From Phycisphaerales bacterium Planc_01 (GTDB taxonomy: Bacteria > Planctomycetota > Phycisphaerae > Sedimentisphaerales > Anaerobacaceae): DNA of 33,375 nucleotides. A program made the translations under genes and the position numbers. The notes beneath the pieces are model-generated. The model searched no databases. It was given only the letters and a program-made list of their open reading frames with translations, and was not told the origin of the DNA. Positions within the stretch are counted from its first letter, which is position 1. The number at the start of each line of letters is the position of its first letter. Where the stretch lies: positions 1 to 33,375 of the forward strand of contig LVBB01000070.1 of assembly GCA_001603075.1 (NCBI GenBank), given 5' to 3'. Of the stretch, positions 1 to 33,375 are shown in pieces.

Positions 1-267
1 GAGATTCGCAAGGCGGTCGTGGCGGCCGGGACCCGGCGGGTCCGACCGTGCCTGATGACCACGGCTACGACGATCCTGGCCCTGATCCCCGTCCTGACGA
101 GTACCGGCCGCGGCTCCGACATCATGGTCCCGATGGCTATCCCCGCCTTCGGCGGCATGACGATCGAGATCCTCACCATGCTCATCGTCCCCGTCCTATA
201 TAGCATGCTCCAGGAAGCCAAAGCCCGACGAGCGACAGGGGATGGATCGCGCGTAGAAACACCATGA
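1..267 (+). CDS. RND-family heavy-metal efflux pump (CusA/CzcA type), C-terminal fragment
   Basis: The reading frame is open from the first base, so the gene begins upstream of the window; about 88 C-terminal residues are present. The segment RRVRPCLMTTATTILALIPV followed by GRGSDIMVPMAIPAFGGM and a final hydrophobic stretch ending LYSML matches the last transmembrane helices of CusA/CzcA inner-membrane pumps, which export Cu, Ag, Zn, Co or Cd by proton antiport as part of a tripartite complex. The cytoplasmic tail after the last helix is short (about 20 residues). The metal cannot be read from this fragment because the specificity residues lie upstream. Its position beside an iron island and in the same window as a Zur-type operon suggests a metal-homeostasis neighbourhood. 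A multidrug RND pump is less likely, given the typical heavy-metal wording of the TM11-TM12 segment. Confidence 0.85.
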   Translation, partial: EIRKAVVAAGTRRVRPCLMTTATTILALIPVLTSTGRGSDIMVPMAIPAFGGMTIEILTMLIVPVLYSMLQEAKARRATGDGSRVETP

Positions 268-290
268 AGCGAGGGCACAACAGCAGAAAA

Positions 291-365
291 TCGGGGCGAC
301 AGGACTTGAACCTGCGACCTCTTGACCCCCAGTCAAGCGCGCTAGCCAAACTGCGCCACGCCCCG
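291..365 (-). tRNA. tRNA-Pro (anticodon GGG)
   Basis: Read on the minus strand this folds as a complete cloverleaf: acceptor CGGGGCG pairs with CGCCCCG, the anticodon stem is TTGA-type with loop CTGGGGG (anticodon GGG), and the T arm is GCAGG-TTCAAGT-CCTGT. The C1:G72 pair and discriminator A73 are proline identity features. CCA is not encoded; the sequence after A73 is TTTTC, which may act as a short terminator. It is convergent with the efflux-pump gene. Confidence 0.95.
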
Positions 366-480
366 ATGCGTTTGGCTCATTGTAGTGCGGCTCTCGGCGG
401 CCAACAAGCGTTTTTTTGCCAATGTGTCGCTGGGGAAGGGATTTGGGCCGGGACGGCAGAAAAAAACCGAGAAGAGTTGC

Positions 481-510
481 TTGACAAAGTTAGGTTTGGC
501 TAACTATTAT
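481..510 (+). promoter_or_regulatory. dtxR1 promoter overlapped by a DtxR-type iron box
   Basis: A perfect -35 TTGACA (481-486) is separated by 18 bp from a -10 TATTAT (505-510). The spacer carries the palindrome GTTAGGTTTGGCTAAC (489-504), which matches the first 15 bases of the classical diphtheria tox operator TTAGGTTAGGCTAACCTAA at all but one position. An operator between -35 and -10 implies repression by metal-loaded DtxR, probably autoregulatory for the dtxR1-feoA unit. Confidence 0.75.
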
Positions 511-531
511 GAAGTTTTAGGCTGTGGCGCT

Positions 532-1023
532 ATGGACGAAACGATGAAGACCGAGCCTGTGCAAGAACTCAGCGCGTCGCTGGAAGACTACTTGGAGGCC
601 ATTTTCAATCTGGCCGACGAGTCGGAAGGGGCGCGCAGCAAGGACATCGCCGAGGCGCTCAGCGTTGCCCGGTCTTCGGTGACCGGAGCGCTGCAGGCGC
701 TTCGTGAGAAGGGTTTGGCGAACTATCGCCCCTATGGCTGCATCACGCTGACCGAATCGGGCCAGGCGCGGGCGGCTGAGGTGGTGCGAAAGCACAACAT
801 TCTCAAGTCGTTCTTCGTCAACGTGCTCGGGGTGGACGCCGACGTCGCCCAGCAGGCGGCCTGCAAGGCCGAGCATGCCCTGGGCCCGGAGATCATCAGC
901 CGGTTGCTGAGTTTCATCAAGTACGTGACCGAGAGCCACAGACACGGCCGCGACGTGGCGGAAGAGTTTCGCGAGTTTCATAAGAGCAGATCGGGCAGAA
1001 AGGCCCGTACGGTAGAACCATGA
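532..1023 (+). CDS. DtxR/MntR-family metal-dependent repressor, short form
   Basis: The product is 163 residues and has the DtxR layout: N-terminal winged helix (LSASLEDYLEAIF, then SKDIAEALSVARSSVTGALQ as recognition region) and a metal-binding dimerisation domain with the signature ACKAEH, equivalent to the Cys-x2-Glu-His ligands of DtxR, plus an upstream His in RKHNILKSFF. It lacks the C-terminal SH3/FeoA-like domain; that domain is encoded separately by the next gene. I chose ATG 532 because the promoter ends at 510; the frame is open further upstream but that part would be antisense to the tRNA region. The TGA overlaps the ATG of feoA (ATGA), so the two are translationally coupled. Role inferred: Fe(II)- or Mn(II)-responsive repressor of the Feo system and of itself. 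Confidence 0.9.
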   Translation: MDETMKTEPVQELSASLEDYLEAIFNLADESEGARSKDIAEALSVARSSVTGALQALREKGLANYRPYGCITLTESGQARAAEVVRKHNILKSFFVNVLGVDADVAQQAACKAEHALGPEIISRLLSFIKYVTESHRHGRDVAEEFREFHKSRSGRKARTVEP

Positions 1024-1271
1024 GTGAGGCTGTCAGAGTGCAGGAGAAGCCGCCACAGCCTTTGTCAACGGCCAGGGCCGGCCAGACTGTCCGAGTCGTG
1101 CGAATTGATGCCGGGCGCGGGCTCAACAGCCGCCTGGCTTCTATGGGGTTGGTGGCCAGCGCCGAATTGAAGGTCGTCAGCAACGGCCATCCGGGCCCCT
1201 TCGTACTGATCGTCAAGGACGCCAAGGTCGTGCTCGGCAGGGGGGTCGCGCAGAAGATCCTTGTCAGATAG
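1020..1271 (+). CDS. feoA: FeoA, ferrous iron transport accessory protein
   Basis: A small SH3-like protein of 83 residues with the FeoA pattern: a hydrophobic beta start (AGQTVRVVRIDAG), then RLASMGLVASAELKVVS, then a closing strand VVLGRGVAQKILV. FeoA binds and supports the FeoB permease on the cytoplasmic face. Its start overlaps the dtxR1 stop by four bases, and feoB follows after 82 bp in the same direction. The N-terminal 18 residues are a proline- and charge-rich extension before the domain. Confidence 0.9.
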   Translation: MSEAVRVQEKPPQPLSTARAGQTVRVVRIDAGRGLNSRLASMGLVASAELKVVSNGHPGPFVLIVKDAKVVLGRGVAQKILVR

Positions 1272-1303
1272 GACCGGCAGGGTAGTTCTCTTCTTTTTGC
1301 CTG

Positions 1304-1323
1304 TATAGTTCGTTGGGCCTAAC
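1304..1323 (+). promoter_or_regulatory. Possible feoB promoter -10 and iron box
   Basis: A TATAGT hexamer (1304-1309) is followed by GTTGGGCCTAAC (1312-1323), a 12-bp imperfect palindrome whose right half CCTAAC matches the iron boxes of dtxR1, dtxR2 and hemP. No convincing -35 is visible. The site would allow feoB to be controlled in addition to read-through from dtxR1-feoA. Confidence 0.45.
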
Positions 1324-1353
1324 TTTCTGGGGCCCGGTTTCTATGAATAGGCG

Positions 1354-3420
1354 ATGTCTATGAAGTCAATCACAGTGGCGCTGGCGGGCAATCCGAACAG
1401 CGGCAAGACCAGCGTCTTCAACATGCTTACGGGGGCCCGCCAGCACGTGGGCAACTATCCCGGCGTGACCGTCGAGAAGAAGGAGGGGCAGTGCACCCAT
1501 CGCGACTGGCGGATCACGTTCGTCGATCTGCCCGGCACGTACAGCCTGACCGCGTATTCGACGGAGGAGCTGATCGCCCGCAACTACATCCAGGAGGACA
1601 GGCCCGATGTCGTGGTGGACGTCGTCGACGCCTCCAACCTGGAGCGAAACCTGTACCTGGCCACGCAGATCATGGAGATGGACGTCCCCATGGTGCTGGC
1701 CTTCAACATGAGCGACCTGGCCAGGCGACGCGGCCTGGAGTTCGATCTGACCCAGTTGTCGCAGCTTTTGGAGATGCCCATCGTTCCGACGGTCGGCAAC
1801 AAGGGCCAGGGACGAACGGAGCTGCTCGACGCCATCGTCGAGACGGCCGGCGCCGAGCGCAAGGAACGAACCCATCGCGTCACCTATGGCGGCGAGATCG
1901 AGGACGAACTGCTTCGAATCGAAGAGACGCTTGGCAAGACCGACGGCGATGTGGTTGCCAGGTACGGCCGGCGATGGCTGGCGATCAAGCTGCTCGAACA
2001 GGACGAGGAAGTCACGTCGAAGATTCGGGACCGGCAGGTCCTGGAGGCCGTCGGTCAAAGCGTGACGCATCTGCGGGACATTCTGGGCGATGAGCCGGAG
2101 ATTGTCATGGCCGACCGCCGGTACGGATTCATCTCCGGCGCCTGTCAGGAGACGATCCAGAGTTCCGTCGAGCGGCGACATGATGTCAGCGATACGATCG
2201 ATGCGGTGGTGACCAACCGGATCCTGGGCCTGCCGATCTTCCTGCTGCTAATGTATGTGGTCTTCTTCCTGACGTTCAAGGTCGGCAGCTATCCGATGGA
2301 ATGGTTGGAGGCCTTCTTTGGCGCGCTGGCCGACGGGATTGTGCGTCACTGGCCGGAGGGTCACGCCGAATGGCTGCAATCTCTGCTGGTTGATGGTGTC
2401 ATCGGCGGGGTCGGCGGCGTGCTGGTGTTCCTGCCGAACATCCTGCTGCTGTTCATGGCCATCGCCTTGCTGGAAGACTCGGGCTACATGGCCCGTGCGG
2501 CGTTTGTGATGGACCGGATCATGCACAAGATCGGCCTGCACGGCAAGAGCTTCATCCCGATGCTGATCGGGTTCGGCTGTTCGGTGCCCGCGATCATGGC
2601 GACTCGGATTCTCGAAAACCGCCGCAGTCGTCTGACGACAATCATGGTGATCCCCTTGATGAGCTGTGGCGCCCGGCTGACGATCTACGCACTGTTCATC
2701 CCGGCGTTCTTTCCGCAACATTGGCAGGGGCCGATGCTCTGGCTGATCTATCTGATCGGCATCGTGCTGGGGATTGTGGCGGCCAAGCTGCTTCGCCTGA
2801 CCGTCTTCCGGGGCGAGACGACGCCGTTCGTGATGGAGCTGCCGCCGTATCGGATGCCAACGAGCAAGGGCGTGCTCGTCCACACATGGCAGCGGGGTTG
2901 GCTCTACATCCGCAAGGCCGGTACCGTGATCCTTGCGTTGTCGATCGTGCTGTGGTTCGCGATGAACTTCCCCAAGCCGCCGGCCGATCGGCTCAGTGGT
3001 CTGGATACGCAGGAAGCTCGCCAGGAAGGTCTGCGGTATTCGACGGTCGGCCGAGTTGGCTTGGCTGTGGAGCCGGTCCTGCAACCGCTTGGCTTCGACT
3101 GGAAGATCGGCACGGCCCTGATCGGCTCGGTGGCCGCCAAGGAGTTGTTCGTCTCGCAGTTGGGGATCATCTATGCCGTCGAGAGCCCTGATGAGGATTC
3201 CCCGAGCCTGCGCGAGCAGCTTCGCGCCAACTACACGCCTCTGGTGGGCTTCTGCGTGATGCTGTTCTGCCTGATCAGCGCACCGTGCGTGGCCACCGTG
3301 GCCATGACCCGGCAGGAGACGAACTCCTGGCGATGGGCGCTGTTCCAGTTCTTCGGCCTGACCGGCCTGGCCTACGCCGTGACTCTGGTGGTCTATCAGG
3401 TCGGCCGGATCTGGCTGTAG
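1354..3420 (+). CDS. feoB: FeoB, Fe(II) transporter with N-terminal GTPase domain
   Basis: At 688 residues this is a full-length FeoB. The G domain shows the P-loop GNPNSGKTS, the G3 motif DLPGTYSL and the G4 motif NMSD, followed by the helical guanine-dissociation-inhibitor region. The membrane part carries both Gate motifs: GCSVPAIMATRILENRRSR with its Cys-Pro pore signature, and MSCGARLTIYALF; a C-terminal Gate-type helix contains APCVATVAMTRQE. It imports ferrous iron across the inner membrane. A weak AGG lies upstream of ATG 1354; ATG 1360 would be an alternative start. The Cys-rich C-terminal tail of some FeoB proteins is absent; the protein ends YQVGRIWL. Neighbouring feoA and two DtxR genes make this an iron-starvation unit. 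Confidence 0.97.
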   Translation: MSMKSITVALAGNPNSGKTSVFNMLTGARQHVGNYPGVTVEKKEGQCTHRDWRITFVDLPGTYSLTAYSTEELIARNYIQEDRPDVVVDVVDASNLERNLYLATQIMEMDVPMVLAFNMSDLARRRGLEFDLTQLSQLLEMPIVPTVGNKGQGRTELLDAIVETAGAERKERTHRVTYGGEIEDELLRIEETLGKTDGDVVARYGRRWLAIKLLEQDEEVTSKIRDRQVLEAVGQSVTHLRDILGDEPEIVMADRRYGFISGACQETIQSSVERRHDVSDTIDAVVTNRILGLPIFLLLMYVVFFLTFKVGSYPMEWLEAFFGALADGIVRHWPEGHAEWLQSLLVDGVIGGVGGVLVFLPNILLLFMAIALLEDSGYMARAAFVMDRIMHKIGLHGKSFIPMLIGFGCSVPAIMATRILENRRSRLTTIMVIPLMSCGARLTIYALFIPAFFPQHWQGPMLWLIYLIGIVLGIVAAKLLRLTVFRGETTPFVMELPPYRMPTSKGVLVHTWQRGWLYIRKAGTVILALSIVLWFAMNFPKPPADRLSGLDTQEARQEGLRYSTVGRVGLAVEPVLQPLGFDWKIGTALIGSVAAKELFVSQLGIIYAVESPDEDSPSLREQLRANYTPLVGFCVMLFCLISAPCVATVAMTRQETNSWRWALFQFFGLTGLAYAVTLVVYQVGRIWL

Positions 3421-3459
3421 AGGCGCGAAAAAAAAGTGCATGCAGTACTGAGATTTCTG

Positions 3460-3501
3460 TTGACGAAGTTAGGCACGCCTAATAATATTAGGTCGGCCTA
3501 T
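3460..3501 (+). promoter_or_regulatory. dtxR2 promoter with two tandem iron boxes, second box over the start codon
   Basis: The -35 TTGACG (3460-3465) and -10 TAATAT (3483-3488) are 17 bp apart. The perfect palindrome TTAGGCACGCCTAA (3469-3482) fills the spacer, and a second copy, TTAGGTCGGCCTAT (3488-3501), follows and includes the A of the ATG at 3500. The spacing TTGAC-N3-GTTAGG is the same as at dtxR1. The predicted transcript start near 3495 leaves only about five bases before the ATG, so the mRNA may be nearly leaderless. Confidence 0.75.
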
Positions 3502-4201
3502 GATTTTTGAATCCACCAGATCACTGAGTGCGAGCCTGGAAGACTACTTGCAGGCGATCTTCTGGACGGTGGCCGCCAAAGGGGCGGCCCGGGCCAAGGA
3601 CATCGCCAGGCAACTGGGGGTCAAGGCCTCTTCGGTCACGGGCGCTCTGCAGACGCTGGCAGAGAAGAAGTTCGTTCACTATCAGCCGTACGAGGCGATC
3701 ACCCTGACGGCGGAAGGTTTCGACGAGGCGGCGCGAGTTGCTCAGCGGCACTTCATCGTCCGCGAGTTCTTCGTCAGGGTGCTTGGGCTCGATGAGGCAG
3801 TCGCGGACAAAGAGGCCTGCCGGATGGAACACTGCGTTGGCGACGATGTAGCCGAGCGGCTGGCGACGTTGATGGAGTTCGTCAAGGCCCATCCGGAAAT
3901 GCAGAGCGGGGTTTCGCAACTCCTCGCGGAGCGGGATCACAGTGATGGGATGCCGGCCTCGGTGCGGAGAGGGCCGGTTACGGTGGCGGATCTGCGGTCC
4001 GGCCAGAAGGCGGTTATCGTTGCCGTACGCTCCGGAGCGGCGCTGGCCAGGCGGCTGGTCGATATGGGTCTGGGCCGAGGGGCCCTGGTCGAGGTCGAAG
4101 GCGTTGCGCCAACGGGAGATCCGATTCGCGTCAAGATCCGCGGCTACCAACTGGCCCTGCGCAGAACGGAAGCGGCGGCGATTTCGGTGGTGGGAAAGTG
4201 A
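3500..4201 (+). CDS. DtxR-family repressor fused to a FeoA/SH3-like domain
   Basis: The 233-residue product has the full DtxR/IdeR architecture. Residues 1-70 are the winged helix (LSASLEDYLQAIF; KASSVTGALQTLAEKKF), residues 70-135 the dimerisation and metal domain with RHFIVREFF and the ligand signature ACRMEH, and residues about 155-233 a FeoA-like SH3 domain (DLRSGQKAVIVAVRSG, RLVDMGLGRGALVEVEG, closing RGYQLALRR). It is clearly a paralogue of dtxR1 in the DNA-binding part, so both may read the same box. It follows feoB by 79 bp but has its own promoter with two boxes, implying tight autoregulation. Which of the two regulators dominates, and whether one senses Mn rather than Fe, cannot be told from sequence. 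Confidence 0.93.
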   Translation: MIFESTRSLSASLEDYLQAIFWTVAAKGAARAKDIARQLGVKASSVTGALQTLAEKKFVHYQPYEAITLTAEGFDEAARVAQRHFIVREFFVRVLGLDEAVADKEACRMEHCVGDDVAERLATLMEFVKAHPEMQSGVSQLLAERDHSDGMPASVRRGPVTVADLRSGQKAVIVAVRSGAALARRLVDMGLGRGALVEVEGVAPTGDPIRVKIRGYQLALRRTEAAAISVVGK

Positions 4202-4210
4202 GTCTTTTTT

Positions 4211-4237
4211 TTGACCTCATAGTTAGGGGTGCCTAAC
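4211..4237 (+). promoter_or_regulatory. Iron box upstream of hemP
   Basis: TTGACC (4211-4216) is followed by the perfect 6-4-6 palindrome GTTAGGGGTGCCTAAC (4222-4237). The arms are identical to those of the dtxR1 and dtxR2 boxes. The -10 is poor (TAACTC at 17 bp), so the operator call is stronger than the promoter call. Confidence 0.65.
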
Positions 4238-4264
4238 TCTGGGGCGGCAGGCGACGGGAAGGAT

Positions 4265-4456
4265 ATGGAACGATCTGACTTCGACACGACAAAGGAAACC
4301 GCCGGTCTCACGCAGACCGGCGATGATGGCCGGCGGGACGGATGCATCGATTCACAAGCGATCCTCGGCGAACGCGACGAGGTCCTGATTCGGCATGGAG
4401 ACCAGATGTATCGATTGAGGAAGACACGGCATGGGAAACTGATACTGAACAAGTAG
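4265..4456 (+). CDS. hemP: HemP-like small hemin-uptake protein
   Basis: The 63-residue product ends with the HemP pattern: an ILGERDEVLIRHGDQMYRLR strand pair followed by KTRHGKLILNK, which corresponds to the family signature (I-x-H-x-g-x-x-Y-x-L-R-x-T-x-x-g-K-L-I-L-x-K). HemP proteins are small cytosolic factors found in Fur- or DtxR-controlled heme and iron loci, where some act as regulators of heme uptake. The frame is open from 4229, but that start lies inside the operator, so ATG 4265 with GGGAAGG just upstream is chosen. The N-terminal half (about 30 residues) is polar and unconserved. No TonB receptor or heme ABC transporter is in view; a terminator-like hairpin follows. Confidence 0.8.
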   Translation: MERSDFDTTKETAGLTQTGDDGRRDGCIDSQAILGERDEVLIRHGDQMYRLRKTRHGKLILNK

Positions 4457-4508
4457 GACGTCAGAAAGACTCGCAAGCATCGCGACCGAGCCAGCCGTAC
4501 GCCAGCCA

Positions 4509-4560
4509 GGGAGCAGATGAGACCTTCGCCCTATGGGGTCTTGCCTGCTCCCTTGTTCTT
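4509..4560 (+). terminator. Terminator-like hairpin between hemP and the chelatase gene
   Basis: GGGAGCAG (4509-4516) pairs with CTGCTCCC (4545-4552), with an inner AGACC/GGTCT pairing, followed by the T-rich TTGTTCTTT. It could end the short hemP message or attenuate it so that downstream genes are made at a lower level. A GTTAGGGG half-site at 4567-4574 follows it. Confidence 0.55.
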
Positions 4561-4632
4561 TCCCCGGTTAGGGGCAGAACAACATCGCGGGAACAGAAAC
4601 CAAGATAGAAATTGCCGGAAAGGAAGGAATGT

Positions 4633-5679
4633 ATGGACGAGAGAACCTCTCAGGAATCGATGTCTCTGACACCATGCGATTGTTCGGGGGCGTGCGAAGG
4701 ATGTCATTGCAGGAAGGATGGGCTGCGCCAAAGCTCGCCGCAGATCGTCCCATTCTCCGTTGTCACGACCATGATCTGGCTGCTCGTGCTGTGCGTCACA
4801 GTATGGGGTCAAACCACCGGTCCGAAGACGGGAGGGCCCGGGCTGCTGATCATCGCGCACGGATCGCCGTCGCAGCCGTGGAACCAGCGGGTTATGGAAC
4901 TGGAGCCGAAGATTCGGGACGCGTTCGGCGATGAGAACCCGTTTGTCTCAATCAAGGTGGTCTTCATGGAGTTCGCCGAGCCGAATGTGGCCGCCGGCGT
5001 CGAGGCGCTCCAGTCGGCCGGTTGCGGCCGGATCGTGGCCGTGCCGCTTCTGGTCGCACCTTCGTCGCACTCGCACTGGGACATCCCGGCGCTGCTGGGG
5101 ATCTACAGCGATGCGGTGATGGAAAAGGAGCTTCGAGCCGAAGGCTTACGTGTCGTTCGGCCCCGCGTCCCCGTGACGGTGACGACCACGCTGGCCGAGA
5201 GCGACGTGATCGAGAAGATCATGCTCAAGCGGGTGCGGCAACTCAGCAACGACCCAGGTCGAGAGGCGATCGTGCTGCTGGCCCACGGCAGTGAGGCGAT
5301 CCCTCCTGCGTGGGAGCGGTTGATGAAGCGGACGGTGACATACATCTGCGGCCGCGCGGGGATCAGCTACGGCGACTGGGCCACGGTGGGCGTCGGGCAG
5401 GAGTACCAACGGGCCGTCGCCGCCATCCAGGAGGCCGCCGAGCATCGCGAGCGCGTGATCGTCGTCGGTGCTTACCTCTCGATGGGAGTCACCAGGATGC
5501 ACGGCCGCTGGACACAACGCGCCGGCGACCATCATGGAGCGGAGGCCCACACGGCCGAGAACCCGCTGGAAGGACTGAACATCCAGTTGTCCGAGCAGGG
5601 ATTGTTGCCCGACGAGATGGTGACGCAGTGGATCGTGGACACCGCTCGCGGAGAGATCCAGCGGCATCCCTTGCGATAG
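4633..5679 (+). CDS. Membrane-anchored CbiX/SirB-like tetrapyrrole metal chelatase with Cys-rich N-terminus
   Basis: Two tandem chelatase half-domains are visible in 348 residues: one beginning LLIIAHGSPSQPW (about residue 73), the other with VLLLAHGSEAIPPAW (about 215), with the active-site-like segment APSSHSHWDIP between. This fits the CbiX/SirB class II chelatases that insert Co or Fe into sirohydrochlorin. Before the first domain there is one hydrophobic segment (PFSVVTTMIWLLVLCVTVWG), predicting a signal anchor that places the chelatase outside the cytoplasm. The roughly 40 residues ahead of it contain C-x-C-x3-C-x2-C-x-C, an unusual potential metal or cluster site. ATG 4633 has AAGGAAGGA upstream. 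Standing in an iron regulon beside hemP, it could release or insert iron at a tetrapyrrole, but the direction and substrate are inference. Confidence 0.8.
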   Translation: MDERTSQESMSLTPCDCSGACEGCHCRKDGLRQSSPQIVPFSVVTTMIWLLVLCVTVWGQTTGPKTGGPGLLIIAHGSPSQPWNQRVMELEPKIRDAFGDENPFVSIKVVFMEFAEPNVAAGVEALQSAGCGRIVAVPLLVAPSSHSHWDIPALLGIYSDAVMEKELRAEGLRVVRPRVPVTVTTTLAESDVIEKIMLKRVRQLSNDPGREAIVLLAHGSEAIPPAWERLMKRTVTYICGRAGISYGDWATVGVGQEYQRAVAAIQEAAEHRERVIVVGAYLSMGVTRMHGRWTQRAGDHHGAEAHTAENPLEGLNIQLSEQGLLPDEMVTQWIVDTARGEIQRHPLR

Positions 5680-5703
5680 CGAAGGAAGATGAAAGGAACG
5701 AAC

Positions 5704-6213
5704 ATGGCAAAGATCGGACTTTTCTACGGCAGCACGACGGGAAACACCAAGGACGCGGCTGTCCAGATCAAGACAGCGTTTGGCAACGACATTTTGACCA
5801 TCGCGAGCATCGCCGGCGCCACGGCTGACGACCTGAACCGCTTCGATGTGCTGATTCTCGGGACATCGACGTGGGGCTTTGGCGACTGGCAGGACGACTG
5901 GGCCGCTTTTCAGAGGGAATCGGCCCAGGTGGACTGGTCCTGCAAGACGGTGGCGTTGTTCGGAATGGGCGATCAGTACGGTTATCCCGACACGTTTGTC
6001 GATGCGATGGGATTGCTCCATGACGTGGTGGCGGCGCGGGGCGCCCAGGTCGTGGGTGCCTGGGAAGGGCAGGGGTACGACTTCGAGTCATCCTGCGCGC
6101 ATCGCGACGGGCGCTTCGTCGGGCTGGCCCTTGACGCCGACAATCAGTCCGAGATGACTGGGCCGCGAATTCGAGAATGGGTCCAGGGGCTCAGAGGAGA
6201 ACTGGGGCTATGA
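5704..6213 (+). CDS. Flavodoxin (long-chain type)
   Basis: The product has 169 residues and starts MAKIGLFYGSTTGNT, the FMN-phosphate loop of flavodoxins (T/S-x-T-G-x-T). Further FMN-binding segments are LGTSTWGFGDWQDDW (first aromatic loop) and GMGDQYGYPDTFVDAMG (second loop), with a long-chain insertion after it. Flavodoxin replaces ferredoxin as a low-potential electron carrier under iron limitation, which agrees with its place downstream of the iron boxes. An in-frame ATG at 5689 exists, but 5704 gives the canonical N-terminus with AAGGA upstream. Its TGA overlaps the ATG of the next gene. Confidence 0.96.
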   Translation: MAKIGLFYGSTTGNTKDAAVQIKTAFGNDILTIASIAGATADDLNRFDVLILGTSTWGFGDWQDDWAAFQRESAQVDWSCKTVALFGMGDQYGYPDTFVDAMGLLHDVVAARGAQVVGAWEGQGYDFESSCAHRDGRFVGLALDADNQSEMTGPRIREWVQGLRGELGL

Positions 6214-6668
6214 TCATGCGCAACGATGCGGCCTACCTCTTGCCGGCCGAACGAAGGATCGTCGTCCCGGATGGGCACCAGAGGGTGTTCAACCACCACG
6301 TATATGAGTACCGCAAGGGCCTGCGCGACCTCGCTCTGCAAACTCTGCCTCGCAGGTACGGTCCCGTGGTCGTCGCCCGCCTGGACGACCTCGACATTGC
6401 CTGTCTGATCTATCCTGCAGGTCGGCGGAACGTCAACGTGTTCTTCGGCGCGCCAGAGTGCCTGGAGACTGTGCGCCGAATCGGCAAGTTCGACCTGTCA
6501 CGGTACACGCCGGAGGAGGAGTTCATCCTGGGCATCATGTTGGGTTACGGTCGACGCCAGCAGTGCACGCGGTATCTGGACCTGCTCGGGCAGGGCGACT
6601 TCCAGTCGGCGCCGGATCAGATGGAGCGATTATCTCAAGAGAGGAACGAGCATGTGTGCAAATCGTAA
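6210..6668 (+). CDS. DUF2023-like protein paired with flavodoxin
   Basis: The 152-residue product contains a central block, FNHHVYEYRKGLRDLALQTL, then VNVFFGAPECLETVRR and TPEEEFILGIMLGYGRRQQC, which I recognise as the DUF2023 family. From memory these small proteins often sit beside flavodoxin genes in anaerobes; their function is unknown. The start is at ATG 6210 (ATGA overlap with the flavodoxin stop), so the two are translationally coupled; ATG 6216 is an alternative. Compared with the family core of about 100-120 residues it has an extra C-terminal stretch of roughly 25 residues, which overlaps the next gene by 17 bases. Role inferred: partner or modulator of flavodoxin under iron limitation. 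Confidence 0.8.
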   Translation: MIMRNDAAYLLPAERRIVVPDGHQRVFNHHVYEYRKGLRDLALQTLPRRYGPVVVARLDDLDIACLIYPAGRRNVNVFFGAPECLETVRRIGKFDLSRYTPEEEFILGIMLGYGRRQQCTRYLDLLGQGDFQSAPDQMERLSQERNEHVCKS

Positions 6669-7449
6669 GACAACGTGTGGTTTCACGCTCATCGAGCTGC
6701 TCGTGGTGATTTCGATCATCGCGGTCCTGATGGCGATCGTGCTGCCTGGTTTGCGGGCCGCCAAGGAACAGGCGCAGCGGGTCGTCTGCGCCTCGCAGTT
6801 GCGGCAACTGGCGATGGCCCACACGATGTATCAGCAGAGTTACGACGGATGGATCGTGCCGGCCACGCAGACGCTGGGCGTCGGCGAGTACTGGTACAAC
6901 ACGCTGGGGCCGTTCTTCGAGCATCGCAACGTCAGCCACGGTAGCGACCAGGCCGACGACATCGGCCGGGACATCCTGCGGTGCCCGCTGGACAAGGCGG
7001 CGTATCCGAAGATGCTCAACCCGCACGGCGACAATCCGGAAGGCTGGCTGTCCTACGCGCTAAACAGCCAGCCGACGCGTCACGTCAGCAGCCGGACGAA
7101 GCAGTACGCCGGCGCCGGAGGCAACAAGATCACGCAGTTGCGTCAGCCGGCCGGTGCGATGCTTCACTGCGACTTTGCCTACCGCGCCTGGGTGTGCGAC
7201 GCCGTGACTTTGACGCGCAACCAGTACGCCTCTGAGCCGGGAGCACACTACGACGCCATGCCGGGCTACCCGGAACAGAATAAGACGGTGGACGTTGCCT
7301 ATCGCCACCGCGGGCGGATGAACATCCTCTGGGGCGACGGGCACGTCTCCCTGCTGGAGGGCCGAATCCCGTCTGCGGAGACGACGCCGGCATTCTGGGG
7401 GGCCGTCTATGACAAGCTTGATGGCAATGGCGGGATTTCGGAGCCATAG
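6652..7449 (+). CDS. Pseudopilin-like protein with prepilin leader and H-X(n)-DG C-terminus
   Basis: The N-terminus [20 protein letters not shown] is a type IV prepilin/pseudopilin leader with the GFTLIE cleavage site and a hydrophobic helix to about residue 33. The C-terminal part has the planctomycete signature (AYRHRGRMNILWGDGHVSLLEG). At 265 residues it fits the abundant planctomycete DUF1559-like group. It would be processed by prepilin peptidase and held in the inner membrane or assembled in a pseudopilus. It overlaps the DUF2023 gene by 17 bases, tying it to the iron operon. Substrate or function is unknown. Confidence 0.85.
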   Translation: MCANRKTTCGFTLIELLVVISIIAVLMAIVLPGLRAAKEQAQRVVCASQLRQLAMAHTMYQQSYDGWIVPATQTLGVGEYWYNTLGPFFEHRNVSHGSDQADDIGRDILRCPLDKAAYPKMLNPHGDNPEGWLSYALNSQPTRHVSSRTKQYAGAGGNKITQLRQPAGAMLHCDFAYRAWVCDAVTLTRNQYASEPGAHYDAMPGYPEQNKTVDVAYRHRGRMNILWGDGHVSLLEGRIPSAETTPAFWGAVYDKLDGNGGISEP

Positions 7450-7569
7450 CACCTGTGCGGCGGCAGGGAGAAAGGAGGAGCGTGAGATGTTGCGATGATT
7501 GGTGGTGAGTGTCTGTATTCACACGAACGAGATTGTACTGGTGTTGATTGATATGGAAGGAGTGGAGTC

Positions 7570-9315
7570 ATGCAATTCAAACGAGGTTGGCTACTGGCTA
7601 TCGCGCTGGCCTTTGCGATGGTCGTATCTGCGAGCGCGGTGACGGTCACATTGACGTATGGTGATTCCTGTGTGGCGATGGGAGCGCTGTCGGACGATGA
7701 CGGCGACGGGTATTCGGTCGTCCTGACGGGGCACGGCGGCGCGCTCGCCAAGCCGTACATCAGCACGCCCTTTCCCGGCGGCGGAACGTATGCCCACGAT
7801 CGCAGGGCGATTGCGGAGTTCTCGCTGAGCCCATTGCGCTGGGTCTTGACGGAACCGAACGCCGTGCAATCGGCGGTCTTGCGGTTCTACTTCGACGACG
7901 TGATCTATCCAGGCTTGTCTCCCCAGCCCTGGACGACACAGGATTTCACGCTCGAGATGTACGCGGAGAACGCCGACGGCATCGTCGATGGGACGGATGG
8001 CGACGATCTTGACGCGGCCGCGCCGGGCGACGAGTACGACGACTGGGCCGGTGAGGTGGTGGCGAGCTGGCCCTTCCAGGCAGGCGAAGCCGGCCCATTT
8101 GTTCCGGGCCGGGCCGTCGTCGGGATGTTTGGCCCGGACGAGCCCTATCCAGCGCGGTTCGGCGACGACGAGCTGATGGTCTACGGCATGATTGGCTTCG
8201 AAGTCGATGTGACGAAACTGGTTGCAGAAGCGGTGGCGGACCCCAACGTCCGTTATGTCGGCTTTCGCTGGATTTCGAACACGCCGGACGGCTACTGGAC
8301 CAGCATGGACCCCGACGGTCATCTGCCCACGCTCGTTGTCGAGATGACGGCGCCCGAGCCGTTGCAGTTCGTTCTGACGTCCTCCGATACCGGGCCGGTC
8401 ACGGGCGATCAGCACAGCGGGCGTCCCTACCATCTCTTTAACGATCCGAACGATGAGGCCGTCTGCCTGACAGCCCGTGAGTGGACCGGCAGCCACAGCC
8501 CGGAACTGAAGGTCACCTGGCCGCGTCCGGACGGCATCGTCGAATGGGGCGTTTACGCCGATCCCAACGGCGGGTCGGGACGCCCGGAGGTGGTTACGTA
8601 CGATGCCGCAGGCGAGTTGCGCTACGTGTACTGGAATGCAGCGGGCAACGACTACGTTCTGCTGGCCGACGAGACTGACATCCCCGAAGGGCTCATGAAG
8701 CTCTACTACAAGGAATGGTCGAGCGATCTGCCGCTGAGTCTGGGCAACTACGGGCGCGTTCCGGGGGCGACGGCCGACGTGCAGCACGCTCTGCTGAGCG
8801 AGTTCAAGATGGAGCGTCCCGGCTGGTACGGACTCGACCCGAACCACCTGACGCGCGCCACCATCGAACTGACGATCGATCGGGTCATCGAAATGTCGCT
8901 CAGCGGCAACAACATGGCGCTGCTGCCCAGTGTGCTGTACGTCAACAGCTTCGCGGGCGACGGCATCGTCGGGCGTTTCGAGAATGCCCAGGCCGACTTC
9001 GAGCGGATCGACCACACAACGGCCGATGCGGCGGTCTGGCTGACGATGGACGGCGCCGCCGATGGGACGCCGATTACCGATTTCGCGTTGTCGTGGCATC
9101 GGCTCGTCGATCCGGGTCTGGGTGAACCGCTCACGCTGACGATCGACGTCACCGAGTCGGTGCGCCGATTGCTCTCCGAGGGAATGGACTTCGCCGGATT
9201 CGTCCTCTCGTGCTCACCCGACGGCGAATTCTGTCTGGCCAGCATCGATCTTGTCGACGACGTGCGAGGCAAGGCCTATCTGCCGGCCCTGGTCCTGGAG
9301 ACGGACCTTCAGTAA
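7570..9315 (+). CDS. Exported protein of unknown function with two beta-rich halves
   Basis: A clear signal peptide (residues 1-23, positive start MQFKRGW, hydrophobic core, VSASA cleavage region) precedes 558 residues of acidic, beta-rich sequence without membrane segments. The protein has two halves that look alike in plan: each has a stretch typical of DNRLRE-like exported domains (residues about 85-260 with SAVLRFYFDDV and VRYVGFRWISN; residues about 425-580 with RATIELTIDRV and FAGFVLSCSPDG). I do not recognise a catalytic motif. GGAG is well placed before ATG 7570. It follows the pseudopilin by 120 bp and may be part of the same unit. Surface carbohydrate binding or adhesion is possible but unproven. 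Confidence 0.75.
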   Translation: MQFKRGWLLAIALAFAMVVSASAVTVTLTYGDSCVAMGALSDDDGDGYSVVLTGHGGALAKPYISTPFPGGGTYAHDRRAIAEFSLSPLRWVLTEPNAVQSAVLRFYFDDVIYPGLSPQPWTTQDFTLEMYAENADGIVDGTDGDDLDAAAPGDEYDDWAGEVVASWPFQAGEAGPFVPGRAVVGMFGPDEPYPARFGDDELMVYGMIGFEVDVTKLVAEAVADPNVRYVGFRWISNTPDGYWTSMDPDGHLPTLVVEMTAPEPLQFVLTSSDTGPVTGDQHSGRPYHLFNDPNDEAVCLTAREWTGSHSPELKVTWPRPDGIVEWGVYADPNGGSGRPEVVTYDAAGELRYVYWNAAGNDYVLLADETDIPEGLMKLYYKEWSSDLPLSLGNYGRVPGATADVQHALLSEFKMERPGWYGLDPNHLTRATIELTIDRVIEMSLSGNNMALLPSVLYVNSFAGDGIVGRFENAQADFERIDHTTADAAVWLTMDGAADGTPITDFALSWHRLVDPGLGEPLTLTIDVTESVRRLLSEGMDFAGFVLSCSPDGEFCLASIDLVDDVRGKAYLPALVLETDLQ

Positions 9316-9338
9316 TGAGAAGATGCCGCCTCGAAGCG

Positions 9339-9369
9339 ATCGGGATCAGGTGCGGCACCTGATCCCGAT
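9339..9369. terminator. Perfect 15-bp inverted repeat after the exported-protein gene
   Basis: ATCGGGATCAGGTGC (9339-9353) and its exact complement (9355-9369) flank a single G. It lies 24 bp after the stop at 9315, so a transcription terminator is likely, although the following sequence (TGCTTCCTCTTG) is only moderately T-rich. It would separate the iron island from manA. Confidence 0.55.
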
Positions 9370-9428
9370 TGCTTCCTCTTGCCGGGTATGCATGGACAGG
9401 CTGTTTCGCCGGCGGTAGAATCGCTGGC

Positions 9429-10376
9429 ATGACACCTTATCCATTGAAGTGCGTGCCGATTTTCAAGGAGCGGATCTGGGGCGGCCGGACGCTTGAGGCC
9501 GTCTTCGGCAAGACGCTTCCGCCCGGCGAGAAGATCGGAGAGAGCTGGGAACTGGCCGACCTGCCGCACGACAAGACGACCATCGCCAACGGCGCATGGG
9601 CCGGTCGGACGCTGGCGTCGGTGGTCGAGCGCTATCCGCAGGAGATCGCCGGCGTCAGGGACTTCTCGAAGCCATTCCCGCTACTGGTCAAGCTGCTCGA
9701 TGCCCGAGACGTGCTGAGCGTGCAGGTGCATCCCGACGCGCAAACCTGTCGGCGGATGGGTCGGGGCGAGCCCAAGACCGAGTGCTGGTACATCATCGAC
9801 GCCGAGCCGGGAGCCGTCATCTACAAGGGCTTCAAGGAGCCGATCACTCGGGAGCGGTTCGCCCAGGCGGTCAAGAACGGGACCGTAGCGGAGCTGTTGG
9901 CGAAGGTCCCGGTTGAGCCGGGTCAGTGTCATTTCCTGCCGGCCGGCACCGCTCACGCCATCGGCGGCGGCCTGCTCGTCGCCGAGATTCAGACGCCGTC
10001 GGATACGACCTATCGCGTCTATGACTGGAACCGTGTCGATGACGCCGGCAAGCCGCGACAGCTCCACATCGAGGAGGCGTTCGAGAGCATCCACTTCGAT
10101 GTTACTGCCGACCGACTGGCGGTTACCACGATCGGGCGCCTTGTGGACTGCGAACACTTCAAAGTCGACAAGGGCCATCGAATCAGGGGGACCGAACTGC
10201 TGTTGGCACGAGGGCACATGCGAACGATTCTCGTTCTGTCAGGGAGTGGGACGATGGAGTCGGCCCAGGCTGATTCGGTGGATTTCATGGCGGGCGACTG
10301 CCTGGTGGTCCCTGCGGCCTACGACGGGGCCGTCACGTTCCACACCGACACCGAGTACCTGAAGGTTACGCTGTAG
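9429..10376 (+). CDS. manA: Mannose-6-phosphate isomerase, class I
   Basis: The 315-residue product is a short, Bacillus-type phosphomannose isomerase with two cupin-like halves. Visible motifs are KERIWGGRTLEAVFG at the N-terminus, IGESWELADLP, the metal-binding LSVQVHPDAQTC (Gln and His ligands), a downstream Glu in GEPKTECWY, and the His-containing PAGTAHAIGGG followed by EIQTPSDTTYRVYDW. It interconverts mannose 6-phosphate and fructose 6-phosphate with Zn, feeding GDP-mannose or glycolysis. The start is at ATG 9429, where homology begins; upstream codons fall in the inverted repeat. It is convergent with the ATP-grasp gene, with only 11 bp between stops. Confidence 0.95.
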   Translation: MTPYPLKCVPIFKERIWGGRTLEAVFGKTLPPGEKIGESWELADLPHDKTTIANGAWAGRTLASVVERYPQEIAGVRDFSKPFPLLVKLLDARDVLSVQVHPDAQTCRRMGRGEPKTECWYIIDAEPGAVIYKGFKEPITRERFAQAVKNGTVAELLAKVPVEPGQCHFLPAGTAHAIGGGLLVAEIQTPSDTTYRVYDWNRVDDAGKPRQLHIEEAFESIHFDVTADRLAVTTIGRLVDCEHFKVDKGHRIRGTELLLARGHMRTILVLSGSGTMESAQADSVDFMAGDCLVVPAAYDGAVTFHTDTEYLKVTL

Positions 10377-10387
10377 CCGCTCGCCCG

Positions 10388-11440
10388 TCAAGGGCCGGAC
10401 TCGACGATCCAGACCTCACTGTCGTAGCGCAGCATGACGAGCCTGTCCTGGAAACCGTCGAAGGCGATGCGCGGCCGGCTGCCGGTAAGCTCCTGGAGAA
10501 TCCATTTGGGAAAGTCGGCGCCCGCCTCGATGGCCAGCGGCGCTCCCCCTCCGAAGCGCGGGTTGACCTCGATGACCTTGACGGCGTCCTCGTTCGTCAC
10601 GAACAACTGAACTGTGATCACGCCGGGACCTGCACCGAGCCGATCAACCAGATCGGCCGCCAATTCCATAACGCGGGCATCCTTGGCCGTCTGTGCTTTG
10701 CTGACCTCGCCCGAGCGCACCTCAATCCGCCTGCGAGGGACAACGCATCGCACACGCCGCTCGAAATCGACGTAGACGTCGCATGTGTATTCCGTTCCGT
10801 CGATCCACTCCTGGCAGATCCCATTGGAGACGCGCCTGGCGAAGAAACGCAATTCCTTGCGGTCGTGTACGATGATATGTCCCATTGCGGCGCTGCCGTC
10901 CCATGGCTTGAGCAAGCAAGGCCATGCAAGCTGCTTCCTGGCGTCGGCGGCCAGAGCGCTCCGCACCGACAGGGTGCGCGGACCGTCGAAGCCGTGTCGT
11001 CTCAGGAAGCGACTGGTCTGCCTCTTGTCCCGGCAGACGTCGATGACATCGGGGTCACTGACCAGCACCCGGCAGCCGAGCCGCTCGAATCGGGGCCGGT
11101 GCCGTGCAAGCACCTCCAGGTCGAGATCGGTGGTCGGAACGACCAGACGCACACGGTGGTCCTCGACGATCGACAGGAGGCGAGCGATGTACCTGGGGTG
11201 GGTGGTTGGCTCCACCAGAAAGGCCTTGTCGCAGCGATGCAATGCCGGGGCCAGCGCCGTGACATCCGTTCCGCAGAACCGAACGCCGAGCCTCAGACGT
11301 CGGGCCGCATCGCGAAAGGCCTCCAACAGCGACACCCGCCGGCCGATACAGGTGAACAGTACGGTCAAGCCCTTCTTGCCGCTGGTGTGCCGGCGGACTC
11401 GACGGTCTCCGGCGTTTGCCTTGGTTGTGGATGCGCGCAT
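10388..11440 (-). CDS. ATP-grasp ligase (CarB-like), substrate unknown
   Basis: The 350-residue product begins with a Rossmann-like pre-ATP-grasp domain (TVLFTCIGRRVSLLEAFRDA; VVPTTDLDLEVLA), followed by the ATP-grasp fold: PCLLKPWDGSAAMGH as the nucleotide-binding Lys/Gly region, then CQEWIDGTEYTCDVY and the Mg-binding VIEVNPRFGGGAPLAIEAG. Such enzymes form carboxylate-amine or carboxylate-thiol bonds through an acyl phosphate; related free-standing proteins occur in polysaccharide loci. ATG 11440 is preferred because AGGAG lies five bases upstream; ATG 11443 is adjacent. It is divergent from the NusG-like gene, consistent with a glycan locus, but the acceptor cannot be read from sequence. 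Confidence 0.88.
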   Translation of the reverse strand: MRASTTKANAGDRRVRRHTSGKKGLTVLFTCIGRRVSLLEAFRDAARRLRLGVRFCGTDVTALAPALHRCDKAFLVEPTTHPRYIARLLSIVEDHRVRLVVPTTDLDLEVLARHRPRFERLGCRVLVSDPDVIDVCRDKRQTSRFLRRHGFDGPRTLSVRSALAADARKQLAWPCLLKPWDGSAAMGHIIVHDRKELRFFARRVSNGICQEWIDGTEYTCDVYVDFERRVRCVVPRRRIEVRSGEVSKAQTAKDARVMELAADLVDRLGAGPGVITVQLFVTNEDAVKVIEVNPRFGGGAPLAIEAGADFPKWILQELTGSRPRIAFDGFQDRLVMLRYDSEVWIVESGP

Positions 11441-11545
11441 CATTGCTCCTGGGGCCCTGACGGCGGGCCACGTCACGTCAACCTTATGCAGTATCCGGCC
11501 GTACGTCAACGTTCGACGCCGCCCGGAAGGGGCCTGCGATTGTCT

Positions 11546-11574
11546 TTGACAATTCCGCCGAACCCTGATAGACT
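11546..11574 (+). promoter_or_regulatory. Promoter for the nusG-like gene with a long leader
   Basis: TTGACA (11546-11551) is followed after 17 bp by TAGACT (11569-11574). The predicted start near 11581 gives an untranslated leader of about 118 bases before GTG 11699, which could hold a pause or recruitment element for the antiterminator encoded downstream. Confidence 0.5.
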
Positions 11575-11698
11575 CAGCATGCTATATGAATCGACCAGAA
11601 TCGAACGCTGGTTTAGATTTCGTACACCTGCCGAACCGCCGCAGAGTTGTCTTGCCTGGGGCGGGCCTTCGGTTTCGAACGATTTCGGGAGAGCGAAA

Positions 11699-12271
11699 GT
11701 GTTGAAGATAAACGAGAACCCGCCCTTGCTTTGGCCGCCGGCCGAGTCGATTCGGGCCTTTGAGGGCCTGTGGTGGGTTGTGCATACCAGGAGCCGGAAC
11801 GAGAAGGTCCTCGCACACGATCTGATGGCCAAGAACATCAGCTATTTTCTGCCCATGACGTTGAAGGTCAGCCGGCGCAGCCACCGCACGTTCAAATCGC
11901 TGCTGCCGCTGTTCACGGGATATGTGTTCTTCTGTGGCAGCGAGAACGACCGGATCGAGTTGCTCAAGACCAACCGCGTGGTGCATCTGCTGGAGGTGCC
12001 CGACCAGAACGGCTTCCTTGCTGAGCTGAGCAGGATCGAGCGTGCGATCAGCGCCGGGGCGCCTCTGATCCCTCACAAGTACATCGAGAAGGGCCAGTGG
12101 TGTCGCGTTATTGCCGGTCCGCTGCTCGGACTCGAAGGGATCGTCGTGCAAAACCGGGGCAATACCCGTCTGGTGCTCCAGATCGATCTGCTGGGGCAGG
12201 CGGCGAGCGTCGAGATCGACATCGATATGATCGAGCCGGTGGAGGAACGCCGGGCGCCGTCGCCCGCCTGA
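11699..12271 (+). CDS. NusG/RfaH/UpxY-like transcription antiterminator
   Basis: The 190-residue product has an NGN domain (GLWWVVHTRSRNEKVLAHDL, then ISYFLPM, then LLPLFTGYVFF, the typical beta-alpha order) and a C-terminal KOW domain (GQWCRVIAGPLLGLEGIVV). The N-terminal extension and the setting just upstream of sugar-nucleotide genes indicate a specialised NusG paralogue of the RfaH/UpxY kind, which travels with RNA polymerase to allow long polysaccharide operons to be transcribed. GTG 11699 has GGGAG seven bases upstream and lies beyond the predicted promoter; ATG 11580 in the same frame is too close to the promoter. The following gene starts 122 bp downstream. Confidence 0.88.
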   Translation: MLKINENPPLLWPPAESIRAFEGLWWVVHTRSRNEKVLAHDLMAKNISYFLPMTLKVSRRSHRTFKSLLPLFTGYVFFCGSENDRIELLKTNRVVHLLEVPDQNGFLAELSRIERAISAGAPLIPHKYIEKGQWCRVIAGPLLGLEGIVVQNRGNTRLVLQIDLLGQAASVEIDIDMIEPVEERRAPSPA

Positions 12272-12393
12272 CAAGCCGGCGGCAGTGCCGAGATCGAAGG
12301 CCACAGGCCGATCGAGGTCCGAAAACCACTGTGGGCCGGGGTGCAGGTCATCCGAGCATCCGGCTCGTCCAGAGTGTTGGCGAGGTGAATGCC

Positions 12394-13413
12394 ATGATCA
12401 TCCGCACACAGGCCTATCCGAGGGCGGGTCTGATCGGAAACCCTTCGGACGGCTACTTCGGCAAGACCATCTCGTTCGTGTTCAGCAATTTCCGGGCCGA
12501 GGTGGTCCTGTATGAGACGCCGGAACTGGAGATCCTGCCGAGCCAGAAGGACCACTCCTGCTTCAACAACATCGCGGACATCGTACGCGACGTCCGACTG
12601 CACGGCTATTACGGCGGCATTCGTCTATTGAAGGCAACGATCAAGACCTTCTACGACTACTGCCAGGACAACCAGATCGTGCTGCATGAGAAGAACTTCA
12701 CGATCCGGTACTGCTCGAACATTCCGCACGGGGTCGGTCTGGCCGGCTCCAGTGCGATCATCACCGCCTGCCTCCGCGCCCTGATGGCGTTCTACGGAGT
12801 CAGCATTCCGAAGTACGTGCAGGCCAACCTGGTGCTGGCCGCCGAGAGGAACGAGTTGCACATCCCCGCCGGCCTTCAGGACCGCGTCATCCAGGTCTAC
12901 GAGGGCCTCGTATATATGAATTTCGCGGAGGAGATCATGACGCGGCAGGGCTATGGCGACTATACCCCGCTCGATCCGGCTCTGCTGCCCAAGCTCTACA
13001 TTGCCTATCGCGACGACCTCAGCGAGCCGACGGAGAAGTTCCACAACAACATCCGCCTGCGATTCGAACAGGGCGAGCGTAAGGTCGTCAACGCCATGCG
13101 TTTCTGGGCCCGCCTGACGGATCAGGTCCGGCGTTGCCTGCTCGATGGCAAGGGCGAGCAGATCGGCGAATTGCTTGACGCCAATTTCGACCGGCGACGG
13201 CAAATCTATAAGATCAGCGACGACAACCTTCGGATGGTGCAGGCGGCGCGATCTGTTGGCGCCAGCGCGAAATTCACCGGCTCCGGCGGCGCCATCGTGG
13301 GAACCTGCAAGGACGAGAAGATGTTTGCGGAGCTGCGCAAGAGGCTGGGCAAGCTCAACATCAGCGTCATCAAACCGAAGATCCCCGATCCGGAGGCGAA
13401 GACGCGAGCATGA
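12394..13413 (+). CDS. GHMP kinase, glucuronokinase-like
   Basis: The 339-residue product has all three GHMP motifs: the N-terminal AGLIGNPSDGYFGKTISF, the ATP loop NIPHGVGLAGSSAIITA and the C-terminal GASAKFTGSGGAIVG. The N-terminal motif, the HGYYGGIRLLKATIKTF block, the AGLQDRVIQVYEGLVYMNF block and the following DYTPLDPALLP closely resemble plant glucuronokinase as I remember it. That enzyme phosphorylates D-glucuronate at C1. The neighbouring genes, a uridylyltransferase (4-base overlap) and a UDP-uronate epimerase-like gene, support the same pathway. Alternatives are another sugar-1-kinase such as a galacturonokinase or a heptose kinase. AGGTG lies before ATG 12394. Confidence 0.85.
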   Translation: MIIRTQAYPRAGLIGNPSDGYFGKTISFVFSNFRAEVVLYETPELEILPSQKDHSCFNNIADIVRDVRLHGYYGGIRLLKATIKTFYDYCQDNQIVLHEKNFTIRYCSNIPHGVGLAGSSAIITACLRALMAFYGVSIPKYVQANLVLAAERNELHIPAGLQDRVIQVYEGLVYMNFAEEIMTRQGYGDYTPLDPALLPKLYIAYRDDLSEPTEKFHNNIRLRFEQGERKVVNAMRFWARLTDQVRRCLLDGKGEQIGELLDANFDRRRQIYKISDDNLRMVQAARSVGASAKFTGSGGAIVGTCKDEKMFAELRKRLGKLNISVIKPKIPDPEAKTRA

Positions 13414-14276
13414 TATGCAAGGCTGTCATTCCTGCCGCGGGTTTCGGTACGCGGTTTCTGCCGGCGACCAAATCGCAACCGAAGGAAATGCTGCCGATTG
13501 TTGACACGCCCGTGATCCAGTACGTGGTCGAGGAGGCGGTGGCGGCCGGGATCTCGGACCTGCTTATGATCATCGGCAAGGGCAAGCGATCCATCGAAGA
13601 ACACTTCGACCGCAGTTTCCAGCTCGAAGCGCAGCTTCAGGCCAGGGGCAAGACGGACGAACTCGATGCAATGCGCCGGATCTCCGAGCTGGCGGAGATC
13701 CACTTCGTATGGCAGAAGGAAATGAGAGGCCTGGGTGACGCCGTCTACTGCGCGCGACACCACGTGCATGATGAGCCGTTCGTGGTCCTTCTGGGTGACA
13801 CGCTGATCGACGCGCCGAAACCGGCGGCACGGCAACTCGTCGAACTGTACGACGAACTTCAGGCGCCCATCATCCTGGTCGAGCAGGTCGAGCCGCGGAG
13901 GGTCCACCTGTATGGCATCATCGACGGCGACGAGATCCGTCCGAACGTCTATCGAATTCGCGACTTCATCGAAAAGCCCAGCGCCGCCGAGGCCCCGTCG
14001 AACCTGGCCATCGCCGGACGCTACCTGCTGACGGCGGACATCTTCGACCTTCTCGGAACGACCGGACCCGACCGCGGCGGGGAAATCCAATTGACCGATG
14101 CCTTACGGGCCTTGGTCCGACGTCGTCCCATGTACGGACTGAAGCTCGACGGCCGCCGTTGTGACATCGGCAACAAGGACGGCTTCATCCGAACGAACAT
14201 CGAGTTCGCGCTGAAGAGAGAGGACATGGCTGAAGACATGGTCCGGTACATCAAGCAGTTGGCGCAGACGCTCTGA
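13410..14276 (+). CDS. galU: UTP-glucose-1-phosphate uridylyltransferase (GalU type)
   Basis: At 288 residues this is a standard GalU. It opens with the nucleotide-binding loop KAVIPAAGFGTRFLPATKSQ, then PKEMLPIVDTPVIQYVVEEA, and contains VLLGDTLIDAP (the metal-binding Asp), a YGIIDGDE segment, and a FIEKPSAAEAPSNLAIAGRY segment with the catalytic-type Glu-Lys-Pro. It makes UDP-glucose from UTP and glucose-1-P. Overlapping the kinase gene (ATGA), it is expected to be co-translated and might also accept glucuronate-1-P, giving UDP-GlcA; whether it does so is inference, since bacterial GalU normally prefers glucose-1-P. It is followed by the epimerase gene after 59 bp. Confidence 0.94.
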   Translation: MICKAVIPAAGFGTRFLPATKSQPKEMLPIVDTPVIQYVVEEAVAAGISDLLMIIGKGKRSIEEHFDRSFQLEAQLQARGKTDELDAMRRISELAEIHFVWQKEMRGLGDAVYCARHHVHDEPFVVLLGDTLIDAPKPAARQLVELYDELQAPIILVEQVEPRRVHLYGIIDGDEIRPNVYRIRDFIEKPSAAEAPSNLAIAGRYLLTADIFDLLGTTGPDRGGEIQLTDALRALVRRRPMYGLKLDGRRCDIGNKDGFIRTNIEFALKREDMAEDMVRYIKQLAQTL

Positions 14277-14335
14277 TGCCGCCGCCCAAAGGGAGCCGCC
14301 CACAGAGGACGTGTTGAACAGGGGAGATCGATAGC

Positions 14336-15280
14336 ATGAAAGCAGTGGTCACCGGCGCGGCGGGGTTCATCGGATCGCATCTGACCGAACGTCTGCTCCA
14401 GGACGGTCATGCCGTTATCGGCATCGACAGTTTCGATACGTTTTACGATCCGCAGATCAAGCGGCGCAACATCGCCAAGGCCCTTTCGCACCGGAGCTTT
14501 CGTCTCATAGAGGCCGACATCCGCGACCAGGCGGCGATGGAGCGGGCCATCGGTGACGACATCGATGTGATCGTGCACCTGGCGGCACGGGCCGGCGTGC
14601 GGCCTTCGATCGAACAGCCCGCCCTTTACGCCGACGTCAATATCAACGGGACGGTCGTCCTGTTGGAGATCGCGCGCGCCCGCCGCATCAAGAAGTTCGT
14701 CTTCGCGTCGAGTTCAAGCGTCTACGGCAACAACAAGAAGGTCCCATTCTGCGAAACCGACAACGTTGATTTTCCGATCTCGCCGTACGCCGCAACCAAG
14801 AAGGCAGGCGAACTGATCTGTCACACATACCACCACCTTTACGGCATCGGTATGACGTGTCTGCGTTTCTTCACGGTCTACGGGCCGAGGCAGCGCCCCG
14901 ACCTGGCGATCCACAAGTTCGCCCGGCTCATCGAGGCCGGCAAGCCCATCCCGATCTATGGCGACGGCACCATGCGGCGCGATTTCACCTACATTGATGA
15001 CATCATCAATGGCATCGTCGCAGCCATCGAACGTTGCGCCGGCTACAGTATCTACAACCTGGGCGAATCGCGTCCCATCTGCGTCAGCGATCTGATTGCC
15101 GAGATCGAGAAAGCCCTCGGCAAAACGGCCGGCAGGGATTACCTGCCCACTCAGCCCGGAGACGTTGACCAGACCTACGCCGACGTGGCCAAGGCCCAGC
15201 ACGAACTGGGTTACCAACCCGCGACCCACATTGCCGACGGTTTGGCCGAGTTCGTTCGATGGTTCCGGAGCCCGGCCTGA
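14336..15280 (+). CDS. NAD-dependent epimerase, UDP-glucuronate 4-epimerase-like
   Basis: The 314-residue product is an extended short-chain dehydrogenase. It has the Rossmann motif VTGAAGFIGSHL, a GIDSFDTFYDPQIKRRNI segment typical of UDP-glucuronate 4-epimerases (the F/Y-Y-D-P-x-L/I-K motif), HLAARAGVRPSIEQP, FASSSSVYG, catalytic SPYAATKKAGE (Tyr-x3-Lys), and a C-terminal FTYIDDIINGI and YNLGESRPI. It probably interconverts UDP-GlcA and UDP-GalA. GGGGAG precedes ATG 14336. It forms an operon with the kinase and galU genes. The main alternative is a UDP-glucose 4-epimerase. The terminal codons are followed by a convergent amidase gene 77 bp away. Confidence 0.88.
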   Translation: MKAVVTGAAGFIGSHLTERLLQDGHAVIGIDSFDTFYDPQIKRRNIAKALSHRSFRLIEADIRDQAAMERAIGDDIDVIVHLAARAGVRPSIEQPALYADVNINGTVVLLEIARARRIKKFVFASSSSVYGNNKKVPFCETDNVDFPISPYAATKKAGELICHTYHHLYGIGMTCLRFFTVYGPRQRPDLAIHKFARLIEAGKPIPIYGDGTMRRDFTYIDDIINGIVAAIERCAGYSIYNLGESRPICVSDLIAEIEKALGKTAGRDYLPTQPGDVDQTYADVAKAQHELGYQPATHIADGLAEFVRWFRSPA

Positions 15281-15357
15281 TACGATTGGACGTCTGGCGC
15301 AAGGGCGTCGAAGCGGGTGTGGAAGTTGTGTTCGGGCCGGAGCGCCAGAGGCGGGCG

Positions 15358-16269
15358 TTATTGCAGGTAGTCGATAATTCCTGCGGCGATCGCCGCCGCC
15401 AGCTTGTCCTGGAAGGCGCTGTCTTGCAGCCGCAGGGCGTCCTGGCGGTTGGAAAGATATCCCATCTCCACGAGCACGGCGGGTCTGCGGTTCGTCACGA
15501 GCACGCGGTAGTTTTCCTGACGCACGCCTCGGCTCTCCAGGCCCGTCGTGGCCATGGCTCGCGCAATATCGCGGGCGGCGCGCTGAGAATCGGCAGATGC
15601 TGTCTTGGCGACGTACACGGTGAAACCCTGGGCCGAGGGGTTGGGGGCCGAATCGGCATGGAGGCTTACGAACAGATCGGCGTTGCGTCGGGCGGCGATC
15701 TCGGCTCGCGCCTCCAACTCGGGGAATACGTCTCCCTGCCTGGTCAACACGACTTCGATGCCCCTGCGCCGCAAAATGGCGGCGACCTTCTGCGCGACGT
15801 CGTAGTTGACGATCTTCTCATGGATTCCCGTGACCGCGATGGCGCCCGGGTCGTGGCCGCCGTGGCCGGGGTCGATGACGACGATGCCGCGCGCCGGGCG
15901 GGGCTGCGGGCGGGCCGGCGTTACGGATGTGCCGAGGTGGGGCTTGATCTGTGCAGCCAGCGACTCAGAAACGTAGACGGTCCCGGACACCTTGCGGACC
16001 GTGCCCACCGTGCCGATCGGGGTGCCGTTGACGAAAAACCGGCCGTCGCTGTGCGTGAAGATCAGCACGGTGTTGGCGGCGTCCCGCAGGACGACGAAGG
16101 TCTCGTCGCGATCGTCGATCCGCAGGCCCAGTTGTCGGGCCAGTTCCTCGACGCTGATGGTGTGGTCTCTGGTGACCACGGCGGGTGTGGTGGTCTGCGG
16201 GCCCTGGCAGCCGACGGCCGCCAGGGCCAGAATGGCTGCAACGATTGTGATCTTCGTCCTTGTCTTCAT
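15358..16269 (-). CDS. Lipoprotein N-acetylmuramoyl-L-alanine amidase (Amidase_3)
   Basis: The 303-residue product has an N-terminal signal with lipobox-like AAVGC (Cys21), a region (about 30-115) with a Cu-amine-oxidase-N-like beta fold (FFVNGTPIGTVG), a Pro-rich linker, and then the Amidase_3 catalytic domain. Zinc ligands and catalytic residues are visible: IDPGHGGHDPGA (His), GIHEKIVNYDVAQ (Glu), SLHADSAPN (His) and VLVEMGYLSN (catalytic Glu). It cuts the amide bond between muramic acid and the peptide in peptidoglycan, tethered at the membrane. ATG 16269 has GAGG upstream. It is monocistronic, convergent with the epimerase gene. Confidence 0.93.
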   Translation of the reverse strand: MKTRTKITIVAAILALAAVGCQGPQTTTPAVVTRDHTISVEELARQLGLRIDDRDETFVVLRDAANTVLIFTHSDGRFFVNGTPIGTVGTVRKVSGTVYVSESLAAQIKPHLGTSVTPARPQPRPARGIVVIDPGHGGHDPGAIAVTGIHEKIVNYDVAQKVAAILRRRGIEVVLTRQGDVFPELEARAEIAARRNADLFVSLHADSAPNPSAQGFTVYVAKTASADSQRAARDIARAMATTGLESRGVRQENYRVLVTNRRPAVLVEMGYLSNRQDALRLQDSAFQDKLAAAIAAGIIDYLQ

Positions 16270-16477
16270 GTAACCTCTGTTATCGGAGGAGGCGGCTTCA
16301 TGCGCACACATTTTCTGATTGTACCCGATGCGGAGGACGTTGGGAAGCCGCTGGGACGCATTTGACGACCCCTCGCCGGTTCGCCGTTGGTTCTCGATAC
16401 GCCCTCGGCGGGGATGGAAAACACCGCCATTCCGATGGGAGAAGCTATGGACAACCGACCCGGTCGTCCCGGATGCG
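16270..16477. other. Gap between amidase and dockerin genes, weak hairpin
   Basis: Nothing coding is seen. GGACAACCG (16449-16457) can pair with CGGTCGTCC (16461-16469) with one mismatch just after the stop of the dockerin gene, so it may terminate the minus-strand metal operon, but it lacks a T tract. Confidence 0.3.
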
Positions 16478-17275
16478 TCATTTGCCCGCGGGACCCCGCC
16501 AGTTGCGGGCCATGTGAGCGAAATCGAGCAGGTTCACGACGCCGTCGCGATTCGTGTCGGCCCGTTCCCAGAAGTCGTTTCGCCTTGCGGCATCCGGCCG
16601 TAGCCAATGGTGCGACAACGCCGCCAGGTCGGCGAGGCCCACGACACCGTCCACGAGGAGGTCGCCGGCGAGAGGTTCGACGTTGAAGACGATGGTGAAC
16701 GGTTCCGAGGGCTCATATAGCCCCCGTTCGTCGTAAAGCCGATAGGTGATCCAGTGCAGGTTCTCGCCGTCGACAGCCTGATAGGATAGGTGCATGTGTC
16801 CGTCGCCGCGAAGGGCGTAGATGGAGCTGTGGTCGAAACTCTCGCCGGCACCGGCAATTGTGAACTGGGGGTACTCTTTGTGCACGGCCCTCAGTCCTTC
16901 GGATACAGCGATGCATTCGACGATCACGGCGTAGTCGAGGCCGGGTTCCCCGGTCAGCGCGCGGTTGGGGTCGTAGGTGTGCGGGGCATTCGCAGTGGTG
17001 CGCTGGAAGGCGTCGAAGCCCGGCTCGCCGATGCGGTAACCGTAGCTCGAGAAGATGCTCTTCTGCAGGGGATAGAACCACTCGACATATTCGGTCGGTC
17101 CGCTGTGGCGGTATTTCTGGGAGACGTCTGCGAACAGAATCCAATCGTCTTCGGTGCCCTCAATGCCGTCCGGGTTGCAGCCGATGAGGAAATGATCGAG
17201 GGGACACTGGGCCTGGGCTGTCGTGCCGCACGACAGACAGATCAACGCAACGCCTGTCAGAATGACGAGTCTCAT
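16478..17275 (-). CDS. Exported dockerin-like protein, last gene of the Zur-type operon
   Basis: Residues 1-23 form a signal peptide ending AQAQ. The mature part begins with a Cys pair (CPLDHFLIGC) and has a His-containing beta region (HSSIYALRGDGHMHLSYQAV, then NLHWITYRLYDE). The C-terminus carries two dockerin-type repeats: VDGVVGLADLAALSHHW and DTNRDGVVNLLDFAHMARNW, the second with the full Asp-x-Asn-x-Asp-Gly calcium loop. It starts 15 bp after the pseudopilin stop, with AGGAAGGA overlapping the gap, so both are on one message. The central domain is not recognised; the repeated His residues raise the possibility of metal binding. Length 265 residues. Confidence 0.8.
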   Translation of the reverse strand: MRLVILTGVALICLSCGTTAQAQCPLDHFLIGCNPDGIEGTEDDWILFADVSQKYRHSGPTEYVEWFYPLQKSIFSSYGYRIGEPGFDAFQRTTANAPHTYDPNRALTGEPGLDYAVIVECIAVSEGLRAVHKEYPQFTIAGAGESFDHSSIYALRGDGHMHLSYQAVDGENLHWITYRLYDERGLYEPSEPFTIVFNVEPLAGDLLVDGVVGLADLAALSHHWLRPDAARRNDFWERADTNRDGVVNLLDFAHMARNWRGPAGK

Positions 17276-17290
17276 GTTTCTGTTCCTTCC

Positions 17291-18067
17291 TCAGGGGTTC
17301 TCCGGCCATTTCGGCGCCGTCTCGGGGTACCAGTAGCAGTCGCCGGGCCACGAGTAGGTTCGTTCGAACGGCAGCCCTTCGGCGTGCCCGTCGGCGAAGA
17401 GGTAATTCGACGTCCCCTTATGCCGGTCCCAGGCGATGGACTGTCTGGCGTATTCGATGGACCCTTCCCACATGTCGGGATGGATGTGGTCGGCAAGATC
17501 GAAGCTCTCGGTTTCCGGCGCCTCGCTGATCCAGATGGTATACATCGGCCGACGAATGCTGTTGACGTTGTTGTAGCGGTTGCTGTTCGGCCCGTAGCGG
17601 AAGTGGACAGGATCGAGCAGGGCGTTGACAGCGAAGCTCGAATACCGGGCCTGCTGCTGTTCACTGAGCGGGCGGTTCCAGTCGACAAATGCCTTGCCCC
17701 TGTCGCTCGGGCAGCGGACCAGAAGCGGCTCGCGCGTGTAGCCGGTCAGGACGCGGAGCCAGTGCTCGTTCGGGTCTCTGGACCGGCACGAACTCGGCGG
17801 CAGTCGATATTCCGAGTCGATCAAATACGCCTGGAGCGCGACGCCCATCTGCCGCAGGTTGCTCAGACACGCGATTTTCCTCGCCTGTTCGCGGGCCCGG
17901 CTCAGCGACGGCAACAGAATCCCCATCAGCAGCGCGATGATCGCGACGACCACCAGCAACTCAATCAGCGTAAACCCGAGTCTGGCGAAAGAACCGGACC
18001 GGGGGTGTCCGCGGACGCCCCCAATCCCTTTGTACGTCGGTCCGTCTGGCGATGATTCCCTTCGCAT
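17291..18067 (-). CDS. Pseudopilin-like protein, second copy in the window
   Basis: The 258-residue product carries the prepilin motif [20 protein letters not shown] preceded by an unusually long leader (about 30 residues if ATG 18067 is right). The post-helix segment ([20 protein letters not shown]) and the C-terminal [19 protein letters not shown], i.e. an H-X(9)-DG signature, place it in the planctomycete pseudopilin group. It lies 23 bp after the His-tailed dockerin gene and 15 bp before the next dockerin gene. It may present or help export the flanking dockerin proteins. Less similar to the pseudopilin at 6652 outside the leader and the tail. Confidence 0.85.
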
Positions 18068-18090
18068 GATCGTCCCTTCACTCTGCAGGC

Positions 18091-19023
18091 CTAATTATCG
18101 TGATCGTGCTCACGGTCATGGTCGTGTGGCTCCGCGTCTTCGCCATGATAGATACCGGACTTGCCCCAGTTCTCTATGAGAATCGCAAAGTCATGGATAT
18201 CCACGATGCCGTCGCCGTTGAGATCGCCGGGAATCGGCTGGATTACGGTCCTGGCGAATCGCAGGACGTAATCAGCGGAGCGCTCGTACATCTCGCCGGC
18301 GTCGTGGGCCGACACGACGATGTAGACCTCTTCGTCGTCTTCGTCGAGCCAGAAGTGGAAGCCCATGTGGTCGTGGATGCCCCAGGCGTTCATGTCGGTC
18401 AGCCAGCGCTTTGCAAGGAAATGGACGGCCCCGTCGACCTCCAGTACCGGCGTGTCGTCGGGCAGCAGCATGAAGAAATCATCCTCGTTTAGATTGACGC
18501 TGACCCGTTCGCGACGCAGGTAGATCTCCCATTCCGGGACAATGGTCTCGTCGATGCTCTCCATGTTCCACGCCCCTTGCGGACCATGGGCCGAATGCCA
18601 GCCGTCCACATGCAGCAGGCCGCTCGCATCGCCGTAGCCGTTCGCCTTGGTGTACTGGAAGTTGCAGGTGTACAGAACCTTGGTCGGCTCGCCGGGTTTC
18701 GTAATGGGTTGTCCCTCGTCGAGCACGGGGCTCAGCATGAGAAAGGTCGTGCCGTTGCTCTGCTCCCAGTTCGGCCAGCCCGGCGTGGCTGAGGCGTGGC
18801 TTGGCGGCAAAGAAAAGAACCATAGCTTGCTGTTGTCCGTCGGGTCTGGATCGGTAGCCCCTTCTCCCGGTCGGCCCCAGTCGGCGGGACGCCAGGTCGG
18901 GTTGATCCCGATATGTGTGTGTGCCGTGGCGCAGGCGGCCTGTGCCGCGGTCGGGAAAGCAACGAGGATGGCCCCGCCAAACAGCAGGCCAAGGAAGACG
19001 AATTTGCCTTTTCGTATCATCAT
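18091..19023 (-). CDS. Exported protein with dockerin repeat and His/Asp-rich tail, putative metal binder
   Basis: A signal peptide (MMIRKGKF, hydrophobic core, AAQAA site) is followed by a mature N-terminus with [14 protein letters not shown]. The roughly 200-residue middle contains many His and acidic residues ([31 protein letters not shown]). One dockerin-type repeat, [21 protein letters not shown], comes next, and the protein ends in [18 protein letters not shown], a likely zinc- or nickel-binding tail. GAGGAG lies before ATG 19023; upstream in-frame codons extend into the intergenic region and are not used. It sits downstream of the Zur-type regulator, so I infer an extracellular metal-capture role. 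The middle domain is not recognised. Length 310 residues. Confidence 0.78.
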
Positions 19024-19165
19024 GTTCACTCCTCTGTGTAAGCGGTGGATAGGTGGAATCGCCGTTCTTCGGCGAGTCAGGTTCATTCGGGATCGCGATG
19101 CGCCTGTGCGGCAGATATCCCCGTTCAACGCGGGCGACAGTCCGTTCCGATGCGGCGCAGGGGTG

Positions 19166-19486
19166 TTATGCAGGGGGAGCGCGGGCGCCAAGGTTCAGGG
19201 CGGCGGTCAGCGGCAGGGGGGCGTCGAGAAAGACGTTGATGCACCGGCCGATCCGGTCGGTTTCGATGTGGAGCGGTTGAGCCGGGGCGGCGAAGTCTTT
19301 CATCGCCACGAGCAACTGTTGGCAGAAGGAACAGTGCTCGGAATCGTGTTGCAGCGGGTCGTGGTCGCACTGATGATCGCCGTGGTGAGCGGCATGCAGG
19401 TGGAGGTAGAGCACGAACCCCGAGGTCATCGCCAGGAAGCACCCGGCGGCGGACAGCAGAACGGCATGTCGCAGAGGCGACCTCAC
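19166..19486 (-). CDS. Small His/Cys-rich membrane protein in the Zur-type operon
   Basis: The 106-residue product has one hydrophobic segment (about residues 8-30), after which follow HLHAAHHGDHQCDHD and SEHCSFCQ, giving eight His and three Cys within 30 residues, a plausible metal site on the outer face of the membrane. The start is GTG 19486: AGGAG overlaps the stop of the regulator gene, leaving 12 bp between the genes. The C-terminal half is uncharged and unrecognised. It could be a metallochaperone for the His-rich permease. The 142 bp to the next gene contain a small hairpin (TCGCCG-N5-CGGCGA near 19059-19075). Confidence 0.7.
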   Translation of the reverse strand: MRSPLRHAVLLSAAGCFLAMTSGFVLYLHLHAAHHGDHQCDHDPLQHDSEHCSFCQQLLVAMKDFAAPAQPLHIETDRIGRCINVFLDAPLPLTAALNLGARAPPA

Positions 19487-19498
19487 CCGGTTACGCTC

Positions 19499-19921
19499 CT
19501 ATGTGCAGGCAGGGCAAAGCCCTTCGAGCCGCACCTGTTGATGCTGGATCACAAACCCCTTGTAGGATTTCGGCGCCAGGGGCATCGAAAACCCCTTGAG
19601 GCAGTGGGTCTGCCCGCAGTTCAGGCACGTGAAATGCGGGTGGCACTGGCTGGCGGTGCAATGATGGGCCATCTCGAAATGCCAGGCTCGCTTCTGCATA
19701 AACGCACGATGGACCAGTCCGGCATGGGTCAGCGATTCGAGCGTTCGGTAGATCGTCACCTTGTTTCGCGTTCGGTCGGTGAGCTGCTCGGCGATCTGGT
19801 CCTGCCGCAGGGGCCGGACGGCCTCCGAGAGGACTTTCAGGATCGCCACGCGTGCCTCGGTGCAGTACAAGCTCGCCTGTTTGAGCATTCGTCGGCATTC
19901 GTCATCAAGATTGGCTCTCAT
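19499..19921 (-). CDS. Fur-family regulator, Zur-like
   Basis: A 140-residue Fur-fold protein. Residues 1-80 are the winged helix (TEARVAILKVLSEAVRPLRQ; KVTIYRTLESLTHAGLVHR), followed by the dimerisation domain with the metal residues HHCTASQCHPHFTCLNCGQTHC and a terminal GLCPAC. The two CxxC pairs (CLNC and CPAC) are the structural zinc site; the GLCPAC ending resembles Zur more than Fur. The ATG overlaps the stop of the permease gene (4 bases), and a palindrome overlaps the operon promoter, so it is probably an autoregulated zinc sensor. Fur, PerR or Nur specificity cannot be excluded from the sequence. Confidence 0.9.
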   Translation of the reverse strand: MRANLDDECRRMLKQASLYCTEARVAILKVLSEAVRPLRQDQIAEQLTDRTRNKVTIYRTLESLTHAGLVHRAFMQKRAWHFEMAHHCTASQCHPHFTCLNCGQTHCLKGFSMPLAPKSYKGFVIQHQQVRLEGLCPACT

Positions 19922-20682
19922 GAGACAGCCTCCGGCTCCGATTCGCCATGCGCGTGCATGTGCACGTGCGAATACGGTGGGGCAGATTTGACGAACAGCA
20001 GCGGAAAGACGATGTCGCTGATACAACAGGGCAGCCAGACCGCGATGAACAGGACGACGAAGATACCGACGAGCATTGTGGCCGTCAATTCGGCATGGGT
20101 GTTCATCAGGATATGGAATGAGGAAGCCCACGTGCTGACCAGGACGTGGCCGGCGTGGGGGAAGGTGGTGCGAGGCCAGAAATAGGCGATGAAAATCCCC
20201 AGCAGGGCGGCGGGATTGACTACGTGCCAATCCTCGATAAAACCCAAGTGCAGTCGCGGCCGAACGGCACAGCCCTCGTGAGAATGGTCGTCATGGGCGG
20301 TTGCGCCATGATCGTGATCGTCGGCGGGCCCGCTGCCATGGTGGAGGTCCGCATGCGTCGGCAGCGCCACACCCAGGATGGTCTCACCAAAATAAGGCAG
20401 CACGCAGTCGCTTACGGTGGCTACGCCCACGGCCCCGAGATAGCCGATGACCAGCAGTTTGATCAGACTGGTCTTCTTTTCGTAACGCTTGAAAAGAGAG
20501 GCGGTTACGATGGCAGAAAGGACGACGTGGGCCGGGTGGAACACCAGGAAGAGCCGGTGGTTGACTGCTTGCCCTGCATTGTGGAACAGGAGCATGCAGA
20601 CGATTCCCGTCGCTGCCCCGAAGAGGGTGAAGGGGGCATGGTGTTTCAGTTCCAGACCGATCGCCGCAATTCGTCCCCGCAT
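19918..20682 (-). CDS. His-rich multi-pass membrane protein, putative metal permease
   Basis: The 254-residue product has about five or six hydrophobic segments (approximately residues 15-35, 43-64, 72-94, 155-170, 185-230). Between the third and fourth lies a His-rich loop (residues 110-138) with eight His and a Cys, including DDHDHGATAHDDHSHEGC, and the tail has SHVHMHAHGE. Conserved-looking polar residues in the membrane are H49, H52 and the pair CC219-220. I do not recognise the family. First gene of the operon with a Zur-like regulator, it may move zinc, but transport is inferred. Start uncertain: ATG 20682 is chosen; TTG 20688 or GTG 20703 in the same frame are closer to TTAGGA. Confidence 0.75.
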   Translation of the reverse strand: MRGRIAAIGLELKHHAPFTLFGAATGIVCMLLFHNAGQAVNHRLFLVFHPAHVVLSAIVTASLFKRYEKKTSLIKLLVIGYLGAVGVATVSDCVLPYFGETILGVALPTHADLHHGSGPADDHDHGATAHDDHSHEGCAVRPRLHLGFIEDWHVVNPAALLGIFIAYFWPRTTFPHAGHVLVSTWASSFHILMNTHAELTATMLVGIFVVLFIAVWLPCCISDIVFPLLFVKSAPPYSHVHMHAHGESEPEAVS

Positions 20683-20734
20683 AGTCAATCGCCATCCTAA
20701 CACTCAATCATCGTTACTGTATCTTCGCACGATC

Positions 20735-20773
20735 ATTATAGGAGGTTCGGCCGAAAATGCAACTTAGTTTCAT
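20735..20773 (-). promoter_or_regulatory. Promoter with Fur-family (Zur-like) operator for the His-rich operon
   Basis: On the minus strand a perfect TATAAT (20740-20735) lies 16 bp from TTGCAT (20762-20757). The -35 is inside the 17-bp palindrome ATGAAACTAAGTTGCAT (20773-20757), which has 7-3-7 symmetry with one mismatch. The size and form fit a Fur-family box, and its overlap with the -35 implies repression by the regulator of the same operon. Confidence 0.65.
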
Positions 20774-20828
20774 ATTTTTCGGGCCCGCTTTTGTTTCGTA
20801 GGATTTGGGTATGACGCGGCGGTGTTGT

Positions 20829-20845
20829 TCCGCAGATTCTGCGGA
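20829..20845. repeat. Short inverted repeat between the divergent units
   Basis: TCCGCAG-ATT-CTGCGGA is a perfect 7-bp hairpin between the Zur-type operon and the ccdA-like gene. It lies in the leader of the plus-strand gene; a role is not evident. Confidence 0.4.
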
Positions 20846-20948
20846 TCGGCAATGTGGCCTCGTCGCAGCCGGCTCAGTACAGGGCCAGAGGGGCCGGATC
20901 GGAGCATTGCATGGAACCCGAAATGGATCATCGTTGAAGGCGGATACA

Positions 20949-21662
20949 GTGATTTCGACAATCGACAGACTGATCGGCGAGTCCCCTGTATGGGCGCTGT
21001 TCGTTGTGTTCTGGATCGGGGCGGTGGCGTCGGTCAGCTCGTGCACGGCCATTCGCCTGCCGGTGGTGATTGGATACGTGGCCGGCGCCGGATCGTCGAA
21101 GAAGCGTGCCATCCTCCTGACGTGCCTGTTTGCGGCCGGACTGATCGTTAGCCATGTCCTCGTCGGCGCCGCCATGATGACGGTCGGCGGCGTCGCAGGC
21201 AAGTTGCTGAATCTCAACAAATACCTTTTCTGGTTCCTGGGTGTTCTGCTGATTGTGATCGGCTTGTTCGTCTCGGGAATGGTGAACGTCAGGCTGCTGC
21301 CGGAGAAGTGGCAAAATCTCAGCTCCAGGCTGCACAAGGCCAATCTGGCCGGGGCGGGCCTGTTGGGGGTCGTCTTCGGTCTGTTGGTTGTGCCTGCCTG
21401 CCCGTGTTGCGGAGCGGGCCTGCTGATCTTGGCGGGCATCGCTGTGGCCAAGAAGCTGTCCGTCTACGGTCTGCTGTTGTTCATCAGTTTTGCACTCGGA
21501 CAGAGCCTGTCGGTCCTGGCCGTCGGCGTGCTGACGGCGTTGGTGAAGCCGGATGTGATCGATCGGGCCCGAGCCAGAATCTGTTCGTTCGAAGAACGGA
21601 TTCACCTGATCGCCGGCAACGTGCTGATGGTGGTCGGCATCTACCTCATTGTTGTGGGATAA
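20949..21662 (+). CDS. CcdA/DsbD-like membrane thiol-redox protein
   Basis: A 237-residue protein with about six transmembrane segments in two internally related halves, as in CcdA. The first half has SSCTAIRLPVVIGYVAG and the second VVPACPCCGAGLLILAG; each places a Cys near a Pro in the first helix of the half, as in CcdA. CcdA passes electrons from cytoplasmic thioredoxin to periplasmic thiol proteins (cytochrome c maturation and others). The second half has three Cys (CPCC) rather than one, which is unusual. The start is GTG 20949 with GAAGGCGG upstream; the longer frame from 20805 has no sense in its first 45 codons. Divergent from the Zur-type operon, so possibly under the same operator. 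The next gene begins 10 bp after. Confidence 0.8.
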   Translation: MISTIDRLIGESPVWALFVVFWIGAVASVSSCTAIRLPVVIGYVAGAGSSKKRAILLTCLFAAGLIVSHVLVGAAMMTVGGVAGKLLNLNKYLFWFLGVLLIVIGLFVSGMVNVRLLPEKWQNLSSRLHKANLAGAGLLGVVFGLLVVPACPCCGAGLLILAGIAVAKKLSVYGLLLFISFALGQSLSVLAVGVLTALVKPDVIDRARARICSFEERIHLIAGNVLMVVGIYLIVVG

Positions 21663-21672
21663 CGGGGGCGAT

Positions 21673-22296
21673 ATGGCGGAAGGGCAGGTCATCTATCCCA
21701 AGCCTCGCCGGGACCGACAGGAATGCCGGGACCTGGTGGCCAAAGGGGCGTATAGCATCATCTTCGTCGTAGTGGCCCTGATCGTGATCCGGCCGCTGAT
21801 GGTCAACCAGATCCTCAGTCGGGCCGACGCCTATTCGGCGTTCCGTCTCCATGACGAGGCCAAACGACAGTGTGACAAGGTTCTGCTCATCGATGCGGAC
21901 AACAGTCACGCATGGTATCTGCTGGCCTGTATCCACAAGGCATGGGGCGATCGCGATGCGGCCTATGGAGCCTATCAGAGGGCGACCGAAGCCGACCCCG
22001 CCAACGTGCCGGCCAATTTCGAGCTGGCGCTGATGTACGTCCAGGACGGTCAGCCACAACAGGCGGTCCCCTATTTCGATCAGGTGCGCCAGGTCGAGTC
22101 CGCTCGTGCCCATCAGCCGGCACCGGAGAGGTTCGCCTACCACAGGGCCGCTCTCGATATGCTCGTATTGTGCTACGAGAAGGTGGGCGACCCGACGAAA
22201 GCCGCATTCACACGCGAAGAGCTTCGCGTTTTCTATCCGCACCATACGCAGGTGGGCGAGTCTTCGACCACCTCGACGGAAGAACGGCCCGGCTGA
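21673..22296 (+). CDS. Membrane-anchored TPR-repeat protein
   Basis: The 207-residue product has one hydrophobic segment (residues about 27-46: AYSIIFVVVALIVIRPLMVN) followed by TPR-like helices: RLHDEAKRQCDKVLLIDADN, HAWYLLACIHKAWGDRDAAY, ANVPANFELALMYVQDGQPQ. TPR proteins act as scaffolds; with a single N-terminal anchor the repeats probably face the periplasm. It begins 10 bp after the CcdA-like gene, so the two may be a thiol-redox or cytochrome-c assembly pair, as TPR proteins accompany CcdA in some Ccs systems. The first 26 residues are highly charged. It is not recognised further. Confidence 0.75.
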   Translation: MAEGQVIYPKPRRDRQECRDLVAKGAYSIIFVVVALIVIRPLMVNQILSRADAYSAFRLHDEAKRQCDKVLLIDADNSHAWYLLACIHKAWGDRDAAYGAYQRATEADPANVPANFELALMYVQDGQPQQAVPYFDQVRQVESARAHQPAPERFAYHRAALDMLVLCYEKVGDPTKAAFTREELRVFYPHHTQVGESSTTSTEERPG

Positions 22297-22390
22297 GACG
22301 ACGCACGCCAAGCCCGGGCCACATGCGTTGCCGTCCGTCTCCGTCGCCGCTCCATCTGCCCAAGCCTCTCGCTTTGTCGGCGAAAAGCCG

Positions 22391-22418
22391 TTGCGTCCGT
22401 GCCATGACACGATACACT
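22391..22418 (+). promoter_or_regulatory. Possible ribF promoter
   Basis: TTGCGT (22391-22396) and TACACT (22413-22418) are 16 bp apart in the 180-bp gap before ribF. The match is modest. No FMN riboswitch is seen in the leader. Confidence 0.3.
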
Positions 22419-22476
22419 CTCTCTGGCGTCCTTCCGCTTGAGTCGCCAATCGGAGTTTGTGTAGAAGGTCCGGGCA

Positions 22477-23469
22477 ATGAAAGTCCTCAAATCGCTGTCG
22501 GAGTTTGGGCGTATCCGGAAAGGGTGCGTGCTGACGATAGGCAATTTCGACGGCGTGCACGTTGGGCATCGGGAGATCCTTCGCACCGCGAGGGCCCTGG
22601 CCGGCGACCACGGCGCCGAGATGGTCGTGATGACGTTCGAGCCCCATCCGGTCGCCATCCTTCATCCGGAGAAGGCCCCGGGCGTCCTGACGCCGCTGCC
22701 GCTGAAGCTCGATCTGCTGCGCGACTACGCCGACAACTGTGTCATCGTCCTGCCGGACAACCGCAAGCTGCTGGAACTGTCGCCCGAGGACTTCGTCGAC
22801 CAGTTTCTCGTGGCCGGTTTCGCACCGCGCTTCATCGTGGAAGGCCACGACTTTCATTTCGGCTCCGGCCGCGCCGGGGACATCGAGACCTTGATCCGAT
22901 TGGGCCGAGAGAAGGGGTTTGAGGTGGTCGTTGTCGAGCCCAGGCAGATGACGCTGCCCATGGGCGAGACGATTCGCGTGTCCAGCACAGTGGTTCGTTA
23001 CATGGTTGAAAGCGGCCACGTCGGGGATGCGGCCGTGGCCCTGTCGCGTCCGTATCGCCTTCTGGGGCCGATCGTATCCGGCCGAGGCAGAGGCCGCGAG
23101 TTGGGCTTTCCGACGCTGAATCTGGCGACGCCCAACCAGGTCATTCCCGCCGAGGGTGTGTACGCCGGGTTCGTTGCGATCGCCGAGGATCCGGCATCGC
23201 TGCCGCCCAGGAGCGAACGGCGTCCGGCGGTCTTCAGCATCGGCCAGATCCGCACGTTCGAAGAAGAGCACCCGCTGCTGATCGAGGCCCATGTCCTCGA
23301 TGAAACGCTGGGCGACGTGGTCGGCCGATGGATGGTGATGGAATTCGTTCGGCACCTGCGGCACCAGCACAAGTTCGGCAGCCCTGAGGATCTTGTGGCC
23401 CAGATCGCCAGGGACTGTGACCAGGCCCGGGCCGTATTGGAAGAATTCGTCGAAGGAGAGACACCATGA
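22477..23469 (+). CDS. ribF: Bifunctional riboflavin kinase/FAD synthetase
   Basis: The 330-residue product has the FAD-synthetase domain (residues 1-190) with TIGNFDGVHVGHREIL (nucleotidyltransferase HxGH motif), VMTFEPHPVAIL, VEGHDFHFGSGRAGD and IRVSSTVVRYMVESG, and the riboflavin-kinase domain (about 200-330) with GRGRELGFPTLNL and PAEGVYAGFV. It converts riboflavin to FMN and FAD, the FMN also being the cofactor of flavodoxin. The kinase domain has IGQIRTFEEEHPLLIEAHVLD where the usual form is G-x-x-P-T-F; the Pro is absent here, so the substrate loop differs. Overlaps the downstream small gene (ATGA). Confidence 0.95.
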   Translation: MKVLKSLSEFGRIRKGCVLTIGNFDGVHVGHREILRTARALAGDHGAEMVVMTFEPHPVAILHPEKAPGVLTPLPLKLDLLRDYADNCVIVLPDNRKLLELSPEDFVDQFLVAGFAPRFIVEGHDFHFGSGRAGDIETLIRLGREKGFEVVVVEPRQMTLPMGETIRVSSTVVRYMVESGHVGDAAVALSRPYRLLGPIVSGRGRGRELGFPTLNLATPNQVIPAEGVYAGFVAIAEDPASLPPRSERRPAVFSIGQIRTFEEEHPLLIEAHVLDETLGDVVGRWMVMEFVRHLRHQHKFGSPEDLVAQIARDCDQARAVLEEFVEGETP

Positions 23470-23732
23470 AAGAACCACGCCACATCGTCCTGGGCGTCCA
23501 CGTCACCGACCGAATCCACCACGCACAGCGGGTCCAGGATCTGTTCACCGAGTACGGCTGCAGCATCAAGACCCGCATCGGGCTCCACACCGTCGCCGAC
23601 AACTTCTGCTCGCCCAACGGCCTGGTCCTGCTGGAGATGGCCGGCGACGAAGTGCCGATCTTTGAGTTGATCGACAAGCTCGGCGACATCGAGGGCGTGG
23701 ACGTGCAGAAGATGATCTTCGAGCACGATTGA
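23466..23732 (+). CDS. TM1266-like small ACT/ferredoxin-fold regulator
   Basis: An 88-residue protein that looks like the TM1266 family (putative regulators found with iron-only hydrogenases): HIVLGVHVTDRIHHAQRVQDLFTEYG, then IKTRIGLHTV, then GLVLLEMAGDEVPIFELIDK, then IEGVDVQKMIFEH, giving a beta-alpha-beta-beta-alpha-beta ACT/NikR-C-like order. The ligand is unknown. It overlaps ribF by four bases, so it may sense a flavin- or metal-related signal, but that is speculation. The family call is from remembered pattern only, with moderate confidence. No hydrogenase maturation genes are in the window. Two Cys (positions 31 and 48) are present. Confidence 0.6.
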   Translation: MKEPRHIVLGVHVTDRIHHAQRVQDLFTEYGCSIKTRIGLHTVADNFCSPNGLVLLEMAGDEVPIFELIDKLGDIEGVDVQKMIFEHD

Positions 23733-23798
23733 CCCCGACGAAAGACCGTTGCACGAATCGCTCACGCTCCGCACGGGGGACGATACGAAAGGCGTTGG

Positions 23799-24794
23799 AT
23801 GACCGACATACATCAGCAGGCCCTTGCGCTGATCGAGAATGCCAGTGACATTTTGATTACCACGCACACCCGGCCCGACGGCGATGCGTGCGGGTGCGTC
23901 GCCGCGCTGACCGAGGCCCTGCGAGGGCTGGGCAAGACCGTGCGGCCGTTGTTTCTCTCGCCGGTGCCTTCCTGGTACGCCTTTCTCTTCGATGAGCCGG
24001 TGCCCGTTCTGCGAACGGACGTGCAGGTCAAGGAGCTGGCGCAGAGCCCGTTCGGACGATGCGACCTGATTCTCATCGTCGATACCAACAGCTATAGCCA
24101 GTTACCCCATTTCGAGGAGCATCTCAAGCGGATCGACACGCCCGTCCTGGTAATCGACCATCACATCACCAGCGATGGCCTGGGCACCGTCGAGATCGTC
24201 GATGCGACCGCCGCCGCGGCCGGCTTGGTGGTCTACAATTTCTTCCAAGCCGCCGACCTGCCCATCACGACGAAGATGGCCGAGGCCCTGTTCGTCGCGA
24301 TCGCCACCGACACCGGATGGTTCCAGTTCAACAACACTACCAGCCGGGTGTACCGCTGCGCCGCCAATCTGATCGACTTGGGCGTCTCCCCGACCGATCT
24401 GTACGACCGCCTCCATCACACATTCTCGCAGGCGCGGTTCCGGCTCCTGGTGACCATGCTCGACCGGCTCGAACTGCACCTCGACGGACGCTACGCCGTA
24501 CAGTACCTGCTTCAGGAAGACTTCGCCCGGACCGGTGCCGTCTATGAGGACACGGAGAACTTCATCAACGAATGCCATCGTATTGCCTCCGTGGTTGTCT
24601 CGTCGCTGCTGGTGGAACTGAAGGACGGTCGCGTCCGCTGCTCCTTGCGCAGCCGGGGCCCGGTCGACGTGAGCGCGATCGCCGCCCAATTCGGCGGTGG
24701 AGGCCACAAGATGGCCGCCGGCACCTTCCTGCCCGGTCCCATCGACCACGCCAGACAACTCATCCTCCACGAAGTCACCCAACGTCTGCACTGA
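23799..24794 (+). CDS. nrnA: DHH/DHHA1 phosphoesterase, NrnA-like (nanoRNase/pAp phosphatase)
   Basis: The 331-residue product has the DHH core: ITTHTRPDGDACGCV (motif I, HxxxDxD), LILIVDTNSYSQL (motif II), VLVIDHHITSDGLG (motif III DHH), IATDTGWFQFNNTT (motif IV), and the C-terminal DHHA1 domain with the GGGHKMAAG substrate motif. NrnA degrades 2-5 nt RNAs and pAp in the cytoplasm. It follows the small gene by 66 bp and is likely in the same unit. A c-di-AMP or pGpG phosphodiesterase role (GdpP-related) is less likely because there are no PAS or membrane domains. Confidence 0.93.
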   Translation: MTDIHQQALALIENASDILITTHTRPDGDACGCVAALTEALRGLGKTVRPLFLSPVPSWYAFLFDEPVPVLRTDVQVKELAQSPFGRCDLILIVDTNSYSQLPHFEEHLKRIDTPVLVIDHHITSDGLGTVEIVDATAAAAGLVVYNFFQAADLPITTKMAEALFVAIATDTGWFQFNNTTSRVYRCAANLIDLGVSPTDLYDRLHHTFSQARFRLLVTMLDRLELHLDGRYAVQYLLQEDFARTGAVYEDTENFINECHRIASVVVSSLLVELKDGRVRCSLRSRGPVDVSAIAAQFGGGGHKMAAGTFLPGPIDHARQLILHEVTQRLH

Positions 24795-24838
24795 TGACGG
24801 GTTCTCGTATCGCATCGACTCTGAGACCACCGCCGACA

Positions 24839-24864
24839 CCAGTGGCATCTTCGCATGTCACTGG
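24839..24864 (+). terminator. Possible hairpin after nrnA
   Basis: CCAGTG (24839-24844) pairs with CACTGG (24859-24864) with an inner CAT/ATG pairing. There is no T tract, so the terminator call is weak. The rest of the 208 bp before the CPBP gene shows no other feature. Confidence 0.3.
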
Positions 24865-25002
24865 CCGGCCAAGTCCTCGTAGGCCGAACGTCCCCGTTCG
24901 CCTGACTCCGATCAGGAAACCACTTGCCGGGGAACCGCGACGCGTCATACAATAACCCCAAGGCTTTCGAGAAGACCATTGCCTGGGAGTGGAGGCTCTG
25001 TT

Positions 25003-26943
25003 GTGCCCGATGCGCCTATTGACATAGAGACCCGAGAACCCCAAGGGGTGAGCCGCTGGCGCGTCTTCGCGGTTCTGGGACCGGCTGTCCTCACTCTCGC
25101 GATTCCTCTTGTTGCCACAAAGGCTCATACGAGCGAGGGAGTCAGCCGCAGCCCTTGCCTCACCGAGTTGATTCTGCCAATGTTATTCCTGCTTCTGGCT
25201 GCAGCGGCGGTCATCGTCTCTCGCCGAATCTTTCGCGAAGAGACTCTCGATATCGTGTGGTGCCGCTGGAGTCGGTCCGAGTTGGTGGGAACGGCGCTGC
25301 TGATCGTCGCGGTGCCGACTGTGTATGTCCTGGCAAATCTGCTCGTTCACGATCTTGGTCTGGCGACGCGCCACGATCGCCTGTTCTATGCCGATGGTCT
25401 GGGGCTGCCCTTCTTCCTTGGTGTGACGATCCTCGGTGTTCTTGCCATACCTTTTGTGGAAGAGGTCTTCTGGCGGGGTTGCGTCCAAGCGATGCTGACT
25501 CATGCCGTCGGTCCGCTGGGCGCCTGGATCGCTCAGGCGGCGTTGTTTGCTGGAATACACCTTCGTCCCCTGGGAGGTTTCCTCTCGCTGTTCGTCTCCG
25601 GGCTCATGGCCGGTCTATGGCGCTGGCGCCGTCGGACGCTGCTGCCTGTCATCTTGGCCCATGTCGCGGTCAACGGCTTCCTCTATGCCGGACGCTGGCC
25701 CGGTTGGCTTGAAATCCGCCAGATCAGGACAACGCATGACTACAACGCGGATCTCATCGCATTCTCTCGACCTCGCTCCTACGACCCGAATGACGATGCT
25801 CGCTATGACTATGAACGGGCCTTCGAGTTATGCGAGGCGATTCCGGGCAATCTCGACGGAACCGTCAAGAGGCGGTGCGCGGAATGGACGACAGAGCAAC
25901 GGCAGGCCATTCGCCAGTGGGTGGGTGTGAACGCCGAGGCGATTGAACATCTTGAGTGGGGAGCGCGCAAACCCTATTACTGCCCGGCCTATCATCTCGA
26001 CAACCCGCATTCTCTCAGCAGCCGAGAGGCCGCTGCCGTAAGGAACCTGACTCTCGCACTCCATGCTCGAATTGGGTTGCGTGCCTGGGACAGCCAGGAA
26101 GAAGAGATGGTTCGCGATATAATGACGCTGTGGCAATTCGGCACGCACTTCGGCGGCGGGAAGCCGCTGATGTACCAACTCACGGGGGTTGCGATTCGTG
26201 AGAGGGCGGCGGTGACCACGAGGACTGTTCTGGCTTCCCATTCCTTTTTGCGATCTACGTTAGATATGCTGTACGAAAGATTCCAGGCGTCTCGAAATGC
26301 TGGGGATCTGCTGGCGGAGTTTGGCTCCGAACGGTTGCTTTGCCTGGATCATGTCCAGAGAATCTTCACGGACGATGGGGATGGGCATGGCCATATTGCC
26401 GAGGCTGCGCTTAGAGTGTGGCCGGGCTTGACGGCCCAACAAGAAGAAGCGTTCCGTACGCTGGAGCGGCAGGAGACCACCCGGCAGGCAGAGACCTTCT
26501 TCCAACACATTCAAGTCGCGGCGTACAAATCGCCTTGGGAACGCCACCATGAGCCAAACGACGTTGCACGCCTGCAGGATCTCATCGAGGGGAATGCTCT
26601 TCTTGCCGTCATCGCGGTTGCATATGTCAAATCGATCGATATTCCCTGGCTGGCTCGAACGGAACTTGAGGCCGTTATGACGATACTGGCGGCGCTTCGG
26701 TACGAAGCGGACCACGGCCAAGTCGCGGAGTCGCTGGAGGAATTGGTGGCGGCGGGGTATTTGGAGCGGATTCCGCAAGATCCTTGTTCGTTGGGATCGC
26801 TCGTTTACAGGCGAACCGAGGGAGGCTTCCTGTTCTACAGTTGCGGTTTCGACTTTCATGACGACGGCGGCACGCCAAGCACGTGGGGCCGGGGCGAGCA
26901 GGGCGGCGACCAGGTCTTCTGGCCCGTACAGAGTACTCCGTGA
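25003..26943 (+). CDS. CPBP-type intramembrane protease fused to a large C-terminal domain
   Basis: The first ~240 residues are a multi-pass CPBP (CAAX/Abi) domain: VEEVFWRG (Glu-Glu-x3-Arg, about residues 153-158), LFAGIHLRP (His186), and HVAVNGFLY (His220, Asn224), which are the three conserved active-site motifs. The next ~400 residues are a soluble region with many helices, unusual for CPBP proteases, which are typically 200-300 residues. The extreme C-terminus (YEADHGQVAESLEELVAAGY, RIPQDPC, YRRTEGGFLFYSCGFDFHDDGG) has the form seen in planctomycete pseudopilin-like C-termini. The start is GTG 25003 with GGAGG seven bases upstream. Total 646 residues. Substrate unknown; regulated proteolysis at the membrane is suggested. 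Confidence 0.85.
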   Translation: MPDAPIDIETREPQGVSRWRVFAVLGPAVLTLAIPLVATKAHTSEGVSRSPCLTELILPMLFLLLAAAAVIVSRRIFREETLDIVWCRWSRSELVGTALLIVAVPTVYVLANLLVHDLGLATRHDRLFYADGLGLPFFLGVTILGVLAIPFVEEVFWRGCVQAMLTHAVGPLGAWIAQAALFAGIHLRPLGGFLSLFVSGLMAGLWRWRRRTLLPVILAHVAVNGFLYAGRWPGWLEIRQIRTTHDYNADLIAFSRPRSYDPNDDARYDYERAFELCEAIPGNLDGTVKRRCAEWTTEQRQAIRQWVGVNAEAIEHLEWGARKPYYCPAYHLDNPHSLSSREAAAVRNLTLALHARIGLRAWDSQEEEMVRDIMTLWQFGTHFGGGKPLMYQLTGVAIRERAAVTTRTVLASHSFLRSTLDMLYERFQASRNAGDLLAEFGSERLLCLDHVQRIFTDDGDGHGHIAEAALRVWPGLTAQQEEAFRTLERQETTRQAETFFQHIQVAAYKSPWERHHEPNDVARLQDLIEGNALLAVIAVAYVKSIDIPWLARTELEAVMTILAALRYEADHGQVAESLEELVAAGYLERIPQDPCSLGSLVYRRTEGGFLFYSCGFDFHDDGGTPSTWGRGEQGGDQVFWPVQSTP

Positions 26944-27062
26944 CGCAATCGCCCGGTGCGAGACGATTCCTGCATGGACCATGGCAATGGAGAAGGAGCC
27001 GGCGGACTCCGATATCAGCCGGGATTGCCGACCCCTTCTCCATGCCTGTTGCCCCTGTGACG

Positions 27063-29060
27063 TCAGGTATTGAATTCGTTCAGGTCGGCGTTTTCGGGGC
27101 CGAGCGGGATCGTCTGACGGTTCGCCTTACCGGCAGCGATCTTGTGCCAGGTCCCATCGGATGGACGTAACGGACGCTCCTTCGCCTGCTTCGGCACGGT
27201 TCGACGGGCGGGCCTACTGTCACGACGGTTCGTGTTCTTCGCCGTCGCTCCGCCGACGAGGGCGATCAGTTCGCCGACGATCTCGTTCATGGATTCCGCC
27301 TGGTTGCTGAGTTCCTCCGAAGCGCTGGCGCTCTCTTCGGCATTGGCGGCGTTCTGCTGAGTCACTTTGTCCATCTGTGAGACGGACGTGTTCACCTGGT
27401 CGATTCCTTGGGCTTGCTCCTGCGAAGCGGCCGCGATCTCGCCGACGAGGTTTGTCGTCTTTCCGATGCTCTGAACGATCTCGTCGAGGACCTTGCCCAC
27501 CTCGGCCGCGATGTCCACGCCGTTCTTAGCATTCTTGACCGATTCTTCGATCATACTGGCCGTGTTTTTGGCCGCCTCCGCCGAACGCATCGCGAGATTG
27601 CGCACCTCTTCGGCGACGACGGCAAAGCCCTTGCCCGCCTCGCCGGCCCGGGCGGCCTCGACGGCGGCGTTCAGGGCCAGCAGGTTGGTCTGGAAGGCGA
27701 TCTCGTCGATGACCTTGATGATCTTGGCGGTCTCGTCGGAACTCTTCTGAATGTCGTTGATGGCCCGGCTCATCCGGGTCATGGACTCGGCGCCGGTGTC
27801 GGCGGCCTTGCGGGCCTCCGAGGCCAGTGTGTTGGCCTGCTGGGCGTTGTCGGCGTTCTGCTTGGTCATCGAGGACATCTCTTCGAGGCTGGAGGAGGTC
27901 TCTTCCAGACCGGCGGCCTGTTCGGTGGCCCCTTCGGCCAGCGATTGCGAGGCCGCGGAGACCTGTCCGGCGGCGGATGCCACCTGTTCGGAGCCGGTGG
28001 TCAAGCCCGTGATGATCCGATGGATGGGTCGGGTGATGGCACGGGTCATCACCATCCCCAAAACGACCGCCAGTACCACGCCGACGATCGTAGCGATCAG
28101 CGACAGTGTGGTCTGGAAGGTTGACTGGGCACGCGCTCCATCAACCGCTTGTGCCGCGAGGTCGTGGTTGATCCGGACCACATTGTCGAGCCGTTGAAAG
28201 GCCTGCGCCTGCAACTGACGCGTACGCCCCATTGCCAGGTCGGCGATGCGAGTTTGCAGTTTCTCGGCCTGAGCTGCCTGTGCGATCAGTTGTTCGAGAT
28301 TGTGCGAGACCTCCTGCGCAGCGGGCTGCATGGCCGTGGCGAACAACTGCTCGCATTCCTCCCTCTTTCCGGCCTGCATGCGGTCGCAAATCGTTCGCGC
28401 CGTCTCATGGAAACGGCTGTGCTGCTGGTGAGCCGCACGGGTGATGCTCTGCAGGTGCGGATTCCGCGTCGAAAACTGCGCCAGCCACTTGCCGAAACGG
28501 CATGCGGATGGATCGTCGATGGCAGGGAAGGCCTCCCCGGACAGGATCAGTCCGGCGACCTTCATCTCCAGTTCGAGATGATCGCCACGGAACGTCTGGA
28601 GCTCTGCCAACAGCGCGGTAGGATTGAGGATGTCCATCTCATCCAGCTCATGACAGAGTCGGAGAATCTCGTCGTTGGCGCCCACCCATTCGGGCAGGAT
28701 CCTCAGAAACTCGCTCCACTCCTGCACTTCCTCGTGCGTGTGTGACAGCGTCTCATAGAGCGTTCGGGCCTGTCCATATCGCTCTCGGGTCTTGGCGATA
28801 TGGTCGTATTGCTCCTGGCGAACCTCTCGTGTATTGTCGGGATTCAGCAGGGTACGCATGCCACCGACGAGGCTCTCCAGTTCCACCTGCATCTTCAGGA
28901 CTGTTTCGATGCCGGGCAGGCGCACCGCACCGACCTCATTGATGGACGCCTCGCTCCTGACGGTGCCATGATAGCCCATCACGCCGAGGATCAGGGTGGT
29001 TGTCGCTATGCTCATGAACGTAAGAATCAGTTTGGTTCCCAACTTCATGTTCTGAAACAT
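27063..29060 (-). CDS. Methyl-accepting chemotaxis protein with extracytoplasmic CZB zinc-binding domain
   Basis: The 665-residue receptor has TM1 (about 10-30), a periplasmic sensing region, TM2 (about 318-338), HAMP (340-390) and a signalling domain with the hairpin tip [26 protein letters not shown]. Between the TM helices lies a CZB (chemoreceptor zinc-binding) pattern: CRFGKW (Cys187) and HQQHSRFH with His214 and His218, which reproduce the Cys+27/+31 His spacing of CZB proteins; a fourth ligand may be His161. In most known CZB receptors this domain is cytoplasmic. Start MFQNMKLG has GGGAGAG upstream. Gene follows cheW by 148 bp. The C-terminal tail lacks a CheR-binding pentapeptide. Confidence 0.92.
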
Positions 29061-29208
29061 CTTCTACTCTCCCAATCAGGTGGTTTCACTTCTCATTCGG
29101 ACACATTCTTGATGTTCTCTTTTGGGCCGCGTGCATGTCACGGGGGTTCGGCATGCAAGTCCAACCGCCCATCGGCTCGGGTCGTCCGGCCGATCTTCCC
29201 CGATGCTC

Positions 29209-29712
29209 CTACCCGATGCCGTCGAGCCGATCGCCGGACAGGACCTTGTCGATATCGAGCAGAATCTTGACGCTACTGCCGACTTTGCCCATGCCGAGGA
29301 TGAAGTCGGTGTTGACCGACGCGCCGAACCGGGGGGGCTCCTCGATACTGTCTCCGGCGATGTCGAGTACCTCCTGGACGCGATCGACGATGATTCCCAC
29401 GCTGTACGTGCGGCCCTCCTGCGTGATCTCAACGACGATGATGCAGCTCTGCTCGGTGACCGCGGCGGTCTCCATGCCGAACTTGGCGCGGAGGTCGATG
29501 ACCGGGATGACCTGGCCGCGCAGGTTGATGACGCCCTTGACGTAATGGGGGGTCTGGGGCACGGCGGTGACCTCGATGTAGCCGATGATCTCACGGACCG
29601 TGAGGATCTCCAGGCCGTACTCCTCGCTGGCCAGGGCGAAGGTCAGGTACTTTCCCTCCCGGTTGGGAAGGGTCGTTTGATTCGTCCGGGCTTGTTCTTT
29701 CGTTCCTGTCAT
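29209..29712 (-). CDS. cheW: CheW chemotaxis coupling protein
   Basis: The 167-residue product has two SH3-like subdomains of CheW: KYLTFALASEEYGLEILTVREII (first strand and N-terminal partner-binding region), then VKGVINLRGQVIPVIDLRAKF (the canonical NLRG motif), IIVVEITQEGRTYSVGIIVDRVQEVLDI and GMGKVGSSVKILLDIDKVL. It bridges the receptor to CheA. The start is ATG 29712 with GGAGAG six bases upstream; the frame stays open further, but those codons have no homology. It lies upstream of the chemoreceptor on the same strand. No cheA, cheR or cheB is in view. Confidence 0.95.
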   Translation of the reverse strand: MTGTKEQARTNQTTLPNREGKYLTFALASEEYGLEILTVREIIGYIEVTAVPQTPHYVKGVINLRGQVIPVIDLRAKFGMETAAVTEQSCIIVVEITQEGRTYSVGIIVDRVQEVLDIAGDSIEEPPRFGASVNTDFILGMGKVGSSVKILLDIDKVLSGDRLDGIG

Positions 29713-30218
29713 GGTTTGCTCTCCACAACGGCGCCGAACGGCGCGTTCCATCACACACCCGTCGAAGCGATGCCGCAATCGACGGTGCTCTAAAGCGAGA
29801 CCTCGGGCGCCGAGGCGGTGGGCACGCCGCCACGTCGAATGCCCGAGGGCCGTCGGCGCAGACGCTGTGCGTTGCCCCATGGTGTTCACGTCTGGATTGT
29901 GACGGCGGTGTGCGTTCGGACCGTCGTCCTGCCTGATGTCCGTCTCGTGATTCTCGTCGCTTCCGGTGCTCGCCTCAACAACCTTACATTACTCTCACTG
30001 CTCTCCCGTGGTGATACGCACGCGCGTCGGCTCGCCGGCCGTTCCACGGTTCCTCTTCATCGGGATACGCCTCCGCGATCCCCGGTGATCATCACCGCGA
30101 TGAATATCGACGTTCATGTCCCCCGGCTTTAATAGAAACTGGGTATACAGTTGCGTGAATTGTATCGGGCTGCGCCGGAGCCGATGGTATGCCATACCAT
30201 GGCATCCGTCCGATTCCT
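29713..30218. other. 506-bp gap with two perfect palindromes, no gene
   Basis: No credible gene is seen; the open frames here lack protein-like sequence. Two palindromes stand out: CGGTGATCATCACCG (30083-30097, 7-1-7) and ATGGTATGCCATACCAT (30184-30200, 8-1-8). Both lie between the methyltransferase stop and the cheW start, so they may be terminator- or operator-like. No clear promoter for cheW was found. Confidence 0.4.
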
Positions 30219-30983
30219 TCAGCAGGGGGGGAGGCGTTGTGCGATCTCGCACCAGTAATGAACGGACCTGGCGTCCTTCAGCAGCGTCGGATACCGGATG
30301 TACCACGGGAGGCGAAATCCACCGAGAGTCTGCTGGGTATGAACGCGGAAGCCGGCGTCTCCCAGCATCCGTTTCATCGCGCGATCGGAGAGATAGCATA
30401 TGCCGGTTCCGGCGGTGTTCGCCCCGAGTCGGCCGGTCACCGGCGCCAGAAGGCGTGAGGACGTGGCGCAGTACAACAGCCGGCCCGCCAGCCCATCGGT
30501 GAATCGGCCGTTCCAGATGTTCTCGATGACGGACAGTCGTCCGTGCGGCTTGAGCAGGATGGCGCACTGGCACAGGACTGCCTGGATCGACGCCAGACTC
30601 TCGGCATAGCTGTCCCCGACCAGATGATGCAGCAGGCGGTGCACAAAGATCACGTCAAGAGACCGGGGTCCAAACGTCTCCGTGAGGCGCGAGGCTTCAA
30701 CGTACAGAACCGTCTTTCGCGGATGCGGCTGGTTGCGTGACAGCAGTAGCTCCGAGGCGTCTGCGACCACGGCCGAACAGGATTCGTAGGCGGTCAGGAG
30801 CAAGTCGCTGAATCGACCCGTTCCGCCGCCCAGATCGAGAAGCCGCGCGGCCGGGTTGTCGAGCATGTAAGGCGATAGAACGGCCTGGATGTCATCGATC
30901 CGCATCCATCGCTCGACGCGGCTCTGCTCCCATTGAGACGAATCGAAGGCGGCGACCTGACGATCCGATAGGTTTCTGAGCAT
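30219..30983 (-). CDS. Class I SAM-dependent methyltransferase
   Basis: The 254-residue product contains the SAM motif I in AARLLDLGGGTGRFSDLLL, a motif II-like VVADASELLL, and a central strand LDVIFVHRLLHHLVGD typical of Rossmann methyltransferases, followed by LKPHGRLSVIENIW. The C-terminal third (residues about 165-254) would hold the acceptor pocket and is not recognised. Substrate unknown; nothing nearby fixes it. GAGGTG lies before ATG 30983. It stands 43 bp after the GH127-type gene on the same strand, so they may be co-transcribed. It does not have the CheR layout, so a receptor methyltransferase role for the adjacent chemotaxis genes is unlikely. Confidence 0.82.
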   Translation of the reverse strand: MLRNLSDRQVAAFDSSQWEQSRVERWMRIDDIQAVLSPYMLDNPAARLLDLGGGTGRFSDLLLTAYESCSAVVADASELLLSRNQPHPRKTVLYVEASRLTETFGPRSLDVIFVHRLLHHLVGDSYAESLASIQAVLCQCAILLKPHGRLSVIENIWNGRFTDGLAGRLLYCATSSRLLAPVTGRLGANTAGTGICYLSDRAMKRMLGDAGFRVHTQQTLGGFRLPWYIRYPTLLKDARSVHYWCEIAQRLPPC

Positions 30984-31026
30984 TCGTCACCTCTTCGGCG
31001 TCCAGGCGTCTGTCGATCCCAAGGTT

Positions 31027-33048
31027 CTATCGGACGGTGGGAAAGGCGCTGATGCGCAGCGTCGAGCAGCCGTAGGGCACCAGCGTGATGTCCTCGACGG
31101 GCCAGTCGTCCTGCTTGCCCTGCGGGCTCCATGGGATGGGGCCTGCCATGCCGCTGTAGAGCTGCCAGTGCGGCAGGCGCACGCCCTTGGTCCGGATCGC
31201 GATCGGCGCGTTGCGGAGGTTCCACGGCTCCCGTGCGGCAGCATCGCCCATCACCACCTTGTACGCCGCATCCATGTCCTTGAGGCCTTCCTCCAACAGC
31301 GCATAATTCCACGGGCTCGCCGGCTGAACCTCCCGGTAGTGGTCGTGTAACGTCCACGACTCCTCGATCCGAAGAGCATAGACCAGCGGTCCGCGCTCGA
31401 TGCTGACACTGTTCTCATGCCATCGTTCGGTTCGCATCATCATGGGCAGCGTCAACTCGACGATGTCCCCGTCGCTCCATCGCCTCTCGACCTTGGCGAT
31501 CCGTCCGGCTTCGAGCGTGTCTGCGAAGGACCGGCCATTGACTGTGATCTTGGCGTTGTGGCACCACGCCGGAACTCGCAGGTGCAGCGCGAATGTCACT
31601 GGATCGCTCGCGGCAACCGTGAAGCGCACCGATTCGCCAAACGGGTAGTTCGTCTGTTCCGTGATGGTCACCGTCTGGCCCTGGGCCACCTTGGCGGTGA
31701 CCTTCGAGGGGCCGTAGACCAGCGCCGCCAGGCCGTTGTCCGCCGACGCCATCCACAGGTGGCCGACGAACTTGGGCCAGCCCTGGTGCAGGTTGCACGT
31801 GCAGCAGGGGTAGCCGGTGAGCAGGCCGAATACGACGCCGTCGGTGGTGTGGTCGAAGAAGTTGTGCACGTGCATCGCGCACGTGACCTGATTGGCCTGC
31901 TGGAAGTACTGACGGGCCATGTAGTCGTCCGTCGCCTGTGTCGGCAGGGTGTTGTATGCGAGTTTCTCCAGGTGGTCGGCAAACGCGACGTCGCCTGTAA
32001 TCTCGAGCATCTTCTCCAGCGAGAACATCATCTCGACGCACGTGCAGAATTCGCTGCCCTGCGTCGGAACGCGTCCGTGCATCCCCTCGTCGGCGCCGTA
32101 GAGCCCGTGGGGCTGGCCGTGATACTTGCGAATGTCGGCGAATGCCTTCTTCACCGCGCGGAGGTGTTTGTCCTCGGGATGGAGTTGGTAGTAGACGATC
32201 GGCTCCTTGATTCCCTGAGCCAGGTTGACGCAGTGGAAGGCGCTGGCGCCGTCGGCGCCTTGCTCGTAACGGTGCAGCGCGATGTCACCGCGTTCCAGAA
32301 AGATCTCCGTGTAGGGATGCGTCTGCTCGCCGATCAGCTCGGCCAGCTCCAGCAGGAAGGCGTCGCCGGTGATGTTGTAGAGCCAGAGCACCACGAGCAG
32401 GTTGTCGCCGCCCCGGCGGTTGCCCCAGAACGACCAGTGGCCCAGCGGCGTTTTAGGCAGCTCGCGAAGCTGGTACCGGAAGTACTTCGTCATCACGTCA
32501 ACCACACGGGTGTCGCCGGTGGCCATGTAATACTGCTGGAGCACCTTGAGCATGACCATCTTGGGCCACCAGTCGCGTCGGGGGCTCTTCTGGATGCCCG
32601 GCTCCGGCGTCGGCGGTTGTTCGAACGGCACCGGCCCGATGTACCCGTCCTCGGTCTGGTGCGTCAGCGTCCACTCCACCCACGGGCGGACCTTCTCGAT
32701 CAGCGCGCGGTCCTTGAGGATGTAGGCCAGCGGCAGCAGTCCGTCGATCCAGTAGGGACCTCGCTCCCAGCCGTCGCCATCGCCGCCCAGCCAGCCGTTT
32801 CGCGGGCCCACGACTTGGGGATACAGCTCATCGAGCCGGCCGGTCATGCCGGAGGCCATGATCTCCAATTGCCCCCGCAGCCAGCCCGTCGGTTCGATCG
32901 CGCCGATGGGCAGTTCCGTGTACGGCTTGGCCGCCAGAGGCGCCCGATTGCTGATGTAGTGGGTAGAGCCCCGGCTCGCAGGCCCTGCGGACGACGTCGA
33001 ACAGATCAGCGTCACGATGACAAGTGAGATGACCGATGCGTTCTTCAT
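31027..33048 (-). CDS. Exported GH127-like beta-L-arabinofuranosidase (DUF1680)
   Basis: The 673-residue product has a signal peptide (residues 1-22, MKNASVISLVIVTLICSTSS) and then an (alpha/alpha)6-type catalytic domain with the DUF1680/GH127 marks: SEFCTCVEMMFSLEKML (the E-x-C segment, related to the Glu and Cys of HypBA1), HLEKLAYNTLPTQ, and YPCCTCNLHQGWPKF with the Cys pair that in GH127 holds the nucleophile and a zinc ligand. The C-terminus is beta-sandwich-like. It hydrolyses terminal arabinofuranose from plant or algal glycans; the sugar specificity is inferred. ATG 33048 follows AGGAG; ATG 33078 is an alternative upstream. Neighbouring genes indicate an exported polysaccharide-degradation lifestyle. 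Confidence 0.88.
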   Translation of the reverse strand: MKNASVISLVIVTLICSTSSAGPASRGSTHYISNRAPLAAKPYTELPIGAIEPTGWLRGQLEIMASGMTGRLDELYPQVVGPRNGWLGGDGDGWERGPYWIDGLLPLAYILKDRALIEKVRPWVEWTLTHQTEDGYIGPVPFEQPPTPEPGIQKSPRRDWWPKMVMLKVLQQYYMATGDTRVVDVMTKYFRYQLRELPKTPLGHWSFWGNRRGGDNLLVVLWLYNITGDAFLLELAELIGEQTHPYTEIFLERGDIALHRYEQGADGASAFHCVNLAQGIKEPIVYYQLHPEDKHLRAVKKAFADIRKYHGQPHGLYGADEGMHGRVPTQGSEFCTCVEMMFSLEKMLEITGDVAFADHLEKLAYNTLPTQATDDYMARQYFQQANQVTCAMHVHNFFDHTTDGVVFGLLTGYPCCTCNLHQGWPKFVGHLWMASADNGLAALVYGPSKVTAKVAQGQTVTITEQTNYPFGESVRFTVAASDPVTFALHLRVPAWCHNAKITVNGRSFADTLEAGRIAKVERRWSDGDIVELTLPMMMRTERWHENSVSIERGPLVYALRIEESWTLHDHYREVQPASPWNYALLEEGLKDMDAAYKVVMGDAAAREPWNLRNAPIAIRTKGVRLPHWQLYSGMAGPIPWSPQGKQDDWPVEDITLVPYGCSTLRISAFPTVR

Positions 33049-33198
33049 TCGGCTTGACTCCTGTAACGTCCTGACCATGCCGGTTCCAAGGTAACTGCCC
33101 CATCATCTATGCGGGCATCTCGTCTGTCAACAATCCGCTCATTGATCTGCCCACTCCAAGACTTGCGGTGCCGACGAGGTGATCGTGCAGATAGGAAG

Positions 33199-33227
33199 GG
33201 GGCTCGTACCACAGTGGCGCGAGCCCC
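33199..33227 (-). terminator. Terminator-like hairpin after the truncated gene
   Basis: GGGGCTCG (33199-33206) pairs with CGAGCCCC (33220-33227). On the minus strand it follows the stop of the truncated gene by 36 bp. The downstream CTTCCTATCT is only moderately T-rich. Confidence 0.45.
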
Positions 33228-33262
33228 AGGCTGTGTTGTATCAAAGGCAGAGTCTCACGGCG

Positions 33263-33375
33263 CTACTCTGCTGCGGCAGGGCGGCCGAATCCGACGTCGT
33301 CGATATAGACAATGCCGATGCCGCCGGCGGTCGGGTTGGTTCGGCTGCCGACGCCGATGGCCATCGTGTCCACCC
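33263..33375 (-). CDS. C-terminal fragment of an exported LamG/concanavalin-like protein
   Basis: Only the last 37 codons are inside the window; the gene continues past position 33375. The readable end, MAIGVGSRTNPTAGGIGIVY followed by IDDVGFGRPAAAE, is the form of the last beta-strand of laminin-G or carbohydrate-binding domains that are common in planctomycete exported proteins. The stop is at 33263-33265. It belongs to the same strand as the GH127-type gene and could be part of the same glycan-utilisation unit, though 214 bp separate them and a hairpin lies between. The overall function cannot be judged. Confidence 0.6.
   Translation of the reverse strand, partial: VDTMAIGVGSRTNPTAGGIGIVYIDDVGFGRPAAAE

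Follow-up and report, generated by a model that had tools for sequence, protein, structure and literature searches.

The minus strand of the 33,375-nucleotide stretch of DNA analysed here, termed the window (positions 1-33,375 of contig LVBB01000070.1, assembly GCA_001603075.1, Phycisphaerales bacterium Planc_01), harbours an operon that, with a probability of about 0.68, represents a Zur-controlled system for zinc acquisition. The evidence is genomic and comprises a conserved palindrome, its linkage to a regulator gene, further zinc genes preceded by this box, the substitution of a ZIP transporter for the permease, and the conservation of a three-gene unit.

Six open reading frames, described in the initial annotation as close-packed apart from one gap of 142 bp, were all recovered in an ORF check. 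PERM, a His-rich membrane protein (19918-20682, with a possible alternative GTG start at 20703), is followed by FUR, a Fur-family regulator predicted to be Zur (19499-19921), which overlaps it by 4 bases, and by SMHC (19166-19486, GTG start), a small His/Cys-rich membrane protein matching DUF2946 of Pfam (24.8 bits, cut-off 23.7). The triad comes next, composed of two secreted proteins, DOC1 (18091-19023; degenerate dockerin and His/Asp tail) and DOC2 (16478-17275; dockerin), on either side of the pseudopilin PPIL (17291-18067). From PERM to DOC2, the intergenic gaps measure -4, 12, 142, 23 and 15 bases. Further downstream, also on the minus strand, a gene for an N-acetylmuramoyl-L-alanine amidase (Amidase_3, 185 bits; 15358-16311) is a possible seventh member in view of its position in relatives. 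Among the 81 permease loci that we compared (the best 80 of 584 confirmed matches and the window, all mutually related), an amidase lies within 6.5 kb downstream in 26/67 regulator-bearing versus 0/14 regulator-less loci, or in 18/44 versus 0/8 when only loci with at least 6.5 kb of downstream sequence are counted. A divergent plus-strand gene coding for a DsbD-like membrane protein (20805-21662; PF13386, 45.5 bits; true start uncertain) is a recurrent neighbour and may share the operator region with the operon. The names of the neighbour genes 'ribF', KatG and ferritin were assigned by eye.

The palindrome TTGCAACTnAGTTGCAA, of the form TTGCAA-CTNAG-TTGCAA, was found upstream in 61/64 regulator-bearing and 0/11 regulator-less permease loci (best 80 of 584 plus the window, of which six were left out for their short flanks, leaving 75 usable). 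The association has a Fisher p of 7e-11, a value that overstates independence because the loci are related, and shuffles preserving base composition only gave 18/1500 hits. Two regulator-bearing loci (L220 and L225) carry no box upstream, and a third (L171) was scored as lacking it, although a box sits 134 bases inside its overlong ORF. In the window, the predicted operator is an imperfect copy, ATGAAACTAAGTTGCAT on the minus strand (20757-20773), with one mismatch to the 15-base core. Since a TATAAT (20740-20735) lies 16 bases past its end, the box covers the -35 region. This place is not among the sites reported by a pattern-based promoter scan, which, over 15200-21000, returned two promoter-like (1.2 in shuffles) and three terminator-like sites (4.0 in shuffles), that is, chance level. 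Of the four box sites present in the own genome at up to 3 mismatches in 17, only that of the window is located outside ORFs of at least 80 aa, and two ZnuA-type loci in this genome have no box.

A scan of 90 genomes, in which sites deviating by no more than one mismatch were tallied by eye among the matches listed (at least 34), indicates which genes the box precedes. The permease follows closely in 29 of these 34 cases and a ZIP gene in two; one site has znuABC-type genes on one side and an SO_0444-like/TIGR03943 pair on the other, another fronts a cassette of pilin and choice-of-anchor-M genes, and another is located at a contig end beside a usual flanking gene. A congener has the box at znuABC-type genes and at a pilin plus choice-of-anchor-M cassette, and a further site in it, with zero core mismatches, precedes a triad cluster that holds a ZepA gene (NF040463, 175 bits, cut-off 75). 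The prediction that the palindrome is a Zur box is well supported by the genomic evidence.

With regard to the regulator, its FUR domain is clear (PF01475, 44 bits, cut-off 23.1). Among 66 sequences, C99, C102, C136 and C139, which form the two CxxC motifs of a structural Cys4 zinc site, are invariant, as are E83, C88, C93 and H94, while H71 and H96 occur in 98%. The Cys-containing sensor site of E. coli Zur is made up of H77, C88, H96 and E111; in a profile alignment, no Cys of the regulator falls on E. coli Zur C88. When structures are compared with the regulator profile, Fur and PerR reach scores similar to that of E. coli Zur, and the metal is not named by sequence alone. The earlier label 'Zur-like' agrees with the FUR domain, the box-regulator linkage and the presence of the same box before znuABC-type, ZIP and ZepA-bearing clusters of relatives. 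The regulator is probably of the Zur type and has a box of its own, with zinc as its likeliest metal.

The expected co-occurrence of permease and regulator was confirmed: a gene of the Fur family comes after the permease in 64/75 usable loci (best 80 of 584 plus the window), and the regulator stands behind it in 38/41 neighbourhoods (40 relatives and the window). The 11 remaining usable loci of the former set have neither regulator nor box, so the permease is not always dependent on the regulator. Homologues of PERM are present in 117/148 relatives, and its description as a new permease agrees with the lack of any family match in Pfam (EpsG, 16.8 bits, cut-off 30.1) or NCBIfam. Neither a Zip profile nor a PDB sequence search with the PERM profile gave a match at E<=1. 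The AlphaFold2 model has seven helices (mean pLDDT 83.8) and found nothing in Foldseek at E<=0.001. Comparison with the TRIC channel fold yielded a VIA-align Z of 10.3 (rmsd 3.0 over 132 residues; best non-TRIC row 6.8), to be read against the value of about 13 that helical bundles reach by arrangement alone. An internal repeat is not claimed, the hhalign probability being 21% versus 16.6% for the best of 30 shuffles.

Homologues of ZIP transporters with at least 71% identity occur in 7/148 genomes, all of them belonging to the 31 genomes in which no permease match was found (Fisher 9.8e-6); these 31 include incomplete assemblies, and 14 of the 65 better assemblies have no match. Four of the seven show the gene order box-ZIP-regulator (spread over two contigs in G066), and in the other three the ZIP gene has no adjoining box or regulator; two weaker ZIP homologues occur in permease-bearing genomes. 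Because a ZIP transporter can occupy its place, the permease probably imports zinc and represents a family not previously described; it would work like a ZIP importer without being one.

The permease and the regulator form the core, which can be followed by any of three or more alternative cassettes, the triad being one. Among the regulator-bearing loci (best 80 of 584 plus the window), the DOC1-DOC2 unit is found in 13/67, a pilin with a choice-of-anchor-M protein in 6/67, and ZnuA/ABC-3 genes in 4/67, where they continue the permease-regulator operon. The six genes are thus not the single fixed apparatus that had been envisaged, as exchangeable cassettes and 14 stand-alone triads exist. Nevertheless, DOC1-PPIL-DOC2 is a conserved genetic unit, with an unchanged gene order in part of the 41 neighbourhoods; identities are 81-93% in the closest relatives and fall to 25-57% in the remotest one (L066).

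DOC1 and DOC2 are paralogues with differing tails, of the dockerin kind except in remote relatives of DOC1, where PEP-CTERM is found instead; both have conserved His sites, and the His tail announced for DOC1 is present in its translation. Their naming as dockerin proteins is accurate for the C-terminal tail of DOC2 (Dockerin_1, 29 bits, cut-off 22.9) and less so for DOC1, which stays below the cut-off with 20.3 bits and whose tail PEP-CTERM can replace; moreover, cohesin PF00963 has no match at E<=0.01 in the own genome, whose assembly is 97% complete. A DOC1 model gave nothing in Foldseek at E<=0.001, and this list was left unused because of the mean pLDDT of 56.7. The PPIL protein exceeds the cut-offs for N_methyl (26 bits, cut-off 21.2), DUF1559 (31.9 bits, cut-off 23.3) and H-X9-DG (22.4 bits).

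Fourteen triads, found via DOC1 and ZepA-profile matches, lie away from the permease operon; the one in G144 is separated from it by 5.4 kb and preceded by a second regulator gene. The count leaves out the weak DOC1 matches in G134 C433 and G041 and contig-end splits (G073); another region reached in the search (L287) contains no triad. Eleven of the 14 carry their own box within 2 kb (at most two mismatches; 0-1.5% per locus in shuffles preserving base composition only), one at a contig end (L164) adjoins a regulator gene, and one (L286) has neither. Hence the triad is tied to the predicted zinc switch rather than to the permease. The initial annotation had counted triad homologues without regulator and permease against its proposal: with respect to the permease such homologues exist, whereas predicted zinc control accompanies most of them.

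That pilin and dockerin genes are mere chance neighbours could be argued from the richness of planctomycete genomes in both kinds of gene, this genome alone having 94 prepilin matches. This explanation is hardly tenable, and is largely refuted by the conserved gene order across families, the boxes of the stand-alone triads, and a prepilin density at permease loci (best 80 of 584 plus the window) of 0.080 versus 0.0044 per kb and strand, the prepilin pattern being seen in 17/53 loci, or 19/53 at longer reach. A nickel sensor of the Nur type, with an operon devoted to nickel uptake, would suit a regulator whose sequence names no metal, and the box also agrees with the Streptomyces Nur consensus tTGCaa-N5-ttGCAA. 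The zinc genes behind the box elsewhere make this improbable, as does the absence of a nickel gene at the five inspected non-permease places (among the matches listed, at least 34 sites). Similarly, the permease might export metal or move another one: direction of transport cannot be read from sequence, and the SO_0444-like gene adjoining one other box belongs to a family named for Cu/Zn efflux, albeit below the model cut-off. However, a ZIP-family gene takes the place of the permease, and a Zur-type repressor switches genes on at low metal, when export would be senseless, leaving this option improbable.

A more substantial alternative, still rather unlikely, accepts zinc control and assigns to the triad a remodelling of the cell surface (attachment, biofilm or matrix) under zinc scarcity, without zinc capture. 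Dockerin or PEP-CTERM tails, a pilin and an adjoining amidase also fit this reading, and zinc binding by DOC1 and DOC2, neither of which matches the ZepA profile, is putative. Against it stand the conserved His sites of both proteins, the His/Asp tail of DOC1, the ZepA gene inside one triad cluster, and the choice-of-anchor-M or ZnuA/ABC-3 genes occupying the same slot in other operons.

In the zinc-acquisition mechanism that we infer, zinc would be the effector. With ample zinc, Zur would sit on the operator and silence the whole operon, thereby also repressing itself; at low zinc, release of the operator would allow expression. PERM would act as the inner-membrane importer, replaceable by a ZIP transporter, and SMHC would be produced along with the operon. 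DOC1 and DOC2 would be retained by their tails on the cell surface or beyond it and bind zinc, to which the His/Asp tail of DOC1 could contribute, while PPIL would most likely serve either as a type II secretion-like piston expelling them or as a short fibre carrying them. Zinc would thereby be gathered outside the cell and then passed inwards. A more specific version, in which a zinc-starvation pseudopilus with a dedicated pilin shows or extrudes the paralogous zinc-binding pair and hands zinc to the new-family permease, is put forward tentatively.

The nearest precedent is the ZepA system. ZepA (All3515) is presented in PMC10957091 as an exoprotein under Zur control that carries a sorting tail at its C terminus and mediates zinc uptake in Anabaena. 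In PVC bacteria its gene lies near one of the Fur family; its gene neighbourhoods include those for an amidase, ZnuA and ZupT. The operon shares with it predicted Zur control, a secreted protein with a sorting tail, and Fur-family and amidase neighbours. Unlike ZepA, DOC1 and DOC2 flank a pseudopilin, have no NF040463 match at E<=1 and reach only 0.9-10.7% hhalign probability against one ZepA sequence; the motif H-X2-9-H-F/Y-H given for ZepA (PMC10957091) is absent by eye from both window proteins. Those relatives of DOC1 that end in PEP-CTERM do match the ZepA profile weakly, but over the C-terminal part of the profile only, which may reflect the PEP-CTERM motif. The words pilin, pilus and dockerin do not appear in the main text of PMC10957091.

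Zur palindromes have a 7-1-7 format. Known Zur regulons (ZnuABC, ZIP, COG0701/TIGR03943 permeases) have in common with the operon the type of regulator, the palindrome and several genes behind one box, but have no permease of a new family at their head and no pilin/secreted-protein cassettes. Surface proteins of the choice-of-anchor-M / anchored-repeat ABC transporter kind, linked to metal transport by their model names, are found here behind the same box adjoining another pseudopilin; they have no detectable homology to DOC1 or DOC2 (hhalign probability below 1%). With planctomycete DUF1559 pseudopilins, PPIL shares N_methyl, DUF1559 and H-X9-DG, whereas its subgroup is kept in a unit with DOC1 and DOC2, tied to the predicted zinc box. 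In the open-licence PMC literature, we found no description, in titles or abstracts, of a pilin/dockerin zinc-starvation operon, and no paper devoted by its title to Zur or zinc uptake in Planctomycetes.

These findings suggest an unrecognised route of zinc gathering at the cell surface in a group of planctomycetes. They provide, for Planctomycetes, a candidate zinc-uptake system with its operator and predicted regulon, and a candidate new family of zinc importers spread over 117/148 relatives. They would also connect the lack of zinc with a pseudopilin of its own and a pair of secreted proteins, so that, for one of the 94 genes with a prepilin motif in this genome, function becomes directly testable. 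If the pseudopilus version is true, it would be, to our knowledge, the first pilus-like device for metal-ion uptake under Zur control.

The six minus-strand genes are real ORFs and, as stated in the initial annotation, are tightly packed, with gaps of -4, 12, 142, 23 and 15 bases. The first one, PERM (19918-20682), is a His-rich predicted permease without any family match in Pfam, and is followed by FUR (19499-19921), assigned to the FUR family, and by SMHC (19166-19486), a small His/Cys protein matching DUF2946. The last three, hereafter the triad, code for the secreted protein DOC1 (18091-19023), the pseudopilin PPIL (17291-18067; N_methyl and DUF1559 in Pfam) and the secreted protein DOC2 (16478-17275). 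Both secreted proteins had been described as dockerin proteins, which Pfam supports for DOC2, whereas the dockerin of DOC1 remains below the cut-off. The assembly amounts to 5.65 Mb, and close named relatives are planctomycete MAGs, several of which are labelled Sedimentisphaerales or Phycisphaerae.

PERM is shared by 117 of the 148 relatives; across the phylum as a whole, 29 of 294 sampled genomes have it. The co-occurrence expected in planctomycete genomes holds for PERM with FUR, which follows it in 38 of 41 neighbourhoods (window counted in), and the triad is present as a block in a subset of these; the same pattern is seen in 80 named loci, the best of 584 confirmed matches. The regions upstream of PERM share the palindrome TTGCAACTnAGTTGCAA, which has the 7-1-7 format of Fur-family boxes and represents a predicted Zur operator. 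In the window, this box (20757-20773) ends 16 bases before TATAAT. Among the best 80 of the 584 matches plus the window, 75 loci had enough flank, and FUR adjoins PERM in 64 of them. With up to three mismatches to the 15-base core allowed, the box is present in 61 of these 64 loci (46 without any mismatch) and absent from all 11 FUR-less ones, and shuffled upstream regions reach this criterion in 18 of 1500 trials. With regard to the FUR-bearing loci scored as boxless, L171 carries the box just inside an overlong ORF, and no upstream box was found at this threshold in L220 and L225. PERM homologues devoid of both FUR and box occur at L203, L204, L205, L213, L224, L226, L227, L232, L243 and L247. 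Four places in the organism's own genome fit the pattern (up to three mismatches in 17 bases), 20757-20773 being the only one outside ORFs of at least 80 aa, and control by the regulator may be limited there to its own operon.

In all 66 FUR homologues, the two CxxC pairs forming the structural zinc site are conserved, together with C88, C93, E83 and H94; H71 and H96 are found in 98% of them. The FUR profile scores the structures of Fur, PerR and E. coli Zur alike, and the sequence by itself therefore does not single out a metal. The genome's two remaining Fur genes adjoin what we take, by eye, to be KatG-like and ferritin-like genes, which makes the window FUR the best candidate for its Zur. 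The main rival on regulation is a nickel sensor (Nur-like), because the box also fits the Nur consensus tTGCaa-N5-ttGCAA published for Streptomyces.

On genomic grounds, zinc uptake is what the neighbours of the box point to, with PERM as the putative functional equal of a ZIP importer, since the box fronts Znu-, ZepA- and ZIP-type genes and PERM-FUR operons extend into ZnuA and ABC-3 genes. Among the matches listed for the congener G004, four box sites were observed: in front of PERM; in the interval separating a set of ZnuA/ZnuC/ZnuB type from a pair of permeases, SO_0444-like and TIGR03943; before a pseudopilin with two choice-of-anchor-M proteins behind it, of which one is rich in histidine; and before a small His-rich protein (DUF2946 at 20.6 bits, under cut-off), a ZepA protein, DOC1, PPIL and DOC2. 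ZepA (All3515) has been reported to mediate zinc uptake in Anabaena, to be a direct Zur target and, in PVC bacteria, to lie close to Fur-family genes (PMC10957091). In G015 and G010, which lack PERM, the box precedes a ZIP-family gene (PF02535, 57-59 bits, cut-off 35.1), then FUR. ZIP homologues of at least 71% identity occur in 7 of 148 genomes, all 7 without a PERM match, and two weaker ones (44% and 25%) in PERM-bearing genomes. The box-ZIP-FUR order is found in G010, G015, G066 (across two contigs) and G068, with flanking genes of kinds that also occur beside PERM; in G077, G099 and G114, neither box nor FUR adjoins the ZIP gene. Finally, four PERM-FUR operons (best 80 of 584 matches plus the window) run on into ZnuA-type and ABC-3 permease genes, accompanied by a presumably porin-like gene, named by eye.

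Further genes recur around these loci. Divergent DsbD-like and TPR genes (20805-22296, plus strand), also present in two genomes with ZIP in place of PERM, are recurrent operon neighbours and may share the operator region. Immediately 3' of the operon lies a gene (15358-16311) for N-acetylmuramoyl-L-alanine amidase, a zinc enzyme. An amidase follows the PERM-FUR pair in 26 of 67 loci versus 0 of 14 FUR-less ones (best 80 of 584 plus the window), and is listed among zepA neighbours (PMC10957091). Locus L163 (G144 contig C95) carries a PERM-FUR-pilin-choice-of-anchor-M unit, a second FUR-DOC1-PPIL-DOC2 unit and, side by side with them, ZnuA-like and SO_0444/TIGR03943-like genes, thus gathering most of the predicted regulon within 14 kb. 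A short membrane segment rich in cysteine (CPCCGQPGCPG / CPFCAQTGCIGG) precedes a ZnuA gene in one genome, follows DOC2 in another (L109, 4442-5686, N-terminal part of the ORF; L158, 4953-5219), and is possibly a further zinc-regulated protein. In the organism's own genome (contig C128, 103753-105223), a second ZnuA-type gene, at which no box is recognisable, has a prepilin-motif match some 0.7 kb upstream of it.

Once signal peptides and dockerins are removed, DOC1 and DOC2 align over 165 columns (hhalign 94.7%, score 54.6), against scores of at most 21.0 for 30 column-shuffles, and are thus, judging from this comparison, paralogues. Their conserved histidines (H35, H37, H217 and H219 in DOC1; H28, H149, H160 and H162 in DOC2) would be compatible with a metal site, and PPIL conserves four cysteines and an H-X9-DG region. 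The C-terminus of DOC1 consists of a dockerin and a His/Asp tail in close relatives, and of PEP-CTERM in distant ones; no cohesin was found in the organism's own genome (PF00963 profile, E<=0.01). The initial annotation had joined the triad to both regulator and permease. The tie to PERM does not hold, as 14 triads, reached via DOC1 and ZepA-profile matches, lie away from its operon, whereas that to zinc control persists: in 11 of these 14, the box (up to two mismatches) lies no more than 2 kb upstream of DOC1, the rate in shuffles being 0 to 1.5% per locus. With regard to the others, L162 shows a site with three mismatches in the 213 bases available upstream, L164 possesses FUR and 645 bases of upstream sequence, and L286 has neither box nor FUR. 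The triad hence goes with the zinc switch and not with PERM.

Pilins are enriched behind FUR: where it is present and the downstream sequence reaches 3.5 kb or more (from the best 80 of 584 plus the window), 17 of 53 loci have a same-strand prepilin gene within 4 kb downstream (19 with a longer reach), a density of 0.080 per kb and strand compared with 0.0044 elsewhere in the same loci; the organism's own genome holds 94 prepilin matches (E<=0.01). As the pilins fall into at least two kinds of cassette, DOC1 plus DOC2 at 13 loci and pilin plus choice-of-anchor M at 6 (best 80 of 584 plus the window), the arrangement of a Zur box in front of a pilin and a metal-linked secreted protein seems to be a recurrent one.

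We can propose that, when zinc drops, Zur would leave the box and the operon would be transcribed. PERM would import zinc, while DOC1 and DOC2 would be secreted and held by their tails, with the pilin extruding or carrying them; zinc bound outside would then be handed to PERM, perhaps with SMHC as a relay. Regulation and the role of PERM are the sole parts of this putative mechanism with strong indirect support. Judged from titles and abstracts, none of the open-licence papers retrieved describes such a combination of Zur, zinc and pseudopilins. The ZepA system is the closest precedent; the main text of its paper (PMC10957091) mentions neither pilins nor dockerins. This operon would therefore belong to an already known kind of system, Zur-controlled zinc acquisition, with the permease family and the pilin-centred triad as new parts.
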